Below, in pieces: positions 1 through 64,000 of a stretch of 64,000 nt of DNA; position 1 is the first letter of the stretch, and every line of letters begins with the position of its first letter. This stretch comes from Deferrisoma camini S3R1 (GTDB lineage Bacteria > Desulfobacterota > Deferrisomatia > Deferrisomatales > Deferrisomataceae). The notes beneath the pieces are model-generated. The model worked only from the letters and a program-made list of their open reading frames with translations, was not told where the DNA came from and ran no database searches. The stretch spans positions 1,120,501-1,184,500 of the forward strand of contig NZ_JAFN01000001.1 of NCBI RefSeq assembly GCF_000526155.1. Direction: 5' to 3'. The translations under genes and the position numbers were made by a program.

Positions 1-599
1 GAGCCGAACACCAGCCGCTCGTCGTCCACCAAGTAATAGAGCGGCTTTTTGCCCACCCGGTCCCGGACGAGCCACAGCACCTGCTTTCGCTCGTCCCACA
101 GGGCGATCGCAAACATCCCCCGGAACCGCTGCACCGCGCCCTCGCCCCACTCCTCCCAGGCGTGCACGATGGTCTCGGTGTCGGAGTGGGTGCGGAACCG
201 GTGGCCCTTGGCCTCCAGCTCCTTCTTCAAGGACTGGAAGTTGTAGACCTCGCCGTTGAACGCCACCCAAACCGTGCCGTCCTCGTTGGCGAGGGGCTGC
301 TGGCCGGTGGAAAGGTCGATGATGGACAGCCGCCGGTGGCCGAGGCCCACGTGGCCCGGTCCGGCCGTTGATCGTAAATCGTGAATCGTGAATCGTGAAT
401 CGTTGGGACGTTGGTAGGACGCCGGGCTTCCCAGCTTCCCAGCCTCCCAGCCTCCCAGCGCGTCAACGGGCGGACGCCCGTTGACGAAGTACCCCTCCTC
501 GTCGGGCCCCCGGTGGGTCAGGGTCCGGGTCATCCGGACCAGCACCTCGGGGTCGACGGGCGAGCCGTTGCGATGGAACAGACCTGCAATGCCGCACAT
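1..599 (-). CDS. asnB: Asparagine synthetase (glutamine-hydrolysing), N-terminal part, runs off the window
   Basis: Class II glutamine amidotransferase domain of an AsnB-type enzyme, which transfers amide nitrogen from glutamine to aspartate (or to a sugar acid in polysaccharide-linked homologues). The start MCGIAGLFHR exposes the catalytic Cys2, followed by HRGPDEEGY, GLGHRRLSIIDLSTGQQPL, NGEVYNF, SDTE and DRVGKKPLYY, all in family order. The synthetase domain lies beyond position 1. The oddity is at residues about 42-83: between GYFVNG and HVGLGHRR, where family members have only a residue or two, the frame stays open through an intergenic-type repeat mosaic and adds about 40 residues, including D-S-R-F-T-I-H. 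The ATG at 597-599 is fixed by the need for Cys2. Family identity is secure; whether the enzyme works with the insert is unknown. Confidence 0.9.
   Translation of the reverse strand, partial: MCGIAGLFHRNGSPVDPEVLVRMTRTLTHRGPDEEGYFVNGRPPVDALGGWEAGKLGSPASYQRPNDSRFTIHDLRSTAGPGHVGLGHRRLSIIDLSTGQQPLANEDGTVWVAFNGEVYNFQSLKKELEAKGHRFRTHSDTETIVHAWEEWGEGAVQRFRGMFAIALWDERKQVLWLVRDRVGKKPLYYLVDDERLVFG
351..476 (-). repeat. In-frame repeat-mosaic insertion inside asnB
   Basis: Read on the plus strand this stretch holds four GT(A/G)AATC heptamers, then TTGGGACG-type octamers, then CTTCCCAGC/CTCCCAGC octamers. It has the composition and order of the mosaics in the intergenic gaps. It lies wholly inside the asnB frame, adds about 126 nt (a multiple of 3) and contains no stop in the coding orientation. 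Confidence 0.85.
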
Positions 600-603
600 G
601 GAA

Positions 604-700
604 ACTCCGCTTTTAGGCTGGGAAGCTAGAAAGCTAGAAGGCTGGGAGGCGGAACGGCTTTTGGCCTCCTCGCCTCCCAGCCTTCCAACGTCCTAGCCGA
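604..700. repeat. Repeat mosaic between asnB and relE-like gene
   Basis: GCTGGGAG/GCTAGAAG octamers are followed by CTCCCAGC octamers in the opposite orientation, so the two halves face each other and could pair as a long imperfect hairpin. The gap holds the asnB 5' leader and the 3' flank of the toxin gene; no gene is visible. Confidence 0.6.
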
Positions 701-701
701 C

Positions 702-971
702 TCACCCTCCGCGATACACCTCTCGGCGGGGACCGATACGGACCACCAGCACGACGAGCCTCTCGTCCTCGATCCTTGCGACGATCCGGTAGGGCCCCAC
801 ACGGTACCGCCACAGCTCGTGAAGCTTCCCCGTCAGCGGGGCACCCAACGAGCGGGGGTCGTCCAGGGTCGACAGGCGTTCGAGGTACTTCCGAATCCGG
901 TTCCGGGAGGGCGGATCCAGCCCCCTGACATCCTTCCGGGCGGACGCCAGGTACTCAATCGTCCAGCCCAT
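702..971 (-). CDS. RelE/ParE-family toxin
   Basis: 89-residue protein with the RelE-superfamily layout: N-terminal helices (KDVRGLDPPSRNRIRKYLERL), a middle PLTGKLHELWRYRVGPYRIVARI strand region and a short C-terminal strand ending REVYRGG. The G-LHELWRYRVG-YRI segment is the usual diagnostic for RelE toxins, which cut mRNA at the ribosome or, in ParE, inhibit gyrase; the sequence does not decide which. It follows and overlaps the antitoxin gene by 17 nt, the normal antitoxin-first order, so translation is probably coupled. Confidence 0.8.
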   Translation of the reverse strand: MGWTIEYLASARKDVRGLDPPSRNRIRKYLERLSTLDDPRSLGAPLTGKLHELWRYRVGPYRIVARIEDERLVVLVVRIGPRREVYRGG

Positions 972-1179
972 CCCAGAAGTCCTCGTGCGAGACGATCAAG
1001 TCCTTGCCCGCTCGGAGGTCCTCCAGGCGCTTCTCTGCAAGGTACACGTCTTCCAGATCGTCCAGATACCGCTTCAGGGCCTCGCGCACGTAATACCCCT
1101 TGGGACGGGCGGTCATCTCGGCCAGGCGGTTGAGGCGGGCCTGAAGATCCTCGGGCAGCCGGAGCGAGAGCATTCCCAT
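955..1179 (-). CDS. Ribbon-helix-helix antitoxin (RelB/DUF6290-like)
   Basis: 74 residues. The N-terminal MGMLSLRLPEDLQARLNRLA is a ribbon-helix-helix DNA-binding strand and first helix; the middle GYYVREALKRYLDDLED is typical of RelB-like antitoxins; the acidic C-terminal tail ending FWDGLDD would bind the toxin. The ATG at 1177-1179 has GGAGGAG about 6 nt upstream, so this start is preferred over an upstream ATG at 1245. Such antitoxins usually repress their own operon. Partner of the downstream RelE-like toxin. Confidence 0.75.
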   Translation of the reverse strand: MGMLSLRLPEDLQARLNRLAEMTARPKGYYVREALKRYLDDLEDVYLAEKRLEDLRAGKDLIVSHEDFWDGLDD

Positions 1180-1249
1180 GGTTCTCCTCCCAGTCGGTTT
1201 TCGGGGGTACCCAGGGAGAATACATGTATTACACCCGCTCGGCAATCAG

Positions 1250-1456
1250 CCGTCGAACGGAAGGCCGTGCGGACGCTGGGACGCTCGGACGGGGCAAAGG
1301 CCGTGAATCGTGAAGCCGGGAATGGGTCCAACTGCCGCCGGTCGTCGGTCGTCGATCGTGAGCGGCCGGAGCTCAACGACCAACGACCAACGGCCTTTGG
1401 CCTTCCAGCTTTTCAGCCACAGATATACACGGATCGGCACGGATGGACACCCAAGC
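1250..1456. repeat. Repeat mosaic
   Basis: Holds GTGAATCGTGAA, a run of GGTCGTC/GGTCGTC/GATCGTG heptamers, AACGACC heptamers of the opposite orientation, a CTTCCAGC element, and a CCACAGATATACACGGAT stretch of the CACAGAT-word family seen again near 27.0, 29.4, 34.0, 34.8 and 42.8 kb. No gene seen. Confidence 0.65.
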
Positions 1457-1921
1457 TCACCGCTCCAGCGCCACCAGCACCTCCGGGCTCAGGGCTTTTC
1501 GCCAGGCGAGGTCGTTCGACAAGAACAGCTCCGCCCCGGCCGCGAGTCCGGCGGCCACGATCAGCGCATCCGTCGCCCGCAGCCTTTCCCACCGGACCGA
1601 CGGGTCCTCCCCAAGGTGGGCGAGAACCCGCTCGTCCACTAGGCGGCACTCCAGGTTCGGGAAAGCGCCCAGCCAGTCGCGCAGGTTTCTTGCCGTATCC
1701 CTCCTACCGGCCCATAACGGGCCCATCATGAGCTCGCCCAGGGTGATCGCTGAGACGACCCCCTCGAATCCGCCGGCCTCCAGGCTACGGAACACGTGTT
1801 GCGCGAGGTTTCCGTACCCCGGAACGTCCTCCACGAGGTAGATGATCACGTTTGTGTCGATCAGTACCTTCCGCCCGTCCAGGCGCCGCAGCAGGGATCC
1901 GGCGGACGCAAGCCTCGTCAC
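1457..1921 (-). CDS. PIN-domain toxin (VapC-like ribonuclease)
   Basis: About 154 residues. VLIDTNVIIYLVED carries the first acidic residue of a PIN nuclease, AITLGELMMG the conserved Glu, and ATDALIVAAGLAAGAELFLSNDLAW the DA and ND signatures, so the Mg-binding acidic site appears complete. VapC toxins cut tRNA or rRNA. The GTG at 1919-1921 overlaps the TGA of the AbrB-like gene (GTGA), giving translational coupling. The same frame stays open farther upstream but there overlaps the antitoxin, so the GTG is the sensible start. Confidence 0.8.
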   Translation of the reverse strand: MTRLASAGSLLRRLDGRKVLIDTNVIIYLVEDVPGYGNLAQHVFRSLEAGGFEGVVSAITLGELMMGPLWAGRRDTARNLRDWLGAFPNLECRLVDERVLAHLGEDPSVRWERLRATDALIVAAGLAAGAELFLSNDLAWRKALSPEVLVALER

Positions 1922-2160
1922 GGGTCCTCGCGCTCCCGGTCCAGCCACTCCCGGACCTCTGCCGCAGTGCTTCCGAAGCATCCCTTTGCCGAACCCGCCA
2001 AGGCCTCGGTCAAAGACGGAACCGGCATGAGGACCAACCGGTCGCCCTCCTCCCGCAGGATCAGACGGGTGTCCTTCCGGATCCCCCACCGGCGCCGGAT
2101 CTCGGCCGGAACGACAATCGTCCCCCTCTGCCCAACCCGCACGATCGTTTCCGTAGCCAT
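1918..2160 (-). CDS. AbrB/MazE-type antitoxin
   Basis: 80 residues. IVRVGQRGTIVVPAEIRRRWGI is a textbook SpoVT/AbrB swapped-hairpin DNA-binding motif, followed by DTRLILREEGDRLVLMPV. The C-terminal helix (EVREWLDREREDP) probably binds the toxin. The ATG at 2158-2160 has GGAGAGGAG just upstream. It is the first gene of a two-gene operon with the PIN toxin and likely autoregulates it. Confidence 0.8.
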   Translation of the reverse strand: MATETIVRVGQRGTIVVPAEIRRRWGIRKDTRLILREEGDRLVLMPVPSLTEALAGSAKGCFGSTAAEVREWLDREREDP

Positions 2161-2235
2161 GCTCCTCTCCAAATCCCCCCACGGTCCCGCGTGACCATCA
2201 TCCGGCACCGCCCTCATCCGCCAATTCATTAGCAT

Positions 2236-2707
2236 CTGAGGCTGGGTGCACGTCTGACATTATCCCACAGATCAGACATGGCACAATCGTCTCACGCCAC
2301 GACGCAACGACGCCACGGGGGGGATTGAACCGGGGAACGGTGGGACGCCAGGACGTTGGGACGTTGGGACGCTAGGACGCCGGAATGCCTTCCAGCCTCC
2401 TAGCCTCCTAGCGTTCCAGCCTCCCAGCCGGCGCGAAGCGTCGACACTTGTCACCGATCACCCGTCACCGGTCACCGCCCTTGCCGGTTCTCCCCCGTTT
2501 CCCGTATCATTCCGCCTCCGTCGTTCCGGGACGACCGGCCCGGTGTCGTGCGACTCTTGCGATCCAGAAGGAGGGGGAGCTCCCTGATGACCGAGGCCGG
2601 AGACACCCTGCCGCTCGCCACGCGCTGCCGCCCCTGGGAACGGCCGCGCCCGGGCGCCGGCGCCTCCGTACCCGCCTCCCCCCTCCCCGCCGGCCCCGGG
2701 GACCGCC
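2236..2707. repeat. Repeat mosaic upstream of sulfate permease
   Basis: 2340-2435 is (GGGACG)-type octamers followed by (CTCCTAGC/CTTCCAGC)n; 2436-2480 has GGCGCGAAGCGTCGAC and CACCGATCACCCGTCAC words; 2487-2520 carries a CCGTATCATTCCGCC word that recurs inverted near 27.99 and 30.06 kb. 2521-2707 is GC-rich leader with no recognisable gene. Confidence 0.6.
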
Positions 2708-4483
2708 GTGTCGGCTGACGCCGTGCTCACCCTGGTGGTCGTGGCCGCCATGGTGGTGTGCCTGGCCCTCGACCTGCTTCCGCCCGACGTGGTCACGTTC
2801 TCGGCCCTGGGCACCCTGCTCCTGGCCGGGGTGCTCGACCCCTCCGAGGCCCTGTCCGGATTCTCCAACAGCGCCATGATCACCGTGGCGGTGCTGTTCA
2901 TCGTGGCCTATGCGGCCCAGTCGGCCGGCGTGCTGGAGTACGTGGCCGCCAAGGTCATGGGCGACGGCAGGGGCATGCGCCGCGCGCTGGCGCGCATGAT
3001 CCTGTCGGTCACCTCGTTCTCCGCCTTCCTGAACAACACCCCGATCGTGGCGATGTTCCTGCCGGCGGTGCGCGACTGGACCCACCGCAAGGGGTTTCCC
3101 CCATCGAAGTTCCTGATCCCCCTGTCCTACGCATCGATCCTCGGAGGCCTGTGCACCCTGATCGGCACCTCCACCAACCTCCTGATCAACGGCATGTACC
3201 AGGAGGCCGCGGGCCGTTCCCTCTCGATGTTCGAGCTGGCGTGGGTCGGGGTGCCCTGCGCCCTGCTCGCCATCGCGTATCTCCTGACCCTGGGGCCGCG
3301 GCTCCTGCCCGACCGCAGCGACCCGGAGGAGTCTCTGTTCGGGCCCGGCCGGGAGTACCTGTTCGAGATGCGGCTCACGCCGGGAAGCCCCCTGCGGGGA
3401 AAGACGGTCGAGGCCGCGGGCCTGCGGCGGCTGGGCAGCGTGTTCCTGGCCGAGATCCTGCGCGGCCCGGTCTCGATCGCGCCGGTCAAGCCCACCGACG
3501 TGCTGGAGGACGGGGACCGGCTGATCTTCGCCGGCGCGGCCGAGGGCGCCGTGATCCTCCACCGGATCCCCGGCCTCGTGCCGTCGGGGGGCCACGACCT
3601 CTACCACGAGATCCGCCGCCGCGGCGAGGGCAAGGTGCTCGAGGCGGTGGTGTCCCGGTCCTCGCCGCTGCTCGGAAAGACCATCAAACAGGGCAACTTC
3701 CGCGGCCGCTACGACGCCGTGGTGCTGGCCGTACACCGACACGGCGAGCGCGTACGCGGGAAGCTGGGCGCGCTCAAGCTCCGACCCGGCGACACCCTGC
3801 TCCTCCTGAGCGGTCCCGATTTCCTGAAGCGCTGGGGCCGGTCCCGCGAGTTCTACCTGGTCTCCACGGTCTCCGAGATGCCCCGCCTCGACCGCCGCAA
3901 GACCTGGCTCGCCGCGGTCGCCCTGGGCGGCATGGTGCTCCTGTCCGCGTCCGGGATCCTGAGCGTGCTCAAGGCCGCCGTGCTCGCGGCCGTATTTCTC
4001 ATCGTGACCCGCTGCGTCACCGCGGTGGAGGCCCGCCGCTCCCTCGAGATCAACGTGCTGGTCGTCATCGCCAGCTCCCTCGGCATCGGCTACGCCCTTG
4101 AGAAGACCGGCGCGGCCGCCTCCATCGCCTCGATCGTGCTGCAGGCGGTCCAGGGCCTGGGGCCCCGGGCCCTCCTGGCCGCCGTGTTCGTGTTCGCGTC
4201 GGGGCTCACGGGGTTCATCACGAACAACGCCGCCGCGGCCCTGGCGTTCCCGGTGGCCCTGTCGGCCGCGAAGGGCGCGGGGCTCGACCCCCACCCGTTC
4301 GTCATCGCCGTGGCCGTGGCGGCCTCGGCGAGCTTCGCGAGCCCGGTGGCGTACCAGACCAACATGATGGTGTACGGCCCGGGCGGGTACCGGTTCACCG
4401 ACTTCGTGCGGGTGGGGCTGCCCTTGCACCTGCTCTACCTGGTAGGATCCGTGCTCCTCATTCCCATGATCTGGAGTTTTTGA
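2708..4483 (+). CDS. SLC13-type anion permease with TrkA-C domains (putative sulfate transporter)
   Basis: 591 residues, inner-membrane permease of the divalent anion:Na+ symporter (DASS) type. N-terminal helices include [30 protein letters not shown] (the conserved Asn-Thr/Ser hairpin) and [10 protein letters not shown]; residues about 205-370 form two soluble RCK_C/TrkA-C domains; the C-terminal helices carry a second hairpin, [14 protein letters not shown], and [18 protein letters not shown]. This architecture is common in sulfate permeases placed with sulfate assimilation genes. The stop overlaps the cysC start, so it is co-transcribed with cysC-cysD. The start is a GTG at 2708 with a weak ribosome site. 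Sulfate as substrate is inferred from context. Confidence 0.85.
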
Positions 4484-5121
4484 TGCCAGCGAAACCGACC
4501 CACATCCGGTGGCACGAGCGGCTCGTGTCGCGGCAGGACTACCAGCGGAGGAACCGGCACCCCTCCATGGTGCTCTGGTTCACCGGGCTGTCCGGCTCGG
4601 GCAAGTCCACCATCTCCCACGCCGTCGAGCGGCAGCTGTTCGACCGGGGGTGGTACACGTACCTGCTCGACGGGGACAACGTCCGCCACGGCCTGAACCG
4701 GGACCTGGGCTTCTCCGCCGAGGACCGCAAGGAGAACATCCGGCGGATCGGCGAGGTGGCCAAGCTGTTCGTGGACGCCGGGCTGCTGGTGCTCACCGCC
4801 TTCATCTCGCCGTTCCGGGACGATCGGGAGCGGGTGCGAGCCCTGTTCCAGCCGGGGGAGTTCGTCGAGATCCACGTGAAGTGCGACCTGGCCACGTGTG
4901 AGCGGCGCGACCCCAAGGGGCTGTACCGCAAGGCCCGGGCCGGAGAGATCCCCGACTTCACGGGCATCTCCAGCCCCTACGAGGAGCCCGACGACCCCGA
5001 GCTCGTCCTGGACACGGCCCGATGGAGCGTGGACGAGTGCGTCTCGCACGTGGTGCGGTACGTCGAGACTCGCAAAGAGGCCTGGTTTCAGCCCTTCACG
5101 GAGAAACGGGAGGCACGATGA
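4483..5121 (+). CDS. cysC: Adenylylsulfate kinase
   Basis: 212 residues. Phosphorylates APS to PAPS with ATP. The Walker A loop GLSGSGKST is at residues about 35-43, the APS-binding [15 protein letters not shown] at about 63-77, then [12 protein letters not shown] and the [13 protein letters not shown] segment. The [24 protein letters not shown] part is the usual C-terminal substrate lid. The ATG overlaps the permease stop (TGATG) and the end overlaps cysD (ATGA), so the three genes are coupled. A free-standing CysC matters because the CysC-like domain of the nearby CysN has lost its P-loop. PAPS could serve assimilation or the sulfotransferase at 22.6-23.5 kb. Confidence 0.95.
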
Positions 5122-6023
5122 CGGAGATCCTGGTCAACCGATACGCCCACCTTCGCAAACTGGAGAACACCTCCGTGCACATCCTGCGGGAGGCGTACGC
5201 CAACTTCAAGAACCTGTGCATGCTGTGGTCCATCGGCAAGGACAGCACGGTGCTGCTGTGGCTGGCCCGCAAGGCGTTCTACGGCCACGTGCCGTTCCCG
5301 CTGGTGCACATCGACACCCACTACAAGATCCCCGAGATGATCGAGTACCGGGACCGGCTCACCCGGGAGTGGCACCTCACCATGATCTACGGGGAGAACC
5401 GGGAGGCCCTCGAGGCCAAGCAGACCTTCCCCGACGGCAACGTGGACCGGATCACCTGCTGCCGGAACCTCAAGACCCTGGCGCTCCGGAACACCCTGGC
5501 CGGCACCTGGCCCCGGTACCGGTTCAACCACGAGACCGGCCGGTACGAGAAGGACAGGAACACCGAGCCGTTCACCGGGGTGATCGTAGGGGTGCGTGCC
5601 GACGAGGAGGGCTCGCGGTCCAAGGAGCGGTACTTCTCCCCCCGCGACCGGGCCTCGAGCTGGGACATCGGCGACCAGCCCCCCGAGTTCTGGAACTACT
5701 ACAAGGTGGACTTCGCGCCGGGCACCCACGTGCGCATCCATCCGCTGCTCGACTGGACCGAGCTCAACATCTGGGAGTACATCAAGCTCGAGAACATCCC
5801 CACCGTGTCCCTCTACTACGACCAGGGCGAGGGGAAACGCTACCGCTCCCTGGGGTGCTGGCCGTGCACGTTCCCCATCGAGTCCGACGCCGGCACCGTG
5901 GACGAGATCATCGACGAGCTGCGCAGCGGCCGCCTCAAGAACGTGGCCGAGCGCGCCGGCCGGGCCCAGGACAAGGACGACGGCGGCGGCCTCGAGACCC
6001 TGCGGCGGGAAGGGTATATGTAG
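5118..6023 (+). CDS. cysD: Sulfate adenylyltransferase subunit 2
   Basis: 301 residues; ATP-pyrophosphatase-type subunit that, with the GTPase CysN, makes APS from sulfate and [22 protein letters not shown] is the PP-loop in its CysD form, [15 protein letters not shown] and [22 protein letters not shown] follow, and the C-terminus has the family [12 protein letters not shown] and a GRAQDKD segment. The ATG at 5118 overlaps the cysC stop. About 250 nt of repeat mosaic separates it from cysN, an unusual gap for an obligate complex partner; whether cysN has its own promoter is open. Confidence 0.95.
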
Positions 6024-6265
6024 GAACTGCGGTGACGGGGGGAACTTCGGTGATGCGTGACGGGTGACGAGTGACGCGGTGAGGGCCCGGCGGCCCCTCG
6101 CCCCAACGTCCTGTCGTCCCAACGTTCCAACGGTCCTCGACCAACGATTCACGATTTACGGCAGTTCCTACGACCAACGACCCGCGGCCTTTCCCAACGA
6201 TTCACGATTCACGATTTACGATTCACGATTCACGGCCGTTTCCGATTCACGGCATTCCCGACGAC
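6024..6265. repeat. Repeat mosaic between cysD and cysN
   Basis: In order on the plus strand: GTGACGGG/GTGACGAG/GTGACGCG heptamers, CCCCAACGTCC octamers, CGACCAACGATTCACGATTTACGGCAG, a short spacer, then (GATTCAC)n running to within about 10 nt of the cysN start. Read on the minus strand this is the same block order as 8128-8305. Confidence 0.8.
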
Positions 6266-6272
6266 GAAACAG

Positions 6273-8108
6273 GTGACGAACAAGATGACCCAGACGGAGC
6301 AGATGAACATCGTGATCGTGGGCCACGTGGACCACGGCAAGTCCACCATCATCGGCCGGCTGCTGGCCGACACCGGCAGCCTGCCCGAGGGCAAGCTGGA
6401 GCAGATCCGCGACCTGTGCGAACGGACCTCCAGGCCGTTCGAGTACGCCTTCCTCCTCGACGCCCTCAAGGACGAGCAGTCCCAGGGCATCACCATCGAC
6501 GCGGCCCGGGTGTTCTTCAAGACGACCAAGCGCCACTACATCATCATCGACGCCCCGGGCCACATCGAGTTCCTGAAGAATATGATCACCGGCGCGTCCC
6601 GGGCCGAGGCCGCGCTCCTGGTGATCGACGCGAACGAGGGCGTGCAGGAGAACTCCCGGCGCCACGGCTACATGCTCTCGATGCTCGGCATCCAGCAGGT
6701 GGCCGTGTTGGTGAACAAGATGGACCTGGTCGAGTACAGCCAGGAGGCCTTCGAGCGGATCCGCGAGGAGTACCGGGCGTTCCTGGGGAGCATCGGCATG
6801 GAGGCCAGCGCCTACATCCCGGTCAGCGGGTTCGCTGGCGACAACGTGGCCGACCGGGGGCAGAGGATGGGCTGGTACCGGGGCCCCACCGTGCTCGACG
6901 CCCTCGACGCCTTCCAGGCCCGGGCCGACCACGACCACCTGCCCTTCCGGATGCCGGTGCAGGACGTGTACAAGTTCACCCGATTCGGCGACAACCGCCG
7001 GATCATCGCCGGCACGGTGGCCTCGGGAACCCTGCGGGTCGGCGACCGGGTGGTGTTCTACCCCTCGGGCAAGAGCACCGTGGTCAAGTCGTTCGAGCAG
7101 TTCCCCGCGCCCGAGTCCGCCGAAGGGGCACTGCGCAGCGCGGCCCAGGGGGAGCCGGCCGGGTTCACCATGACCGAGCAGATCTACGTGACCCGGGGCG
7201 ACCTGGCAGTCCGGGCCGACGAGCCGCCGCCCCACGTGTCCACCCGGTTCCGGGCGAGCCTGTTCTGGCTCGGCCGCCAGCCCATGGAGCCGGGCAGGGA
7301 CTACGTGCTGCGGCTCGGCACCGCAAAGGTGCCGGCCCGGCTCGAATCGGTCCACCGGCTGATCGACGCCTCCACCCTCGAGGCCACCGAGGACGCCAAG
7401 GCCGTGGGTCGCCACGACGTGGCCGAGTGCGTGATCGTCTGCGACCAGCCGCTGGCCTTCGACCTGAGCCGCGACCTGCCGGACACCGGCCGGTTCGTCA
7501 TCATCGACAACTACGAGATCAGCGGGGGCGGCATCATCCAGGAGGCCCTGCCGGACGACCAGTCCTGGGTCCGCGACAAAGTGGTGGTCCGCAACATCAA
7601 GTGGGCCCGCAGCGCCATCCCGAGGGAGGACCGGGCCGCCCGCTACAGCCAGGAGCCCGCCCTGGTTCTCGTGACCGGCGCCCGCGAGTCCCACAAGAAG
7701 GACCTCGCCAAGGCCCTGGAGGCCGAGCTGTTCGCCCGGGGCCGCTTCGTGTACTACCTGGGGCTCGGAAGCCTCGTCTACGGCCTGGACGCCGACATCA
7801 AGGCCCCCGGCATCAACAGCCTGGCCGACCACCGGGAGGAGCACCTCCGCCGGTTCGCCGAGGTGGCCCACCTGTTCCTCGACGCGGGCACCATCCTGGT
7901 GGCCAGCGCCATCGACCTGACCCACACCGATCTCGACCTGATCCAGACCGTGGTACAGCAGCACCGCACCCTCGTGGTGTGGGCCGGCGACGAGGTCCGC
8001 ACCGACATCCCGTTCGACATCAAGGCGGACCCTGCCGAGCCCCTGGACCACGCGGTACGCCGCATCACGGCGGCGCTCCAGGAGCGGGGGGTGATTTTCA
8101 GGGGGTGA
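6273..8108 (+). CDS. cysN: Sulfate adenylyltransferase GTPase subunit with degenerate CysC-like domain
   Basis: About 611 residues. GTPase that drives APS synthesis with CysD. G1 GHVDHGKST (residues 17-25), G3 DAPGHIEF, G4 NKMD; then beta-barrel domains to about residue 455. Residues about 462-611 resemble APS kinase (VLVTG...[20 protein letters not shown], later [21 protein letters not shown]), but the P-loop position reads GARESHKKD instead of GLSGSGKST, so kinase activity there is unlikely. The free-standing CysC two genes upstream would supply it. The start may be GTG 6273 or ATG 6285; neither has a clear ribosome site because repeat sequence runs almost to the codon. The EF-Tu-like GHVDHGKS loop differs from the GSVDDGKS of enterobacterial CysN. 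Confidence 0.9.
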
Positions 8109-8310
8109 GGATCGGGGCCAAACTGCCGTGAATCGTAAATCGTGAATCGTTGGTCGAGGATCGTTGGGACGGTGGGACGGTGGGACGGTAGGACGCCGAA
8201 ATGCCTCCTAGCCTCCCAACGTTCCAGCCTTCCAGCCGACGCGAAGCGTCGACACTTGTCACCGATCACCCGTCACGCGTCACCGCCTTTCCCACTCGTC
8301 ACGGCCTTTC
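8109..8310. repeat. Complete repeat mosaic between cysN and cysQ
   Basis: A full example of the composite: AAACTGCC, (GTGAATC/GTAAATC)n, TTGGTCGAGGATCG, (TTGGGACG/GTGGGACG)n, GGACGCCGAAATGCC, (CTCCTAGC/CTCCCAAC)n, a GACGCGAAGCGTCG palindrome, then (CACCGATCACCCGTCAC)-type words. Confidence 0.85.
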
Positions 8311-8321
8311 GGAGGCATTTC

Positions 8322-9113
8322 ATGGACAACCCGAACCCCACCATCCGACTCCTGCTCGAACTCGCCGAAGCCGCGGCCGCCGAGATCCTCCGGATCTACG
8401 AAGGCGACATCCAGGTGGAGGAGAAGGGCGACCGATCCCCCCTCACCGAGGCGGACCGGGCGGCCCACCGGGTGATCGCCGAGGGCCTCGCCCGCGCCTT
8501 CCCGGACGTGCCGGTGCTGTCCGAGGAGGGCCGGGAGATCCCCTACGCGACCCGCCGGGCCTGGTCCAGGTTCTGGCTCGTCGACCCCCTGGACGGCACC
8601 AAGGAGTTCATCAAGCGAAACGGCGAGTTCACCGTGAACATCGCCCTGGTGGAGGGGGGCCGGCCCGTGCTCGGCGTCATCCACGTGCCGGTGCAGGGGC
8701 GCGTGTACTGGGGCGACGTCGCAAGCGGCGCCTGGACCCGCCAGGCCGGCGGCGAACCCCGGCCCATCCGGGTGCGCCGACCCGACCCGGCCCGGGGGCT
8801 GGTGGTGGTCCAAAGCCGCTCCCACCCCTCCCCCGAGACCGAGGCGTACCTGAAGGGTCTGCCGGTGGCCGAGAGCATCGCGGCGGGCAGCTCGCTCAAG
8901 CTCTGCGCCGTGGCCGAGGGCCGGGCCGACCTCTACCCCCGGCTGGGCCCCACCATGGAGTGGGACACCGCGGCTGGCCAGGCCATCGTGGAGGCGGCCG
9001 GCGGCCGGGTCGAGACCCTGGACGGCGAGCCCCTGCGCTACAACAAGCCCGACCTGCGAAACCCCTACTTCGTGGCGAAGGGGGCCGGGGCCGTGAATGG
9101 GAAACTGCCGTGA
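8322..9113 (+). CDS. cysQ: 3'(2'),5'-bisphosphate nucleotidase (PAP phosphatase)
   Basis: About 263 residues, inositol-monophosphatase superfamily. Removes 3'-phosphate from PAP left after sulfotransfer or PAPS reduction. TEADRAAHRVI, the metal-binding DPLDGTKEF, a GSSLKLC segment and MEWDTAAGQAIVEAAGG are all present and in order. The ATG at 8322 has GGAGG nearby and starts right after a repeat block. The last residues, GAVNGKLP, and the TGA stop come from a repeat mosaic (GGAAACTGCCGTGAATCG), so the native C-terminus has been replaced or extended. Context with cysC/D/N and a distant sulfotransferase supports PAP turnover. Confidence 0.93.
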   Translation: MDNPNPTIRLLLELAEAAAAEILRIYEGDIQVEEKGDRSPLTEADRAAHRVIAEGLARAFPDVPVLSEEGREIPYATRRAWSRFWLVDPLDGTKEFIKRNGEFTVNIALVEGGRPVLGVIHVPVQGRVYWGDVASGAWTRQAGGEPRPIRVRRPDPARGLVVVQSRSHPSPETEAYLKGLPVAESIAAGSSLKLCAVAEGRADLYPRLGPTMEWDTAAGQAIVEAAGGRVETLDGEPLRYNKPDLRNPYFVAKGAGAVNGKLP

Positions 9114-9440
9114 ATCGTGAATCGTAAATCGTTGGTCGGGGACCGTTGGGACGGTAGGACGCCGAAATGCCTTCCAGCCTCCTAGCGTTCCAGCCTCCCA
9201 GCCGACGCGAAGCGTCGACACCCGTCACCGCCAAACTGCCGTGAATCGTAAATCGTGAATCGTAGCGAGGTGGCTGGGCGGCCGGAGCCCCTGCCCCGTC
9301 AGAACGTCCGCACGTCCCACCGTCCGCGCGTCTTCCCGTCACCTGTCACGGCCGTTCCCTCCCCTCACCGATCACCTACCAGGACCCAGGCGCGCCTCTA
9401 AAACTCAAAACTTGCGTACGTCCCCTCCCCCCACGCAAGG
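9096..9440. repeat. Repeat mosaic downstream of cysQ
   Basis: Starts inside the end of cysQ. Two successive composites: ACTGCCGTGAATC heptamers, TTGGTCGGGGACCG, (TTGGGACGG), GAAATGCCTTCC, CTCCTAGC octamers, GACGCGAAGCGTCGAC, CACCCGTCACCG, then again ACTGCCGTGAATC. From about 9397 a TAAAACTCAAAACTTGCG word appears that resembles the pair at 13.58 and 13.71 kb. Confidence 0.8.
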
Positions 9441-9534
9441 CTCCTCCTTGACAGGGGGCCACGCGCCCACCACACTCCTGCCGTATCGTATCCAAGAATC
9501 CCCCTCTAGTCGGTGCGTCGCCGGGGAGGAAACC

Positions 9535-9765
9535 ATGAAACGCTGGGATCGAATCACGGTGGATCCGCACATCCTCAACGGTCAGCCTTGCATTCGCGGT
9601 ATGCGCCTTACGGTACGAAGGGTTTTGGAAGCTCTCGCGGTCTCCGCCAACGTCGCGACGGTTTTCGAGGAATATCCGGAACTCGAAGAAGAAGACATCC
9701 GGCAGGCCCTTGATTTTGCGGCCCACTGCCTCACCGAACAGACCATCGACCTGGACGCGGCGTGA
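9535..9765 (+). CDS. DUF433 antitoxin
   Basis: 76 residues. DRITVDPHILNGQPCIRGMRLTV is the defining DUF433 start, followed by a winged-helix-like EEYPELEEEDIRQALDFAAHCL. DUF433 proteins pair with DUF5615 PIN-like proteins as putative TA modules; this one overlaps its DUF5615 partner by GTGA. The ATG at 9535 has GGGGAGGA 6 nt upstream. Paralogous to the gene at 31452-31688. Confidence 0.85.
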   Translation: MKRWDRITVDPHILNGQPCIRGMRLTVRRVLEALAVSANVATVFEEYPELEEEDIRQALDFAAHCLTEQTIDLDAA

Positions 9766-10133
9766 GGCGCATCCCCCTCGACCAAGGGCTCCCGCGCTCC
9801 ACGGGACGAATTCTGCGCGATCTGGGCTGGGACGCCGTCCACGTCGGAGACGTCGGGCTGGCGCGGGCAACCGACAGCGAGCTTCTCCTCGTCGCCGCCC
9901 TCGAACGGCGGGTGGTGGTGACGTTGGACGCCGACTTCCACGCCCTCTTGGCCATACGCGAGCAGGCCACCCCTTCCGTGATCCGGATTCGCCGAGAGGG
10001 TCTCGACGGTCCAGCCGTCGCCCAACTGCTGGTGTCGTGCTGGCCGAAAATCGAGCAGGCGCTAGCAGAGGGTGCCGCGGTCTCCATTACGGCAACCGCG
10101 ATCCGGATTCGCAAGCTCCCGATCGGCGGCTAA
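9762..10133 (+). CDS. DUF5615 PIN-like toxin
   Basis: 123 residues. LDQGLPRSTGRILRDLGWDAVHVGDVGLARATDSELL and VVTLDADFHALLA follow the DUF5615 pattern: a PIN-like fold with acidic residues D7, D35 or so and the DADF motif. In the usual family start the first acidic residue sits in a LLDE/LADE motif; here it is PLDQ. Probably a ribonuclease toxin by family, not proven. Starts GTG, coupled to the DUF433 gene. Confidence 0.8.
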   Translation: MRRIPLDQGLPRSTGRILRDLGWDAVHVGDVGLARATDSELLLVAALERRVVVTLDADFHALLAIREQATPSVIRIRREGLDGPAVAQLLVSCWPKIEQALAEGAAVSITATAIRIRKLPIGG

Positions 10134-10383
10134 TAGACCTGTCGGCGTACGGAGCGTCCCACGTCTGCCCGAGCCTAAAAACTGCCCTCGAATATCATGC
10201 CCACGCGAGTCCTCCCGCCCGGACGTGGGTGTCAGTCTTCCATGTAACTTCCGCTAGGAGGCGGACGCTCGTCCCCTCGCCCTCCTGCGCCGCGTGGCAA
10301 GCGCAGTCCAGTCCTTGCATCCCGGAATCCAGGGGGGCAAGATGCCCGTGTGCGAGTCGATCCCGTCCACCGGAGACACGGCC
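10134..10383. other. Gap without a recognised gene
   Basis: Unique-looking sequence between a TA pair and a coiled-coil gene. An open frame continues upstream of the coiled-coil start (from 10294) but shows no family features. No repeat words or convincing terminator seen. Confidence 0.4.
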
Positions 10384-10716
10384 ATGGAAAAGGACCATCT
10401 CGAAATCCTGCTCGAGGACATCCGGGGAAAGTTCGACCTTGTCCTGGAGGGCCACGAGGTCCTTCGCGCCGACATCGAACGGGCCCGTCAGGAGTCGCGG
10501 GAGCGCGATGAACAGCTCCTGTTCATGATCCGCGCACTCAACGACAAAATCGATGGAGTGGACGCCCGGTTAAGCGCAAAGATCGACGAGGTGGACACCC
10601 GGCTCAGCGCCAAGATCGACCGTGTGGACTCGACCCTCCACGAGGTGAAGGAAGACCTCGCTGCCCACCGTCGGGACACCGAAGTCCACCTTCCTCGCCC
10701 GGCGAAGGGCGCGTAA
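10384..10716 (+). CDS. Small coiled-coil protein, MEKDH family, copy 1
   Basis: 110 residues, function unknown. Starts MEKDHLEILLEDIRGKFDLV, continues LEGHEVLRADIERARQES, then KIDGVDARLSAKIDEVDTRL, an 11-residue (A/S)KIDxVDxRLS unit repeated about three times, and ends EVKEDLAAHRRDTEVH. No signal peptide, cysteine or catalytic motif; predicted as one long amphipathic helix. It is the most diverged of four paralogues in this window (others at 27055, 29470 and 34018). A short hairpin of C and G runs lies at 10716-10730 right after the stop. Confidence 0.7.
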   Translation: MEKDHLEILLEDIRGKFDLVLEGHEVLRADIERARQESRERDEQLLFMIRALNDKIDGVDARLSAKIDEVDTRLSAKIDRVDSTLHEVKEDLAAHRRDTEVHLPRPAKGA

Positions 10717-11070
10717 CCCCCTCGGGGGGTAAACTCAGCCGCCGGACCCCAGAACCGGGCCGACCGATCACCGCGCGCACCGGAACCCCCGGGGAACGGC
10801 CCCGACCTTCTCCTCCTCCCCGCCCCCGCCCCGCGCGCCCAAAGGCGCAGGGAGCCCCCAGCCCAGGCCGATAATCGAATAACCGGTCAACGTTCCCTCC
10901 AGCACCCAGGCTTGCCATTGACGGCCTAGGGTTTTGCCGCCACAATGCCACCATACCCGTTGCAGGATCGCGAAGGGGCACGGTGGCCGAGCACGACACC
11001 GGGTACAAGAACTCGAAGGCCGTGACGTGTGACCCAGTGACGGGGGGGAACTGCAGCGACGGGTGCGCTG
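10717..11070. other. Gap with weak repeat words
   Basis: 10716-10730 is an ACCCCC-TC-GGGGGGT hairpin without a T-run. 11010-11060 has GTGACGTGTGACCCAGTGACGG words of the (GTGACGG) family. No gene convincingly supported in the rest. Confidence 0.35.
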
Positions 11071-11595
11071 ATGAGGAGCCACAAGGACCTCGCCGCGTGG
11101 AAGCTCTCTCTCGCGCTGGTCACGCGCGTGTACGCCGTGACACGCACTTTTCCCGAGGGAGAGGCCTGGGGGCTCACGGGTCAGATGCGTCGGGCCGCGG
11201 TATCGATACCTTCCAACATCGCAGAGGGTGCGGCCAGAGGTTCGCGGCGGGAGTTTTCTCGGTTTTTGAGGATGGCACTGGGCTCGGCGGCGGAACTGGA
11301 GACCCAGATATTAGTCGCGAAAAACCTGGATTACCTCGAAAACGAAAACACTTTGCTGGAGCCGCTCACCCAAATACGCAGGCTGATATCCGGCCTTCTG
11401 AAAAGTCTGGAGAGGTGTTTCAACACGAGTAGGCGTAGTTGTTGCGTCCACCTGGCACCGGGGGCTCCGAAATCCCCTACCTGCCTCCGCGTCCTCGGCA
11501 CGGACCGCGCGGCCCGCGTAGCCAGCTGCTCACGGCAGATACGGAGTTGGAGCAAGCCTTCCGTCGAGCAACCTTCTCCCGTCCAAGGGCGATAA
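11071..11595 (+). CDS. Four-helix bundle protein (23S rRNA intervening-sequence type), C-terminally extended
   Basis: 174 residues in the open frame. SHKDLAAWKLSLALVTRVYAVTRTFPEGEAWGLTGQMRRAAVSIPSNIAEGAARGSRREFSRFL and the later AELETQILVAKNLDYL are characteristic of the S23 four-helix bundle family, whose role is unknown though many lie in 23S rRNA intervening sequences or as single genes. Family members end near residue 120, at the SGLLKSLERC part here; the last 50 or so residues are Cys/Pro/Arg-rich and look like read-through into noncoding DNA, so the original stop was probably lost. Weak ribosome site. Confidence 0.75.
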   Translation: MRSHKDLAAWKLSLALVTRVYAVTRTFPEGEAWGLTGQMRRAAVSIPSNIAEGAARGSRREFSRFLRMALGSAAELETQILVAKNLDYLENENTLLEPLTQIRRLISGLLKSLERCFNTSRRSCCVHLAPGAPKSPTCLRVLGTDRAARVASCSRQIRSWSKPSVEQPSPVQGR

Positions 11596-11757
11596 CTTCA
11601 GAACTTGCCGACGTCTCATTCTCCGTCGCGGAGGCGAAGCGGCCTTTACTCACATAGTCAAGGGCCTCCCGCTGTCCCGCTTCCTGGCAACTACGCAGCA
11701 GCGTCCCCCCGTCGTGGCCCTGTCTCTCTCCGCCCCCCTCGCGCCCACAGAAGCTGC
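11596..11757. other. Short gap with a dispersed repeat word
   Basis: 11692-11712 carries, inverted, the word GACGTTGCTGCGTAGTTGCC found also at about 29225, 29905 and 33770. No gene seen. Confidence 0.5.
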
Positions 11758-12216
11758 TCAGGCTGCGATCCGGCGTTTGAGGTCTTCGATGGTTCCTTCC
11801 ATAGAGGTGATCCGGTGCTCCATGTGCCGGAGCACCCGGTCGTACTCGTCTCGCCGCACGATCGCCTCCCCCAAGCGATCCATCCGGGCGGATAGCCGAT
11901 CGTACCGGTCAATGAAATCCCTTCGCACATCCTCAATCCGCTCCGTGAGCTCGGAGCGGACGCCTATGATCTGCTCCGTGAGCTCAGAGCGGACGCCTAT
12001 GATCTGCTCCGTGAGCTCGGAGCGGACCGCATCGATGCGTTTGTTCGTCTCGTCGATCCGGCGGCTCAGGTCCGTCAACTGGAGCTGCAAGTCGCCCATC
12101 CGCTGGTTGGTGAGATCCAACGCCACCCTCACCTCGGCCACACTCCCCTGCAAGGCCTCAAGCTGGGGGACCACCCACTCCTGGATCGCCTTCTTGATGA
12201 CCTCGGCCACATCCAT
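11758..12216 (-). CDS. Coiled-coil protein, EVIKKA family, copy 1
   Basis: 152 residues, unknown function. The N-terminal helix MDVAEVIKKAIQEWVVPQLEAL and the C-terminal VRRDEYDRVLRHMEHRITSMEGTIEDLKRRIA are shared with the gene at 30217-30660; between them lies a coiled coil built from 11-residue units such as VRSELTEQIIG. Three such units are nearly identical at DNA level. No signal peptide or transmembrane segment. ATG at 12214-12216 with a GGAGGTG ribosome site. The terminal blocks are conserved between paralogues and the repeat number varies, as expected for a rod of adjustable length. Confidence 0.75.
   Translation of the reverse strand: MDVAEVIKKAIQEWVVPQLEALQGSVAEVRVALDLTNQRMGDLQLQLTDLSRRIDETNKRIDAVRSELTEQIIGVRSELTEQIIGVRSELTERIEDVRRDFIDRYDRLSARMDRLGEAIVRRDEYDRVLRHMEHRITSMEGTIEDLKRRIAA
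11941..12029 (-). repeat. 33-nt tandem repeat inside coiled-coil gene
   Basis: Two full units (11941-11973, 11974-12006) and a partial third, differing at one base in the part compared (CTCGGAGC versus CTCAGAGC). Each encodes 11 residues of the coiled coil. Near identity suggests recent expansion. Confidence 0.9.
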
Positions 12217-12297
12217 CCCACACCTCCGAGAAATATCTCGACTGTTCGCACCTTACCGGGGCGTTGGACGTTTGGCAAGGCAGAGCGGCTGCTCTCC

Positions 12298-12560
12298 GCT
12301 GGGAGAGCCGTAAGTCGTGAGTCGTGGTGAGGCGCGCACCGGGTAGCCGGGCGCAAGGCCTCACGTCGGTGGGAGCCTGCTTCTGCAGGCGATCCCGGGC
12401 AGAAGGCCCGGTTCGCGCTTTCCAGCCGACGCGAAGCGTCGTCACCCGTCCAAGCTGCCGTGAATCGTAGCGAGGCAGCTGGGCGGCCGGAGCCCCTGTA
12501 CCCGTCCGAGCGTCTCCCCGTCCCTGCAGTTCTCGTTGCGAGCTTCGCGGCGTTGCGTGA
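12298..12560. repeat. Repeat mosaic with a REP-like hairpin
   Basis: 12310-12335 has GTCGTGAGTCGTGGTG words; 12368-12393 is GGTGGGAGCCTGC-TTCT-GCAGGCGAT, which resembles proteobacterial REP hairpins but occurs once; 12420-12450 has GCCGACGCGAAGCGTCGTC and CACCCGTCC; 12458-12475 has CTGCCGTGAATCGTAGCGAG. No gene. Confidence 0.6.
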
Positions 12561-12626
12561 GCCCGGAGCTTGGAAATTGACAGCATTCTGCAAGCACATC
12601 ATACTGTGCTCACGAAAGGAGTCATC

Positions 12627-12857
12627 ATGAAGTCCCTAACGGTGCGCAACGTTCCGGATGACGTCTACGAAGCCTTGGCGTCGTTGGCGAAACGCAACCG
12701 TCGGAGCCTCCAGCAGCAGGTCCTCGTCCTGCTCGAGCGGGTACGCGCGCTGAACCGCCCCTCACCGGTCGGTGCAGCCGCCCACTGGAGGGCACGGCTC
12801 CAGGGCCGGCCGTTGGGAGATACCGTCGCGGAGGTCCGGGAGGAGCGCCGCAGGTGA
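12627..12857 (+). CDS. FitA-type ribbon-helix-helix antitoxin (VapB-like)
   Basis: 76 residues. MKSLTVRNVPDDVYEALASLAKRNRRSLQQQVLVLLERV is the FitA/Arc-like DNA-binding segment; the C-terminal GRPLGDTVAEVREERRR would wrap the PIN toxin. The ATG at 12627 follows GAAAGGAG by 7 nt and is preferred over an upstream ATG at 12570. The last codons overlap the toxin start (GTGA). Confidence 0.85.
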   Translation: MKSLTVRNVPDDVYEALASLAKRNRRSLQQQVLVLLERVRALNRPSPVGAAAHWRARLQGRPLGDTVAEVREERRR

Positions 12858-13300
12858 GAGCCTGGGTCTTGGACACCTCGGCGATCGTGCGCTTCTACGT
12901 GCCCGACGGCCCCGTGCCGGACGGGCTCGTGGATGCGGTGGAGACGGCGTGGCGCGGCAACGGTGTCTTGATGGTGCCCGAACTGGCCCTGGCCGAAGCG
13001 CCCCAGGTCCTGCTCAAGAAGGAACGGGCCGGTCTGCTGCGCGCGGACGAGGTGGACGGGATCCTGACGGAGATCCTGACCCTTCCCATGGACGTGGTGG
13101 GACACCGGGACCTCGTCCTCGGAGCCGTCGAGCTGGCCCGGCAGGTGGGGCTGACGGTCTACGACGCGATCTTCCTCCGTCTCGCCCTGGACCACGGTGC
13201 CGATCTTGTCACAGCTGACAAGGATCTGGAGCGCGCTTATCGCCGAGCGCTCAAGCCGTGTGCCGGCCCGACTGATCCGCAGGGCGGAAAGCGCTCGTGA
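12854..13300 (+). CDS. vapC: PIN-domain toxin (VapC)
   Basis: 148 residues. WVLDTSAIVRFYVPDG has the first PIN aspartate; PELALAEAPQVL the Glu; TVYDAIFLRLALDHGADLVTADKDLERA the YDA and TADKDL motifs, so the acidic site is complete. Starts GTG at 12854, coupled to the FitA-type antitoxin. Likely a tRNA- or rRNA-cleaving toxin by family. Confidence 0.88.
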   Translation: MRAWVLDTSAIVRFYVPDGPVPDGLVDAVETAWRGNGVLMVPELALAEAPQVLLKKERAGLLRADEVDGILTEILTLPMDVVGHRDLVLGAVELARQVGLTVYDAIFLRLALDHGADLVTADKDLERAYRRALKPCAGPTDPQGGKRS

Positions 13301-13735
13301 CCCCTTTCCCTCGTGACCCGCAACACATGTGCGGCGGCTGGGCGGCCGGCGCGCCTGCCCCGTCCAAACGTGCGCACGGTATCCCAACTGCCGTGGGTGG
13401 TTCTCGCCGGTCGTGCGTCGTGGAGTGCCGACGACCCGCGACCAGCGGTACCCATCCCACCTGCGAGTCACGACCCACGACGGATGGCTATTCCGGTGCT
13501 TTGCGGCGTTGCGTGACCCCGAAGTCGATCACGCTGCGGCGTTTCCCCCCCAACGGGCACCTCCCAGCGCCTCGCCGGGCCCCAAAACTTTAAAACTTGT
13601 CAGCGCCCCCCACGATCCGCACAAACCGAATACCCGGCCGCCCCTCCCCCCGCGCGGCAGCTCCGCAACACCCTGCCCCCCCGCCCCCACAACGCCTCGC
13701 TGGAGCCAAAACTTTAAAACTTGTCGACGTCCCTG
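13301..13735. repeat. Gap with repeat words and a duplicated AT-rich word
   Basis: 13400-13490 has loosely conserved GGTCGTGCGTCGTGG and ACGACCCGCGACC words. CCAAAACTTTAAAACTTGTC occurs at about 13582-13601 and again at about 13706-13725, and a looser version at 9397-9415. No gene upstream of the transposase remnant. Confidence 0.55.
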
Positions 13736-14139
13736 CCTCCTCACCGGGCGTCGGCCCAGTGGTGGCCGCCATGGTGCTGGCCGCCATCGGCGACCCCCAC
13801 CGGTTCCAGCACCGACGGCAGGTGCTTCGCCTGGCGGGCTTGGATCTTTGTGCCAGCCGCAGCGGGAAGACGAGCGATCGGGCTGTGCCCAAGATCTCCA
13901 AGCAGGGTAAGGGGGCGTTACGCTACGCCCTGGTCCATGCGGCCATCATCGCAGCCCACCAGAACCCGGCAATCCGGGCGTACTTCACCCGGTGCCTGGA
14001 GGGGCGCCAGCATGAGCGGGGCATCCGGCAGAAGATGTACGTCAAACTGGCCGCCAAGCTTTTGGTGGTGGCCTGGCACCTGATGAAGACCCGGTCGGTG
14101 TTCGACCCGGAGCGGTTCCTGGCGGGGCAGACCGGGTAG
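13736..14139 (+). pseudogene. IS110-family transposase, C-terminal remnant
   Basis: The frame encodes GVGPVVAAMVLAAIGDP, LRLAGLDL, KQGKGALRYALVHAAIIAA, NPAIRAYF and KMYVKLAAKLLVVAWHLMK, the Transposase_20 (IS110/IS116/IS902) C-terminal domain with the serine/GxGP region. The RuvC-like N-terminal DEDD domain is absent; upstream is repeat sequence with no transposase similarity. The element is thus a dead fragment. The downstream 300 nt could include the old IS end. Confidence 0.85.
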
Positions 14140-14733
14140 CGGTCCACCGACTCCGACAACTTGGTTCGGCGGGAGAGCCCGACTGTCAACGTGGAGGCAC
14201 CGACCTCGAGAGGGACAATCCTGGGCCTCTCTGCCGGATCTGCGAGCCTGGATGAGGAGTGGTGGACGCTGCGGTACCAGACAGTAGGGCCGCGGACGTC
14301 GGGTTGCCCGATAACGGTGAGGTTGCAGATCCGCCGAGGCAGAGACGTCGCCGACGTGATCCGATCGGGGGTGGGGTGTGTCCGAAAACCACGGGTCCGC
14401 TCAACTGCTTGTTATCACAGCATAAATTTTTAGCTTGACGGAGGGACTATAGAGTGTCCCTGCCTCCTCTAAGCTGCCGTGAATCGTAAATCGTGAATCG
14501 TAGCGAGGCGGCTGGGCGGCCGGAGCCCCTGCCCCGTCCGAACGTCCCCACGTCCGCGCGTTTTCCCGTCACCGATCACCCGTCACGCGTCACTGCCCTT
14601 CCCACCCGTCACGGCCCTTCTTCCCTTTCCCCCCTTCCCCAAGGTCATTTGATCGGCTACAATTCGGCCCGCACTTCCAAGGGCTCGACGAGGAGTTCTT
14701 TCTGCATCCGTTTCGATTCACAGGAGGGGGTCC
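14140..14733. other. Gap: possible IS110 flank, repeat mosaic, eps leader
   Basis: 14140-14440 is not repetitive and may be the old 3' end of the IS110 element. 14441-14465 repeats GTCCCTGCCTCCT seen at 13730. 14470-14640 is a mosaic: CTGCCGTGAATCGTAAATCGTGAATCGTAGCGAGGCGG, CACCGATCACCCGTCACGCGTCAC. The final 90 nt lead to the ribosome site of the glycosyltransferase gene. Confidence 0.5.
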
Positions 14734-16146
14734 ATGCTGCGCGAGCATGCCAAATGCGTTGAGCGGGTGGTGATCACGGTCGACCTCCTGCTCGTAGCCG
14801 CCTCGCTTCTCCTCGCCAACACCATCGTCCAACGCTACCCCACAGCCTTCCTCATCCGGCAGTACGGTCCCCTGCTCATCTCCGTCTGCGTCGTCTGGTA
14901 CCTGGTTCTCCGGTTTGCGGGGTTCTATCGGTCCCTGCGCACGCGGGGATACTGGCCGCTGGTGCTCAAAGTGGGCCAGAGCGTCTGCCTTGCTGGCGTC
15001 ATCAACGCGGCCCTCCTGTTCGTGTGCGCCCCGCACTTCTCCCGCCGCGTATACGTCACCCACGTCCTGCTCGCGGCGAGCTTCATCCTCGCGTGGAAAC
15101 TCCTCATCCGGGCAAGCCAGAAAGCGGCCCGGCGCCGCGGCTACAACTCGCGCCGGATCTTGGTGGTGGGAACCAAGGGCCCCGCGGTCCGGTTCATCCG
15201 GCACGTCGAGGAGCACACGGAGTGGGGCTACACCATCGTGGGATGCGTGCAGGGCCCGGACGGCGACGACAAGACCGAGTGTATGGGCTACCCGGTGCTG
15301 GGCCGGGTGGACCAGATCGTCGAGATCTGCAAGTCCCAACCCATCGACGAGGTGATCATCACCCTGCCGCCCGAGTATCTGGCGAAACTGGAGACCGTTC
15401 TGCCCCGGCTCGAGGCCATGGGCATCACGTTGCGGATGGCCATGGACCTCTACCGCCCCGAGAAGAGCCGGGTCATGGTCGGGGCCCTGGGCGAGGACGA
15501 TCCGGTGCCGGTGGTCACCTATTACCGCATGACCCTGGACCCCACCCAGCTGTTCCTGAAGCGCATGCTCGACGTCGTGGGAAGCCTGGTGGGGTTAGGG
15601 ATCACTGCCGTCCTCTTCCCGTTCGTGGCGTTGGCTATCAAACTGGACAGCCCCGGGCCGATCTTCTTCCGCCAAAAGCGGGTGGGACAGAACGGCCGGC
15701 TGTTTACCTGCTACAAGTTCCGCACGATGTACGTAGACGCCGAGGAACGAAAGCGCGAACTGCTGGCCAAGAACGAAATGAAAGGCGCTATCTTCAAAAT
15801 CAAAAACGACCCTCGCATCACCCGCGTGGGCCGTTTTCTGAGAAAGACCAGCATCGACGAACTGCCCCAGTTCTGGAACGTGCTCAAGGGCGAGATGAGC
15901 CTGGTCGGAACCCGTCCCCCCACGCCTGACGAAGTGGCTCAGTATGAGGAGTGGCACCGGGCCCGGATCTGCATCAAGCCGGGTCTCACGGGTATGTGGC
16001 AGACCTCAGGTAGGAATGAGGTATCCGACTTCGACAAGATATGCGAACTGGATACTCAGTACATTGATCGATGGTCGATCTGGCTCGACCTGAAGCTGAT
16101 CGCAAAAACCGTTGCTGTCGTAGTGGCGGGTTTGGGGGCCAGGTAG
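14734..16146 (+). CDS. Polyprenyl-phosphate sugar phosphotransferase starting polysaccharide synthesis
   Basis: 470 residues, WbaP/EpsE-type membrane enzyme that loads the first sugar-1-phosphate on undecaprenyl phosphate. Four N-terminal helices (to about residue 130), a CoA-binding-like Rossmann domain (RRILVVGTKGPAVRFI to about 240), then one helix and the catalytic Bac_transf domain: KRMLDVVGSLVGL, SPGPIFFRQKRVGQNGRLFTCYKFRTM, GRFLRKTSIDELPQFWNVLKGEMSLVGTRPP, KPGLTGMWQTSGRN. The catalytic DE of the family is in SIDELPQ. ATG at 14734 with CAGGAGGGGG ribosome site. It converges on the minus-strand Wzy/Wzx cluster and probably acts with it. The sugar is not predictable. Confidence 0.92.
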   Translation: MLREHAKCVERVVITVDLLLVAASLLLANTIVQRYPTAFLIRQYGPLLISVCVVWYLVLRFAGFYRSLRTRGYWPLVLKVGQSVCLAGVINAALLFVCAPHFSRRVYVTHVLLAASFILAWKLLIRASQKAARRRGYNSRRILVVGTKGPAVRFIRHVEEHTEWGYTIVGCVQGPDGDDKTECMGYPVLGRVDQIVEICKSQPIDEVIITLPPEYLAKLETVLPRLEAMGITLRMAMDLYRPEKSRVMVGALGEDDPVPVVTYYRMTLDPTQLFLKRMLDVVGSLVGLGITAVLFPFVALAIKLDSPGPIFFRQKRVGQNGRLFTCYKFRTMYVDAEERKRELLAKNEMKGAIFKIKNDPRITRVGRFLRKTSIDELPQFWNVLKGEMSLVGTRPPTPDEVAQYEEWHRARICIKPGLTGMWQTSGRNEVSDFDKICELDTQYIDRWSIWLDLKLIAKTVAVVVAGLGAR

Positions 16147-16149
16147 ACT

Positions 16150-16237
16150 CAACGACCACCGACTAAAGCCGGTGGTTTTGTTACGACTGAAAGTCGCCTG
16201 TTGCGGCTAAAGCCACTGGCGTGCGCCTAAAGCCGGC
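16150..16237. mobile_element. Right-end hairpins of an IS200/IS605-type element
   Basis: CCACCGACTAAAGCCGGTGGTTTTG forms a perfect short hairpin with a T-run, followed by CGACTGAAAGTCG and CGCCTAAAGCCGGC hairpins. Such subterminal hairpins are recognised by Y1 transposases. The first may also serve as terminator for the phosphotransferase gene. Confidence 0.6.
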
Positions 16238-16668
16238 TTAAACCTGTGCTTCGTCGGACACCTTAAAGTCATCCAGCGGAATCGTCTGCTGTTCAGTGTA
16301 TGCATTGACGATTTCGTCTGTTACCGTGTCCGACGAAGCACAAAAGTACCTCCGAGCCCAGATGTGCTGCCCCCAATATCGTTTTCGGAGGGAGGAAAAC
16401 TTCTGTTGCAAACTCCGGGACGCCCTCCCTTTCATGTACTGCATAATCCGGGCAGGTGATAAGATCGGTGGCGCGGACACAAGAAGGGGTACATGATCTT
16501 TACTTATGTAGCCCTTTAAGATTGCAATCTCTCTCGCCATGCATATCTGGCGTATGATATCCCACGCGCACTCTGCGATCTCCCCACGGAGAACTTTGTA
16601 TCGGCATTTCGTTACTCACACAAAGTGGTACTTAATATCATGGACCGCATGCGGCCGTATGCGCCCAG
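16238..16668 (-). pseudogene. tnpA: IS200/IS605 TnpA (Y1 transposase), inactivated
   Basis: Reading HAVHDIKYHFV-stop-VTKCRYKVLRGEIAEC, then an intact frame from MAREIAILKGYISKDHV to the end. The TGA at 16616-16618 replaces the Trp of the family FVWVTKYR. The HUH motif is broken too: KDHVPLL stands where active TnpA has DHVHL. YFCASSDTVTDEIVNAYTEQQ is the normal C-terminal part. The N-terminal start is not in frame. A clear decayed insertion at the end of the polysaccharide locus. Confidence 0.85.
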
Positions 16669-16747
16669 CTCCGATCCCCTACCATTTTGCGGACCTCCTT
16701 CTCTGTCCGCCTACACTACAAAGAAAAACCCACTGAAGCGGTTCCAC

Positions 16748-18130
16748 CTAAAGACGAAAGTTTGTGACCTGGCAGTTCGAAATCAAACCGCAAATGGCCC
16801 CATTCACTTGGCCAACGGCCAAATTTTCGCTCCCAACAGCACGACCTCGCAACACAGGCGCAGCAGACGACCCCAGCGCAAACAAGGGGTAGGCGACCCA
16901 TACATATTCTAAATAGTTATCGAATACCATTAGCACAGTCAAATACATTAACACAAAACAGCCCACCCAGGCCCTCCAGTCACTCTGCTGCCGCGCTTTT
17001 TTCCACAAGAGCCTCATTTGAAATAGCATGGACAAAACGACCCCCCCAAGGCCCAAGATGCCCACCTCCCCATACAAAGAGATCCAACTTGAAAACGGCT
17101 GTCCTATAATGCTGTTAGCCGCCAGACTCCAACTACCATCTTCATACATATAAAACACATTCTCTTGCGCGACTTCAGAAACACTCGCGCCCCCCCCACT
17201 CTTTACGTGGCGACCCTCTAGGAAACGTTCTTGATATCCCGGAGCTAACACCGCTTGGGCCCAACTCGAATAATTCCCTAAACCAACGCCGACGAGGGGT
17301 TGGTACGGCACTTCGCTCGGCAAGCGGGTGAATGTGTTTTCCAAGAACTCCAGCCGGGGCAACTTTCTCATTACAGCATATTTCATAAAGAACGTCTGCG
17401 CATATACTACAACATTAGCATACTGCACAAGAACAAGACAAAACCCGGCCGACACCAACACGAAGACTAATTTCTTCACTATACCAACTCTTCTCAACAT
17501 TCGAGCCATAACAAGCGCTCCACACACCATTGCAGCCAGAACACTGACTATAGATGCAGTAAATACAGATGCACCCAACATAACCAGACTCTTGAACAAC
17601 TCTGCTTTTCTTTTACTCACTAGATACCGCGCCCAATATATAAACCATGCTACACACAAAACAATTGCCACCAAACGTGCTCCACCGGAGGCGAACGACC
17701 CCTGAAAAAAATCTTCGGAAAAATCCCGATACGGCAATTTCATTGGAAACCCGAGACTGACCGCTTGTGCTATGCCAATGAAAATTTGTAACCACGCAAG
17801 GGCCAGAACGCACCTTACTACCGAATCATATCCCCGCACCGTGATTCTCGGCCACAGAACCAAAACCAGGATCGAACTGTGCGACGCCAAGGCCAAGTAA
17901 AAGTTGGGCAGCAACCCGCCTCGCATGGCTATAACAAATACATTAACAGCAGCAACAAAGAGGATAACAAGCATGCGCGTACGACTTATTCTGCCATCCC
18001 CAGACAAAGACAATAATACCACAAAAAACACGGGAGACAGATACGCTACCGGGTACGATAAAATACTTCTCGGCAAAAATAAAGGGCCAAACGCAATCCA
18101 CATCAGATCATAAAAGCTACTCATAGCCAT
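16748..18130 (-). CDS. O-antigen polymerase/ligase-like membrane protein (Wzy candidate)
   Basis: About 460 residues, strongly hydrophobic with ten or more membrane segments (for example PVAYLSPVFFVVLLSL, LVILFVAAVNVFVIAM, LVFVLVSAGFCLVLV, FVLMYLTVLMVF). A large periplasmic loop holds VGVGLGNYSSWAQ and a Ser/Gly-rich stretch, the layout of Wzy/WaaL proteins, where VGxGxGN-like motifs are common. It would polymerise lipid-linked repeat units in the periplasm. Base composition is visibly lower in GC than flanking genes, consistent with transfer. The start is uncertain: ATG 18130 (MAMSSFYD) or 18124 is preferred to an upstream ATG at 18232. Confidence 0.75.
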   Translation of the reverse strand: MAMSSFYDLMWIAFGPLFLPRSILSYPVAYLSPVFFVVLLSLSGDGRISRTRMLVILFVAAVNVFVIAMRGGLLPNFYLALASHSSILVLVLWPRITVRGYDSVVRCVLALAWLQIFIGIAQAVSLGFPMKLPYRDFSEDFFQGSFASGGARLVAIVLCVAWFIYWARYLVSKRKAELFKSLVMLGASVFTASIVSVLAAMVCGALVMARMLRRVGIVKKLVFVLVSAGFCLVLVQYANVVVYAQTFFMKYAVMRKLPRLEFLENTFTRLPSEVPYQPLVGVGLGNYSSWAQAVLAPGYQERFLEGRHVKSGGGASVSEVAQENVFYMYEDGSWSLAANSIIGQPFSSWISLYGEVGILGLGGVVLSMLFQMRLLWKKARQQSDWRAWVGCFVLMYLTVLMVFDNYLEYVWVAYPLFALGSSAAPVLRGRAVGSENLAVGQVNGAICGLISNCQVTNFRL

Positions 18131-18280
18131 TACTAGACCAACCTCGCCGTTTCGTTCGAACCTCTGTTGTCCAAGAACGAATAACTGAGTGAGTGAAGGT
18201 CGTGAGCAGGATCCCGTCAGCGCCGCATTCACACGATTTCTTCGCCCACCGGGTCCTCCACAACCTCGGTGCCGCCCAGG

Positions 18281-18360
18281 GGCTCTTCCGACTTTTTAGT
18301 GGGTAACGGGGTCGATGGGAGGTTCTTCCGACTTTTTAGTGGGTAACGGGGTCCATGGGG
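18281..18360. repeat. Tandem duplication of the ISL3 end
   Basis: Two 40-bp copies, 18281-18320 and 18321-18360, each with CTTCCGACTTTTTAGTGGG TAACGGGGTC, differing at three or so positions. The inner copy pairs with the inverted repeat at 19601-19629. Confidence 0.9.
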
Positions 18361-19567
18361 AGGCCGCCCAGGTGGAACAGGATCACCAGCCGATACCTCT
18401 CGCCTTGTTCCGGTACCCCCGTGCTTTGCGCCAGATGGCATCCAGCCTCGAGTTCAGGCCTTCCGTCATGGCGTTCGTGATCCGATGGCGAAAGTAGTTC
18501 ATCACCCCGTAGAGCCGACCGTGCACCATCTTCGCGACCCGTTTCACGGGCTCCAAGCGGCTGTGCGTTGCCCAGTAGTACCACCGCCGGTAGTACCTCA
18601 TCGCCCAGATCTCCCGCTTGTAGCTCCACACCCGGCGAAGGTTCTCCTTGATCGCCCACGCTCGCGCCGTCTTCAGGTCCGAGTCCCGAAGCGCGTAGTA
18701 CACACCCCAATACCGCCGGGGCACCCGTTCTCGGCCGTACAGCCACATAAACCGCGTGCCCGTGAGTGGCGATTCCCCGTCCCGGGCCATAAGCCGCCGG
18801 TGTTCCTCCCGGCGCACCTGGTCCACGGCTTTGGTCATGTGCTGCATGATGTGGAACCGGTCGAACACGATCATTTCGTCCCACCGGTCCGGAAACTGCC
18901 CTTTCACCGCCTGGATGTACGCCTCATGCATGTCGATCGCGACCGCCTCAAGCGCTTCTCGTTGCTCCGGCGTCAGCGCGTCCAGGCTCGCTTTGGATCG
19001 TCCCATCATCACGTCGTCCACCACGCCGGCCTCGGCGTCACAGGCCACCGTGATGTAGTTCGACTGCCCCCGGCCCGCCGCCTTTTCGTCCACCCCCAAA
19101 TACCGAATGAGGCGGGGCTCCTTTCGCGCCAGGCCCCGCTTCACCGCTCGGTTCAACAGGCCCCCCGCCTCATCCCAACTGATCCCCAGGATTCGGCAGG
19201 CGCCCTCGATCGTGGTCTGTGCCAGCACCCGGATGGCGAACGACTCAAAAAGCAGCGTGAACCGGCCCCTTGGTTCCGCCCAGGGCAGATCCACCTGGCG
19301 TACCCCGTGGTCCGGGCACCTCACGCGCGGCGGTCTGGCGTGCAAAAACGTCTGGAACTGGCAGCTGTCCAAGTGGCGCCAGGTCCGTTGCGGCGTGTGA
19401 TCGTAGAGCGAACACGCGGTGCCACACTCCGGGCATGGCCACCGATGTCGACGAGGGTGTCCTACCCAGACGTCGACCCGCTGCGTTTGGACGTCGAGTG
19501 CCACCCTCTCAACGGTCCAGGGTTCTTCCAGGCCCAACAGGTGCTGGTACAGGGTCGTGTCGCGCAT
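18336..19567 (-). pseudogene. ISL3-family transposase, frameshifted near the C-terminus
   Basis: N-terminal zinc finger CPECGTACSLYDHTPQRTWRHLD, helix-turn-helix region, then the DDE domain: YLGVDEKAAGRGQSNYITVA, VAIDMHEAYIQAVKG, IVFDRFHIMQHMTKAVD, and EGLNSRLDAIWRKARGYRN near the end. The main frame then stops at 18383 with KARGIGW, whereas a neighbouring frame continues ERYRLVILFHLGGLPMDP to 18336, which matches the normal ISL3 C-terminus. A one-base indel near 18405-18412 explains this. The acidic triad region looks otherwise intact. Start ATG 19567. Confidence 0.85.
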
Positions 19568-19691
19568 GGCTCGCCTCCTTTCGGCGAACCACACTACCGC
19601 GACCCTTACCCACTAGAAACCCGGAAGAACCCCGGCAAAGCCGGGGGCCTACCCAATTTTAGTTACTTGGAAGGCTTGTTCTGGATCGGCT

Positions 19692-20453
19692 CTATTTCGA
19701 ACGCGTGGCGTACAGAAATGCCGCATGAACATTTGTCAGCGCATATCGGCGAATAACTCGACCCCTTTCTTTGATGCAACGGTACGCCCACTCTAGCCCA
19801 GCTCGCTGCACCCACAAGGGCGGTCTTCTAACTTCACCCGCCAACACCCGAAACATCCCCCCACATGTCTTGATGCACCGCACTCCACTCAGAGATTCGC
19901 GATGTTTCACGACGAAAAATTGTTCCAATGGCACCCCCATTCCAACAAACAAGAACGTCGGCCTTAGGCTCACTATTTGGCTCACCGCCACCTCTTCTTC
20001 ATTCTCTGATCTGAAATATCCGTTTCTATACCCGACAACATTCAGCTTGGGGTACATTGATTTTACGTTGGCGACAGCGGTATTTACGGTCTTCTCCTCT
20101 CCGCCAAGAAAATACACCGTCATTTTGGTATTCTGTATAATTCGTGCTAGCGCGTGGAACACATCTGTTGTTACAACCCTTTCAGGGATCTTATTATGAC
20201 AAAAGATCCGAGAGGCGAACACAACCGACATACCATCCGCGTCTATACCGTCGAAACAAGAGACTACCTCTCGGAGTTCGCTGTTAGATGCAACTTGAGA
20301 CACAAAGTGACCATTCGCGGAGGTGTACAATCTCGGTTTGTCCGGACAAGCCTCCTGAGCAGCCTCTCGCACATACATTTCAACCCATTCCTTAACAGTG
20401 TAGCAACTAACTGGCACGCCACCAACGATAGCGATATTGTCTCCGCGACCCAT
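19692..20453 (-). CDS. WecG/TagA/CpsF-family glycosyltransferase
   Basis: About 253 residues, GT26. Adds N-acetylmannosamine(uronate) or related sugars to a lipid-linked acceptor at the inner membrane face. LYTSANGHFVSQVASN, FDGIDADGMSVVFASR, VYFLGGEEKTVNTAV, NVVGYRNGYF, LFVGMGVPLEQFF and CGGMFRVLAGEVRRPPLWVQRAGLEWAYR follow the family order, although the usual T/S-x-N motif at NGHF is intact and the final RxxxEP-like region reads RYALTN. WecB, which makes UDP-ManNAc, is encoded at 23546-24712, so a ManNAc transferase role is a reasonable inference. ATG 20453 with GTGAGGA upstream. Confidence 0.87.
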   Translation of the reverse strand: MGRGDNIAIVGGVPVSCYTVKEWVEMYVREAAQEACPDKPRLYTSANGHFVSQVASNSELREVVSCFDGIDADGMSVVFASRIFCHNKIPERVVTTDVFHALARIIQNTKMTVYFLGGEEKTVNTAVANVKSMYPKLNVVGYRNGYFRSENEEEVAVSQIVSLRPTFLFVGMGVPLEQFFVVKHRESLSGVRCIKTCGGMFRVLAGEVRRPPLWVQRAGLEWAYRCIKERGRVIRRYALTNVHAAFLYATRSK

Positions 20454-20483
20454 AACTGTCCTCACCCGTGAATCCTATTAGCC

Positions 20484-20580
20484 CGGTCACGCCCCCCCAC
20501 CAAAGGTGGGGGTTTGAAAAACCGTGGACCGCTCAAAGCGGTTCAACACCGGGGGCCGCCTAAAGACGGCTACTCCGGTA
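20484..20580. repeat. IS200/IS605-type end, copy A
   Basis: Hairpins CCCCCACCAAAGGTGGGGG, CCGCTCAAAGCGG and GCCGCCTAAAGACGGC in a row. Nearly the same series recurs at 21153-21245. Confidence 0.75.
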
Positions 20581-20830
20581 GCCTTAACTGCTTAATTCTA
20601 CCATCTTCTCGCTCTTGCCGACGGATATACTCCCGGACCACCTGCTCGTCCAACCCTACCGTCGACACGTAGTACCCTCGGGCCCAAAAGCTCTGCCCCG
20701 TAAAGTTGCGTGCCCGCCCCCCATACCTCCTTGCCACGTGGTCCGGCATCAGATGCCCCTCCACCACCCGACTCTCCTTCTGCCGAGCCAATTCCCGAAT
20801 CACATCCCGCAAATCCTCTCGAATCCCGCC
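20570..20830 (-). pseudogene. tnpA: IS200/IS605 TnpA remnant with internal deletion
   Basis: IRELARQKESRVVEGHLMPDHV is the beta/HUH region of a TnpA, but it jumps directly to RRYGGRARNFTGQSFWARGYYVSTVGLDEQVVREYIRRQE, skipping about 25 residues that normally follow PDHVH. The second His of HUH is lost. The open frame continues upstream to 21163 but that part is not transposase-like. A second, different decayed TnpA in the locus. Confidence 0.8.
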
Positions 20831-21149
20831 GACGGGCGCAATCGCACCGGTCGGTACGTCGAGCGCCGAGGCGGAAGCACGCCCCGAGACGGCGTGTGAT
20901 CGGTGGTTACAGCAAAAGGCTTGGTGAAAAATCCGGGTTAGTTGATGTGAGGCACCCTCTCTTATTGGAAGGCCAAAGCATCGGGTACATCCGCCGTTCG
21001 TCCAACCACTGGGGAAACCGCGCAACCGACTGCTTCGGACTTCGGGGATCGGACTTGAGCCCCTCAGCCACGGGGGCTTCACTGTCGGACTCCCCGATTC
21101 TGAAAACACGGACAGAGCCCGTTTGGGGCAAACGGCGAATGCACCCCAA

Positions 21150-21250
21150 AGGCACTCACGCACCCATCAAAAGTGGGGGCTTGAAAAAACGTGAACCGCT
21201 TAAAGCGGTTCAACACCGGGGGCCGCCTCAAGCTGGCTACTCGGGGCAGC
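21150..21250. repeat. IS200/IS605-type end, copy B
   Basis: CGCTTAAAGCGGTTCAACACC, GGGGGCCGCCTCAAGCTGGCTACTC match copy A at 20484-20580 with a few changes, same orientation. The two direct copies bracket the tnpA remnant. 21251-21447 shows no gene. Confidence 0.75.
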
Positions 21251-21447
21251 ATCAACCGCTCAATCACACGCTATGGTACAGGCTGAATAACTGAGACTTC
21301 TTTCCCATGGGGCTTCTGGCGGTCCACGTGGCGGGAGGTTCCTCAATCGCCGGAACTGTTAAACCTCGACTGTGCCCTGGCCCCGAGGGCTTACGCATTT
21401 TGGTTGAACCGCATCGCAAGATATTTAGACACCGGTGTATAAATAGA

Positions 21448-22125
21448 CTAACTTCTAGCTCCCTTCAGCGAGTCCAGCATCCACAAAAACTTGCCTTTAG
21501 CCCTCTTCCACCATGGTGCCCAGCTTCCATCGAACAGGTGTTGTGCATAAGCCTGATCGCCTCCACGGCAAAAATAGTAACTTGGATAAATATGCAGATC
21601 ATCCCCTACAACTTGGTACGTATCGTCGTTTTTGACGCCGTATTTATTTATTAAATTCTCGGTTATGCGCACAGTATTTGTCTTCAGATCCATACCCCCA
21701 AAAGATCGCAAAAACGTTGCACCATCGTATTCGGCCAACAACTCGCCAATCCACGAATGTCCCTTAATCGCACCCATAACAGCCGTTACTGGAGCTAGCC
21801 TTCCCGCGAAATACTCAAAACCTGTAAATGCATTATGGACCAGAAAACTATCAAAAGATCGAAACACCCGCACATCTGTGTCTAGATAAATCCCTCCATA
21901 ATTATACAATGCCCATAGACGCACATAGTCAGCAACAAATGCCCATTTTTTTGCTCGATACGCCTCTTGGACGTAACGCACCGATTCAATGTCGAAATTC
22001 GTTTCGTTCCATTCTACTATTTCGTAATCAGGCAAAAAGGAGCGCCAACTATCAAGGCATGCCATCGCTATTTCGCCTTTCTGCGCACCGCCGAACCAAC
22101 AACAATGGATAATTTTAGGTATCAT
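21448..22125 (-). CDS. GT32-type glycosyltransferase (DXD sugar-binding)
   Basis: About 225 residues. IPKIIHCCWFGGAQK at the start and WAFVADYVRLWALYNYGGIYLDTDVRVF are the hallmarks of the Gly_transf_sug/GT32 family (OCH1-like and capsule enzymes); LDTD is the metal-binding DXD. It ends with an amphipathic tail rich in Lys/Trp. The ATG at 22125 has GGAGGAG 6 nt upstream; the ATG 15 nt earlier lies inside that ribosome site and is rejected. Cytosolic, probably adds a hexose to the lipid-linked glycan. Confidence 0.88.
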   Translation of the reverse strand: MIPKIIHCCWFGGAQKGEIAMACLDSWRSFLPDYEIVEWNETNFDIESVRYVQEAYRAKKWAFVADYVRLWALYNYGGIYLDTDVRVFRSFDSFLVHNAFTGFEYFAGRLAPVTAVMGAIKGHSWIGELLAEYDGATFLRSFGGMDLKTNTVRITENLINKYGVKNDDTYQVVGDDLHIYPSYYFCRGGDQAYAQHLFDGSWAPWWKRAKGKFLWMLDSLKGARS

Positions 22126-22571
22126 ACATTGCTCCTCCATCTCGGCAGGGCATCACCGATCCGCTGCACTTTTCCCAATACCCCCGAACGCAATTTATAT
22201 GGACTGTTCCGACTCTCCATGGAAGGCCGAACCACAGGACCAGGACCCGGGCACTCGCGTTGTTTCCCGATCCACGCGCCTTACTCCCGTCGCTAGAAAC
22301 CTCACGCTAGGGATGCCGGAAGACCGTTTGATCTATGAGTTCGCCTCCAAACTACGCGCACAAGGGGCAATTCGCCCCCAAGGCACACCTCAACCAGCAC
22401 GCACCCAGCATGCATCAAGCCGGTTACTCCATCCGTCCGTGGACTCGCTGAGTTTGGAGGCCCTGCTGTGACTCTCTCGACTGTCCAGGATTACCGAAAG
22501 CCCGGCAGGTCCCTACAGAGCCCCCTTATGAGTTGCAAACCATCAAAAACCTATCAGCCTGCGTCAATCGA
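22126..22571. other. Gap without a recognised gene
   Basis: 446 nt between the sulfotransferase stop and GT32 start. A 90-codon open frame on the plus strand (22199-22471) has no family features. No repeat words of the mosaic type are present. Confidence 0.4.
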
Positions 22572-23456
22572 TTACGTGTCGCCCCGCCGCCATCTTGACA
22601 GATCTCTGCACAAGATATGTTCCAACAACTCAATCTCGTCCGCAAATACCATGCACAAGTATTCCCTAAACTCCGAATTGTATTCTCGTCCCTCTGTTAC
22701 AGTATTCCACTCCATCATCTTGCTCGCCACTCCAAAACTATGCCTGAGCCCCACTTTCTCCTTCAATCTTCTCAATCCTAACGCCACTCTGGCGACAAAT
22801 TTAAATTTGTGCCTTTTCCCTCTATTATGGGCATCAAACACCACCCTGCCGTCATCAGGCACCCCAAGAAACGACAACACCCTCAAGTACTCCTGCCGCG
22901 TATCACTTACGAAGTCATCAAAAACAATCACATGGACTTTTTCTCGGCCTACAGTAGCAAAAAGCCGTTTCAATTGACTCCCTAGAGCGCACACCTCTCT
23001 ATACTGCAACCATGCCGGGTCCCGACAATACCAACTGATTCCCTTTCCTGCGCGTCGCGTTCTCTGCAAAAACCACGCCTCCTCAAAGGACTCCACATGT
23101 TCAATACCGATCCACAGCAATTCCTTATGGAGAGAATATGCCATATCAACCGGGTTTCGCACCATTACTATAAATTTAGCATCTGGATTAAATTTGATTA
23201 TATTTGGTACAGCCTCTTTTGAATACAAATAAGATGTCGACGCCTCACCTAAAATTTCAACACTGTCTTGAGTTTTCATGAATAATTTCAGATAATCTTT
23301 CTCCGACACAACCCCCCTGTACTGCAAATCAGTATTAAAATAAAATGGTTCTTTGGGATCTGAAATGTAAATACGCTCATGGGATCCCAAGTATCGAGAC
23401 AGCGAGGTAGTTCCGCATTTAGGAGCTCCAATTATAAAAAGACTAGGCTTCCGCAT
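22572..23456 (-). CDS. PAPS-dependent sulfotransferase
   Basis: About 294 residues. KPSLFIIGAPKCGTTSLSRYL is the 5'-phosphosulfate loop, PKEPFYF and EASTSYLYS the substrate part, and IVMVRNPVDMAYSLHKELLW the 3'-phosphate-binding segment; EKVHVIVFDDFVSDTRQEYLRVLSFLGV is the usual C-terminal block of heparan/deacetylase-like bacterial sulfotransferases. It would transfer sulfate from PAPS to a sugar hydroxyl or amine. PAPS synthesis (cysC/D/N) and PAP removal (cysQ) lie at 4.5-9.1 kb. Start ATG 23456 chosen by alignment to the usual N-terminus; a GTG at 23489 is possible. Lower GC than the housekeeping genes. Confidence 0.9.
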   Translation of the reverse strand: MRKPSLFIIGAPKCGTTSLSRYLGSHERIYISDPKEPFYFNTDLQYRGVVSEKDYLKLFMKTQDSVEILGEASTSYLYSKEAVPNIIKFNPDAKFIVMVRNPVDMAYSLHKELLWIGIEHVESFEEAWFLQRTRRAGKGISWYCRDPAWLQYREVCALGSQLKRLFATVGREKVHVIVFDDFVSDTRQEYLRVLSFLGVPDDGRVVFDAHNRGKRHKFKFVARVALGLRRLKEKVGLRHSFGVASKMMEWNTVTEGREYNSEFREYLCMVFADEIELLEHILCRDLSRWRRGDT

Positions 23457-23545
23457 GTATAAATCCGCAGTTTTATAAAAAAGCACCACAATGTCCTAAC
23501 AAAAACAGGCCCGAACCAAGACACCCAAAGGGCACCTCCGCATAC

Positions 23546-24712
23546 TCACACGACTTCTGTTGCCGGATCCTTGACCCCGTGCTGTTCGCAAAGCCGGGCC
23601 ACGATGCGTGCCGCCGCCTTACCATCACCGTAAGGGTTATTACTCCCCCGTCCCTCGGTATCTTTATCTTTCCCAATCCGCTGGAGGGCCAACTCTACCT
23701 CTGCGACAATCCGATTGGGATCGGTCCCCACTACGGTCACAGTGCCGGCCTCAACGGCTTCAGGCCGCTCAGTGGTTTCCCGCATCACGAATACCGGCTT
23801 GCCCAGTGAAGGAGCCTCTTCCTGAATTCCTCCCGAGTCCGTAAGGATCACGTGGGCACGACTCATCAGATGTACAAACGGCAAGTAGTCTAGAGGTTCA
23901 ACGAGAAACACATTGTTAAGACCATAGAGATTGCGCATGACGGGCGCTCGCACATTTGGATTAAGGTGCACTGGATACACAATTTGCACATCATCCCGTT
24001 TTGCCAAAGTGAACAAGGCTCGGCAGATGCGCTCGAACCCCGAACCGAAGCTCTCGCGGCGGTGTCCTGTCACCAAAATCACCCAGCGGTCTGGATCGAG
24101 ATATGAAAATTCCTGGGAGACACTGTCTCTAAGTTGCGAGTCGCCCTCCAGCCGACGCAGGGTCATGTACAGCGCATCAATAACCGTGTTTCCGGTAATA
24201 TGAATCCGCTCCTCAGGCACCCCCTCCGCCAAAAGGTTGTGGGACGCCCGCTTGGTAGGAGCGAAATGGAGATCGGCGATACCTGCAGTCAGCTTGCGGT
24301 TAATCTCTTCTGGCCAGGGTGCGTAGATATTGCCGGTGCGGAGACCCGCCTCGACGTGAGCGACTGGAACCCTCTGGTAATAAGCTGCTAAGGATGCCGC
24401 GAGCGTTGTAGTTGTATCCCCATGCACTAACAGTCTATCGGGCTTGAACTCCCGAATCACTTCACGCAAGCCCCGCAGCACATCACATGTAATATCTGTA
24501 AGATCTTGCATCGGCTTCATGATATCGAGATCATAATCAGGAGAAACCTCGAACAGAGCGAGAACTCTGTCAAGCATCTCTCTGTGTTGAGCGGTGACGC
24601 AAACAGCGGCATCGAAACAAGGGTGGGTCTCCAAAGCCTTGACGACTGGGGCCATCTTTATCGCTTCGGGCCGAGTCCCGAACACGGTAAGGATTCGTAG
24701 ATTGCCCGACAC
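23546..24712 (-). CDS. wecB: UDP-N-acetylglucosamine 2-epimerase (non-hydrolysing)
   Basis: About 388 residues. Interconverts UDP-GlcNAc and UDP-ManNAc. [94 protein letters not shown] and [21 protein letters not shown] complete the active-site set. The start is best placed at GTG 24712 ([10 protein letters not shown]), which has GGGAGG 8 nt upstream; the frame is open for 31 more codons to an ATG at 24805 and includes a GT-dinucleotide run. Product likely feeds the WecG-like transferase. Confidence 0.93.
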
Positions 24713-24739
24713 CTTCGACCTCCCGCTCTCTGGGACACG

Positions 24740-24761
24740 TTGTGTGTGTGTGTGTGTGTGT
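24740..24761. repeat. GT dinucleotide run upstream of wecB
   Basis: About ten GT units in a row in the wecB leader, 28 nt before the GTG start. Such runs are slippage-prone. It lies in frame with an upstream ATG (24805) but outside the preferred coding region. Confidence 0.85.
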
Positions 24762-24872
24762 GCAGGGGGAGCGTGGGGGGCGCTGCTCCGCAGTTGATTC
24801 CCCATCTCGCTCTCGGCCGCCTCCGCCGCAGCCTCACGTTCCCCCTTCCTCTTATTACGCCCGCCTAATGAA

Positions 24873-25413
24873 ACAATATCCGGTAGTTACACGGCGCGAC
24901 ACCGACTTCGGATAAGGGCAAAGACGGATGCTAGAAGGTTCTGCATGGCAAGCGGTACGGCCACTGCAATCGCCGCGACGATGACACTGTTCCAGAACGG
25001 CATCATGGTTACGAGGCCTGCGCACGTTACCGCTGCCAGCCACGACCGACACCCAGAGCCATTTCCCGTGCCCCGTCATCATCAACAGGTACCCTACCGA
25101 GCCTGTCGCTGCGTTCACGAACTGTCCGGCGGCCAGAATGGTCAGAGCCACGGCTCCCGAGGCGAAATCCTTGCCGAACAGCCCGAGGACCTGCTCCGGG
25201 AAAAAGGCCAGGATCGACAGGATCGGAGCCGCGGATAACGAGACCAGCACGGCGGACTTGACCGCTGTTTTCTCCAGCCCCTGCAGATCCCCTTTCGCCC
25301 AAAGTGCCGCAAATTTCGGCGCGGTCATGCTGTTCACCGCCACCAGGAGCAGACTCGTCAAGGTGGCCGTGCGAAGGGCCGCGCCGAACACCCCCACCTC
25401 TGCCTTGGTGCCA
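24873..25413 (-). pseudogene. Truncated, frameshifted duplicate of wzx 3' end
   Basis: Matches 25525-26069 of the full flippase gene at a constant offset of about 656 nt, with roughly one difference per ten bases. Encodes EVGVFGAALRTATLTSLLLVAVNSMTAPKF and on to MTGHGKWLWVSV, then the frame shifts near 25030. The C-terminus NYRILFH would be reached only by another frame shift. No start of its own. A tandem partial duplication now decaying. Confidence 0.88.
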
Positions 25414-25509
25414 AGGGCCACCAGGGGGACGCTGCTGTCTAGTTGCTGCCAACCCCTCCCGCGATTCCGCGTCGTCGTGTTGCCACCATCCCGGGAAAAC
25501 AGTTTGTCC

Positions 25510-26907
25510 TCACGAAACTGGCTGCCGGAACAACACCGCATAGTTACACGGCACCACACCGATGCGGAGAAAGGCGAAAACGGACGCCAGAAGATTCTGC
25601 ATAGCAAGCGGTACGGCCACGGCAATCGCCGCGACGATGACACCGTTCCAGAACGGCATCAGGGCTACGAGGCCTGCGCACGTTACCGCTGCCAGCGCGA
25701 CCGACACCCAAAGCCATTTCCCGTTCCCCGTCATCATCAACAGGTACCCCACGGACCCTGTCGCTGCGTTCACGAACTGTCCGGCGGCCAGAATGGTCAG
25801 AGCCACAGCTCCCAAGGCAAAATCCTTGCCAAATAGCCCGAGGACATGCTCCGGGAAAAAGGCCAGTATCGACAGGATCGGAGCTGCGGATAACGAGACC
25901 AGCAGGGCGGACTTGACCGCTGTTTTCTCCAGCCCCTGCAGATCCCCTTTTGCCCAAAGTGCCGCAAATTTCGGCGCCGTCATGCTGTTCACCGCCACCA
26001 AGAGCAAACTCGTCAGGGTGGCCGTGCGAAGGGCCGCGCCGAACACCCCCACCTCTGCCTTGGTGCCAACGGCGCCCAAAACCAGCAGCGGGAGCCACTG
26101 GATCACAAGGCTCGTCGCCGCAACCGCCCCCAACGGCTTGGCAGTACCAGCCAACTCCCGTGCGGAAAATGCGGCGACGGCCCCGTTGACGTGCGCCGTG
26201 TGGCGCCGCCAAAGCCAGTAGCCGCCGAACACAGCCGCGTACGCGGCAGCGGCGTACACGACCACCGCACCAACCGCCCCCCACCATCGAGCTGCAAGTG
26301 GGATCGTGAGCAACGCGCCTACCGGGAGAATGAGGCTTTGAAGGGACTGAGAGGCCAGCATCCGCTTCAGGCCCTTCAGGGCCTCGGAGTGGATCCACAG
26401 CAGGGCCACCGCCGGGACCCCCACCGCAGCAGCCCTGAACGCGGTCGTGAGCTCGGGTTTCTGGAACACGGCCTCCGCGAGAAGGGGCGCCCCGACAAAC
26501 ACTGCGAGCCCGATTCCAAACGACAGCAGCCCGGCCAGAAAAACGGCCTTTTTGTAAACCCCGCGAACCCTGCCCCATTCCCCCAGTTCCGCGTTCGCTG
26601 CCACGAATTTCAACGCGGCGTTGTCCAAGCCCCACCGGCCAAGGACTCCGCAGACCTGCAGCACCGTAAGGGCCAGGAAGAAGATCCCTGTCTCCTCGAC
26701 CCCCAGCAACCGAGCCACGACCACGTTGAACCCGAACATGAGCCCCGCACCGAGCACCTTCACGGTGAAGGTGACGGCGGCGCCGGCCACGACCTCGCGC
26801 ATGTGCTCGTCGAGCCGGCGGGCGACCCAGGCCGGCATCCATCGGGGCGAGTCCCCCGAACCAGGGGTCGGGGGCTGCGGTTCCATGTTCTCCGCCGGTT
26901 CGGTCAA
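25510..26907 (-). CDS. wzx: Polysaccharide flippase (Wzx, MOP superfamily)
   Basis: 465 residues, about 12-14 membrane helices. Moves lipid-linked repeat units across the inner membrane. VTFTVKVLGAGLMFGFNVVVARLLGVEETGIFFLALTVLQV is the typical first hairpin of the polysaccharide synthesis (MATE-like) proteins; SFGIGLAVFVGAPLLAEAVF and later AFFPEHVLGLFGKDFALGAVALTILAAGQFVNAATGSVGYLLMMTG are characteristic. TTG start at 26907 with GGAGA about 9 nt before, or ATG 26886. First gene of the minus-strand polysaccharide run. Its 3' half is duplicated downstream. Confidence 0.88.
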   Translation of the reverse strand: MTEPAENMEPQPPTPGSGDSPRWMPAWVARRLDEHMREVVAGAAVTFTVKVLGAGLMFGFNVVVARLLGVEETGIFFLALTVLQVCGVLGRWGLDNAALKFVAANAELGEWGRVRGVYKKAVFLAGLLSFGIGLAVFVGAPLLAEAVFQKPELTTAFRAAAVGVPAVALLWIHSEALKGLKRMLASQSLQSLILPVGALLTIPLAARWWGAVGAVVVYAAAAYAAVFGGYWLWRRHTAHVNGAVAAFSARELAGTAKPLGAVAATSLVIQWLPLLVLGAVGTKAEVGVFGAALRTATLTSLLLVAVNSMTAPKFAALWAKGDLQGLEKTAVKSALLVSLSAAPILSILAFFPEHVLGLFGKDFALGAVALTILAAGQFVNAATGSVGYLLMMTGNGKWLWVSVALAAVTCAGLVALMPFWNGVIVAAIAVAVPLAMQNLLASVFAFLRIGVVPCNYAVLFRQPVS

Positions 26908-26924
26908 GTGATCAGATCTCCAGG

Positions 26925-27054
26925 TGCCGTGAATCGTAAACTGCCGTAAATCGTAAATCGTGAATCGTTGGTCGTTGGGAACGGCCGTGACGCGGTGACG
27001 GCCCTCCGCCGTCGAGATCTGTGGCGATCTGTGTTTACCTGTGGCCCCACGATC
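26925..27054. repeat. Repeat mosaic between wzx and MEKDH copy 2
   Basis: GTGCCGTGAATCGTAAACTGCCGTAAATCGTAAATCGTGAATCGTTGG, GTGACGCGGTGACGG, then GATCTGTGGCGATCTGTG (CACAGAT family) and CTGTGGCCCCACG. The latter part recurs at 29430-29466 and 33979-34015 next to the other MEKDH genes. Confidence 0.8.
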
Positions 27055-27369
27055 CTACGGCTCTTTCACCCGGTACACGCCGTGGTGGGCCTCGGTGTCG
27101 GCGCGATGGGCCGCAAGGTCCGCGGCCACGGCGTCGAGCTTGGCTTCGAGCTTCTTCTCGACCGCGTCGATCTTCGCGTCGAGGCGCGTTTCCACCTCGT
27201 CGACCCGCTTCGTCAGGGCTTCGAACTTGAGATCCACCAGGTCGAAACGCTCGTCCGTCCTGCGTGCGAGCGCCTGGATCTCGCTCCGGAGCACTTCGTG
27301 CCCCTCGAGAACCAGGTCGAACTTGCTTCGGATGCCTTCGAGCAGGATCTCCAGGTGGTCCTTTTCCAT
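27055..27369 (-). CDS. Small coiled-coil protein, MEKDH family, copy 2
   Basis: 104 residues. MEKDHLEILLEGIRSKFDLV, LEGHEVLRSEIQALARRTDERFDLVDLKFEALTKRVDEVETRL, then DAKIDAVEKKLEAKLDAVAADLAAHRADTEAHHGVYRVKEP. Same N- and C-termini as copies 3 and 4 but with the fewest 11-residue AKIDxVEKKLE units (about two). Ribosome site GGAGG just before TCCCC-ATG. Function unknown; soluble rod-like protein predicted. Confidence 0.75.
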   Translation of the reverse strand: MEKDHLEILLEGIRSKFDLVLEGHEVLRSEIQALARRTDERFDLVDLKFEALTKRVDEVETRLDAKIDAVEKKLEAKLDAVAADLAAHRADTEAHHGVYRVKEP

Positions 27370-28235
27370 GGGGACCTCCAGGACGCTTCGCGTCCGCTGG
27401 GAGGTTGGGCCGTCACCCCGTCACCGATCACCCGTCACGGCCAAACTGCCGTGAATCGTAAATCGTGAATCGTTGGGACGGCAGGACGCATTGCGTCCCA
27501 ACGTCCTGACGTCCCGCCGGTTCTCGGCGAACGGCGAACAACAGTCCGTTCGTGACGGGAAACTGCCGTGACGAGTGACAGGTAACGGGTGGGAACTGCG
27601 GTGACAAGTGATCTGTGACGAGTGACGGGGAACGGCGGTGACGGCACGACCAACCGCAGCCGTTTCCGTGACGCGTGATCCGTGACGGGTGGCGAGTGAC
27701 GGCCCGGCCGCCCCTCGTCCCAACGTCCTACCGTCCCAACGTTCCAACGGTTCTCGACCAGCGCCCCACCACGAACGACCAGCGGCAGCCGTTTCCGTGC
27801 CGGGGGGGAGCTGCCGTGGCGCGTGATCCGTGACAGGGGGAAAGGCCCGTCGCGGGGACTGCCGCTCTGGTTCGGTCATGACCGCTGCCCCTCCCTGGGA
27901 TTCGGCTGGAAGGCCGGGAGACTGGAATGCTGGGAGGCCAGGATGCCGGAGCACGGGAAGGCCGATCTCTCCCGCTCGTTCTCCGGCGGACGCCGAATGA
28001 TACGGAAAACGGCGGTTGGGGACAAGGGGGGGGGAAGGGCCGTGAATCGTGAATGGTGAATCGTAAATCGTGAATCGTGGCTGGGCGGTGGGCCGTCCGT
28101 CGCAGGTCGTTGGTCGTAGGTCGTGAGGACTGCCGGAGGTCGCAGGCCGCAGGTCGTTCGTCGTGGCAAGTGCCGGAGGTCGTGGGTCCGGATCGGCTGG
28201 CCCGAGGCGATTTCGTTTCCGCTTCGACGTAAGGC
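27370..28235. repeat. Largest repeat mosaic, no gene
   Basis: Nearly 870 nt made of the words: GACGCTTCGCGTCCGCTGGG, CACCGATCACCCGTCACGG, CTGCCGTGAATCGTAAATCGTGAATCG, (GGGACGGCAGGACGC), long (GTGACGGGTGACAAGTGAC)-type runs at 27560-27700, CCCAACGTCC octamers, GGAGGCCAGGATGCC octamers at 27905-27950, CGCCGAATGATACGG at 27990, GTCGTTGGTCGTAGGTCGTG heptamers at 28090-28190. The frames that cross it only spell repeat peptides. Confidence 0.85.
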
Positions 28236-28643
28236 TTAAGTCAGTCGCCCCCCGCTCGCCAAGCACGCCTCAGCGAGTCGTTTGTCGAGCGTGGCCAAGG
28301 GCAGGTCCCGTCGGAGGGCCAACTCAAGGTACATCCCGTCGTACACCGATAGGCCGCACTTGTCGGCCAGAGGCACCACCGCGGTGAGCACATCGTCCGG
28401 CGGAATCCGGTCAACCACGATCGGGAGCGCCGCGAGGTCTGCCGCGATCCGCCCCCAGTCACACCGGTTGATCCGCCCCCTGCGCGTCGCCACAAGAAGC
28501 ACGTTCCCCACCTCGGCCGGCCATAAAGCCGGCACGACTGCGGTGTCATCCAGGAGGCTGTCGCGCAGCCGATCCGTGGTGTCACTGGCCTCGTCGGGGA
28601 ACACCCAGGCCATCGTCACCGAGCAGTCGAGCACGAAGGGCAT
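28236..28643 (-). CDS. vapC: PIN-domain toxin (VapC)
   Basis: 135 residues. VLDCSVTMAWVFPDEAS has the first Asp, PALWPAEVGNVLL the Glu, LSVYDGMYLELALRRDLPLATLDKRLAEA the D and TLDxxL motifs. Start ATG 28643 overlaps the antitoxin stop (TGATG). Likely RNA-cleaving toxin. Confidence 0.88.
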   Translation of the reverse strand: MPFVLDCSVTMAWVFPDEASDTTDRLRDSLLDDTAVVPALWPAEVGNVLLVATRRGRINRCDWGRIAADLAALPIVVDRIPPDDVLTAVVPLADKCGLSVYDGMYLELALRRDLPLATLDKRLAEACLASGGRLT

Positions 28644-28885
28644 CAGTATTTTCGTCCCTCTTCGATCAGGTCTCGCACCAAAAGTCCCTGGAGAGAGTGG
28701 GTCTTCTGAAACGCCTTCAGGTCCTCGATGGCCTCCCGGACCCGACCCCGGGAAATCTCCCCTAAGGGGATCAACTCGGCCACGGGGCGACCGTGTCTCG
28801 TAATCACGAACCTCTCACCTTGCTCCACGCGTTTCAACAACTGAGGCAGGCGCGTCTTGGCTTCGCGGGCACCGATCTGGGGCAC
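28643..28885 (-). CDS. Phd/YefM-type antitoxin
   Basis: 80 residues. MPQIGAREAKTRLPQLLKRVEQGERFVITRHGRPVAELIPL is a textbook Phd/YefM DNA-binding domain; the C-terminal FQKTHSLQGLLVRDLIEEGRKY is the toxin-binding tail. Pairs with the VapC gene immediately downstream, an antitoxin-toxin combination common for type II modules. ATG 28885; upstream is GC-rich with a possible promoter not resolved. Confidence 0.88.
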   Translation of the reverse strand: MPQIGAREAKTRLPQLLKRVEQGERFVITRHGRPVAELIPLGEISRGRVREAIEDLKAFQKTHSLQGLLVRDLIEEGRKY

Positions 28886-29101
28886 GGCGTCACTCCTTGG
28901 GCGCTGGCAGGCACGAACTCCACTCCAGTGTAACCGGCACCCCCCCTATAGGCAACGAGAACGAACAATCAACTTTCGTGAATGGGGAATCGGGAATGGG
29001 GAATGGTGAACTGCCGGAGTCGCGGGTCGCGCGCCTTTCCGAAGGCACCGGGCCACGGTGGAGTGTCCTCATCGCCGACCCAGAGGCCCCCTGAACGGCA
29101 G

Positions 29102-29212
29102 GTGTTGCTTCGGTACGTGGCCATGGCCACCGATCGTGTGGGCGCCGAGGAAATCCGAAACGCTCTTGTAACGGCCCTCGGGCCCGAAGGAGAAGAGATC
29201 ATGCCGACGCTG
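29102..29212 (+). pseudogene. Rpn-family nuclease, C-terminal fragment
   Basis: VLLRYVAMATDRVGAEEIRNALVTALGPEGEEIMPTL resembles the C-terminal part of Rpn (PD-(D/E)XK nuclease/putative transposase) proteins, which end with an LRY-x-ATD-EEL...EE-IMPTL segment. No N-terminal part adjoins it. Similarity judged by eye only. A matching N-terminal remnant of the same family lies at 32.3-32.7 kb on the other strand. Confidence 0.45.
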
Positions 29213-29218
29213 GAAGTC

Positions 29219-29469
29219 CGGGGGGACGTTGCTGCGCAGTTGCCTGCTCGCCCCCGCTGAACTGCCGTTGGTCGTGGGAAGGGCCGTGAATCGTGAATGG
29301 TGAATCGTAAATCGTGAATCGTTGGGACGTTGGGACGCTGGGACGCGAAGCGTCGATACCCGTCACCAATCACTCGTCACTGGTCACCGCACTTCCCACC
29401 CGTCACCGAAGTGTGGCCCTCCGCCCCCGAGATCTGTGGCGATCTGTGTTTACCTGTGGCCCCACGCTC
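29219..29469. repeat. Repeat mosaic with MEKDH 3' flank word
   Basis: 29219-29250 has GACGTTGCTGCGCAGTTGCC; then CTGAACTGCCGTTGGTCGTGGGAAGGGCCGTGAATCG, GTGAATCGTAAATCG, TTGGGACG octamers, GACGCGAAGCGTCGA, CACCAATCACTCGTCACTGG, and GATCTGTGGCGATCTGTG next to the following coiled-coil gene. Confidence 0.8.
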
Positions 29470-29883
29470 CTACGGCTCTTTCACCCGGTACACGCCGTGG
29501 TGGGCCTCGGTGTCGGCGCGGTGGGCCGCAAGGTCCGCGGCCACGGCGTCGAGCTTGCCCCCGAGATTTTTCTCGACGGCCTCGATCTTGGCGTCGAGTT
29601 TCTTCTCGACCGCGTCGATCTTTGCCTCCAGCTTCCTCTCGACGGCGTCGATCTTCGCTTCCAGCTTCTTCTCTACACCGTCGATCTTCGCGTCGAGGCG
29701 CGTTTCCACCTCGTCGACCCGCTTCGTCAGGGCTTCGAACTTGAGATCCACCAGGTCGAAACGCTCGTCCGTCCTGCGTGCGAGCGCCTGGATCTCGCTC
29801 CGGAGCACTTCGTGCCCCTCGAGAACCAGGTCGAACTTGCTTCGGATGTCTTCGAGCAGGATCTCCGGGTGGTCCTTTTCCAT
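29470..29883 (-). CDS. Small coiled-coil protein, MEKDH family, copy 3
   Basis: 137 residues. Same head (MEKDHPEILLEDIRSKFDLV) and tail (LDAVAADLAAHRADTEAHHGVYRVKEP) as copy 2, with about five AKIDAVEKKLE-type units between, so it is a length variant. ATG 29883 with GGAGG 5 nt upstream; the 3' flank (CTGTGGCCCCACGCTCC) is also shared. Unknown function. Confidence 0.75.
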   Translation of the reverse strand: MEKDHPEILLEDIRSKFDLVLEGHEVLRSEIQALARRTDERFDLVDLKFEALTKRVDEVETRLDAKIDGVEKKLEAKIDAVERKLEAKIDAVEKKLDAKIEAVEKNLGGKLDAVAADLAAHRADTEAHHGVYRVKEP

Positions 29884-29900
29884 GGGGACCTCCAAGACGG

Positions 29901-30216
29901 GGGGACGTTGCTGCGTAGTTGCCTGCCGGCCCCTCGCCCACGACTCCCATTTTTCTCTTCTTTATGCTCGCTTAGCTAAACAATGTCCGGTAGTTCCCTT
30001 CCGGGGGCCGAAACCGACTTTCCCGGCAACTCGGCCCTTCGGAAGGCCGGGGTGACGGGACGCCGAATGGTACGGAAAACAGCGGTCGTGGGCAAGGACT
30101 GGACTGGGGGGGAGGTGGGCCGCTCGTCGTGTGAAGGGCCGTTGGCCGTTCGTGGTTCAGGCTTCCCCAACGACCCACGATTTACGGCTCACGGGGCTTC
30201 ATCCTGCCAAACCCCC
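29901..30216. repeat. Gap with repeat words and a flippase-like scrap
   Basis: 29901-29928 has GACGTTGCTGCGTAGTTGCC. 29960-30020 (minus strand) reads GNYRTLFS then a stop and resembles the end of the wzx duplicate (NYRILFH), with CAATGTCCGGTAGTT matching CAATATCCGGTAGTT at 24870. 30052-30092 has CGCCGAATGGTACGG. No intact gene. Confidence 0.5.
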
Positions 30217-30660
30217 TCAGGCCACACGGCGTTTGAGGTCGCTGAGCTGGTGCTCCATGGAGGTGAGACGGTGTTCCATGTGCCGGAGCGTTCGGTCGTA
30301 CTCGTCCCGACGGACGATGGCTCGGCCCAACTCGTCCATGCGTTGGTTCAGTTGGTCGTGACGCGCCGTAAGATCGCTCCGAACGCTCTCGATCCGCTCG
30401 GTGAGCTCCGTGCGAACGTCGTCGATGCGTTTGTTGGTCTCGTCGATCCGCCGGTTCGTCTCGTTGATCCGCTCCGAGAGTTCCATACGGATCTCGTCGA
30501 TGCGGCGACTCTGGTCCGCAAGCTGGGTCTGCAAGTCCGTGAGGCGCTCGTTGGTCCCTTCCAACCGGCCCTTGACCTCGGCGATCTCGGACCGGATGGC
30601 GCTCAACTCGGGGACCACCCACTCCTGGAAGGCCTTCTTGATGATCTCGGCGATCTCCAT
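30217..30660 (-). CDS. Coiled-coil protein, EVIKKA family, copy 2
   Basis: 147 residues, paralogue of 11758-12216. Head MEIAEIIKKAFQEWVVPELSAI, tail VRRDEYDRTLRHMEHRLTSMEHQLSDLKRRVA; between them SRRIDEIRMELSERINETNRRIDETNKRIDDVRTELTERIESVRSDLT. The middle uses different 11-residue units from copy 1 and they are not identical at DNA level. No membrane or signal segment. ATG 30660 with GAGGG ribosome site. Unknown function. Confidence 0.75.
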   Translation of the reverse strand: MEIAEIIKKAFQEWVVPELSAIRSEIAEVKGRLEGTNERLTDLQTQLADQSRRIDEIRMELSERINETNRRIDETNKRIDDVRTELTERIESVRSDLTARHDQLNQRMDELGRAIVRRDEYDRTLRHMEHRLTSMEHQLSDLKRRVA

Positions 30661-30714
30661 GGATTTCCCTCTGCGACCTTGGGTGGATATACACCTAATC
30701 TACCCGCTGCCTCC

Positions 30715-31098
30715 GGGGTTGACAAGGAGGGAAGGCCGTTCGCGGCGGGTCGTGCGTCGTGACCGCCGGGCTCCTGGGCGGTCTCGGAAACCGTCCCAAC
30801 GTCCTGACGTCCCAACGGCCCTCGGCGAACGACGAACGTGGGGAACGGCCGTGACGGGTGATCGGTGATCGGTGACGGGGGGAAGGCGGTGACGAGTGAC
30901 GAGTGATGTGGCGACGGCCCAGCCGCCCTGCCACGATTCACGATTCACGGCAGTTTGGCGGTGACACGGTGACGGGTGACGGTGCTTCGCGTCGGCTGGA
31001 AGGCTGGAACGCTAGGAGGCTAGGAGGCTTTCTAGCTTCCCAGCTTTCGAGCTTTCTAGCGGCAGGCCTGACATGTCGGCGGGAAACGGCAACCCCGG
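30715..31098. repeat. Repeat mosaic
   Basis: Includes CGTCCCAACGTCCTGACGTCCCAACGG, GTGATCGGTGATCGGTGACGG, GTGACGAGTGACGAGTGATG, CACGATTCACGATTCACGG, GTGACGGGTGACGG, GCTTCGCGTCGGCTGGAAGG, and GCTAGGAGGCTAGGAGGC. No gene seen. Confidence 0.8.
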
Positions 31099-31455
31099 TT
31101 AACGAAAGGGCCTTCGGACGCGCAACGACGCCCCCGTCAAGACAGAAAAGTTCCCGAAAAGCTCGTCAGCGTGCCGCGTAACAACGCGCACTGCGAGACG
31201 AGCCCGCTCGTTGGGATCCATTCCGGGTAGCCTCACCAGGAGCACACCATAGGGTGCCTCTCGACGGCGGAAGACGATCTCTCCGAAATCCTTGTCAGCG
31301 GTAAGGAGAAGCGCTTTAAGGCGCTTTGCCATGTCGAGAACTTCGCCATCGGGGCTTCCCGGAGCGACTTCTGCAACGTAGGTCACCTCCCACCCGGCTG
31401 CGCGAAAAGCAGACACAGTGCTTGCATCGATGCACTCATCCGCCAGAATCCTCAC
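31099..31455 (-). CDS. DUF5615 PIN-like toxin
   Basis: 118 residues. MRILADECIDASTVSAFRAAGWEVTYVAEVAPGSPDGEVLDMA and LLLTADKDFGEIVF are the defining DUF5615 motifs, with the ADE and TADKDFG acidic residues intact, unlike the variant copy at 9762. GTG start overlaps the DUF433 stop. Likely ribonuclease toxin by family. Confidence 0.88.
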   Translation of the reverse strand: MRILADECIDASTVSAFRAAGWEVTYVAEVAPGSPDGEVLDMAKRLKALLLTADKDFGEIVFRRREAPYGVLLVRLPGMDPNERARLAVRVVTRHADELFGNFSVLTGASLRVRRPFR

Positions 31456-31688
31456 GCCGCCTCCTCGGAAACCGGATGCACGATGTCGGTTCCCAGGATC
31501 TGTGCCGCGAAACGCAGAGCAGCCCGAACGTCTTCGACCTCAAGCCCGGGATGTTCCCGAGCCAAGTCCTCAGGCGTCCGGCCGGCAGCGAGTTCCTCTA
31601 GAATGAACTCCACCGTGATCCGAGTCCCCTGAATCACCGGCTTTCCGAACATGACGTGCGGGGTGGAAGTGATCCGAGATGAAGGCAT
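31452..31688 (-). CDS. DUF433 antitoxin
   Basis: 78 residues. RITSTPHVMFGKPVIQGTRITVEFILEELAAGRTPEDLAREHPGLEVEDVRAALRFA is the full DUF433 domain. ATG 31688 chosen with GGGGAG upstream; the frame extends farther but into noncoding sequence. Coupled with the DUF5615 gene by a GTGA overlap. Second such module in the window. Confidence 0.88.
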   Translation of the reverse strand: MPSSRITSTPHVMFGKPVIQGTRITVEFILEELAAGRTPEDLAREHPGLEVEDVRAALRFAAQILGTDIVHPVSEEAA

Positions 31689-32130
31689 GGCTAGGCTCCC
31701 CGAGTAGTAAGGTACGTTTCTCCCCGTAGCCAAGGGGAGGTCCTTGACGGTATGGCTGGCCCCTCTCCCCCTGCGACGCCTGCCTGCTTGCGTATGTTCC
31801 TCTTGCCGGCGACCACCTCGCGCATGTCCCCTGTGCTCGTCGGGCCGGCGGGCGACATCCCCAGGCGAGGCCCCCATGCGGGGTCCTTCCTCTGGGCCTC
31901 GCGCTGGGAGTCGACTTCCTCGAGCCGTTCCGGGTCCACTTCCGCCAGCGGCACCGCGCGGGAAAGCCGGCCAAACACGCATTTCAGAGTGTACACTTTG
32001 CCCCTCCATCTGTCACGACTGGGGGGCAGTGGGCCGTTGGTCGTGGGAAGGGCCGTGAATCGTGAATGGTGAATCGTTGGGACGCTGGAAGGCTTTCTAG
32101 CTTGCCAGCTTTCTAGCGGGCCGCGTAGCG
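31689..32130. other. Gap with possible flippase scrap and repeat mosaic
   Basis: 31795-31865 resembles the 5' part of wzx (CCACCTCGCGCATGT...GCTCGTCG-GCCGGCGGGCGAC), so it may be a remnant of a related gene; weak. 32033-32125 is a mosaic: GTGAATCGTGAATGGTGAATCG, TTGGGACGC, CTTTCTAGCTTGCCAGC. No intact gene. Confidence 0.35.
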
Positions 32131-32289
32131 GGCCATGGGTGGCTGCGAGCGCGTTGACCGTAGGGGTGGGGACGGCTATGGTGGATTGTGTGATGGACCC
32201 TTCTGGTCCGCGAGAGACCGGGGCGATGAAAACGACGCGTTATTTTCGGTTCGTCCGGTGCGGCCCGACCGGGCACGCATCCGGGAAGA

Positions 32290-32663
32290 CTGGATCTTGC
32301 GTGTGCTGCGGGATCCCCAGCATGAAGAACGCAGTCCGACGGGAGGATCCGGAGGTGGGCGTGGATCGAGGAGGAAGGGAAGCACCTCCGAGCCCCCAGC
32401 GGTCCGGGTGGCTCTTGTGCTCGATCAGCACGTATACGAACGCCTCGCCGCCCCCCCCGTAGCGCCACCCAGAAGATCACATCCGCCAGGTGCGCCCGAA
32501 GGTCCGGATCCACGAACGTGCGCGGCACGGCCGACACCAAGGAAACGTTCAGGCACGCCACCACCTCGGCCGGCAGGGAGTGGCGCAAAAAGTCCCGGGC
32601 CGCCTCGGGCCGGGAGAACACCTCGCGCACAAACCGGTCGTGGGGGTTGGAAAGGTCGGGCAA
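32290..32663 (-). pseudogene. Rpn-family nuclease, frameshifted N-terminal remnant
   Basis: LSNPHDRFVREVFSRPEAARDFLRHSLPAEVVACL, VDPDLRAHLADVIFWVALRGG is the usual start of Rpn proteins, then a C-run (about eight C, near 32450) shifts the frame to GGEAFVYVLIEHKSHPDRWG, the expected next block with the IEHKS nuclease motif. After that the sequence degenerates. Rpn proteins are PD-(D/E)XK DNases linked to recombination or phage defence. This copy is dead unless the C-run is slippery. Confidence 0.75.
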
Positions 32664-32864
32664 GGGGCCATTCCAGCCCGGGACGTTGCGGGCCGCTATC
32701 TTTGGGCCTCGCGCAACGATGCAACGGACGCCGTGTGTGGGCGGTTTTCGGCGAGCAGATGGGCAGGTGTCCAGGTAGATCACGGCTCTTCCCGGCGGGG
32801 TGGCGGCGTTGGGACGCTGGGCGGCGGGGCCTTCACCCGTCACGGGTCACCCGTCACCGCCTTT

Positions 32865-33326
32865 CTATTCCACCGGTGCATCGAAGCGTTCCGGATGTGC
32901 GCGGCACCAGGACAGCATGGCGTCCAAGACGTCCTCCACGTCCCCGAGCCGCCGGGAGCACACCTCGTACAGCTCTTGGGGCCCGACCTCGTGGTAAAAG
33001 TGGACCATCCGGTTCCGATAGCCCGCCAGAACGACGAGGGTCCGGGCAACGTCGGGTGCCAGCACGCCGACCCGCTCGAGTCCCCTCGCCACCTCCTTGT
33101 ACTCGGAGGGCGCCACCCCAAACCCCTTTGCGAGCACGTGGCGCCCCAGGTCCAGCAACGCCTCCAGAGCCCGGCGGAGGTACGACTCTGCCGCAGCCAC
33201 GTTTCTGGCGTCCGAGAAAAACTCGTCGGCGCTCCCCAGGGGAAGCCCCCGCACGCAGGCCAGCATCTCCCGCACCCAGGCCGCTCTTTCGGCCACCACG
33301 GCCGCCCGAAGAGTCGACGGGGTCAT
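32865..33326 (-). CDS. hepT: HepT-like toxin (RNase/HEPN)
   Basis: 153 residues. Helical protein with AAAESYLRRALEALLDLGRHVLAKGFG and the HEPN active motif R-N-R-M-V-H-F-Y (RX4HXY). In HepT/MntA modules the antitoxin AMPylates the tyrosine of this motif. Start ATG 33326 overlaps the nucleotidyltransferase stop (ATGA). Confidence 0.88.
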   Translation of the reverse strand: MTPSTLRAAVVAERAAWVREMLACVRGLPLGSADEFFSDARNVAAAESYLRRALEALLDLGRHVLAKGFGVAPSEYKEVARGLERVGVLAPDVARTLVVLAGYRNRMVHFYHEVGPQELYEVCSRRLGDVEDVLDAMLSWCRAHPERFDAPVE

Positions 33327-33748
33327 CGAGCTCCCTCCCGGTAGATCGCTCGGATCCTCTCCTTGTGCCAGTGGGCCAGGTCTCCGGTCCGCGCCAGCAC
33401 GTAGAGTTCGTACCGGGCCTGGGCATCCGGGTCGGTGCAGGCCAGGATCTCACCCCGGATCACTTCGTACGCCAGAAACGTCGGCGCCTCGGTCACCACG
33501 ACGAGGTCCACCCGGCCCACCCCGAACAAGTCCTCCAGGGCCTGGGCCAGCTCCACCTTCTCGAAGGCTCCCAGCCGCCGACCCGGCCTCGGCTGCACCC
33601 CGATGTCCAGGTCCGACGCGCCGGGTTCGGGCTGCACGTCCCCACCCCGCGCCCGCGCCGCCGCCTCGCCGGCCCGGCTACCGAATGCATAGATCGCCAC
33701 CAAGCCGTGGCGACGGCACAGGTCCAAGAGGCGCTCGGAGAGGCACAT
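33323..33748 (-). CDS. mntA: MntA-type nucleotidyltransferase antitoxin
   Basis: 141 residues. VAIYAFGSRAGEAAARARGGDVQPEPGASDLDIGVQ is a minimal nucleotidyltransferase GSx(n)DxD motif with a longer spacer than usual (about 20 residues between GS and DLD), and VDLVVVTEAP supplies the third Asp. It would adenylylate the HepT toxin. ATG 33748. Directly upstream is the word GACGTTGCTGCGTAGTTGCC (33769). Confidence 0.88.
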   Translation of the reverse strand: MCLSERLLDLCRRHGLVAIYAFGSRAGEAAARARGGDVQPEPGASDLDIGVQPRPGRRLGAFEKVELAQALEDLFGVGRVDLVVVTEAPTFLAYEVIRGEILACTDPDAQARYELYVLARTGDLAHWHKERIRAIYREGAR

Positions 33749-33768
33749 GGAAAAGCTCCGTTGGGACG

Positions 33769-34017
33769 GACGTTGCTGCGTAGTTGCCTGCCCGCCCCCG
33801 CTGAACTGCCGTTGGTCGTGGGAAGGGCCGTAAACCGCCGTGAATCGTAAATCGTAAATCGTGAATCGTTGGGACGCTAGGACGTTGGGACGGTGGGACG
33901 CGATGCGTCGTCACCCATCACTCGTTACTGGTCACCGCACTTCCCACTCGTCACCGAAGTGTGGCCCTCCGCCCCCGAGATCCGTGGCAATCTGTGCTTA
34001 TCTGTGGCCCCACGCCC
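33769..34017. repeat. Repeat mosaic
   Basis: GACGTTGCTGCGTAGTTGCC, CTGAACTGCCGTTGGTCGTGGGAAGG (same as 29255), GTGAATCGTAAATCG heptamers, TTGGGACG octamers, GACGCGATGCGTCGTC, CACCCATCACTCGTTACTGG, GATCCGTGGCAATCTGTG, CTGTGGCCCCACG. Same series as 29219-29469. Confidence 0.82.
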
Positions 34018-34398
34018 CTACGGCTCTTTCACCCGGTACACGCCGTGGTGGACCTCGGTGTCGGCGCGGTGGGCCGCAAGGTCGGCGGCCACGGCGTCGA
34101 GCTTGGCTTCGAGCTTCTTCTCGACCGCGTCGATCTTTGCCTCCAGCTTCCTCTCGACGGCGTCGATCTTCGCTTCCAGCTTCTTCTCTACACCGTCGAT
34201 CTTCGCGTCGAGGCGCGTTTCCACCTCGTCGACCCGCTTCGCGAGCGCTTCGATCAGGAAGGTATTCCGTTCGACCTTCTCCTCGAGCTCCCCGAACCGC
34301 GCGTCGATCTTCCGGTCGAGAGCCGCGTAGCCCTCGATCACGAGATCGAACTTACTTCGGATGTCTTCGAGCAGGATCTCCAGGTGGTCTTTTTCCAT
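34018..34398 (-). CDS. Small coiled-coil protein, MEKDH family, copy 4
   Basis: 126 residues. Head MEKDHLEILLEDIRSKFDLV, then a different second block (IEGYAALDRKIDARFGELEEKVERNTFLIEALAKRVDEVETRL) and about four AKIDAVEKKLE units, tail LDAVAADLAAHRADTEVHHGVYRVKEP. So the paralogues recombine or diverge in blocks as well as repeat number. ATG 34398 with GGAGG. Unknown function. Confidence 0.75.
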   Translation of the reverse strand: MEKDHLEILLEDIRSKFDLVIEGYAALDRKIDARFGELEEKVERNTFLIEALAKRVDEVETRLDAKIDGVEKKLEAKIDAVERKLEAKIDAVEKKLEAKLDAVAADLAAHRADTEVHHGVYRVKEP

Positions 34399-34849
34399 GG
34401 GGACCTCCAGGACGCTTCGCGTCCGCTGGGCGGCTGGGAGGCTGGGCCGTCACCCCGTCACCGATCACCCGTCACGGCCAAACTGCCGTAAATCGTAAAT
34501 CGTAAATCGTGAATCGTAAATCGTTGGGACGCTAGGACGCTGGAACGCTGGGACGGTAGGACGCGAAGCGTCGACACCGATCACTCGTTACCGGTCACCG
34601 TGTCACTGCCCTTCCCACCCGTCACCGCCAAACTTCCGTAAATCGTGAATCGTAAATCGTGAATGGTTGGAAAAGCCGCGGGTCGTTCGTGCTTCGTCGT
34701 TGGTGGAGGGGCATCACCTGTCACGGCCTTTCCGCCTCCCAGCCTCCTAGCTTCCTAGCTTTCCAGCGGCCCGCGTGGCGGGCCATCTGTGTCCATCTGT
34801 GTGGATCTGGGGCGAAAGACGTTGGGTCGTAGAGACGCGAAGACGCCGC
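34399..34849. repeat. Repeat mosaic including the 235-bp repeat, copy 1
   Basis: 34399-34500 repeats the 5' flank of MEKDH copy 2 (GACGCTTCGCGTCCGCTGGG ... CACCGATCACCCGTCACGG ... CTGCCGTAAATCG). 34575-34809 is a 235-bp block found again at 42598-42832 with one mismatch. It ends with GGCCATCTGTGTCCATCTG, CACAGAT-family words. Confidence 0.92.
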
Positions 34850-35677
34850 CTAGCCCAGCCTCCACGCCACCACCCCCACCACGCCCCACAGCAGGCTGAG
34901 GACGGTGAGGCCGGCGAGCCCTAGGGCCAGGAGCCGGTGCCAGGGGGCCTCGGGCCGCTGCTCCCGGAACCCCAGCAGATGACCCAGGGCGAAGCCGGCC
35001 GCGAGCCCGCCGCCGTGGGCCCAGTTGTTGATGCCGGGCAGGAGGAACCCGAACAGGAAGATCCCCACGGTCCAGCCCCCCATCTGCCGGAACACGGCCT
35101 CGCCGTACACCCCGCCCCGGGCCCGGCCGTAGTACATGGCCGCGCCGATCAGGCCCAGCAGCGAGGCCGAGGCCCCGATGGTCAGCCCCACCCCGGCCAG
35201 CACCGACACCAGGAACCCTGCCGCGCCGGTGAGCAGGTACAGGGCCACGAACCGGGCCGTGCCGTACTCCCGGGCCACGAACGGCCCGATCTGGGCCAGG
35301 GCCGCCATGTTGAAGAACAGGTGCAGCAGCCCACCGTGGAGGAAGTTGGCGGCGAGCAGGGTCCACCACCGCCCCAACCGGAGCACCGGCAGGGAGCCGG
35401 TGGCGCCCATGAGGAACAGCCCCCGGTCCGAGGGGCTCAGAAACGCCAGGGGATTGAGGCTGCCGCCCAGGCCGGCCGGGTCCACCAGCAGGGACAGGCC
35501 GAACCAGGCCACGTTCACGGTGATGAGCCCCCGCACCAGCTCCCGGGGGCCGGGCTGGAGCCAGCCCAGCAGCGCCCGCCGGAACCGCATGCCCGGGGCG
35601 TGGAGCCCGCAGTGGGGGCAGCGGGGCTCGTCCGACGAGATCAGCCTTCGGCAGTGGGGGCAAAGGATGGGGGGCAT
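34850..35677 (-). CDS. Rhomboid-family intramembrane serine protease with zinc ribbon
   Basis: 275 residues. Zinc ribbon at the N-terminus (C6-x2-C9, C20-x2-C23), then six membrane helices: HGGLLHLFFNM gives the HxxxN element (H119, N123), TIGASASLLGLIGA the GxSx serine (S170), and NNWAHGGGLAAGF the catalytic His (H221). Site looks complete, although the serine motif is GASA rather than GASG. Cleaves transmembrane substrates; zinc-ribbon rhomboids are common but their targets are unknown. The stop lies next to a mosaic; 9 nt separate it from the HD gene upstream, so they are probably co-transcribed. Confidence 0.9.
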   Translation of the reverse strand: MPPILCPHCRRLISSDEPRCPHCGLHAPGMRFRRALLGWLQPGPRELVRGLITVNVAWFGLSLLVDPAGLGGSLNPLAFLSPSDRGLFLMGATGSLPVLRLGRWWTLLAANFLHGGLLHLFFNMAALAQIGPFVAREYGTARFVALYLLTGAAGFLVSVLAGVGLTIGASASLLGLIGAAMYYGRARGGVYGEAVFRQMGGWTVGIFLFGFLLPGINNWAHGGGLAAGFALGHLLGFREQRPEAPWHRLLALGLAGLTVLSLLWGVVGVVAWRLG

Positions 35678-35686
35678 GGGTGGGCC

Positions 35687-36256
35687 CTACCCCCCCAGCC
35701 CGATCCGGTCGGCCACCGAGCGCATGCCCTCGATGGTGTCGGCGATCAGGTCGGCCAGCTCCACCCCCAGCATCTCGGCCCCCCTCTGGATCACCGACCG
35801 GTCCACCCCGGCGGCGAACGCCTTGTCCTTCCACTTCTTGCGCACGCTCTTGACCGGCAGGTCCATCACGCTGCGCGACGGCCGCACCAGGGCCGCGGCC
35901 GCCACCAGGCCGGTGAGCTCGTCCACGGCGTAGAGGGTCTTCTCCAGGTCGGTGACCGGCTCCACGTCGGTGCACAACCCCCACCCGTGGGCGAGCACCG
36001 CCCGGATGTACGGCTCGGGCCAGCCGTGGGCCCTGAGGATCGCGGGGGCGTGTTGGAGATGCTCCTCGGGGTGCTCCTCGTAGTCCACGTCGTGCACGAG
36101 CCCGATCACCCCCCACTCCTCCTCGTCGGCCCCCCGCTTCCGGGCCATGTGGCGCATCACCCCCTCCACGGCCAGGGCGTGGCGCAGGAGGTTCTCGCTC
36201 TTCACGTGCTCGGTGAGGATCTGCCAGGCCTCTTCCCGGGTGGGCTTCGTGTCCAT
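35687..36256 (-). CDS. HD-domain hydrolase
   Basis: 189 residues. NLLRHALAVEGVMRHMARKRG supplies the first His, GLVHDVDYEEHPEEHLQHAPAILRAHGW the HD pair with further His residues; the later SRSVMDLPVKSVRKKWKDKAFAAG is typical of a common HDIG-related subfamily of unknown substrate. Cytosolic, metal-dependent phosphohydrolase by family. ATG 36256 with GGAGAC upstream. Confidence 0.8.
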   Translation of the reverse strand: MDTKPTREEAWQILTEHVKSENLLRHALAVEGVMRHMARKRGADEEEWGVIGLVHDVDYEEHPEEHLQHAPAILRAHGWPEPYIRAVLAHGWGLCTDVEPVTDLEKTLYAVDELTGLVAAAALVRPSRSVMDLPVKSVRKKWKDKAFAAGVDRSVIQRGAEMLGVELADLIADTIEGMRSVADRIGLGG

Positions 36257-36429
36257 GGGGGTCTCCGTTGGGTCGGGGACTGCCGTGAATCGTGAATCGT
36301 AAATGGTTGGGAAGACCGTGGGTCGTTCGTCGAAGGTCGTTCGTGGTGTCAACTGCCGTCGGTCGCAGGTCGTTTGTCGTTGGTCGTTGGACCGCTACCA
36401 CCTACGACCTACGACCGGCGACTCACGAC
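36257..36429. repeat. Repeat mosaic of GGTCGTT heptamers
   Basis: CTGCCGTGAATCGTGAATCGTAAATGG, then GGTCGTTCGTCGAAGGTCGTTCG, GGTCGCAGGTCGTTTGTCGTTGGTCG, then inverted ACCTACGACCTACGACC up to and inside the tsaB stop. The tsaB end codons (GVGRGS) and TAG lie within this array. Confidence 0.8.
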
Positions 36430-37131
36430 CTACGACCCGCGACCTACGCCCCTCCTCTCCTCCGCTTCGCTGCGCCGCAGGTACCGGGGGGTGAGGGCGT
36501 CGGGGGGCTCGGCCGAGCCGGCTCGCCAGCGCTGCCAGCCCAGCAGGGCCACCCGGGCCGGGGGCACGGTCCACAGGTCCTCGGGCGCCTCGTGGTAGCG
36601 GTCGCCCAGGCACGAGCGCAGGGCCTCCCGGTACGGGGCCACCCCGGCTCCCAGGGCCAGGACCGGCCGGCCGGTCTCCGCCAGGGCCCGGCCGAACTCC
36701 GACGGGTCCCAGGCCGCCTCGTCCAGGACCCGCCGGCCCGTTTCGCCGTCCCAGGCGCCGGCGTACACCTGCCGCTTCTTGGCGTCGAGCACGGGCGCCA
36801 CCAGTCCCGGCCACGGCCCGGCCCGGCCGGCCAGGGCCGCCAGGCTCGACACCCCCACCACCGGGATCCCCAGGGCCACGGCCAGGCCCTTGGCCGTGGC
36901 CACCCCCACCCGCACCCCGGTGAACGCGCCCGGGCCCGCGGTCACGGCCAGGGCCGCCAGGTCGCCCCGGCCGACCCCGGCCGCGGCCAGGGCCGCCTCC
37001 ACCAGGGCCAGGATCCGCCGGGACTGGCGGGGGGCCGAGGCCTCCACCGTCTCGCACCGAACGCGCCCCTCCACCACCACGGCCGCGCCGGCCGTGCGCT
37101 CCGAGGTGTCCAGGCCCAGGACCGCGTTCAT
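36430..37131 (-). CDS. tsaB: tRNA threonylcarbamoyladenosine biosynthesis protein TsaB
   Basis: 233 residues. MNAVLGLDTSERTAGAAVV, SRRILALVEAALAAAGV, GPGAFTGVRVGVATAKGLAVALGIPVVGVSSLAALA and APVLDAKKRQVYAGAW are the TsaB/YeaZ signatures; it scaffolds TsaD and TsaE in t6A37 tRNA modification. Usual length about 220-235. The last residues GVGRGS and TAG stop derive from the GGTCGTAG array. The start overlaps the rseP stop (ATGA). Last gene of the operon frr/uppS-cdsA-dxr-rseP-tsaB. Confidence 0.93.
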   Translation of the reverse strand: MNAVLGLDTSERTAGAAVVVEGRVRCETVEASAPRQSRRILALVEAALAAAGVGRGDLAALAVTAGPGAFTGVRVGVATAKGLAVALGIPVVGVSSLAALAGRAGPWPGLVAPVLDAKKRQVYAGAWDGETGRRVLDEAAWDPSEFGRALAETGRPVLALGAGVAPYREALRSCLGDRYHEAPEDLWTVPPARVALLGWQRWRAGSAEPPDALTPRYLRRSEAEERRGVGRGS

Positions 37132-38198
37132 CCGCTCAGGATCCGGGCGAGGTCGTTGTACATGACGAAGGCCATGAGCGCGAGCAGGATGGCCAGGCCC
37201 ACTTGCTGGGCCACCTCCCGGTGCCGCAGGCTCACGGGCCGGCCCCGCACCGCCTCGATCCCGAAGAACAGCAGGTGCCCGCCGTCCAGGATGGGGATGG
37301 GCAGCAGGTTCAGCACGGCCAGGTTCACCGACAGCACGGCCATCAGGAACAGGAAGCTCTGGGCCCCGGCCTGGGCGGTCTCGCCGGCCATCTTGGCGAT
37401 GGCGATGGGCCCGCCCAGGGTGCGGGGGCTCACCCGTCCCACCACCATCTTGACCAGCACCTCCACGGTCACCGCGGTCCATCGGGCGGTCTCCCGGACG
37501 CCGATCCACGGCGCCATCCACACGGGGTTGCGCTCGACCGACACCTCGCCCGAGGGGGCGATGCCGATCATGGGCTTCTGGATCGTCTCGCCCAGCAGGT
37601 TCCGGGACTCCCGCAGCACCGGCTTCACCCGCAGGTCGAACCGGGTGCCCTGCCGCTCCACCGTGAGCACCAGCTCTCGGCCCTCCGAGCCGGCGATCCG
37701 CTCGGCCATGTCGTCCCACGAGGCCACGGGCTCGCCGTCGATGGCCACGATCCGGTCGCCCTGCGCCAGGCCCGCCGCCTCGGCCGGCATGCCCGGGCTC
37801 ACCTGGCCCACCACCGGCTGGAGCACCGGGGTGCCGAACAGGCTCAGCAGGGCGAACACCACCACGGCGAGAACGACGTTCATGACCGGCCCGGCCACCA
37901 CGGTGGCGATGCGGTGGGACACGGGCCGGGCGCTGAAGCTCCGGGCCTCCTCCCCCGCGGCCAGGGGCTCGTCCGGGTCCTCGCCGAACAGCTTCACGTA
38001 CCCCCCCAGGGGCACGGCCGAGATCAGGTACTCGGTCTCGCCCCGGCGCCACCCCCACAGCCGGGGGCCGAACCCCAGGGAGAACTTCAGGACCCGGATG
38101 CCCAGGCGCTTGGCCACCAGGAAGTGGCCGAACTCGTGCACGAACACGAGCACGCCCAGCAGCACCACGAACGCGGCGGTGGAATGGAACACGGTCAT
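37128..38198 (-). CDS. rseP: RIP metalloprotease (site-2 protease)
   Basis: 356 residues, inner membrane. VFVHEFGHFLVAKRLGI is the zinc site (HExxH), LGGYVKLFGEDP, then one PDZ domain (VSPGMPAEAAGLAQGDRIVAIDGEPV) and NLLPIPILDGGHLLFFGIEAVRGRPV with the third ligand Asp. Cleaves anti-sigma factors such as RseA inside the membrane. Single PDZ, unlike the two of E. coli. Start overlaps the dxr stop, end overlaps tsaB. Confidence 0.95.
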   Translation of the reverse strand: MTVFHSTAAFVVLLGVLVFVHEFGHFLVAKRLGIRVLKFSLGFGPRLWGWRRGETEYLISAVPLGGYVKLFGEDPDEPLAAGEEARSFSARPVSHRIATVVAGPVMNVVLAVVVFALLSLFGTPVLQPVVGQVSPGMPAEAAGLAQGDRIVAIDGEPVASWDDMAERIAGSEGRELVLTVERQGTRFDLRVKPVLRESRNLLGETIQKPMIGIAPSGEVSVERNPVWMAPWIGVRETARWTAVTVEVLVKMVVGRVSPRTLGGPIAIAKMAGETAQAGAQSFLFLMAVLSVNLAVLNLLPIPILDGGHLLFFGIEAVRGRPVSLRHREVAQQVGLAILLALMAFVMYNDLARILSG

Positions 38199-39355
38199 CC
38201 CCTTCCCCTTCGGCCCACCCACCCCTTGACGAACCGCCGGGCCCACAGGTCGGCCTCCAGGGCCTCCTGCACCGTGGTCAGGGGGTGGGGTCGGTGGGCA
38301 TCGAGGGCCGCGGCCACGGCCTCGGCGATCTCCAGGAACCCCAGCCGTCGGGCCAGGAACGCGGCCACGGCCTCCTCGTTGGCCCCGGACAGCACGGCCG
38401 GCACGGTGCCGCCGGCCCGCAGGGCCTCGTACGCCAGGTCCAGGCACGGAAACGCGTCCCGGTCCGGCTCCTCAAAGGTCAGACGGCCGGCCCGGACCAG
38501 GTCCACCGACAGGTCCGGCAGCGGCAGCCGCTCCGGGTGGCTCAGGGCGTAGGCGATGGGGATGCGCATGTCCGGCGGCCCGAGCTGACCGATCAGGCTT
38601 CCGTCTACGAACTCCACCAGGGAGTGGACGATGCTCTCGGGGTGCACGGCCACGTCGATCCGGTCGGCCGGCACGTCGAACAGCCACCGGGCCTCGATGA
38701 CCTCCAGGCCCTTGTTCATCAGGGTGGCGGAGTCCACCGTGATCTTGGGGCCCATGGACCAGTTGGGGTGGGCCAGGGCCTCGTCCACCCCCACCCCCGC
38801 CAGGCTGCCCCGGGACCGCCCCCGGAACGGGCCCCCGGACGCCGTGAGGATCAGCCGCCGCACCTGCCCCGGGTCGCGGCCCTCCAGGGCCTGGAACAGG
38901 GCCGAGTGCTCGCTGTCCACGGGCAGGATGCGGGCCCCGGTGCGCCGGGCCGCGGCCATCACCACCTCGCCGGCGGCCACCAGGGACTCCTTGTTGGCCA
39001 GGGCCACGATCTTGCCGGCCAAGACCGCCGCATAGGTGGGCAGGAGCCCTGCGGCGCCCACCACGGCCGACACCACCACGTCGGCCTCCTCCAGGCCGGC
39101 CACCTGCACGAGCCCCTGGGGGCCGGCCAGGACCTCGGCCGTGACCCCCCGGCACCTCAGGGCCTCGGCCGCGGCCTCGTCCGGCACGGCCACCCACCGG
39201 GCCCCGGTCTCCCGGACCTGGGCCGCCAGCCGGTCGATCCGCCGCCCCCCGGCGGCCAGGGCCACCACCCGGAACCGGTCGGGGAACCGCCGCACCACGT
39301 CCAGGGTGCTCTCGCCGATGCTTCCGGTGGCCCCCAGGACCGCCAGGCGCCTCAC
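38195..39355 (-). CDS. dxr: 1-deoxy-D-xylulose 5-phosphate reductoisomerase
   Basis: 386 residues, MEP pathway. VLGATGSIGESTLDVV is the NADPH motif; ALANKESLVAAG, PVDSEHSALFQAL, LTASGGPFRGRS, HPNWSMGPKITVDSATLMNKGLEVIEARWLF, AVHPESIVHSLVEFVDGSLIGQLGPPDMRIPI are all intact and hold the metal and substrate residues. GTG start at 39355 overlaps the cdsA stop; dxr stop overlaps rseP start, so this is a coupled run. Confidence 0.97.
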   Translation of the reverse strand: MRRLAVLGATGSIGESTLDVVRRFPDRFRVVALAAGGRRIDRLAAQVRETGARWVAVPDEAAAEALRCRGVTAEVLAGPQGLVQVAGLEEADVVVSAVVGAAGLLPTYAAVLAGKIVALANKESLVAAGEVVMAAARRTGARILPVDSEHSALFQALEGRDPGQVRRLILTASGGPFRGRSRGSLAGVGVDEALAHPNWSMGPKITVDSATLMNKGLEVIEARWLFDVPADRIDVAVHPESIVHSLVEFVDGSLIGQLGPPDMRIPIAYALSHPERLPLPDLSVDLVRAGRLTFEEPDRDAFPCLDLAYEALRAGGTVPAVLSGANEEAVAAFLARRLGFLEIAEAVAAALDAHRPHPLTTVQEALEADLWARRFVKGWVGRRGRG

Positions 39356-40149
39356 GGGCCGGTCCCCACCAGGGCCAGCACGGCCGCGTAGGCCGGGGCC
39401 GCCAGCAGGAGCGCGTCCACCCGGTCGAGCACGCCGCCGTGGCCGGGCAGCAGGGAGCCCGAGTCCTTCACCCCCGCGCTGCGCTTCCACACCGACTCCA
39501 GCAGGTCGCCCAGCTGGGCCGCCACGTTGAGCACCCCGGCCACCCACAGCCCGGTCCAGGCTCCGTGGGGGGTGGGCAGCACCGCCGAGACGCCCCAGCC
39601 CACCAGGCAGGCGGCCACCACGCTGGCCACGGCCCCCTCCACGCTCTTGTTGGGGCTGACCGCCGGGGCCAGGGGGTGCTCGCCGAGGGCGGTGCCCACG
39701 TAGTAGGCCGCGATGTCCCCGGCCCACACCACGGCCAACACGAACACCACCGCGCTCACCCCGGCCTCGCGCACCCACACCAGGTGGCCCAGCCCGTAGG
39801 CCACCCCCACCCATCCGCCCACCGTGCCGCCCCACCGGGCGAACCAGTCGCGGCGGGGGCCGGGCCCCAGGATCCAGGCGGCCCCGAACACCGCCCCGCC
39901 CCCCACCAGCAGAAGCCCCGGCACGGCGCGGTCCGGGCACAGGAACCCCAGGACCACCACCCCGGCCCAGGCCGCCGTGGCCGCCCGCTCCAGGGGGTTG
40001 GCGTGGGGCGCGGCCAGCCGCAGGTACTCCCGCATGCCCGCCACGGCCACGGCCGCGGTCAGGAGCCCGAACCCCGTCGCCCCGCCCAGGAACAACACCC
40101 CCAGGAACCCCGCCCCGGCCCACAGGGCGGTCCGCACCCGCGCGCTCAT
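39352..40149 (-). CDS. cdsA: Phosphatidate cytidylyltransferase
   Basis: 265 residues, about seven membrane helices. Makes CDP-diacylglycerol. VLAVVWAGDIAAYYVGTALGEHPLAPAVSPNKSVEGAVAS and the signature GVKDSGSLLPGHGGVLDRVDALL (S/G-x-K-D...PGHGG-DRxD) are decisive. Overlaps uppS and dxr by 4 nt each. Confidence 0.95.
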   Translation of the reverse strand: MSARVRTALWAGAGFLGVLFLGGATGFGLLTAAVAVAGMREYLRLAAPHANPLERAATAAWAGVVVLGFLCPDRAVPGLLLVGGGAVFGAAWILGPGPRRDWFARWGGTVGGWVGVAYGLGHLVWVREAGVSAVVFVLAVVWAGDIAAYYVGTALGEHPLAPAVSPNKSVEGAVASVVAACLVGWGVSAVLPTPHGAWTGLWVAGVLNVAAQLGDLLESVWKRSAGVKDSGSLLPGHGGVLDRVDALLLAAPAYAAVLALVGTGP

Positions 40150-40892
40150 CCGCCACCTCCCCCCGCGAGCTGCTCGCTCGTCAACCCGAACCGCCGCTCC
40201 CTGCGGGCGTAGTCCGCCAGGGCCTCCCGGAACTGGGCCTCCCGGAACTCGGGCCACAGGGTCGGGGTCACGTAGAGCTCGGTGTACGCCAGCTGCCACA
40301 ACAGGAAGTTCGAGATCCGCATCTCCCCGCTCGTTCGGATCAGCAGGTCGGGGTCGGGAACGTCGGGGGCGTAGAGGAACCCGCGGAACCGGGCCTCGTC
40401 CAGCTCCTCGGGCCGCACCCCCTCGGCCAGGGCGGACCGCACCGCGTGGAGGATCTCGTCGCGGCCGCCGTAGGACAGGGCCAGGATCAGGTCGAGATCC
40501 CGGCCCTCGCGGGTCTCATCCTCGGCCCACCGGACCGCCTCGAGGGCCCGGGGCGGGAGCCGCCTCAGCTCGCCGATCGCCCGGACGCGGACGCCGTTGC
40601 GCTTCAGATCCGGCACCTCCACCCGGAGGAACCGGCGCAGCAGCCCCATGAGGGCCGCGATCTCCCGCTGGGGCCGGCCCCAGTTCTCGGAGGAGAACGC
40701 GAACAGGGTCAGGTAGCGCACCCCGGCCGCCCGGGCCTCGCGCACCACGGCGCGCACCGAGTCGATGCCGGCCCGGTGGCCGCGGACCCGGTTCCAGCCT
40801 CGGCGCCGGGCCCACCGGCCGTTCCCGTCCATGATGATCGCCACATGGCGGGGGACCTGGGTTCGGGGGGGGAGCGGGGTCGGGGTCGCCAT
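40146..40892 (-). CDS. uppS: Undecaprenyl diphosphate synthase
   Basis: 248 residues, cis-prenyltransferase making the C55 carrier for peptidoglycan and the polysaccharide locus. HVAIIMDGNGRWARRRGWNRVRGHRAG, LTLFAFSSENWGRP, ALSYGGRDEI, DPDLLIRTSGEMRISNFLLWQLAYTELYVTPTLWPEF cover the active site (D, SSENW, RTSGE). Placed between frr (12-nt gap) and cdsA (overlap), the usual bacterial order. Confidence 0.97.
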   Translation of the reverse strand: MATPTPLPPRTQVPRHVAIIMDGNGRWARRRGWNRVRGHRAGIDSVRAVVREARAAGVRYLTLFAFSSENWGRPQREIAALMGLLRRFLRVEVPDLKRNGVRVRAIGELRRLPPRALEAVRWAEDETREGRDLDLILALSYGGRDEILHAVRSALAEGVRPEELDEARFRGFLYAPDVPDPDLLIRTSGEMRISNFLLWQLAYTELYVTPTLWPEFREAQFREALADYARRERRFGLTSEQLAGGGGG

Positions 40893-40904
40893 CGGCCGGA
40901 AGCC

Positions 40905-41471
40905 TCAGACCTCCATGATCTCGGCTTCCTTCTGCTTCAGCACCTGATCCACCTTGGCCACGTACTCGTCCGTGAGCTTCTGGATCTCGTCCTTCATGCG
41001 GCGCTGATCGTCCTCGGAGATCGCCTTCTCCTTCTGCAGCCGGTCCAGCTCCGAGTTGGCCTCGCGCCGGGCGTTGCGCACCGCCACCCGGGCCTCCTCG
41101 GCCATGCCCCGCACCACCTTGACCAGCTCCTTGCGGCGCTCCTCGGTGAGCTTGGGGATCGGCACCCGCACCACGTTGCCGTCGTTGGTGGGGTTCAGGT
41201 CCAGCTCCGACTGCAGGATCGCCTTCTCGATGGCCGGGATCACCGACTTGTCCCACGGCTGGATCGCGATCAGCCGAGGCTCGGGGATCGACAGGCTCGC
41301 CACCTGGTTCAGGGGGGTGGGGGTGCCGTAGTACTCCACCCGGATCCCGTCCAGGAGGGCCAGGCTCGCCCGCCCGGTGCGCACCCGGGCGAAGTGGCGC
41401 TGGAGCGCCTCGAGCGCCTTCTCCATGCTCTTCTTGGCCTGCTGCTTCACCTCTTGCACCGACTCCGCCAT
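40905..41471 (-). CDS. frr: Ribosome recycling factor
   Basis: 188 residues. With EF-G splits post-termination ribosomes. MEKALEALQRHFARVRTGRASLALLDGIRVEYYGTPTPLNQVASLSIPEPRLIAIQPWDKSVI and the C-terminal coiled coil EKAISEDDQRRMKDEIQKLTDEYV are standard; length is normal. ATG 41471 with AAGGAGG ribosome site. A 260-nt repeat mosaic separates it from pyrH, where many genomes have only a short spacer. Confidence 0.97.
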   Translation of the reverse strand: MAESVQEVKQQAKKSMEKALEALQRHFARVRTGRASLALLDGIRVEYYGTPTPLNQVASLSIPEPRLIAIQPWDKSVIPAIEKAILQSELDLNPTNDGNVVRVPIPKLTEERRKELVKVVRGMAEEARVAVRNARREANSELDRLQKEKAISEDDQRRMKDEIQKLTDEYVAKVDQVLKQKEAEIMEV

Positions 41472-41487
41472 GGCTCGAACCTCCTTC

Positions 41488-41733
41488 TTAACTGCCGTGA
41501 ATCGTGAATGGTGAATCGTGAATCGTTGGGGGGCGCTTCGCGTGCGCCTGAGTTTCGGCTCGGATCCGGCCACACACGCGTGGGCGACAAGACCGGTTGG
41601 GGTCAGGGGCCGCCGGCCGGCCAACCCCGAATCCTGGGAAGTGATCGCGAATGCTGGAGTGGCAGTACAATCCCGCGTTACCGGCTTCCGACCATTCGCG
41701 ATTCACGATTTACGATTCACGATTTCCGGCCCC
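41488..41733. repeat. Repeat mosaic between pyrH and frr
   Basis: CTGCCGTGAATCGTGAATGGTGAATCGTGAATCG, then about 150 nt of less repetitive sequence, and (GCGATTCACGATTTACGATTCACGATTT) up to the pyrH stop. Two oppositely oriented heptamer arrays bracket the spacer. Confidence 0.8.
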
Positions 41734-42459
41734 TCACTCTCCCACCACCTTCGTGCCGATATTCTCGCCGCACACCACCCGCAGGGTGTTGCCGGGCCGG
41801 GTGAAGTCGTACACGATGATGGGCAGCCGGTTGTCCCGGCACAGGGAGATGGCCGTAGAATCCATCACTTTGAGGTCCCGCTTCAACACCTCGATGTACG
41901 ACACCTCGTCGAACCGCCGGGCGTCCGAGTGGCCCACCGGGTCCTTGTCGTATACCCCGTCGACCTTGGTGCCCTTCAGGATGGCCTCGGCCCCGATCTC
42001 CATGGCCCGCAGCCCCGCGGCCGTGTCGGTGCTGAAGTAGGGGTTGCCGGTGCCCGCCGCAAAGATCACGATCCGCCCCTTCTCCAGGTGCCGGATCGCC
42101 CGGCGCCGGATGTAGGGCTCGGCCACCTGCTGCATGGTGATCGCGGACATCACCCGGGTCTTGGCCCCGCGGCGCTCCAGCGCGTCCTGGAGGGCCAGGC
42201 TGTTGATCACCGTGGCAAGCATGCCCATGTAGTCGGCCGTGGCCCGGTCCATGCCGGCGGCCGAGGCCCTGAGGCCCCGGAAGATGTTGCCCCCGCCGAC
42301 CACCAGGGCCACCTCCACCCCCAGGCCCCGCACCTCGGCCACCTCGTGGGCCAGGCGCTCGACCACGTCCTGGTCGATGCCGAACCCCTGGGCCCCCATG
42401 AGGGCCTCTCCGGAGAACTTGAGCAGCACCCGACGGTACACCGGCTTTCGTTCGCTCAC
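41734..42459 (-). CDS. pyrH: UMP kinase
   Basis: 241 residues, hexameric bacterial UMP kinase. [87 protein letters not shown], GxNTLRVV are present. GTG start with AGGAG 8 nt upstream. Sits between tsf and frr as in most bacteria. Confidence 0.97.
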
Positions 42460-42489
42460 GATGACTCCTGCGTATGCGTGGACGTTGGG

Positions 42490-42860
42490 ACGTGATCACT
42501 ACCGTTGGTCGTTCGTCGTTGGTCGAAATTTCCGTGAATCGTGAATGGTGAATCGTAAATCGTGAATCGTGGCTGGGCGACGGGGCCGTCACCGCGTCAC
42601 CGATCACTCGTTACCGGTCACCGCGTCACTGCCCTTCCCACCCGTCACCGCCAAACTTCCGTAAATCGTGAATCGTAAATCGTGAATGGTTGGAAAAGCC
42701 GCGGGTCGTTCGTGCTTCGTCGTTGGTGGAGGGGCATCACCTGTCACGGCCTTTCCGCCTCCCAGCCTCCTAGCTTCCTAGCTTTCCAGCGGCCCGCGTG
42801 GCGGGCCATCTGTGTCCATCTGTGTGGATCTGTGGCTGAAGAGGTTCGGACGCCGGGCGG
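42490..42860. repeat. Repeat mosaic including the 235-bp repeat, copy 2
   Basis: Begins GTTGGTCGTTCGTCGTTGGTCG and GTGAATCGTGAATGGTGAATCG; 42598-42832 matches 34575-34809 (one C/T difference at 42624/34601). Lies between tsf and pyrH. Confidence 0.92.
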
Positions 42861-42876
42861 GGCGGTCCAAACGCAC

Positions 42877-42912
42877 GATCGGGGGAGCGGGGAGGGCCCC
42901 GCTCCCCCGATC
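42877..42912 (-). terminator. Rho-independent-like terminator after tsf
   Basis: Perfect 16-bp stem (GATCGGGGGAGCGGGG and its complement) with a 4-nt loop, 17 nt past the tsf stop; only a short T-run (GCGTTT) follows on the minus strand. Confidence 0.75.
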
Positions 42913-42928
42913 CGTTCGCAGGGACGCG

Positions 42929-43579
42929 TCAGGCGCGGGCCTGGGCGGCCACCTCTTCGGCGAAGTTGTCCTTGCGCTTCTCCAGCCCCTCGCCGAGCTG
43001 GAACCGCACGAACCGGCGAATCCGGATGTTCTCTCCGAGCTCCGCGATCTTCTGCTTGAGCAGGTCCCCCACCGTGAGATCGGGGTCCTTCACGAAGGGC
43101 TGGTCCAGCAGGCAGTTCTCCTTGAGGAACTTCTGCAGCCGGCCTTCCACCATCTTCTCGATCACGTGGGGAGGCTTCCCGCTCTCGGCCGCCTGCTCGC
43201 TGAGGATCCGGCGCTCGTTCTCCACCTCGTCGGCGGGCGCACTCTCCCGGTCGAGCCACCTGGGGTTGGTGGCGGCCACGTGCATGGCCACGTCGTGCAC
43301 GAACTGCTTGAAGGCGTCGGTGCGGGCCACGAAATCGGTCTCGCAGTTCACCTCCACCAGCACGCCGATCCGCCCGCCCGCGTGGATGTACGAGTGAACC
43401 AGTCCTTCGGCCGCCACCCGGCCCGCCTTCTTGGCGGCGTCCGCGAGCCCCTTCTTCCGAAGGTACTCCACGGCCTTGTCCATGTCGCCCCCGGTCTCCT
43501 GGAGGGCCTTCTTGCAGTCCATCATGCCCGCCCCGGTGCGCTCCCGGAGCTCCTTTACCGCTTGTGCCGTGATCGCCAT
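42929..43579 (-). CDS. tsf: Elongation factor Ts
   Basis: 216 residues, GDP exchange factor for EF-Tu. [54 protein letters not shown] is the N-terminal UBA-like part; [24 protein letters not shown] and the short single core domain ([42 protein letters not shown]) follow. The length fits the short EF-Ts type. ATG 43579; downstream of rpsB with a terminator-like hairpin between. Confidence 0.97.
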
Positions 43580-43604
43580 GGTCTTTACTCCCTGTTCGGT
43601 CATT

Positions 43605-43700
43605 TCGGCTAGAAAGCTAGAATGCTAGGAGGCTGGAAACCCCTTTGTCTCTAGTTTCCAGTCTCCAGTATCTGGTCTCTGCCCGGCCGGAGGCAGGCTC
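43605..43700. repeat. Short repeat mosaic
   Basis: GCTAGAAAGCTAGAATGCTAGGAGGCTGG octamers, then CTCTAGTTTCCAGTCTCCAGTATCTGGTCTC of the (GTCTCTA) family. The word family recurs at 50370, 57895 and 59440. Confidence 0.75.
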
Positions 43701-43761
43701 CTTGCCCCGCCCTCCGAGGTGACGCGCCGATCTTGTCGCCGTGTTAACAAGATTTCGACAA

Positions 43762-43792
43762 ACGGGAGCCGGCCCCGGGGGCCGGCTCCCGT
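43762..43792 (-). terminator. Terminator-like hairpin after rpsB
   Basis: 15-bp perfect stem (ACGGGAGCCGGCCCC and complement) with a 1-nt centre, 5 nt past the rpsB stop; the minus strand continues TTTGTCGAAATCTTGTT. Likely intrinsic terminator or attenuator between rpsB and tsf. Confidence 0.75.
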
Positions 43793-43797
43793 GCGGG

Positions 43798-44592
43798 TCA
43801 GTCCACGTCGATCTCGACCTCTTCCACCTCGAGGTACTCGTCCGACTGGGCCGGCTCGGCCTTCTCGTCGCCCCCGGCCGCCGCCATCTCGGCCTCCACG
43901 TACTCCTGGCGCTGGGCCTTGCCCTCGATCACCGCGTCGGCGATCCGCGAGGTGAACAGCTTGATCGACCGCAGGGCGTCGTCGTTGCCCGGGATCGGGT
44001 AGTCGATCAGATCCGGGTCGCAGTTGGTGTCGAGGATGGCGATGATCGGGATGCCCAGCCGGTTCGCCTCGCGCACCGCGATGTCCTCGCGGGCCGGGTC
44101 CACGATGAACACCACGGACGGCAGGCTCTTCATCTCCTTGATGCCCCCGAGGCTGCGCTCGAGCTTGGCGGCCTCGCGCCGGATCCGCAGCCCCTCCTTC
44201 TTGGTCATCAGATCCACGGTGCCGTCGCTGAGCATCCGCTCCATCTCTTTCAGCCGCTCGATGCTGCGCCGGATGGTCTGGAAGTTGGTCAGGGTGCCGC
44301 CCAGCCAGCGGTGGGTCACGTAGAACTCCCCGCACCGGTTGGCCTCTTCGCGCACGATGTCCACGGCCTGGCGCTTGGTGCCTACGAACAGGAACCGGCC
44401 GCCCTGGGCCGCGGTCTCCCGGGCGAACTCGTAGGCCCGGCGGAACAGGCGCACCGTCTGGCTCAGGTCGATGATGTGGATCCCGTTGCGCTCGGTGAAG
44501 ATGAACCGCTTCATCTTCGGGTTCCACCGGTGGGTCTGGTGGCCGAAATGGACCCCGGCCTCCAGCATGTCGCGCATCGTCACGGTTGCCAT
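43798..44592 (-). CDS. rpsB: 30S ribosomal protein S2
   Basis: 264 residues. [124 protein letters not shown] are standard. Acidic C-terminal tail (EEVEIDVD) is common. ATG 44592 with AAGGAGAAGGG upstream. Confidence 0.98.
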
Positions 44593-44744
44593 GTTGCCCT
44601 TCTCCTTTTTCTCGTGGTTGGCCTCCGCCCCCTTCGCCCCGCCTTCCCACCCGATCCGTTCGGGCACCACCGGCGGTCCAGGGGCGTGCGGAATGGAAGC
44701 GCATACGGGTACCACAGCCACGCCCCGGTTTCAAGGGCGGGCTT

Positions 44745-44905
44745 GACAATGGCGGGAGGGCTGGGAAGCTAGGAGGCTAGGAGGCTAGGAGGCTGGGAGG
44801 CTGGGAGGCTGGGAGGCTGTCTGGCTCTCCTGCGGCCCGTCCAGCGGACACGAGGCCTCCCGACGATTCACGATTCACGATTCACGATTCACGGAAACAA
44901 TCCCC
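44745..44905. repeat. Repeat mosaic upstream of PII gene
   Basis: (GCTAGGAGGCTAGGAG / GCTGGGAGGCTGGGAG)n, at least eight octamers at 44760-44820, then GACGATTCACGATTCACG heptamers to 44893. It fills the divergent spacer between rpsB and the PII gene. Confidence 0.85.
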
Positions 44906-44919
44906 CGAGGAGGCCGACC

Positions 44920-45261
44920 ATGAAGATGATCCAGGCCATCGTGAACACCGACCGGCTCGACGAGCTGCGGGACCGGCTGTTCGAGATCGGGGCCCCCGGC
45001 CTCACGGTCGACAGCGTGATGGGCATCGGCAAGCCCCTGGGCCAGATGCGCTACTCCGACAGCCGGGGGTTCGTGCCCAAGTTCTTCGCCAAGAGCCGGG
45101 TCCAGATCGTGGCCGAGGACGACCGGGTGGACGAGATCGTGGAGGCCGTGCGCACCGTGTGTCACACCGGCCAGATCGGCGACGGCAAGATCTTCGTGCT
45201 GCCGGTGGACGAGGTGGTCCGGATCCGCACCAACGAGCGGGGCAGCAGGGCGCTGTACTGA
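44920..45261 (+). CDS. PII-family nitrogen regulatory protein
   Basis: 113 residues. MKMIQAIVNTDRLDELRDRLFEIGAPGLTVDSV, PKFFAKSRVQIVAEDDRVDEIVEAVRTVCHTGQIGDGKIFVLPVDEVVRIRTNERGSRALY has the PII C-terminal signature (TGQIGDGKIFVxPVxxVVRIRTxE). The T-loop reads GQMRYSDSRGFV and has no YRG, so the usual uridylylated Tyr51 seems missing. ATG 44920 with GAGGAGG. No ammonium transporter or glutamine synthetase adjoins, so the target is open. Confidence 0.9.
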   Translation: MKMIQAIVNTDRLDELRDRLFEIGAPGLTVDSVMGIGKPLGQMRYSDSRGFVPKFFAKSRVQIVAEDDRVDEIVEAVRTVCHTGQIGDGKIFVLPVDEVVRIRTNERGSRALY

Positions 45262-45350
45262 GGGCCGGGGGTCGGTGCTCGTTCGTCGTGGGTCGTGTGA
45301 TACCGAGTTGCATCCAGAACTATTGGCCCCCTGCCCGAAGGGGCAAGGGG

Positions 45351-45503
45351 CCCGTCGGAGAGCCGGGCGCGGCTCCCTAGCTCGCCGCGCAGCGCCTCTG
45401 ACGCTCGGACCGCGAAAGGGTTCGGATTCCACTGAGCTGCCAGGAAACCAGCTCTTCGGTCCCGTGCCTGCGCGGCGAATCTCAAGCCTGGCTTCGCGCC
45501 CGG
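45351..45503. repeat. Dispersed structured element, copy 1
   Basis: Contains TAGCTCGCCGCGCAGCGCCTC and, 85 nt later, GTGCCTGCGCGGCGAATCTC, so TCGCCGCGCAG pairs with CTGCGCGGCGA. The same series, including CGCGGCTCC and GGCTTCGCGC, recurs at 55354-55502. The rest of 45262-45602 shows no gene; GGTCGGTGCTCGTTCGTCG words sit at 45270. Confidence 0.75.
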
Positions 45504-45602
45504 ATCCGTATGCGATGGATGGCAACTCGGTATGAAAGGCCGTGGGGTGCAGGTCGGGGTTGATCCGTGAAACGAACGGCTGTCGGACCTCCCCGCCTCG
45601 GC

Positions 45603-46679
45603 TCACTCGCCCTCGACCTCTGCAGCCCTTTCGCCCTGGGGCTGGGGCGGTGAGAACAACGGGGCCTCCAGGGGCACCAGCTTGATCTCGATCCGGCGGT
45701 TCCGGGCCCGGCCCTCGGGGGTGTCGTTGGAGGCCACCGGCCGGTAGGGGCCGAACCCCACGGCCGAGAGCCGCTCGGGCTCCACCCCCACCTCGTCCTG
45801 GAGGAACCGCACCACGCTGGTGGCCCGGGCCGTCGAGAGCTCCCAGTTGGAGGGGAACCGCTCCGCCAGGGCCCCGGCGATCGGCACGTTGTCGGTGTGC
45901 CCCTCGATCACGATGGCCTTGTCCGTCTGGGCCTTGAGCACCTCGCCCAGCCGCCGCAGGACCTCCCGGCCCTCGGGCTTGATCCGGGCGCTCCCCGAGT
46001 CAAACAGGATCTCGTCGAGCACCTTGACCGAGAGCTTGCCCTTGAGCTGCTCGATCACCACCCGGCCCGCGTCCACCTCCTTCTCCATGCCCTTGAGCAG
46101 GCCCTCGTAGGTCCGGGACACCTCGTCGAGCTTCTCCCGCTTCTCCTGCTCCGCCCTGCGGCGCTCCGCCTCCACCAGGTCCAGCCGGGCCTTCAGGTCC
46201 GCCTTCTCGGTCCGGCACTCCTCCAGGCGGGCCTGCAGGTCCATCCGCTCGGCCCGGGCGGCCCGCTGCCGGGCCTCCAGCCGCTCGCTCAGGTCCTTGG
46301 CCCGGGCCTCGGCCTCCCGCCGGGCCCGGGCGCACACGTCCAGGTCTGCCTCGCGGTCCTTGGCCCGGCCCTGCCACTCGGCCGCCGCCGCCTCGGCCTC
46401 GGCCAGCCGGGCCTCCAGGGTCTTGCGCTCTTCCACGAGCTTCGCCGACCGGTCCTCGCAGGCCTGGAGCTCCCCCCCCAGGTCCTCGGCCCGGGCCCTC
46501 TCGGCCGCCAGCTCCTGCTCGGCCGAGCCGAGCCGGGCCTTCAGGGTCTGGGCCTGGTCCACGGCCCGGAGGTACTCGTCCCGCCCCACCCCGCATCCGG
46601 CCAGGACCAGCATCCCCAGCGCCGCGGCCAGGGGGATCCGGCCGCGGCGTGCCGTCGTCGTCCCGTCTTCCCTCGTCAC
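45603..46679 (-). CDS. OmpA-family lipoprotein with coiled coil (Pal-like/MotB-like peptidoglycan binding)
   Basis: 358 residues. Lipobox LVLAGC (Cys about residue 29), a long coiled coil rich in Glu/Arg/Ala (about 35-210), then an OmpA C-terminal domain: VLDEILFDSGSARIKPEGREVLRRLGEVL, IVIEGHTDNVPIAG, NWELSTARATSVVRFL, RLSAVGFGPYRPVASNDTPEGRARNRRIEI, with the D and R that bind peptidoglycan. Outer- or inner-membrane anchored, reaching the cell wall. GTG start overlapping the kinase stop. Confidence 0.9.
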   Translation of the reverse strand: MTREDGTTTARRGRIPLAAALGMLVLAGCGVGRDEYLRAVDQAQTLKARLGSAEQELAAERARAEDLGGELQACEDRSAKLVEERKTLEARLAEAEAAAAEWQGRAKDREADLDVCARARREAEARAKDLSERLEARQRAARAERMDLQARLEECRTEKADLKARLDLVEAERRRAEQEKREKLDEVSRTYEGLLKGMEKEVDAGRVVIEQLKGKLSVKVLDEILFDSGSARIKPEGREVLRRLGEVLKAQTDKAIVIEGHTDNVPIAGALAERFPSNWELSTARATSVVRFLQDEVGVEPERLSAVGFGPYRPVASNDTPEGRARNRRIEIKLVPLEAPLFSPPQPQGERAAEVEGE

Positions 46680-48175
46680 GTCTCTTCCCCTTGGGTGCGG
46701 GGAAGCCACACGTAGAACTCCGATCCCGCCCCCACCTGGCTCCTCACGTGGATCCGGCCTCCGTGCGCCTCCACGATCTTCCGGCAGATGGGCAGCCCCA
46801 GGCCCGTGCCCTGGTTCTTGGTGGTGTAGAACGGCTTGAAGATCTCCGAGAGCTTCTCCGGCGGGATCCCCGGCCCGTCGTCCCGGACCAGCACCTCGAC
46901 CCAGTCTGGGCCCTCGGGGGCGCCCTCCCCCTCCAGGGTGGGCCGGGCGCTCGTGCACACCTCGATCCGGCCCCGACCGCCCACGGCGTGCCGGGCGTTC
47001 AGGATGAGGTTCAGGAGCACCTGCTGGATCTGCTGGGGGTCCATGGTGATCTCGGGCATCTCGGGGTCGAGCACCAGCTCCACCTGATCCCGGGTGCCCC
47101 CCTCTTCGCGCTCCACGAAGAACAGCGACTCCTCCACCACGTCGTTCGGGTTGGCTCGCTGCCAGTTGGGCACCGACTCCCGGGCGAAGCTCAGGAGGTC
47201 GCGGATCGTCTTGTCCAGGCGGTCGATCAGCTTGAGCATCTCCTGGACCACCGGCATTCGCGGGTCGTCCGGCTCGAACCCCTGGGCCAGGACCTGGGTC
47301 GCGCCGGCCAGGCCGGCCAGGGGGTTCTTGATCTCGTGGGCCACGCTGGCCGCCATCTCGCCGATCGACGCCAGCCGCTCGGCCCGCATCATCTGCTCCC
47401 GGTGGAGCCGCTCCACCTCGCGGCTGGCCTCGTCCAGGCGGGCGATCATCGAGTTGAAGCTCCGGGCGAGCCGGCCCAGCTCGTCCCTGCCCCGCACCCG
47501 GGTGCGCACCTCCAGGTTCCCCCGCTCCACCTCCTTCATGGTCTCGGCCAGCTCCCGCACCGGCCGGTTCACCATGCGGTGGAGCAGGAAGCTGATGGCT
47601 CCGGTGACGAGGAGCACCGTGACCACGGTGGAGCCGACCATGAACCGCGCGTTCTGCCGGATGTGCTCGCCGGTCTTGGCCATGCTGAGGCACACCTCCA
47701 GCACCCCCACGATCTCCTTGTTGGGGTCGTGGCAGGTGTGGCACCGGGGCTCGTTGTACATCACCTCGACCATGCAGAAGCTGCGGTGGCCCCGCTCCTC
47801 GCTGCGGAACGGCTTGGACCGGTCGGGGCTGGTGAACACGTTGTAGACGAGCTCGTCCACCTCCTTGCCGATCTCCCCCGGCTGGGCCGAGTGCATGATG
47901 ATGCCGTCCGCGTTGAAGATCCGGATCGTCTCGATGTCCTGGAACTGGCCCATCATCCGGATGACCTTCATCACGTCCTTCTGGCACCGCCCCTCCATGT
48001 CGATCCGGATGATGTTGGTCAGGGTCTTTGACAGGATCCGCGCCTGGCTCTTGGTGTTCTCGACGGCCTGGCGGTCCTGGGCCATCAGGTTGAACCAGGT
48101 GGCCCCGCCCAGCACCAACCCCAGCACCGCGACGATGGCCAGGTTGATCTTGACGCTCAGGGAGGTTCGAAACAC
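46676..48175 (-). CDS. Sensor histidine kinase with periplasmic c-type heme
   Basis: 499 residues. N-terminal helix (about 8-30), a periplasmic domain of about 150 residues with one CHTCH at 145-149 (a heme c site), second helix (about 180-200), HAMP, HisKA with SVAHEIKNPLAGL (H280), and a HATPase with NLILNARHAV, DDGPGIPPE, GTGLGLPICRKIVEAHGG. A heme in the sensor suggests redox or gas sensing. GTG start. No response regulator adjoins; the OmpA lipoprotein follows with a GTGA overlap. The cytochrome assembly genes nearby could attach its heme. Confidence 0.92.
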   Translation of the reverse strand: MFRTSLSVKINLAIVAVLGLVLGGATWFNLMAQDRQAVENTKSQARILSKTLTNIIRIDMEGRCQKDVMKVIRMMGQFQDIETIRIFNADGIIMHSAQPGEIGKEVDELVYNVFTSPDRSKPFRSEERGHRSFCMVEVMYNEPRCHTCHDPNKEIVGVLEVCLSMAKTGEHIRQNARFMVGSTVVTVLLVTGAISFLLHRMVNRPVRELAETMKEVERGNLEVRTRVRGRDELGRLARSFNSMIARLDEASREVERLHREQMMRAERLASIGEMAASVAHEIKNPLAGLAGATQVLAQGFEPDDPRMPVVQEMLKLIDRLDKTIRDLLSFARESVPNWQRANPNDVVEESLFFVEREEGGTRDQVELVLDPEMPEITMDPQQIQQVLLNLILNARHAVGGRGRIEVCTSARPTLEGEGAPEGPDWVEVLVRDDGPGIPPEKLSEIFKPFYTTKNQGTGLGLPICRKIVEAHGGRIHVRSQVGAGSEFYVWLPRTQGEET

Positions 48176-48196
48176 GGCAGAGTCCCGGGAACCGGG

Positions 48197-49039
48197 TCAG
48201 GTGAGCACGGAGCCGGGCACGCCCTCCCGCTCGCGGGCGGACTCCCGGCCCAGGACCGTGGTGACGGTGAGGGCCTCGCAGTCCGTGCAGTCGAGGCACC
48301 GGATGCACTGCCCCGTGTTCGGCTCCTCGTAGGGCCGGACCTCCATGGGGCAGACCTGGTAGCACTTGTCGCAGTGGGTGCACAGCTCCGGGTTCCAGCG
48401 GAGCCGCACCAGGCTCACCCGGTTGAACAGGCTGTAGATGGCTCCCAGGGGACAGGTGGTCTGGCAGAACGGCCGCTTGGCCACCACCGACGACACCACG
48501 AAGAAGATGAGGATCGCGATCTTGATCCAGAACAGATCCCGGATCATGGATCGCACCTCCGGGCTGATGGTGACCCATGGGAGCCCGCCGATCAGGGTGC
48601 CCATGGGACACAGCTTCGAGAACCAGTTCTCCGACGTGATCCAGGGGATCACGAACACCAGCATCACCAGGGCCACGAACCGAAACGGCCGCAGGTACTT
48701 GGGGATGCGGATCTTGATCGAGGGCAGCTTGTAGAGCATCTCCTGGAAGAAGCCGAACGGGCACAGGGTGCCGCACGGCATCCGGCCCACCACCGACCCC
48801 ACCAGGCCCAGGAAGCCCAGCGTGTAGTAGGGGATCGCCCGCACCACCATGAAGTGCTGCAGGGTCCCGATGGGGCACGAGAAGAACGCCGACGGGCACG
48901 CGTAACAGTTGAGCACCGGCACGCAGAACCCCTTGGCAGCGCCCTGGTACACCGCTTTGGCCCAGTATCCCGGCAGGTACCCGTTGACGCCCAGGGACGT
49001 GCCGAGCTGAAAGTACCGTCGCGTTCGGATCCTGATCAC
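48197..49039 (-). CDS. NapH/MauN-like polyferredoxin membrane protein
   Basis: 280 residues. Several helices (for example ALVMLVFVIPWI, IAILIFFVVSSVVA) and cysteine groups: CYACPSAFFSCPIG, MPCGTLCPFG, CPMGTL, CQTTCPLGAI and two 4Fe-4S sites CTHCDKCYQVCP and CIRCLDCTDC. Architecture of NapH/CcoG-like proteins passing electrons between quinol and periplasmic carriers. GTG 49039 with AGGAGG. Next to a heme sensor kinase and multiheme cytochrome, so an electron-transfer role is plausible. Confidence 0.88.
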   Translation of the reverse strand: MIRIRTRRYFQLGTSLGVNGYLPGYWAKAVYQGAAKGFCVPVLNCYACPSAFFSCPIGTLQHFMVVRAIPYYTLGFLGLVGSVVGRMPCGTLCPFGFFQEMLYKLPSIKIRIPKYLRPFRFVALVMLVFVIPWITSENWFSKLCPMGTLIGGLPWVTISPEVRSMIRDLFWIKIAILIFFVVSSVVAKRPFCQTTCPLGAIYSLFNRVSLVRLRWNPELCTHCDKCYQVCPMEVRPYEEPNTGQCIRCLDCTDCEALTVTTVLGRESAREREGVPGSVLT

Positions 49040-49126
49040 CCGACCTCCTGGGGGGTCACCCGACCCCGATGCGGCTCAGCCAAACGAGCCTCCGTTGGAC
49101 ACCACCCCTCCCCCCTCGGCCCCGGC

Positions 49127-50248
49127 CTACCCCTCGCCCCGGGCCTTCCAGGCCAGCTCCACCGCCCGCCGGAACGCCCCGGCCGCCTCCTCCCACCGGC
49201 CCAGGGCCGCGGCCACCTCCCCCTTCTCGGCCAGCACCTTGGGGTTGCGGGGGTCCAGCTCCAGGGCCGCGTCCACCGCCCGGGCCGCCTCCTCGGGGCG
49301 GCCCAGGGACCGCAGCGCCCGGGCCTTGACCACCAGGGCCGGGGTGTAGGCCGGCTCGATCTCGAGCGCCTCCTCGGCCGCGGCCAGGGCCTCGTCGTGC
49401 TTCCCCCGAGCCTCCAAGACCTCGGCCAGCAGGCCCACGGTCTGGACGTGCTGGGGCTGGATCTCCCGGGCCTCCCGCAACACGGCCTCGGCCTTCGCCA
49501 GGTACCGGGGCCGCTTCGCCGCCCTCTGCAGGTAGATCCGGGCCAACAGCACCCGGGGCTCCGCCCACTTCGGGTCGATCTTGGCCGCCCGCTCCAGGTC
49601 CCGGACGGCCTTTCGCGCCATGCCCCGCCGGATCAGCACCTGCGCCTTCTGGTAGTGCAGGGTGGCCTTCTTGGGCGGCACGTAGTCGCGCTTCTTCACC
49701 GCGAACCGGGGCGCGGCCTCCTCGTGGATCCCCAGCAGGGCGTCCACCGCATCGCGCAGGTCCCGCTTGGCCGCGGTGGAGTAACTGGCCAGCGCGTAGC
49801 GCACCGTGCCCGCCTCGTCCAGCAGGGCCAACGACGGGGTCGCCACCACCCCGTAGGCGTAGTAGGTGGCCAGCCCCTCGTCCACCACCACCGGGAACGG
49901 GAGATCCTTGGCCGCGGCCTCCACCGCGGCCCGGGCCTCGCCCTCCAGCTGCTCGTGGTCCACGTTGACCGCGATGACCTCGAACCCCTGGTCCTTCCGC
50001 CCCCGGTACAGCTCGGCCAGGTCCCGGAGCAAGGGCTTGCTCCGGGCGCTCCAGGTCGCCCAGAACACCACGGCCAGGGCCTTGGGCCCCACCCGGTCCG
50101 ACAGGCGCACCTCCCGGCCGTCCAGGGTCTTCAGCGCGAAGTCCGGGGCCTTCTGGCCCACCTCCACGTACTTGAACGCGGCCGCCGCCGGGGCCACGGC
50201 CAGCAGCACCACCAGGCCCAGCACCGCCCCGAGTCGCTTCCCACCCAT
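49127..50248 (-). CDS. Periplasmic redoxin-like protein with TPRs, cysteine-less, copy 1
   Basis: 373 residues. Signal peptide (LGAVLGLVVLLAVAPAAAA), an AhpC/TlpA-like fold (GQKAPDFALKTLDGREVRL, ALAVVFWATWSARSKPLL, VVDEGLATYYAYGVVATPSLALLDE) and then four or five TPR-like repeats (RKAVRDLERAAKIDPKWAEPRVLLARIYL and so on). The active CxxC of TlpA (WCxxC) reads WSARS, so it cannot do thiol exchange. Paralogous to the next gene. Perhaps a scaffold or chaperone for the cytochrome. ATG 50248. Confidence 0.85.
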   Translation of the reverse strand: MGGKRLGAVLGLVVLLAVAPAAAAFKYVEVGQKAPDFALKTLDGREVRLSDRVGPKALAVVFWATWSARSKPLLRDLAELYRGRKDQGFEVIAVNVDHEQLEGEARAAVEAAAKDLPFPVVVDEGLATYYAYGVVATPSLALLDEAGTVRYALASYSTAAKRDLRDAVDALLGIHEEAAPRFAVKKRDYVPPKKATLHYQKAQVLIRRGMARKAVRDLERAAKIDPKWAEPRVLLARIYLQRAAKRPRYLAKAEAVLREAREIQPQHVQTVGLLAEVLEARGKHDEALAAAEEALEIEPAYTPALVVKARALRSLGRPEEAARAVDAALELDPRNPKVLAEKGEVAAALGRWEEAAGAFRRAVELAWKARGEG

Positions 50249-50267
50249 CCGCTCGCGCTCCTGATCA

Positions 50268-50440
50268 CTTCGGTCGTCGGTCGTCGGTCGTCAGTCGTCG
50301 GTCTGGGGCCTTCGGCCCGCTGGGAGGCTGGGACGCTAGGAGGTCAAAAAACCTTCCGGATTCCCACACGTTCTAGTCTCTAGTCTCTAGCCTCTAGCCC
50401 ACAGCGGCCGAAGGGGGGCTTCCCAGAGATCGGGCTCCGC
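50268..50440. repeat. Repeat mosaic
   Basis: GGTCGTCGGTCGTCGGTCGTCAGTCGTCGGTC heptamers, GGGGCCTTCGGCCCGCTGGG hairpin word, GGGACGCTAGGAGG, then GTCTCTAGTCTCTAGCCTCTAG heptamers. Lies between the two redoxin-TPR genes. Confidence 0.85.
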
Positions 50441-51433
50441 CTACCGCAGCAGCCTCTCCAGGGCCTTGCGGTACGCCTCGACCGCCTTCTCGTACTGGCC
50501 GGCCCCCTCGTAGATCCGGCCCAGCTCGTAGTAGATCCGCTCCGGCTTGGGCGTGAGCCGGGCCGCCTCCTCCAGCAGGGCCGCCGCCTCGTCGGTCTGG
50601 CCCCGGATCCCCAGGACCCGGGCCAGCCCCACCTTGGCCGCGGTGCTCCGGGGGTTCTGCTCCAGGGCCTTTCGCAGGTGGGCCTCGGCCTCGTCCGCGT
50701 TGTCGGGTGAGGCGTCCAGCAGCCACAGCCCCAGGAGCTCGTGGGCCTCGCCGAACGTGTCGTCGGCCTGCACCGCCTCGCGCGCCGCAGCCAGGGCCTT
50801 TTCGGTCATCTTGCGCTTGGCCAGGAGCTTCGCCTTCTGGAGGTGACGCTCGGCGAGCTTGCGGGCCTCGGGCTTGGCGGCCGCCTCGGGGGCCGGCTCC
50901 TCCTCCACCTCTTCGCCCAGGGCCCGGGCCACCAGGCGCCCGACCTCGTCCGCGAACCCGGCCGTGTAGCCCCCCACCTCGTCCACGAACACCCCGTCCG
51001 GGTCGATCACCCCGGTGCTGGGCGCCACCAGCACGCCGTAGGCGCCGTACACCTCCTGCCCGGCGTCCAGCGCCACCGGGTACGCGACGCCCAGGCCCTC
51101 GGCCCAGGCCTTGGCGTCGCCGTTGTCCGGGTTCACCACCACCCCCACCACGGCCACCCGGTCGCCGAACCGGGCCGCCACGTCCGCCAGGGCCTTGGCC
51201 GCCTTGGCGCTGCGCTCCTGCCCCTGCCGCAGGAACGACAGGACCACCGCCTTTCCGCGGTGGGCCGCCAGGGCCACCTCGCCCCCGTCCACGGTCTTCA
51301 GAGCAAACTCCGGGGCCGGCTGCCCCGGCTGCACCTTCCGGAACGCCTCGGCCGACCGGGGAAACCCGCCCAGCCCCACCGCGACCGCCAACGCCACGCC
51401 GACGGCCAACCCCTTGTGCCCGCGCGTACCCAT
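50441..51433 (-). CDS. Periplasmic redoxin-like protein with TPRs, cysteine-less, copy 2
   Basis: 330 residues. Signal peptide, GQPAPEFALKTVDGGEVALAAHRGKAVVLSFLRQGQERSAKAAKAL (the CxxC position is GQER, no Cys in this fold), GVLVAPSTGVIDPDGVFVDEVGGY, then a Pro/Glu linker and TPR repeats (EKALAAAREAVQADDTFGEAHELL and others). Same plan as the gene at 49127. ATG 51433 with GGAGGAGAGG. Upstream is the cytochrome gene. Confidence 0.87.
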   Translation of the reverse strand: MGTRGHKGLAVGVALAVAVGLGGFPRSAEAFRKVQPGQPAPEFALKTVDGGEVALAAHRGKAVVLSFLRQGQERSAKAAKALADVAARFGDRVAVVGVVVNPDNGDAKAWAEGLGVAYPVALDAGQEVYGAYGVLVAPSTGVIDPDGVFVDEVGGYTAGFADEVGRLVARALGEEVEEEPAPEAAAKPEARKLAERHLQKAKLLAKRKMTEKALAAAREAVQADDTFGEAHELLGLWLLDASPDNADEAEAHLRKALEQNPRSTAAKVGLARVLGIRGQTDEAAALLEEAARLTPKPERIYYELGRIYEGAGQYEKAVEAYRKALERLLR

Positions 51434-51544
51434 GACCTCTCCTCCTGTGCCCCCGGGGAACCGCCCCGAATCACCGGCGAACGCGGGCACCGCCCCGTCC
51501 GCCCGAAGGAGACCGGCGGACCCGGTCTCCCGAACCGACGACGA

Positions 51545-51575
51545 ACCCGGGGGGCGGCCCGGCCGCCCCCCGGGT
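51545..51575 (-). terminator. Terminator-like hairpin after multiheme cytochrome
   Basis: 15-bp perfect stem (ACCCGGGGGGCGGCC and complement), 13 nt past the stop at 51589. No strong T-run. The rest of 51434-51588 is noncoding. Confidence 0.65.
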
Positions 51576-51588
51576 AGGCGCAGGGCCC

Positions 51589-52869
51589 TCAGTACACCAC
51601 CGGGTTCTCCCGGTCGTACTCCTTGGGCTTGTGGCAGCCCACCACGCACCGGCCTCCGGTGGGGGTCTTGGTGTAGTTGATCGGCAGCTTCCACATCTTG
51701 CCGAACGGAACCTCCTTGCGGATGTGCTTCTCCTGGTTGCCGGCGTGGACCTCGTGGCAGGCCTTGCAGCTGCGGCCCTTGGGGTCCTTGTTTACATGCA
51801 GGAAGTGCAGGTTCCGGTCGCCGTTGCGGAAGTCCGTGAGCTTGGTGGTGAACTCGTTCAGGGCGATGTCCTTGTTGTGACAGTCGAAGCACAGGGCGTA
51901 GTTCTCGGTCTTGTACGGCATGTAGAACTGGGCCGGGAACGGCTTCTTCAGGATCTTGGCGTAGTTGGTGCCATGGGGATCGTGGCAGGCGTAGCAGTCG
52001 TTCTGCTTGACCGGCCCGTGGAGGTACTTGGAGTTCTTGATCTTCTCGGCCATCGCGGTGTGGCAGGTGAAGCACAGGTCCTTGGTCGGTGACTTGAGCT
52101 GACGCGGGTAGTTGGACGAGTGGGGGGTGTGGCACGCCGTGCACGACTCCTTCTTCAGCGCCGTGTGCTGGACCACCGCCTCCTCGATCTGCTTCTTCTT
52201 CTCCTTGTGGCAGCGGTAGCACAGCTCCTTGCCCTCGCCGTAGAGCATGTACTTGGCGTCGGTGGCGTGGGCGTTGTGGCAGTTGGTGCAGTCCTCCTCC
52301 ACCGGCTTGTGCACGTACTTGCGGGTGAACTCCTCCTTGCGGTCGATGTGGCACAGCAGGCACAGCTCCGCGCCCTTCTCCTCGGTCAGGTTGGGGTACG
52401 GGGAGGAGTGGGGGTTGTGACAGATGTTACAGTCCCCGGCCGCCACGGGCCCGTGCACGAAGGACTTGTTCGTCTTGTTGTTCTCGTGGCAGCTGAAGCA
52501 CAGCTCGCTGGTGGTGGGTTTCTTGAGCTGGAGCTCCGCGTCGGACTGGTGGGGGTCGTGGCAGGCCACGCAGTCCCCCGTGGCCACCGGCTTGTGGACC
52601 GTGCGGTTGGCGTCCTTGCGGTCGTGGCACGCGTAGCACAGCTCCTTTCCACCGCCGAAGGCCAGCTTGAAGTCCTGGCCCGACTTGGTGGGGTGGTCGG
52701 GGTTGCCGTCCTCGTGGCACACCACGCACTGCCCGGCGCCCACCGGGCCGTGCACGTAGGTCGCCTTGCCCATGTTGGAGTGACACTGGTCGGTGACGCA
52801 CCCCTCCTGGGCGAGCCCCGTCCCGGCCAACAAGAGCACCAAAGCGGCTGCCGCTGCGAGTAATCTCAT
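51589..52869 (-). CDS. Periplasmic multiheme c-type cytochrome (doubled-CXXCH type), up to 15 hemes
   Basis: About 426 residues. Signal peptide (LLAAAAALVLLLAGTGLA). Thirteen CXXCH sites in order (CVVCH, CYACH, CVACH, CFSCH, CNICH, CLLCH, CTNCH, CYRCH, CTACH, CFTCH, CYACH, CFDCH, CKACH), plus CVTDQCH (CX4CH) at the N-terminus and CVVGCH (CX3CH) at the C-terminus as possible unusual sites. HGPV/HKPV and ACHDPH units repeat about every 35-40 residues, as in doubled-CXXCH cytochromes. Probably carries electrons across the periplasm. ATG 52869 with GGAGAGGGG. Confidence 0.93.
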   Translation of the reverse strand: MRLLAAAAALVLLLAGTGLAQEGCVTDQCHSNMGKATYVHGPVGAGQCVVCHEDGNPDHPTKSGQDFKLAFGGGKELCYACHDRKDANRTVHKPVATGDCVACHDPHQSDAELQLKKPTTSELCFSCHENNKTNKSFVHGPVAAGDCNICHNPHSSPYPNLTEEKGAELCLLCHIDRKEEFTRKYVHKPVEEDCTNCHNAHATDAKYMLYGEGKELCYRCHKEKKKQIEEAVVQHTALKKESCTACHTPHSSNYPRQLKSPTKDLCFTCHTAMAEKIKNSKYLHGPVKQNDCYACHDPHGTNYAKILKKPFPAQFYMPYKTENYALCFDCHNKDIALNEFTTKLTDFRNGDRNLHFLHVNKDPKGRSCKACHEVHAGNQEKHIRKEVPFGKMWKLPINYTKTPTGGRCVVGCHKPKEYDRENPVVY

Positions 52870-52954
52870 CGGTCCATCCCCTCTCCCATTGGAAAAGAAA
52901 TCCTGGCGACCCCGGACGTTCCCCCTTCTCGTCATGGTCTCTCCTCCCGCGCCG

Positions 52955-53797
52955 TTACCCCGCGTAACTATGAAGGCCCGACAACACGAAATTCACCCCC
53001 CAGTACGTGAAGATCACGCACCCGAAACCGATCACCGAGAGCCACGCCAGTCGCACGCCCCGCCACCCCGCCGTGAACCGGGCGTGCAGGTACGCCGCGT
53101 ACACGAACCAGGTGATCAGGGACCAGGTCTCCTTGGGATCCCAGCTCCAGTAGGTGCCCCAGGCGTAGTTGGCCCACGCAGCCCCGGTGAGAATCCCCAG
53201 GGTCAGCAACGGAAACCCAACGGCCACCGACTTGTAGGCCAGGTCGTCCAGCACCTTGGCCGGGGGGAGGATGCCCGGGGCGTCCTTGCCCAGCCGGGTC
53301 TCGGTGCGGTGGCGGAACAGGTACATGACGGACACGGCAAACCCCACCGCGAACGCGGCGTAGCCGAAGAAGCAGGTGACCACGTGGGCGGTGAGCCAGT
53401 TGGACTGGAGGGCCGGCACCAGGGGTTGGATCTCGGCCGAGATGGAGGGGTTCAGGGAGACCACCGCGATGCCCAGGAAGCCCAGGGGGGCCACGAACGC
53501 GCCGATCGCCCGGTACCCGTAGATGCGCTCGAACACCAGGTAGATCAGCATGATCGACCAGGAGAAGAACACCATGGACTCGTACATGTTGGACAGCGGG
53601 ATGTACCCGTATCCGGCCTGATGGGACTCGATCCACCGCACCGCGATCGCGGCCGTGTTCACGAGCCACCCCGTCAGGGCGAGCCCGGTTCCGATCCAGC
53701 CGGTCACCTTGGACCGGTGGACCAGGTAGACCACGTACCCGAACGTGGCCAACAGATAGAGGATCATCGCGATCCCGAACAGTTTGTCGTTGATCAT
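52955..53797 (-). CDS. ccsB: Cytochrome c biogenesis protein CcsB/CcsA (system II)
   Basis: 280 residues, eight or so helices. NMYESMVFFSWSIMLIYL and the tryptophan-rich WGTYWSWDPKETWSLITWFVYAAYLHARFTAGWRG is the heme-handling WWD domain; conserved His in LTAHVVTCFFGYAAFA and near YAAYLH. Brings heme to apocytochromes with ResB. ATG 53797 with GGAGGAACG. Lies directly downstream of resB, 72 nt apart. Confidence 0.95.
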   Translation of the reverse strand: MINDKLFGIAMILYLLATFGYVVYLVHRSKVTGWIGTGLALTGWLVNTAAIAVRWIESHQAGYGYIPLSNMYESMVFFSWSIMLIYLVFERIYGYRAIGAFVAPLGFLGIAVVSLNPSISAEIQPLVPALQSNWLTAHVVTCFFGYAAFAVGFAVSVMYLFRHRTETRLGKDAPGILPPAKVLDDLAYKSVAVGFPLLTLGILTGAAWANYAWGTYWSWDPKETWSLITWFVYAAYLHARFTAGWRGVRLAWLSVIGFGCVIFTYWGVNFVLSGLHSYAG

Positions 53798-53869
53798 CGT
53801 TCCTCCACCGGTTGGGCCCGGGGGGGCCGCGCCGAACAGGCCCCGGGCCGCGTTATAGCAACTTGGGGT

Positions 53870-55246
53870 CTACTTTTCAAAAACTTCTTGCGCCTCGGTG
53901 CACAAGTCCGCGAACCAGCGCTCGAACGCGATCCGGTTGCGGCTGGCGTTGCCGCCCAGGAACACCTCGACCCCGCCCCTGTCGGCCGGCCGGACCCGGG
54001 CCCACACCCTCCGATGGCTCAGGAAGAAGGCGATCATCAACCCCAGGGTGATCAGGATGCACCCGGCCCAGATGATCGGCACCCCGGGATCCTTGGCCAC
54101 CTGGAGCCCGGTGTACATGACGGTCTCCACCCCGTCGAGCCGGATCACGTACCCGCCCAGCTTCCGGTGGTTCCCTTCGGGCGCCTGGAACACCACCGTG
54201 GTCTGGGGCTTCCCCTCGGCCGGCTGCAGCACCACTTCCACCGCCGGCCCCATGCCCCGGAAGTCGCCGGTGAGCTCCCGCAGGACCAGCCGGTCGCCGT
54301 TCTCCAGGTCCACGGAGGCGCCCCGGGCCACCTTGCGCCGGTGGAACAGGATGTTCCGCCGGGGCCCGAACACCGTCAGCCAGGCCGCCCGGCCGCCGGC
54401 CTGGCCGTAGGACGACTGATAGAAGTAGATCCCCTTGTAGATGAGCGGATCGTTCACCTCGATCCGCTTTCTCAACACCTCCCGGCCGTTCTCCAGCACG
54501 GTCAGGTCGCTGATGTAGTCCCGGGGCCTGCCCGTGGACCGGCCCTGGCGGTCCGTGTAGAAGGTGACCTGGAAATCGTCGCACCGCACCTCGAACCCCA
54601 GGTCCTTCACCCCGCCCCCCCGGAGCCGCACCTGGCTCACGCTCTGGCCCTCGGGGATGTTCACGAACCCCTTGAACCCCCACAGGGCCCCCACCAGGGC
54701 GCCGATGCCGAACAGGAACAGGCTGAAGTGGGTCACGTACACGCCCATGCGGCTCCACCCGCCCCGGGTGCCCAGCAGGTACACGGCGCCGTCCCGCTCC
54801 TCCCGGTACACCCGCCGCAGACGCCGGCGCAGCAACCCCTCGATCGCGTCGGCCACGGCCGCCACGTCGGCGCCCTTCACCCGCTTGGTCCACTTCTCGT
54901 GGATCGCCACCGGCTTGCCGTCGAACACCGGGTCCCGGTAGTTCATCAGCCGCACGGCGTGGGGCAGCCGCTTCAGGGAGCAGAACGTGATGTTCACCAG
55001 GAGCAGCACCAGCAGCAGCTGGAACCACCAGGAGTGGTACATGTCGTCCAGGCCCAGAACCCGGATGACCCGGGCCACGCCCTCGCCGTACTCGGCGACG
55101 TACACCGCGAACTTCTCGTGCTGCTGGATCACGGTGCCGAACACGCTGGTCGCCGCCAGGGCGATCAGGACCACCACGCTCAGCTTGATCGAGGCGAAGA
55201 AATCGAAAAGCCTCTTGCCGAGACCCTTGTTCGACGACTTCTTCAA
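53870..55246 (-). CDS. resB: Cytochrome c biogenesis protein ResB
   Basis: 458 residues. GKRLFDFFASIKLSVVVLIALAATSVFGTVIQQ is the classic ResB start; helices near 85-100 and 175-190, a large periplasmic domain (FEVRCDDFQVTFYTDRQGR, GIYFYQSSYG), and a last helix IIWAGCILITLGLMIAFFLSHRRVWARV. With CcsB forms the system II heme export/attachment complex. TTG start at 55246, AGGAG 8 nt upstream. Confidence 0.93.
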   Translation of the reverse strand: MKKSSNKGLGKRLFDFFASIKLSVVVLIALAATSVFGTVIQQHEKFAVYVAEYGEGVARVIRVLGLDDMYHSWWFQLLLVLLLVNITFCSLKRLPHAVRLMNYRDPVFDGKPVAIHEKWTKRVKGADVAAVADAIEGLLRRRLRRVYREERDGAVYLLGTRGGWSRMGVYVTHFSLFLFGIGALVGALWGFKGFVNIPEGQSVSQVRLRGGGVKDLGFEVRCDDFQVTFYTDRQGRSTGRPRDYISDLTVLENGREVLRKRIEVNDPLIYKGIYFYQSSYGQAGGRAAWLTVFGPRRNILFHRRKVARGASVDLENGDRLVLRELTGDFRGMGPAVEVVLQPAEGKPQTTVVFQAPEGNHRKLGGYVIRLDGVETVMYTGLQVAKDPGVPIIWAGCILITLGLMIAFFLSHRRVWARVRPADRGGVEVFLGGNASRNRIAFERWFADLCTEAQEVFEK

Positions 55247-55261
55247 CGGGGGTTCTCCTTT

Positions 55262-55860
55262 CCAGTAACTTTGGGCCTTCGGCCCGCTAGGCCGCTAGGC
55301 GGCCGGGCAGCTTTTGAGCCCCGACGCCAAGGCTTCGGGGGCATGGGGCCTGCTGGAGAGCCGCGTGCGGCCCCTTAGCTCGCCGCGCAGCGCCTCCAAC
55401 GCTCGTACCGTGAATCCGTTCGTGCCCCACCGAACGGTCATGAAACCACCGCCGGTGCCCCGTGCCTGCGCGGCGAATCTCATGCCCGGCTTCGCGCGCG
55501 GCCGGAAGCAGGCCCCATGTCCCGCCGCTGGCGCCGGCCCCGGACAGACAAGAGTTACCCTTCTCGTGGTGCCCGGCCCTGCACAGGGCCTGAAGGGGCT
55601 TTCCAGTAACTTTGGGCCTTCGGCCCCCTGGAAGGCTAGAAGGCCAGGAGGCGGAAAGGCCGTGCGTCGCAGGGGGTTGTCGTCCCAACATCCTAACGTC
55701 CCAACGAGCCAAGACCCACGGCCTTTCACGACCAACAACAGTTGTTCCCGTGACGGGTGACCAGTGACGCGTGACGGGTGGGCCGGCGAGCCGCCCAGCG
55801 GACGCGAAGCGTCCCAACGATTCACGATTTACGGAAGTTTCGACCAACAACCCGCGGCCC
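55262..55860. repeat. Repeat region including structured element, copy 2
   Basis: CCAGTAACTTTGGGCCTTCGGCCC occurs at 55262 and again at 55605. 55354-55502 matches 45351-45503 (TAGCTCGCCGCGCAGCGCCTC ... GTGCCTGCGCGGCGAATCTC). 55620-55850 is a mosaic: GGAAGGCTAGAAGGCCAGGAGG, CCCAACATCCTAACGTCCCAACG, GTGACGGGTGACCAGTGACGCGTGACGGG, GGACGCGAAGCGTCC, ACGATTCACGATTTACGGAAG. No gene. Confidence 0.8.
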
Positions 55861-57651
55861 TCACAGCTCCCGATGGCACTGCAGGCACCGGCCGGCCTCG
55901 CGCCGGGCTGCGGCCGGGTTGAACCCGAGCTCCACCTCCCGGAACCCCTCCCGGCGAAGCCGGCCCGCCAGCTTGGGCATCTCCTCGCGGATCCGCGCCT
56001 CGGGCGTCTCCCGGTGGCCGGGGAACGGGTGCCGAAGTCTGCGGTCCCTCAGGCGCAGGACCGGAAGGGCCTCCCGGGCCAGGTCGGCGTACATGCCCAG
56101 CGCGGCCCGCCGGCCCTGGGCCATGGCCTCCACCGCGGTGGACGGCCCGGCCACGGCGTCGCCGCCGGCGTACACCCGTTCCAGGCTGGTGCGCTGGGTT
56201 CGCGGGTCCACCCGGATGCGGCCGTCCCGCTGTCGGCGCAGCCCCTGGAGCGCCGGGTCCGAGAACACCGGCGAGTCCACCGTCTGCCCCAGGGCGGGCA
56301 CCACGGTGTCCGCGGCGAGCACCCAGTTCCGGCCCTCCACCGGCACCGGCCGGGGGCGGCCCGACTCGTCCGGCGGCCCCAGCTCCATGGTGCGGACCTC
56401 CACCTCCAATCCCTCGCTTCCAGGCCTCACCTCCACCGGGTCGGCCAGGTAGTGGAACCGGACCCCCTCCCGCAGGGCCTCGTCCACCTCCTCGGGTCGG
56501 GCCGGCATCTCGTCCCGGGTGCGGCGGTAGAGCAGGTGCACCTCCTCGGCGCCCAGGCGAAGGGCCGTGCGGCACACGTCCATGGCCGCGTTGCCCCCGC
56601 CCACCACCACCACCCGCCGGCCCAGGCGGGGCGCCGCCCGGCCCTTGCTCGCCCTCAGCACCTCCTGGAAGTCGGTGCAGAGCTCCGCGCCCGGGATCGT
56701 CAGCTCGACCGAACGGGCCGCTCCCACGGCCAGGAACACCCCGTCGTGGTCGCGGAGGAGGTCCGCCACCGCCTTCCCGCCCGGCCCCACGGGGGCCCCG
56801 GTCCGGAACGCGATGCCCCGGCCCCGCAGCTCGGCCAGCTCCTCGTCCAGGATGTACGGCGGCAGGCGGAAGTCGGGGATGGTGGTGGCGAGCCGGCCCC
56901 CCAGGACCTCGTCGGCCTCGTAGACCGTGACCGAGGCGCCCAGCACGCTCAGGAAGTAGGCGCACGCCAGCCCTGCCGGGCCCGAGCCCACCACGGCCAC
57001 CCGCAGGGCCCCCCCGTCCAGGTGGACGACCTTGGCCGGGCCGGCCTCCGGGCGGCGGGCCCGCACCTGGTCGGCCATGAACCGCTTGCACCCGTTGATG
57101 GCGATGGGCTCGCCGTCGATCCCCCGCACGCACCGGGTCTCGCACGGGTGGGGGCAGATGCGGCCGATCACCCCCACCAGGGGCAGCCGGGTCCGGGCCA
57201 GGGCGTGGCCCTGGTCGGGATCGCCGTCGAGGATGAGTTGGAGATAGTCGGGGATCGGGACCCGGGCCGGGCACGCGTCCTGGCACGGGGGATGGGGGGT
57301 GGTGGGACCCCACCGGGCGTCGGCCCACGCCACGGCGAGCACGAAACCGGCGGCCCCGACGAGGAACAGGTGGCCGTAGGAGAATCCGTTCCAGACCGCC
57401 AGGACCAGCCCAATGGCCAAGGGGAGCAAGGCGGCGAAGAGCACCCCGGTGGCCCAGCGGCGCTGGTACATCTGGCCCGCGCCGGCCGCCACGAGCGACA
57501 GCCACGCCCCCTTCGGGCGCACTCGGCGCTCCAGGGCGATCTCGTGGAGCAGCCGTTCCCGGCCGCGGAGCTTTCCCGAGCAGGTTCGGCAGCGCAGGGC
57601 CTCGCCCTTCGGCTCGATCCGGCAGAGGCTACAATCCCAGTATCGTTCCAT
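55861..57651 (-). CDS. GltD-like NAD(P)-dependent flavoprotein with zinc ribbon and membrane N-terminus
   Basis: 596 residues. Zinc-ribbon-like C7-x2-C10, C21-x2-C24; TM2-domain-like helices (AAGAGQMYQRRWATGVLFAALLPLAIGLVLAVW, then FLVGAAGFVLAVAW); Fer4_20 cysteines (CQDACPARVPIPDYL, GRICPHPCETRCVRG); FAD site VVGSGPAGLACAYFL; NAD(P) site VVVGGGNAAMDVCRTALRLGAEEVHLLYRRTRDEMPA; late YAGGDAVAGPSTAVEAMAQGRRAA. Related to glutamate synthase small subunit and similar oxidoreductases, but the membrane part is unusual and no GltB is adjacent. It ends CLQCHREL. Could pass electrons between NADPH and a membrane partner. Confidence 0.88.
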   Translation of the reverse strand: MERYWDCSLCRIEPKGEALRCRTCSGKLRGRERLLHEIALERRVRPKGAWLSLVAAGAGQMYQRRWATGVLFAALLPLAIGLVLAVWNGFSYGHLFLVGAAGFVLAVAWADARWGPTTPHPPCQDACPARVPIPDYLQLILDGDPDQGHALARTRLPLVGVIGRICPHPCETRCVRGIDGEPIAINGCKRFMADQVRARRPEAGPAKVVHLDGGALRVAVVGSGPAGLACAYFLSVLGASVTVYEADEVLGGRLATTIPDFRLPPYILDEELAELRGRGIAFRTGAPVGPGGKAVADLLRDHDGVFLAVGAARSVELTIPGAELCTDFQEVLRASKGRAAPRLGRRVVVVGGGNAAMDVCRTALRLGAEEVHLLYRRTRDEMPARPEEVDEALREGVRFHYLADPVEVRPGSEGLEVEVRTMELGPPDESGRPRPVPVEGRNWVLAADTVVPALGQTVDSPVFSDPALQGLRRQRDGRIRVDPRTQRTSLERVYAGGDAVAGPSTAVEAMAQGRRAALGMYADLAREALPVLRLRDRRLRHPFPGHRETPEARIREEMPKLAGRLRREGFREVELGFNPAAARREAGRCLQCHREL

Positions 57652-57739
57652 TCCGCCATCGAGGTTCGAGGTGAAAAGGTCGCTTCCTCCCTGCCGCGCT
57701 CCTGGCCTCTTCGCTTCCCCACCGGATCGGAATCAAATC

Positions 57740-57998
57740 TCCCCCCCTCCCCAGTAACTTCGGTCAACGGTCAACGGTCGTCGGTCGGGGCCTTCGGCCC
57801 GCTGGGCGGCTTCCCCGAACCGCCGCCAAGGCCTCGGGGGGCATGGGGGCTGCTGGAGAGCACGCCCGTCTAACGGGCCGAGCTAGCCGGAATTTCGCTA
57901 GTTTCTAGTCTCTAGTTTCTAGTCTCTAGCTCGCCCCGGGTCAGGGAACGTTACTTTCCCCGTTGTAGGGCCCCGCAGGGGCCGAAGGGGGATTCCCC
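57740..57998. repeat. Repeat mosaic
   Basis: CCAGTAACTTCGGTCAACGGTCAACGG, GGTCGTCGGTCGGGGCCTTCGGCCCGCTGGGCGG, (GTTTCTAGTCTCTAGTTTCTAGTCTCTAG) at 57898-57928, and GGAACGTTACTTTCCCCG which recurs at 59287. No gene. Confidence 0.82.
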
Positions 57999-58769
57999 CT
58001 ACCACTTCTCCACGTACGCGTACGCGTTGTGGTTGTGGATGCTCTCGAAGTTCTCGGCTTCCACCGAGAACCAGGTCACGTTCGGGTCCCGCAGCAGCGC
58101 CTGGGCCACGTCCCGGACGATGTCCTCCACAAACTTGGGATTGTTGTAGGCCCGCTCGGTCACGTACTTCTCGTCGCTGCGTTTGAGAAGGCTGAACACC
58201 TCGCAGGAGGCCCGGCTCTCCACCAGGTGGATCAGATCCTCGAGCCACACGAACTCCCGGAAGCGCACGTTCACCGTGACCTGCGACCGCTGGTTGTGGG
58301 CCCCGCCGGCGCTGATGGCCTTGGAGCAGGGGCACACGCTGGTGACCGGCACGCCCACCTCGGCCACCAGATCGAACTCGTCCCCCTCCAGCGACCCCTT
58401 CAGCGCGCACGGGTACGCCATCAGGGACGGCGCCCGGCTCACCGGCGCCCGCTTCTCCATGAAGTAGGGGAACCGCAGCTCCAGATGGGCCGACACCGCG
58501 TCCAGCCGTTCGCGGATGGTCTCGAGGATCGGCCGGACGCTGCCCACGGCGATGCCGTGCCGGTGCTCGTTGAGAACCTCGACGAACCGGCTCATGTGGG
58601 TGCCCTTGAAGTGGTGGGGCAGCCCCACGTACATGTTCACCGTGGCCACGGTGTGCTGCTCGCCGTGGGTCTTGTCGAGCACGGTGATGGGGTACACGAT
58701 GTCCTTGACCCCCACCTTGTCGATGGCGATCCGGCGGTGGTCCTTGCGGCTCTGGATGTCTTCGAGCAC
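57999..58769 (-). CDS. folE2: GTP cyclohydrolase I type B
   Basis: 256 residues. Makes dihydroneopterin triphosphate from GTP. DIQSRKDHRRIAIDKVGVKDIVYPI, SRFVEVLNEHRHG, TSVCPCSKAISAGGAHNQRSQVTVNVR with the catalytic Cys, and SVEAENFESIHNHNAYAY are the FolE2 signatures. GTG start; 4-nt gap from queD, so one operon, which gives the first two steps to preQ0/queuosine and to folate. Confidence 0.96.
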   Translation of the reverse strand: MLEDIQSRKDHRRIAIDKVGVKDIVYPITVLDKTHGEQHTVATVNMYVGLPHHFKGTHMSRFVEVLNEHRHGIAVGSVRPILETIRERLDAVSAHLELRFPYFMEKRAPVSRAPSLMAYPCALKGSLEGDEFDLVAEVGVPVTSVCPCSKAISAGGAHNQRSQVTVNVRFREFVWLEDLIHLVESRASCEVFSLLKRSDEKYVTERAYNNPKFVEDIVRDVAQALLRDPNVTWFSVEAENFESIHNHNAYAYVEKW

Positions 58770-58773
58770 GGGA

Positions 58774-59145
58774 TCAGTCCCGGATGAAGGTGGCCGCGGC
58801 CCGGTTGCTCTCCCACGCCGTCACCCGGTGGACCCGCACGCCCTCCCGGTCGATCCGGCGGGCCACCTCGGCGCAGACGTACTCGGCGATGCGCTCCGAC
58901 GAGGGGTTGTGCTCCCGAAACGCCTCGAGCTCGTTCAGGTAGGCGTGGTCCAGCCGGGCCAGCACCTCCCGGGTGGCCTGCTTCAGATCCTGGAAGTCCA
59001 GGGCCAGGCCCGTGTCGTCCAGGCGATCGGCGCGCACCACCACCTCCACCTTCCAGTTGTGGCCGTGCAGGGCCTCGCACTGGCCCTGGTACCCCCGCAG
59101 GTTGTGGGCCGCCGCGAAGTGCTCCTCGATCTTCACCTCGTACAT
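58774..59145 (-). CDS. queD: 6-carboxy-5,6,7,8-tetrahydropterin synthase
   Basis: 123 residues. FAAAHNLRGYQGQCEALHGHNWKVEVVV has zinc-binding H14, H27, H29 and catalytic C23; LDFQDLKQATREVLARLDHAYLNEL and NPSSERIAEYVC hold the other active residues. Step two of queuosine precursor synthesis. ATG 59145 with AGGAG 8 nt upstream. Operon with folE2. Confidence 0.96.
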   Translation of the reverse strand: MYEVKIEEHFAAAHNLRGYQGQCEALHGHNWKVEVVVRADRLDDTGLALDFQDLKQATREVLARLDHAYLNELEAFREHNPSSERIAEYVCAEVARRIDREGVRVHRVTAWESNRAAATFIRD

Positions 59146-59159
59146 CGCAACTCCTACTT

Positions 59160-59500
59160 CCCCGCCTTCCGTTGGAAGGCGGGGGGCTAGAAAGCCTAAA
59201 AACCTCCCGGATTCCCACACGTTCTAGGCATCACCATGCCTCTTCGCCTCCACCCCGTGCCCCGCCGCCGGCAATGGCCCCCGGCTCAGAGAACGTTACT
59301 CTCCCCGTGGTAGGCCCCCCAGGGCCGGAGGGGGCTTCCATGGAACTTCGGTCTACGGTCGTCGGTCTGGGGCCTTCGGCCCGCTGGGCGACTAGGCGGC
59401 CAGGCGGCTCTCGGATCGCGCCAAAGCTCGGGGGACACAGGGTCTAAGACTCTAGGTTCGAGTCTCTAGTCTCTAGCCGGCCGGGCCCCTAGTGCCAAAA
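59160..59500. repeat. Repeat mosaic
   Basis: 59190-59225 has GGGGGCTAGAAAGCC and ATTCCCACACGTTCTAG (as at 50362); GAACGTTACTCTCCCCG at 59290; GGTCGTCGGTCTGGGGCCTTCGGCCCGCTGGGCGACTAGGCGG; and (GTCTCTAGTCTCTAG) at 59462. No gene to 59567. Confidence 0.8.
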
Positions 59501-59567
59501 AGAACGAAGGCGGTACGGTAACACCCGGGAAAACGGATTGTCCAGTCCAAGCGCCTTCGGTCCACGG

Positions 59568-60884
59568 TCAGGGGGCCACCAGCAGCACCTGCACGTCCAT
59601 CACGTTGGTGCGGGTGGGGCCGGTCACGATCAGGTCCCCCACCGCCTCCAGGTACCGGTAGCTGTCGTTGTTCCGCAGGAACGCCTCCGGGTCCAGCCCC
59701 CGGTCCCGGCCCCGGCGGGCCGTGGAGGGGGTGGCGATGCCCCCGGCCGCGTCCGTGGGGCCGTCGGTGCCGTCGGTTCCCCCGGAGAGCCCGACCACCC
59801 CGTCCCACCCCTCCAGGGCGAGCCCCAGGGCCAGCGCCAGCTCCTGGTTCCGCCCGCCCTTGCCGTGGCCCCGGATCGTGACCGTGGTCTCCCCCCCGGC
59901 CAGGATGCAGGCAGGCGCGGGCAGGGGGTTGCCGGCCTCCCGAACCTCGCAGGCCACCGCGGCCAGCACCCGGGCCACCTCCCGGGCCTCCCCCTCCAGG
60001 CGCGAGGTGAGCATCAGCGGGGCGTACCCGAGCTCCCGGGCCGCGGCGGCGGCGGCCTCGAGGCTCTTGCGGTTCGACCCCACGATCGCGTGGACCACCC
60101 CCTCCAGCCGGGGGTCGCCGGGTTTGGGGGTGTCGGGCACCTCACCCCGCACCCCGGCCTCCAGGTGACGGCGCACCGGCTCGGGCACCCGGTCCCAGAC
60201 CTCCCGCCGGACCAGGACCTCCTTCGCATCCCCGAAGGTGGTGGGATCGGGGGAGAACGGGCCCGACGCGATCACGTCGAGCCGGTCGCCGATCACGTCC
60301 GAGAGCACCAGGTTCACCACCCGCGCCGGGTGGGCCGCGGCCGCCAGGTACCCGCCCTTCACCTGGGAGAGGTGCTTGCGCACCGCGTTGAGCTCGCCGA
60401 TCGCGGCGCCGCTCGAAAGGAGCAGCCGGGTCACCTCCTGCACGTCGTCGAGCCCGATCCCCTCGGCCGGCGCCGCCAGCAGCGCCGACCCCCCTCCGGA
60501 CAGCACCGAGACCACCACGTCGCCGGCCTGGGCGGCCCGCACGATCCCCAGGATCCGGCGGCCCGCGGCCACCCCCCGGGCGTCCGGTACGGGGTGGGAC
60601 GCCTCCACCACCTCGACCCGCTCCAGGGGCAGCCCGTGGCCGTCCTTGACACACACCAGCCCCCCCGCGATCCGGTCGCCCAGCACCTCCTCCACGGCGG
60701 CGGCCATCGGCGCGGACCCCTTGCCGGCCCCCACCACCCACACCCTGCCCCCCGGCCCCACCGGCACCCGGGTGGTCCGGCCGTCCTCCTGCGTCACCAC
60801 CACCGCCCCGTCCTCCCAGGCCAGGTGGCGGCGCACCGCGTCGTGGGGACCGGCCGCCGCCACGGCGGCCCGGAAGATGCGCAC
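59568..60884 (-). CDS. Glycerate 2-kinase (MOFRL family)
   Basis: About 438 residues. GRVWVVGAGKGSAPMAAAVEEVLGDRI, VVSVLSGGGSALLAAPAEGI, SSGAAIGELNAVRKHLSQVKGG, LVLSDVIGDRLDVIASGPFSPDP, ILAGGETTVTIRGHGKGGRNQELALALG and GGTDGTDGPTDAAGGI are the DUF4147/MOFRL motifs. Makes 2-phosphoglycerate from glycerate. Start unclear: GTG 60884, or a CTG at 60899 overlapping the preceding stop; ATG 60965 lies inside the neighbour. Confidence 0.9.
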   Translation of the reverse strand: MRIFRAAVAAAGPHDAVRRHLAWEDGAVVVTQEDGRTTRVPVGPGGRVWVVGAGKGSAPMAAAVEEVLGDRIAGGLVCVKDGHGLPLERVEVVEASHPVPDARGVAAGRRILGIVRAAQAGDVVVSVLSGGGSALLAAPAEGIGLDDVQEVTRLLLSSGAAIGELNAVRKHLSQVKGGYLAAAAHPARVVNLVLSDVIGDRLDVIASGPFSPDPTTFGDAKEVLVRREVWDRVPEPVRRHLEAGVRGEVPDTPKPGDPRLEGVVHAIVGSNRKSLEAAAAAARELGYAPLMLTSRLEGEAREVARVLAAVACEVREAGNPLPAPACILAGGETTVTIRGHGKGGRNQELALALGLALEGWDGVVGLSGGTDGTDGPTDAAGGIATPSTARRGRDRGLDPEAFLRNNDSYRYLEAVGDLIVTGPTRTNVMDVQVLLVAP

Positions 60885-60895
60885 GGCGTCCGACC

Positions 60896-61540
60896 TCAGC
60901 CGCCCTTCTCCTCCGGAAGCGGCAGCAGCTCCACGCGCCCGGCCTTCACCTGCTCTCGTATCCATTCCTCCAGCTCCTTTCGGAACTTCCGTTCCAGGAG
61001 ATACTCCCGGACCTCCCCCCGGAGGTCCAAGGGGCTCGAGCCCGACAGCCGTTCCCCGTTCTCCCGGATGAACCGCATCACATCGGTTAGGGGGACGAAC
61101 GTGAGTTCCCTCCGGAACGCCAGGTACTTACGAGCCAATACCTCCTGACGTTCCCGAAGTCTGAGATGCTCCGGATCGAGCCCCAGAACCCGGCACAGCT
61201 CCGGGTTGGGCCGACCGCAGCGGGCGCTCAGGGCCCTCAGCTCGGCCTCGATCTCCTCGTCGGAGGCCTCCAGCCGCAGCCGCCGGGCCTCGGCCACGAA
61301 CAGCCGGCGCCGGACCAGGGCGTCGCGCACGACCCTGGGCACCCGCTCCCCTTGGGGCCGGCCCTCCAGCCTCCGGATGGCCGCCTCCCGGCGGACCTCG
61401 CTCCAGGTCACGGCGTAGCCGTCCACCCGCCCCACCAGGGCGTCCACCAACGCGCCGGCGGCCGACCCGGCCGCCAGCCCCACGGCCAGGGCCGCGATCA
61501 GCGCCGCCCGCGTCCGCCCCCCTGGTACTGCCGCACCCAT
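60896..61540 (-). CDS. SurA N-terminal-like periplasmic protein
   Basis: 214 residues. Signal-like N-terminus (ALIAALAVGLAAGSAAGALV), then VGRVDGYAVTWSEVRREAAIRRLEG and VVRDALVRRRLFVAEARRLRLEASDEEIEAELRALSARCG, a SurA_N chaperone fold, but without a parvulin (PPIase) domain. Ends with a Glu/Lys-rich helix. May act as an outer-membrane protein chaperone or a cofactor for MltG. ATG 61540 overlaps the mltG end by 43 nt; a GTG 12 nt later is possible. Confidence 0.7.
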   Translation of the reverse strand: MGAAVPGGRTRAALIAALAVGLAAGSAAGALVDALVGRVDGYAVTWSEVRREAAIRRLEGRPQGERVPRVVRDALVRRRLFVAEARRLRLEASDEEIEAELRALSARCGRPNPELCRVLGLDPEHLRLRERQEVLARKYLAFRRELTFVPLTDVMRFIRENGERLSGSSPLDLRGEVREYLLERKFRKELEEWIREQVKAGRVELLPLPEEKGG

Positions 61541-62508
61541 CGACGGTGCTCCTCGTAGGTGGTCGAAAAGACGTGGGTGCCGTCGTTCCGGCTGACGAAG
61601 TACAGGTACGGCACCCGGGCGGGCCGCACCACGGCCTCCAGGCTCGCCCGGCCGGGGTTGGCCACGGGCCCCGGTGGCAGCCCCCGCCGCACGTAGGTGT
61701 TGTAGGGGTGATCGGTCCTCAGGTGCTCGCGGGTCAGGTTGCCGTCGAACTCCGGGATGCCGTAGATCACCGTGGGGTCGCTCTCCAGGCGCATCCCCCG
61801 GGCCAGGCGGTTCCAGAACACGGCCGCCACGAGCGGCCGCTCCTCGGCCACCCCGGTCTCCTTCTCCACGATCGAGGCCAGGGTCACCCACTCCCGAAGC
61901 CCCAGCTCCCGGGCCCGGGCGAGGGGCTCGAGCTCCTCCACCACCTGCCGGAACCGCCCGACCAGGGCGTCCACCACGGACTCGGGGGCCAGGCCGGGGG
62001 CCATCTCGTAGGTGTCGGGGAAGAGGTAGCCTTCGAGGGTCGGGCCCGGCAGCCCCCACCGCCCGGCCGAGCCGGGCGCGTAGCACAGGGCCTCGAACCG
62101 GTCCGGGTCCGTGACTCCGGCCCGGCCGAGGATCCGGGCCATCTCCCGGGCGGTCAGCCCCTCGGGCAGCACGACCCGCACCAGCGCCACCCGGCCCGCC
62201 TCGACCGCGGCCAGCACCCCGGCCGCGGAGACGGGGCCCTCGAACCGGTACGTGCCCGCCTTCAGGCCGCGGGGGTCGCTCCACAGGGCCACGGCGGCCC
62301 GGGCCACCCAGGGGTGGGGGAACAGCCCCGCACCCGCCAGCACCCCGGCCACCTCCCGGGCCGTGGCCCCCCGGGGGACGGTGAGCTCGGCCGACCCCAG
62401 GGCTCGGGGCCGGGTCACCCCGGTGGCGAACCAAACGGCCGCCACCCATCCCAGACCGGCGGCCAGGGCGGCCGCGGTCCACCACCCCTGGCGGCGTGCC
62501 GCGGCCAT
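61498..62508 (-). CDS. mltG: Endolytic murein transglycosylase
   Basis: 336 residues. One N-terminal helix, a LysM-like YceG part (VTRPRALGSAELTVPRGATAREVAGVLAGAG, LKAGTYRF, VVLPEGLTAREMARIL) and the catalytic LASIVEKETGVAEERPLVAAVFWNRLARGMRLESDPTVIYG, TYVRRGLPPGPVANPGRASLEAV with the catalytic Glu. Cleaves nascent glycan strands at the inner membrane. ATG 62508. Starts 5 nt after sdhB ends. Confidence 0.96.
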   Translation of the reverse strand: MAAARRQGWWTAAALAAGLGWVAAVWFATGVTRPRALGSAELTVPRGATAREVAGVLAGAGLFPHPWVARAAVALWSDPRGLKAGTYRFEGPVSAAGVLAAVEAGRVALVRVVLPEGLTAREMARILGRAGVTDPDRFEALCYAPGSAGRWGLPGPTLEGYLFPDTYEMAPGLAPESVVDALVGRFRQVVEELEPLARARELGLREWVTLASIVEKETGVAEERPLVAAVFWNRLARGMRLESDPTVIYGIPEFDGNLTREHLRTDHPYNTYVRRGLPPGPVANPGRASLEAVVRPARVPYLYFVSRNDGTHVFSTTYEEHRRWVRQYQGGGRGRR

Positions 62509-62512
62509 GGCG

Positions 62513-63259
62513 TCAGCGCTGGAACCAGTTGCGCAGGAAGTACCAGGTGGTGTCGCCGTTGAGCTTGGCGATCGCCGTGGTGAGCGGGACCTCCTTGGGG
62601 CACACCTTGACGCAGTTCTGGGCGTTGCCGCACTCGGTGATCCCGCCGTCGCCCATGATCGCCTCGAGCCGCTCCTCGGCCAGCGACCGCCCGATCGGGG
62701 AGATGTTGAAGTACAGCGCCTGGGCCAGGGCGGCCGGGCCGATGAAGTTGGTGCGGCGGTTCACCTGGGGGCACGCCTCCATGCAGCACCCGCAGGTCAT
62801 GCACCGGCTCAGGCGGTACCCGAACTGCCGGCGCTTCTCGGCCAGCCGAGGCCCGGGGCCTAGATCGTAGGTCCCGTCGATGGGCACCCAGCCCTTGATC
62901 CGCTTGAGGTTCTCGAACATGACCGTGCGGTCCACCATCAGGTCGCGGATCAGGGGGAACTTGGACAGGGGCTCCAGCACGATGGGCTGGGGCAGCTCGT
63001 CCACCAGGGCCGAGCAGGCCTGGCGGGCCCGGCCGTTGATCACCATGGTGCACGCCCCGCACACCTCCTCGAGGCAGTTGCAGTCCCACACCACCGGCGT
63101 GGTGGCCTTCCCCTGGGCGTCCACCGGGTTGCGCTGGATCTCCTGCAGGCAGGTGATCACGTTCATGTGGGGGTAGTGGGGGACCGCGAACTCCTCCCAC
63201 CGGGAGGGCGCGTCGGGGCCGTCCTGGCGTCGGATCCGAAGCCGTACCGTGCGGCTCAT
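62513..63259 (-). CDS. sdhB: Succinate dehydrogenase/fumarate reductase iron-sulfur subunit
   Basis: 248 residues. CNCLEEVCGACTMVINGRARQAC binds 2Fe-2S; CMTCGCCMEACP and CGNAQNCVKVCPKEVPL bind 4Fe-4S and 3Fe-4S. Passes electrons between SdhA and the membrane quinone site. The pattern resembles the Bacillus/Wolinella-type (SdhB of type B). Start ATG 63259 overlaps the sdhA stop (ATGA). No SdhC lies downstream; it would be upstream of sdhA, beyond the window. Confidence 0.95.
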   Translation of the reverse strand: MSRTVRLRIRRQDGPDAPSRWEEFAVPHYPHMNVITCLQEIQRNPVDAQGKATTPVVWDCNCLEEVCGACTMVINGRARQACSALVDELPQPIVLEPLSKFPLIRDLMVDRTVMFENLKRIKGWVPIDGTYDLGPGPRLAEKRRQFGYRLSRCMTCGCCMEACPQVNRRTNFIGPAALAQALYFNISPIGRSLAEERLEAIMGDGGITECGNAQNCVKVCPKEVPLTTAIAKLNGDTTWYFLRNWFQR

Positions 63260-64000
63260 CCCATGGTCTCCTTCTTGTCCACGTCGTACTTCCGAGGCCT
63301 CGGGGGGATGTACTGGATGTCCACGTCCTCGTAATCGATCCGGGGCCCGTCCGCGGTGTAGGCGGCCAAGGTGGTCTTCAGGAACCGCTCGTCGTCCCGG
63401 TCGGGGAACTCGGGCTTGTAGTGGGCGCCCCGGCTCTCGTCCCGCAGCCGGGCCCCGAGGGTGATCACGTGGGCCAGCTCGAGCATGTAGTAGAGCTGGC
63501 GCGCGAAGTGCAGGGACTGGTTGGCTCGGGCCCCGCTGTCGGGCGGCCGCAGGTTCGTCCACCGCTCCTTGAACTCGGCGATCCGCTCCAGGGTGGCGTC
63601 CAGCCGGTCGTTGTGGCGCACCACGGTCACGTTCTCGGTCATCACCTCGCCGAGCTCCCGGTGGAGCACGTAGGGGTTCTCGTCGCCGTCCATGGCTCGG
63701 ATCCGGTCCAGGAACTCCCTCTGGCGGGTGGCCTCGAGCTCCCCGTGGCGGGCCGGGTCGGTGTCCGGGGCCTTGTCCAGGGCCCACTCCATGGCCTTCT
63801 GCCCGGCCACCTGGCCCCCGTAGATGCACGACAGGAGGCTGTTGGCCCCCAGCCGGTTCGCGCCGTGGTACTGGTACTCGCACTCACCGGCCGCGAACAG
63901 CCCCGGGATCGCGGTCATCTGGTCGTAGTCCACCCACAGCCCGCCCATGGAGTAGTGGACCGCGGGGAACACCTTCATGGGCACCTTGGCCGGGTCGTCC
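63256..64000 (-). CDS. sdhA: Succinate dehydrogenase/fumarate reductase flavoprotein subunit, C-terminal part
   Basis: About 248 residues of the C-terminal half, truncated by the window. HYSMGGLWVDYDQMTAIPGLFAAGECEYQYHGANRLGANSLLSCIYGG is the FAD/dicarboxylate region with the catalytic His/Arg context; ESRGAHYKPEFPDRDDERFLKTTLA is the capping C-terminus. Catalyses succinate to fumarate or the reverse. Coupled to sdhB by an ATGA overlap. Confidence 0.95.
   Translation of the reverse strand, partial: DDPAKVPMKVFPAVHYSMGGLWVDYDQMTAIPGLFAAGECEYQYHGANRLGANSLLSCIYGGQVAGQKAMEWALDKAPDTDPARHGELEATRQREFLDRIRAMDGDENPYVLHRELGEVMTENVTVVRHNDRLDATLERIAEFKERWTNLRPPDSGARANQSLHFARQLYYMLELAHVITLGARLRDESRGAHYKPEFPDRDDERFLKTTLAAYTADGPRIDYEDVDIQYIPPRPRKYDVDKKETMG

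Follow-up and report, generated by a model that had tools for sequence, protein, structure and literature searches.

The cysQ gene of this genome ends inside a short tandem array of heptamers, which raises the question of whether the orientation of such an array decides if it is neutral within a gene or works as a translation stop. The initial annotation of this DNA had proposed such a role, noting that (GATTCAC)n is open in every reading frame and that its complement, (GTGAATC)n, contains TGA in all frames. The arithmetic is right: since 7 and 3 are coprime, TGA recurs once per 21 nt in each frame of the closed (stop-bearing) orientation, and the same argument is valid for any heptamer with one stop triplet in one orientation. 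We addressed the question in a window of 64,000 nucleotides (positions 1120501-1184500 of the 4.24 Mb single-contig genome; window GC 66%), in a larger sample of the same genome and in congeners.

Arrays at cysQ and in neighbouring spacers

The array sequence at 9096-9135 is ..GCCGTGAATGGGAAACTGCCGTGAATCGTGAATCGTAAATCG.., as first described. The features of this locus and the comparable arrays beside other genes of the window are the following.

8322-9113, + strand: cysQ, start approximate, assigned by a Pfam match to Inositol_P (E 9.2e-57) and the gene call
9103-9111, + strand: header AACTGCCGT, located before the CGTGAAT array
9109-9129, + strand: (CGTGAAT)2 CGTAAAT array spanning the end of cysQ, closed, outward from cysQ
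9169-9203, + strand: octamer array of the GCCTCCCA type (GGCTGGGA on the - strand), in the cysQ-side spacer, polarity opposite
9240-9260, + strand: second CGTRAAT array of the cysQ-side spacer, with its own AACTGCCGT header at 9234-9242
8127-8147, + strand: closed, outward CGTRAAT array lying 18 bp past the native cysNC stop (8108)
6197-6234, - strand: outward-pointing CGTRAAT array in front of cysNC, open when read with the gene
41701-41721, - strand: array 12 bp past the native stop of pyrH, closed, outward
41496-41523, + strand: outward-pointing array 24 bp upstream of frr (a gene of the - strand), open when read with the gene
44863-44893, - strand: array upstream of the P-II gene (44920-45261, + strand), outward, open in the gene's sense

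The stop codon of cysQ (TGA, 9111-9113) lies inside the first CGTGAAT unit, and the in-frame end reads ..GAVNGKLP*, so the closed array does supply both GKLP and the stop, as annotated. The C-terminus and TGA of cysNC are conserved across three congeners; pyrH likewise keeps its TGA, with a tail nearly unchanged in congeners. Exact (CGTRAAT)x3 occurs 24 times in the window and not once in 50 mononucleotide shuffles, and a genome-wide search for (GATTCAC)x3 with up to 3 mismatches returned 148 matches, compared with 0 for a backwards-read control. A known RNA family was rejected as the identity of the repeats, since an Rfam search of the window matched no RNA family.

The spacers hold additional elements. 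A 10-base unit (CCATCTGTGT / ATCTGTGTGG, e.g. GGATCTGTGGC) forms a further short-unit family at 34783-34802, 42806-42834 and elsewhere. Small ORFs of the 23S rRNA intervening-sequence, PIN and DUF5615 families lie among the arrays (11071-11595, 28236-28643 and 9762-10133), and related coiled-coil ORFs with 33-bp internal repeats cluster between arrays (29470-29895, 30217-30660 and 34018-34398). Each of two same-genus genomes carries a dispersed repeat of ~180 bp (window ~45326-45503), for which more than 60 copies at 81-92% identity are counted with the two genomes taken together; in copies of this repeat, the next ~67 bp match window ~43681-43747.

Array orientation at gene ends

Orientation relative to gene ends was tabulated over 1.56 Mb, 37% of the genome, made up of the window and 76 stretches. 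Sixty of these were spread evenly in parts of the genome and 16 were added at known CGTRAAT arrays; the targeted stretches enrich the sample in array density, while orientation is unselected. Genes were predicted with a purpose-built small Markov-model caller (1292 genes, 84% coding), which gives approximate starts and, for the chosen frames, exact 3′ ends. Two congeners contributed a congener sample of 0.25 Mb.

The sample contains 68 CGTRAAT arrays, counts of which are not fully independent because arrays in adjacent spacers share ancestry. For arrays no more than 50 bp from a 3′ end, the closed:open ratio was 14:1 (p 0.001), a strong bias of the kind for which the initial annotation had proposed a test. 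Within 50 bp of a 5′ end, the ratio was 0:18 (p 8e-6). Taken together, these ratios indicate that CGTGAAT reads away from the gene at both ends. Counted by half-spacer over all families, outward and inward arms stood at 170:27, with the outward excess present in co-directional, convergent and divergent arrangements and in all four gene contexts. Upstream of starts, the ratio for the stop-bearing orientation was 0:30 arms. The 5′-end polarity was also found in the two congeners (CGTRAAT 8:0, CGT[TC]GGT 10:0).

Most arrays lie outside genes, with 214 of the 223 period-7 runs in the sample not mostly genic. The header AACTKCSGT has 106 occurrences between genes and 13 inside them, with an outward:inward ratio of 59:2 at 5′ ends, and is common to CGTRAAT and GGTCGTNGGT arrays. 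A header common to several heptamer families indicates that these families are variants of one polar module. Outward orientation is not universal at 3′ ends, where polarity is weak in some families; for CGT[TC]GGT, half-spacer polarity there was 35:24.

Arrays over gene tails

Stop codons lie inside arrays in 18 of about 1290 called genes, 8 of them in CTAG arrays. In the window, tsaB provides a second case after cysQ, and the initial reading of its end, that a GGTCGTA-type array supplies GVGRGS and TAG, was confirmed on the - strand.

36395-36448, - strand: GGTCGTA-type heptamer array spanning the end of tsaB
36430-36432, - strand: TAG stop of tsaB, supplied by the array

In three congeners, tsaB ends in EERRGVGRGS*, EERRAERLGG* and EERKARRLGS*, in each case six residues and a TAG past EERR/EERK. 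The TAG comes from a GTCGTAG heptamer in one congener and from GCTAGGAG octamers in the other two, at the same residue position. The cysQ tails of three congeners (AGAVNGKLP*, AWAPGDPGA* and AVNRKLP*) are array-like; the cysQ of another genus in the family has no array at its end. These sequence differences show that arrays overwrote the tails of tsaB and cysQ, with the available in-frame stop taken. A second asparagine synthetase gene (G000:754034-755884, L185) ends inside a CGTRAAT array (..GCCGTGAATCGTAAGTCG|TGA), and past the end of that array an S23/IVP-like small ORF lies between arrays.

Arrays inside genes

The asnB gene lies on the - strand, with its ATG at window 599, and extends left beyond the window. 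Its insert, described in the initial annotation as being in the open orientation, does sit inside an open frame.

357-473 (boundaries approximate), - strand: in-frame insert in a loop of the glutaminase domain of asnB, octamers and ATTCACG heptamers, 39 residues
371-403, + strand: CGTRAAT heptamers within asnB (gene on the - strand), 12 residues in the gene
429-459, + strand: octamer array within asnB, the insert's other arm, gene reading ALGGWEAGKLGSP

The insert is located between GYFV and VGLGHRRLS. Three congeners carry inserts in this same loop, each with octamers followed by C-rich heptamers or octamers that differ per congener and are in frame in all three. The insert is missing from most compared AsnB proteins of other genera, one of which (L218) has a longer, unrelated-looking loop at the insert site. 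A glycosyltransferase of the same genome carries 12 residues of ATTCACG units in the same frame as in asnB; in two congeners this gene has GTGACGG and CGTCCCAA units instead. In both proteins, the loop that carries the insert is thus the same in all three congeners; the units differ among them, and the layout is mostly two-armed and convergent.

The glycosyltransferase array of GTGACGG units in these two congeners is in the closed orientation (GTG ACG GGT GAC GGG TCA CGG), and the sole unit with an in-frame TGA carries TCA in its place. This substitution provides direct evidence, from one case, that stop content is filtered inside genes, and that closed orientation alone is no bar to an array. 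A scan for in-gene arrays returned only the glycosyltransferase (G000, and the G002 copy) and one weak match at 450917; it missed asnB because the caller placed the asnB start too late. The in-gene ATTCACG arrays of the two genes are both open, too small a sample for a test of orientation.

Stop content and polarity

Several of these observations fit a model in which closed arrays are selected as translation terminators at 3′ ends, open ones being neutral in genes: the 14:1 excess of closed CGTRAAT arrays at 3′ ends, the 18 genes with an array-supplied stop, and the open orientation of both in-gene ATTCACG arrays. Arrays of the CTAG families, with TAG on both strands, likewise occur more often at 3′ than at 5′ ends. 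To this extent the proposal is partly supported; the view that stop content is the basis of orientation is not, as the following controls show.

The CGT[TC]GGT family (CGTTGGT, CGTCGGT), stop-free on both strands, showed an outward:inward ratio of 73:2 at 5′ ends. Within 30 bp of 3′ ends, stop-free CGTTGGT was outward in 8:0 and stop-free GCTGGGA octamers in 20:3, and CGTCGGT had no polarity at 3′ ends (10:10 within 60 bp). CTAGARA, with TAG on both strands, was polar at 16:0 within 60 bp of 3′ ends in each of two unit forms. The bias is therefore neither restricted to stop-bearing units nor stronger in them, since stop-free units and units with stops on both strands are also polar. Moreover, of the 15 CGTRAAT arrays found no further than 50 bp from a 3′ end, 13 lie past the native stop, and these still run 12:1. 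A single base separates GCTAG from GCTGG octamers and decides whether TAG is present; TAG was not enriched at 3′ ends in this pair, with GCTAG:GCTGG at 27:35 arms (3′) versus 52:65 (5′). Stop-free families avoid genes as strongly (CGTCGGT 0/26 and GGTCGTT 1/24 in genes). Polarity is also stricter at 5′ ends, where the question of terminating the adjacent gene does not arise, and the congener glycosyltransferase tolerates a closed array after a single base change.

Together, the stop-free controls, the arrays past native stops and the TAG comparison lead us to reject stop-driven orientation, and the stop codon within an array is probably a by-product of the unit sequence. Avoidance of start codons upstream of genes was likewise rejected as the cause of polarity, because CGTCGGT, which lacks ATG, GTG and TTG, is equally strict. 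CTAG-family arrays may have a modest gene-ending role, given that they are commoner at 3′ ends and account for 8 of the 18 array-supplied stops.

Turnover between congeners

Spacers with arrays had a median identity of 0.61 between species (39 orthologous spacers), compared with 0.92 for array-free spacers (18; p 0.0002). Congener genes are ~93-96% identical, while the unit family and length of the spacers change. Of the 49 arms with arrays in both species, 30 had matching families and 19 did not. Direction was kept in 44 of these arms; among the 19 family swaps, it was kept in 14 and flipped in 5. Direction therefore follows the site more than the unit. It is conceivable, as a tentative reading, that a directional process repeatedly rewrites the same sites in spacers, gene tails and conserved proteins, swapping the unit and keeping the direction. 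If so, the repeat-made in-frame peptides and stop codons of congeners would differ at the same place.

Proposed explanation

Based on these data, we consider it probable that the 9096-9135 array forms the part nearest the gene in a polar, rewritten spacer module, and that stop content filters where an array is tolerated and does not set its orientation. Each module has a short header, which is AACTKCSGT in several families, and behind it degenerate 7-/8-base tandem units; modules of this kind fill the intergenic DNA of the genus, pointing outward from genes on both sides of a spacer. Their polarity, header and turnover between species are directly observed. Probably the many similar modules are copied and recombine with one another while arrays undergo slippage, and selection would remove whatever harms a gene. 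Where a module spreads over a gene tail, as in cysQ and tsaB, the first in-frame stop, of any family, would become the stop of the gene; within genes such as asnB and the glycosyltransferase, only in-frame, stop-free versions would survive. Stop content would then act as a filter on where arrays are tolerated, with orientation set independently of it. On this view, ending a protein is an occasional accident of the repeats and not their purpose. Against this explanation we count the weak 3′ polarity of some families, the 3′ excess of CTAG arrays and the five swaps that flipped direction, and also that no transposase, integration site or target duplication has been linked to the modules.

Alternative explanations

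Polarity could also arise at the RNA level, if G-poor leaders freed the ribosome site and outgoing transcripts met G-rich repeats recognised by a protein or polymerase. Consistent with such a role, polarity is strictest within 60 bp upstream of start codons, and the resulting sense leader is pyrimidine-rich. However, the convergent layout is also found in the asnB and glycosyltransferase inserts, where there is neither leader nor trailer, and CGTCGGT, with no SD-like or start-like triplets, matches the other units in strictness (35:0 over the 60 bp next to 5′ ends). We therefore regard an RNA-level cause as unlikely.

Spacer arms might instead be kept as inverted repeats that act as a terminator, RNA stabiliser or cruciform, like REP/BIME elements. 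The convergent layout resembles inverted repeats, convergent pairs were noted by Rehm et al. (PMC4692102), and small GC hairpins with TTCG-type loops often occur in mid-spacer. Yet the two arms share a unit family in only 9 of 40 spacers (10.8 +/- 2.6 expected by chance), and pairing is no better for cognate arms than for arms taken from different spacers (p 0.38). Neither family sharing nor duplex energy supports hairpin selection between arms, which makes this a quite improbable account.

We give little credence to the idea that the modules are REP elements in heptamer form and that a Y1 transposase (REP-associated or IS200/IS605-like) moves them. The genome does contain twelve Y1_Tnp matches, five of them in frames of at least 330 aa and possibly REP-associated, the window itself holds one degraded Y1 copy (20570-21163), and the modules have a fixed header and direction. 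The header found is AACTKCSGT and not GTAG/GGAG. A GTAG/GGAG-headed hairpin was not defined, and no module was found tied to a transposase gene. Selection of closed arrays for translation termination is, by the controls given above, largely refuted as the cause of polarity and highly improbable.

Comparison with known systems

Intergenic heptamer repeats in bacteria have earlier been read as suppliers of stop codons, as quadruplexes or as translation signals. In this genome, one-way-stop, both-way-stop and stop-free units lie side by side, all with a common direction. Polarity is thereby uncoupled from stop content, and neither stop codons nor quadruplexes are likely to be its general cause. 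Rickettsia palindromic elements are dispersed repeats that are tolerated in frame within protein genes. The present modules resemble them in their in-frame genic copies; unlike them, they consist of tandem units, are mostly intergenic and change content at the same site between species.

The closest parallel in orientation concerns GGGAATC in Xanthomonas and GGGGA(C/T)T in Nostoc, which lie on the non-coding strand at 5′ ends and on the coding strand at 3′ ends (Rehm et al. 2015, PMC4692102). Near 3′ ends, stop-codon overlap was included (PMC4692102). As in the present genome, those heptamers form intergenic arrays of 2 to many units, with convergent pairs and rare genic copies (PMC4692102). 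The strand rule, applied within 50 bp, holds for CGTRAAT at 14:1 and 18:0, and GGGAATC, one base from GTGAATC, is stop-free on both strands. Unlike the Xanthomonas and Nostoc repeats, the arrays described here belong to many 7-/8-base families with one polarity, several with a common header; they change family at the same site between congeners, and two genes carry in-frame copies. The Xanthomonas and Nostoc kind is further marked by a preference for four units and by G-tracts able to form quadruplexes. The GGG tracts needed for a quadruplex are absent from CGTRAAT, CGTTGGT, CGTCGGT and most other units here, so quadruplex formation is not a general cause.

The coding logic of the initial annotation also has a precedent. 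In Beggiatoaceae, TAACTGA has stops in all frames one way and is open (LSVISYQ) the other way; the author argued that forward copies can only end ORFs, and that reverse copies lie inside or at the edges of ORFs (MacGregor 2015, PMC4679880). There, TAACTGA is the sole repeat and lies just upstream of starts in the forward orientation (PMC4679880), whereas many families point outward at both gene ends in the present genome. Geobacter metallireducens has genome-dispersed four-unit tandem heptamers and octamers, some in opposite-strand pairs (PMC2700814). These have other units and occur both within and between genes, and orientation at gene ends is not among the features reported in the available portion of that paper (PMC2700814).

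Thus, the idea of a stop in one direction (PMC4679880) and outward polarity (PMC4692102) were already known; the present genome adds the mix of families, the header, the same-site swaps and the in-gene copies. The replacement of units at the same sites between congeners, including sites in proteins, constitutes a natural experiment on what writes the arrays.

Follow-up and report, generated by a model that had tools for sequence, protein, structure and literature searches.

An intergenic 235-bp word mosaic held in two slots of the Deferrisoma camini S3R1 chromosome, and its probable origin by recent local copying

Two intergenic slots in the 64,000-nucleotide stretch of the Deferrisoma camini S3R1 chromosome analysed here (the window) carry the same 235-bp block, and the best explanation for this pair appears to be a recent, local, homology-anchored copying between resident mosaics, by gene conversion or template switching, a reading that we hold with moderate confidence. 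Direct comparison of positions 34575-34809 (copy 1, + strand) with positions 42598-42832 (copy 2, + strand) gives 235 aligned bp, no gaps and one difference, a T at 34601 against a C at 42624, exactly as the initial annotation of this DNA had claimed. Copy 1 occupies the slot 34399-34849, between a small coiled-coil gene (34018-34398, - strand) and a rhomboid-protease gene (34850-35677, - strand). Copy 2 lies in the slot 42460-42928, between tsf (42929-43603, - strand) and pyrH (41734-42459, - strand), the latter being identified from an amino-acid-kinase match and from its position beside tsf and rpsB. The flanking genes of the two copies are unrelated, as had also been stated. To the left of the block the similarity between the copies drops to background at once, and to the right a faint similarity runs approximately 20 bp further. 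A search of the block against its own genome, a single contig of 4,236,551 bp, had been proposed with the initial annotation and returns these two full-length copies only, the second with an E-value of 3.7e-118, which excludes a chance origin of the pair; the 58 other matches are short, partial and due to common words. The block was not matched in plasmid and phage collections, and Rfam returned nothing at the gathering threshold in window positions 24000-46000.

The block and its surroundings are made of degenerate tandem words of 7, 8 and 10 bp. Three of these words are heptamers, A (GTRAATS), C (RTYACYS) and T (GTTBGTC), two are octamers, D (RGGACGBT) and L (RGCTRGRA), and one is a decamer, V (ATCTGTGTNN). 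The order within the block is C - A - T - C - L - palindrome - V, with a C array at its left end (34575-34600, + strand), four A heptamers (34638-34665, + strand; 42661-42688 in copy 2), an L array (34735-34767, - strand; 42758-42790 in copy 2), a small palindrome read from the sequence, GGCCCGC-GTG-GCGGGCC (34768-34784; 42791-42807 in copy 2), and a V array at its right end (34785-34809, + strand), while the order often met in the window is A - D - (L) - palindrome - C. Another small palindrome, GACGC-GAA-GCGTC, adjoins copy 1 on the left (34560-34572, + strand) and is found 10 times in the window with at most one mismatch, against 0.24 expected. Furthermore, an inverted mosaic related to the block (71%) is present at 44763-44896 (- strand), in the slot upstream of rpsB.

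Word mosaics fill many intergenic gaps in this genus. Statements on the whole genome come from searches and from a 634 kb sample, part of whose stretches were picked for matching the block and in which genes were called with a simple custom script, not a standard gene finder. In this sample, 148 of the 149 tandem word arrays are intergenic, with a non-coding share of just 19% by these gene calls, and an order-3 Markov model expects 0-1 arrays per word; the word definitions were taken from this window, and the array count describes them and is not an independent discovery. An array is carried by 69 of the 284 sampled gaps of at least 60 bp. Of 115 pairs, not all of them independent, 99 fit a pattern in which, within a slot, the words A, C, T, D and V share a strand and L takes the other. 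No consistent rule was seen for the orientation of the mosaics relative to the flanking genes or to the sign of the GC skew, and the counting of frequent 12-mers was uninformative for the words, since GC-rich coding words dominate such counts.

The words have also been found beyond the genus. Among 297 genomes of the phylum, the exact patterns of A, L and V are present in 11, 11 and 8 genomes, respectively, with a patchy distribution, and the same search with reversed patterns as a control gave 0 matches. Word A was additionally detected in 27 viral-contig stretches, several of which are copies of one sequence; there it usually lies between genes and sometimes next to V-like words. In these viral contigs (L114-L140), A often occurs with other word-like repeats, such as GACACGGATGGACACGGAT in L126 and GACACCAGAAAACAGACACCAGAAAACA in L115, which are mostly intergenic.

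Comparison with two sister genomes, G001 and G002, places the block in time. The tsf, pyrH, rpsB and rhomboid genes are about 90-98% identical between this genome and its sisters, and the gene order from the rhomboid gene to tsf is conserved with G001. The initial annotation had suggested a search for empty sites in relatives; the orthologous slots of the sisters are not empty, and other word mosaics are found inside them. The pyrH-tsf slot holds shorter mosaics in both sisters, approximately 65 bp in G001 and approximately 140 bp in G002, neither of which includes the block, although the identity of the genes around this slot is about 90-95%. G002 does have a relative of the block of ~190-198 bp, 90% identical and inverted, upstream of rpsB, the slot that holds the mosaic 44763-44896 in this genome, and its rpsB and pyrH-tsf slots have, by eye, another stretch of ~110 bp in common. 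The different mosaics of the sisters and the inverted relative in G002 indicate that the content of a slot is replaced over time and passes from one slot to another, around genes that keep their places. These alignments suggest that gaps of this kind may be rewritten faster than the neighbouring genes. With regard to the age of the event, the divergence between the copies is 0.4% (95% CI 0.01-2.3%), and the third codon positions of tsf, pyrH and the rhomboid gene differ by 9.5-16% between the sister genomes, from which it follows that the copying was recent. Local slippage alone cannot give a recent near-identity that is absent from the orthologous sister slots, in agreement with the earlier statement that the mosaics are not built only in that manner.

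Under the preferred explanation, both slots would already have held mosaics before the event. After breakage or stalling in one slot, the DNA end could then pair with similar words in the other, copy a couple of hundred bases between shared arrays and return, by way of either RecA-type ectopic gene conversion or replication-associated template switching; judged from sequence comparison, the data would fit either route. The block ends in a C array on the left and in a V array on the right, and A and C words further left are common to both slots. A contiguous, near-identical 235-bp tract is shared by otherwise different loci that have word arrays in common, an arrangement expected of an ectopic gene conversion tract. 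We infer the enzymes, the direction and the production of inversions at slots by the same process. As for the direction, the tsf slot of G001 contains GCGTCACTGCCTTTCCCACCCGTCACCGCC, with a C at the mismatch site, the state of copy 2, and a V array is found at the corresponding slot edge in both sisters. Copying would accordingly have run from the pyrH-tsf slot to the rhomboid slot: these sister slots make copy 2 the likely donor and copy 1 the likely recipient, the T at 34601 probably being a later change. The strength of this deduction is moderate, because a phrase near-identical to GCGTCACTGCCTTTCCCACCCGTCACCGCC is also present at 14568-14620.

The wider set of mosaics gives further indications of local copying. 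Long mosaic pairs, defined by at least 75 bp and at least 88% identity, lie within 11 kb of each other in seven of eight cases, all seven in direct orientation, whereas a separation of up to 12 kb is found for 5.6% of mosaic-slot pairs overall and, among pairs of other dispersed repeats, for 4 of 69. Three of the seven close pairs extend into duplicated genes or shared flank, which reduces the independent evidence for locality to about four clusters. Direct orientation is a weak point, since 61 of 103 nearby mosaic pairs share their orientation anyway. The pattern fits local copying by conversion or template switching better than transposition. Against the preferred explanation stands the relative in G002, which is inverted with respect to its genes, something that simple slippage-type template switching would not give.

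The initial annotation had proposed that long mosaic blocks are copied as units and recently. Copying en bloc and its recency are borne out by the divergence of the copies and by the sister slots without the block; the notion of a unit with ends of its own is not. One alternative is an 8-kb jump of the block as a non-autonomous mobile element, which could be MITE-like or a REPIN mobilised by a Y1/RAYT-type transposase. Such a jump would be in keeping with the related composite of 190-198 bp in a different slot and orientation in G002, and with the ~12 Y1-transposase matches encoded in the genome. However, the comparison of the flanks of both copies, a check that had been proposed earlier, reveals no target-site duplication of 3-9 bp at either of them (a result that weighs less against Y1 transposases, which can act without making such duplications), and the only candidate for a terminal inverted repeat is a 7-bp match at chance level, so that the block has neither of the features that define a MITE. 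Moreover, the ends of the block lie inside word arrays, other long shared mosaic blocks of the genome end elsewhere, often likewise inside word arrays, and the genome has just two full copies. The presence of Y1 transposases was rejected as an explanation, given that Y1 genes are also found in relatives without block matches. A mobile element is hence unlikely. Still less probable is a larger direct duplication by unequal exchange that once took the block together with genes and of which the remainder was lost: other nearby mosaic pairs do extend into duplicated genes, but here the gene sequence at the two block ends is not common to the copies and the rhomboid-to-tsf order is kept in G001.

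An assembly artefact, which the initial annotation had named as a way to refute the duplication, seems very improbable. Judged from the assembly, the copies have a one-base difference and distinct flanks in a single-contig genome, and the flanks of the tsf slot show synteny with both sister genomes, which were assembled independently and one of which has a related block. A dedicated system that writes or spreads the words, with copying between slots as its normal activity, would agree with the consistent relative strand of the words and with their patchy recurrence over the phylum and in viral contigs; no machinery for it was found, however, and ordinary recombination accounts for the copying, which makes such a system improbable. 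A broader proposal is speculative, and we consider it doubtful. It would treat the mosaics as DNA under constant rewriting, with a common vocabulary and a consistent relative strand, kept by a specific process and not by random slippage; bacteria would exchange them, viruses perhaps being the carriers, and large inversions as well as local copying would be concentrated in them.

The recipient slot is also a gene-order breakpoint relative to the two sisters and one end of a ~409 kb inversion. The neighbour of the rhomboid gene in G001 is bioD, the end of which is likewise seen in G002; in this genome those bio genes are found at genome positions 745951-748134, inverted and ~409 kb away. The gene beside them (744066-745740) adjoins, in G001, relatives of the window's 28-34 kb region. 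Taken together, the split of rhomboid and bioD and these neighbours of 744066-745740 form the reciprocal pattern that marks an inversion with respect to G001. Within the inverted stretch the GC skew switches sign, as expected if the stretch spans the replication terminus. In the more distant relatives, within the stretches examined, bioD does not adjoin the rhomboid gene, and the inversion could consequently lie on either branch. Both ends of the inversion are mosaic slots, and the far end holds an inverted 73-bp match to the block (87%). The mosaics may have caused the inversion, but several points limit this link. Arrays are common, being present in about a quarter of gaps; the exact point of crossover is not visible in the sequence; the bio-rhomboid gap of G001 is almost without mosaic; and the mosaic beside the far gene (744066-745740) is flipped relative to its G001 counterpart, although both have a variant word not seen elsewhere. 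This word, GAATCGTCAATCGT, was seen in two mosaics only (L068 5021-5101 and L072 10740-10950). They adjoin one and the same gene, in G001 and in this genome, and their orientations with respect to that gene are opposite.

Several known systems resemble these mosaics in part. The STRR heptamers of cyanobacteria and the small dispersed repeats of Nostoc are tandem heptamers between genes, at many sites per genome. The heptamer words A, C and T and the intergenic position of the arrays (148 of 149 in 634 kb) are shared with STRR; the octamers D and L and the decamer V fall outside its definition, and, unlike STRR, words of 7, 8 and 10 bp are joined here in strand-consistent mosaics and neighbouring slots share long blocks. 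The TAACTGA direct repeats of Beggiatoaceae, Cyanobacteria and Bacteroidetes are likewise arrays of heptamers between genes, scattered patchily over distant lineages, and their author found no evident mechanism of horizontal spread (PMC4679880). That repeat is, however, a single word found mostly directly upstream of start codons (PMC4679880), whereas here a vocabulary is spread throughout several kinds of gap. Multicopy elements of tandem heptamers or octamers have been described in Geobacter metallireducens, of the same broad bacterial group; they form short defined families, interpreted as regulatory sites, with some members inside genes (PMC2700814), in contrast to the long, composite and almost wholly intergenic mosaics. 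REP and REPIN elements with RAYT transposases are also short extragenic repeats in high number (PMC3116915), and Y1 transposases are encoded in this genome. Small palindromes are present in and beside the block, which has no RNA folding signal on either strand (z -0.12 and -1.36); it does not appear to be organised as the two inverted palindromic REPs of a REPIN, and a link to a transposase gene is not apparent. Between the tuf genes of Salmonella, gene conversion transfers contiguous tracts and becomes far less frequent in recA strains (PMC5485169). The block resembles such a tract in being contiguous and probably copied one way between similar sequences on one chromosome, although the tuf genes are long and near-identical (PMC5485169) and the arrays here are short, degenerate and placed in gene gaps. 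In the literature searched, no description of long mosaics or of block copying between slots was found. The mosaics are a variant of known intergenic short-tandem-repeat DNA, with the larger question of the origin of the words behind it.

If local copying between resident mosaics is the right explanation, no transposon is needed for bacterial gene gaps to be rewritten block by block, far faster than the adjacent genes. Such rewriting can be measured in the orthologous slots of sister genomes, which directly show the donor, the recipient and the content that was replaced. Additionally, the mosaic slots at both ends of the inversion would offer a concrete site to study the reshaping of a chromosome by short degenerate repeats, and the same words in distant genomes raise the question of their source.

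Other features were observed in the window and in the genome. The small coiled-coil-type genes at 27055-27369, 29470-29895 and 34018-34398 are duplicated jointly with flanking mosaics and lie within the related stretches D2/D4. A HepT-like ribonuclease gene adjoins a nucleotidyltransferase gene at 32865-33748, a pair that looks like a HepT/MNT toxin-antitoxin system. The frame of a Y1 (IS200/IS605-type) transposase at 16286-16645 has one in-frame TGA, and intact, better-scoring Y1 copies are present elsewhere in the genome. A CRISPR-like array (L096 from position 2181, ~3.80 Mb in the genome) has 33 copies of a repeat containing CTGACCTGATTCAGAAGGGATTGC, with a spacing of ~70 bp. Finally, a second, unrelated dispersed element of ~175 bp, found in the window at 45301-45536 and 55338-55501, occupies at least 40 sites genome-wide with 85-98% identity; it looks MITE-like, since the ends of the copy at 45301-45536 pair with each other (TACCGAGTTGC / GCAACTCGGTA) and this copy has a much stronger fold than shuffled sequences (z -5.1).
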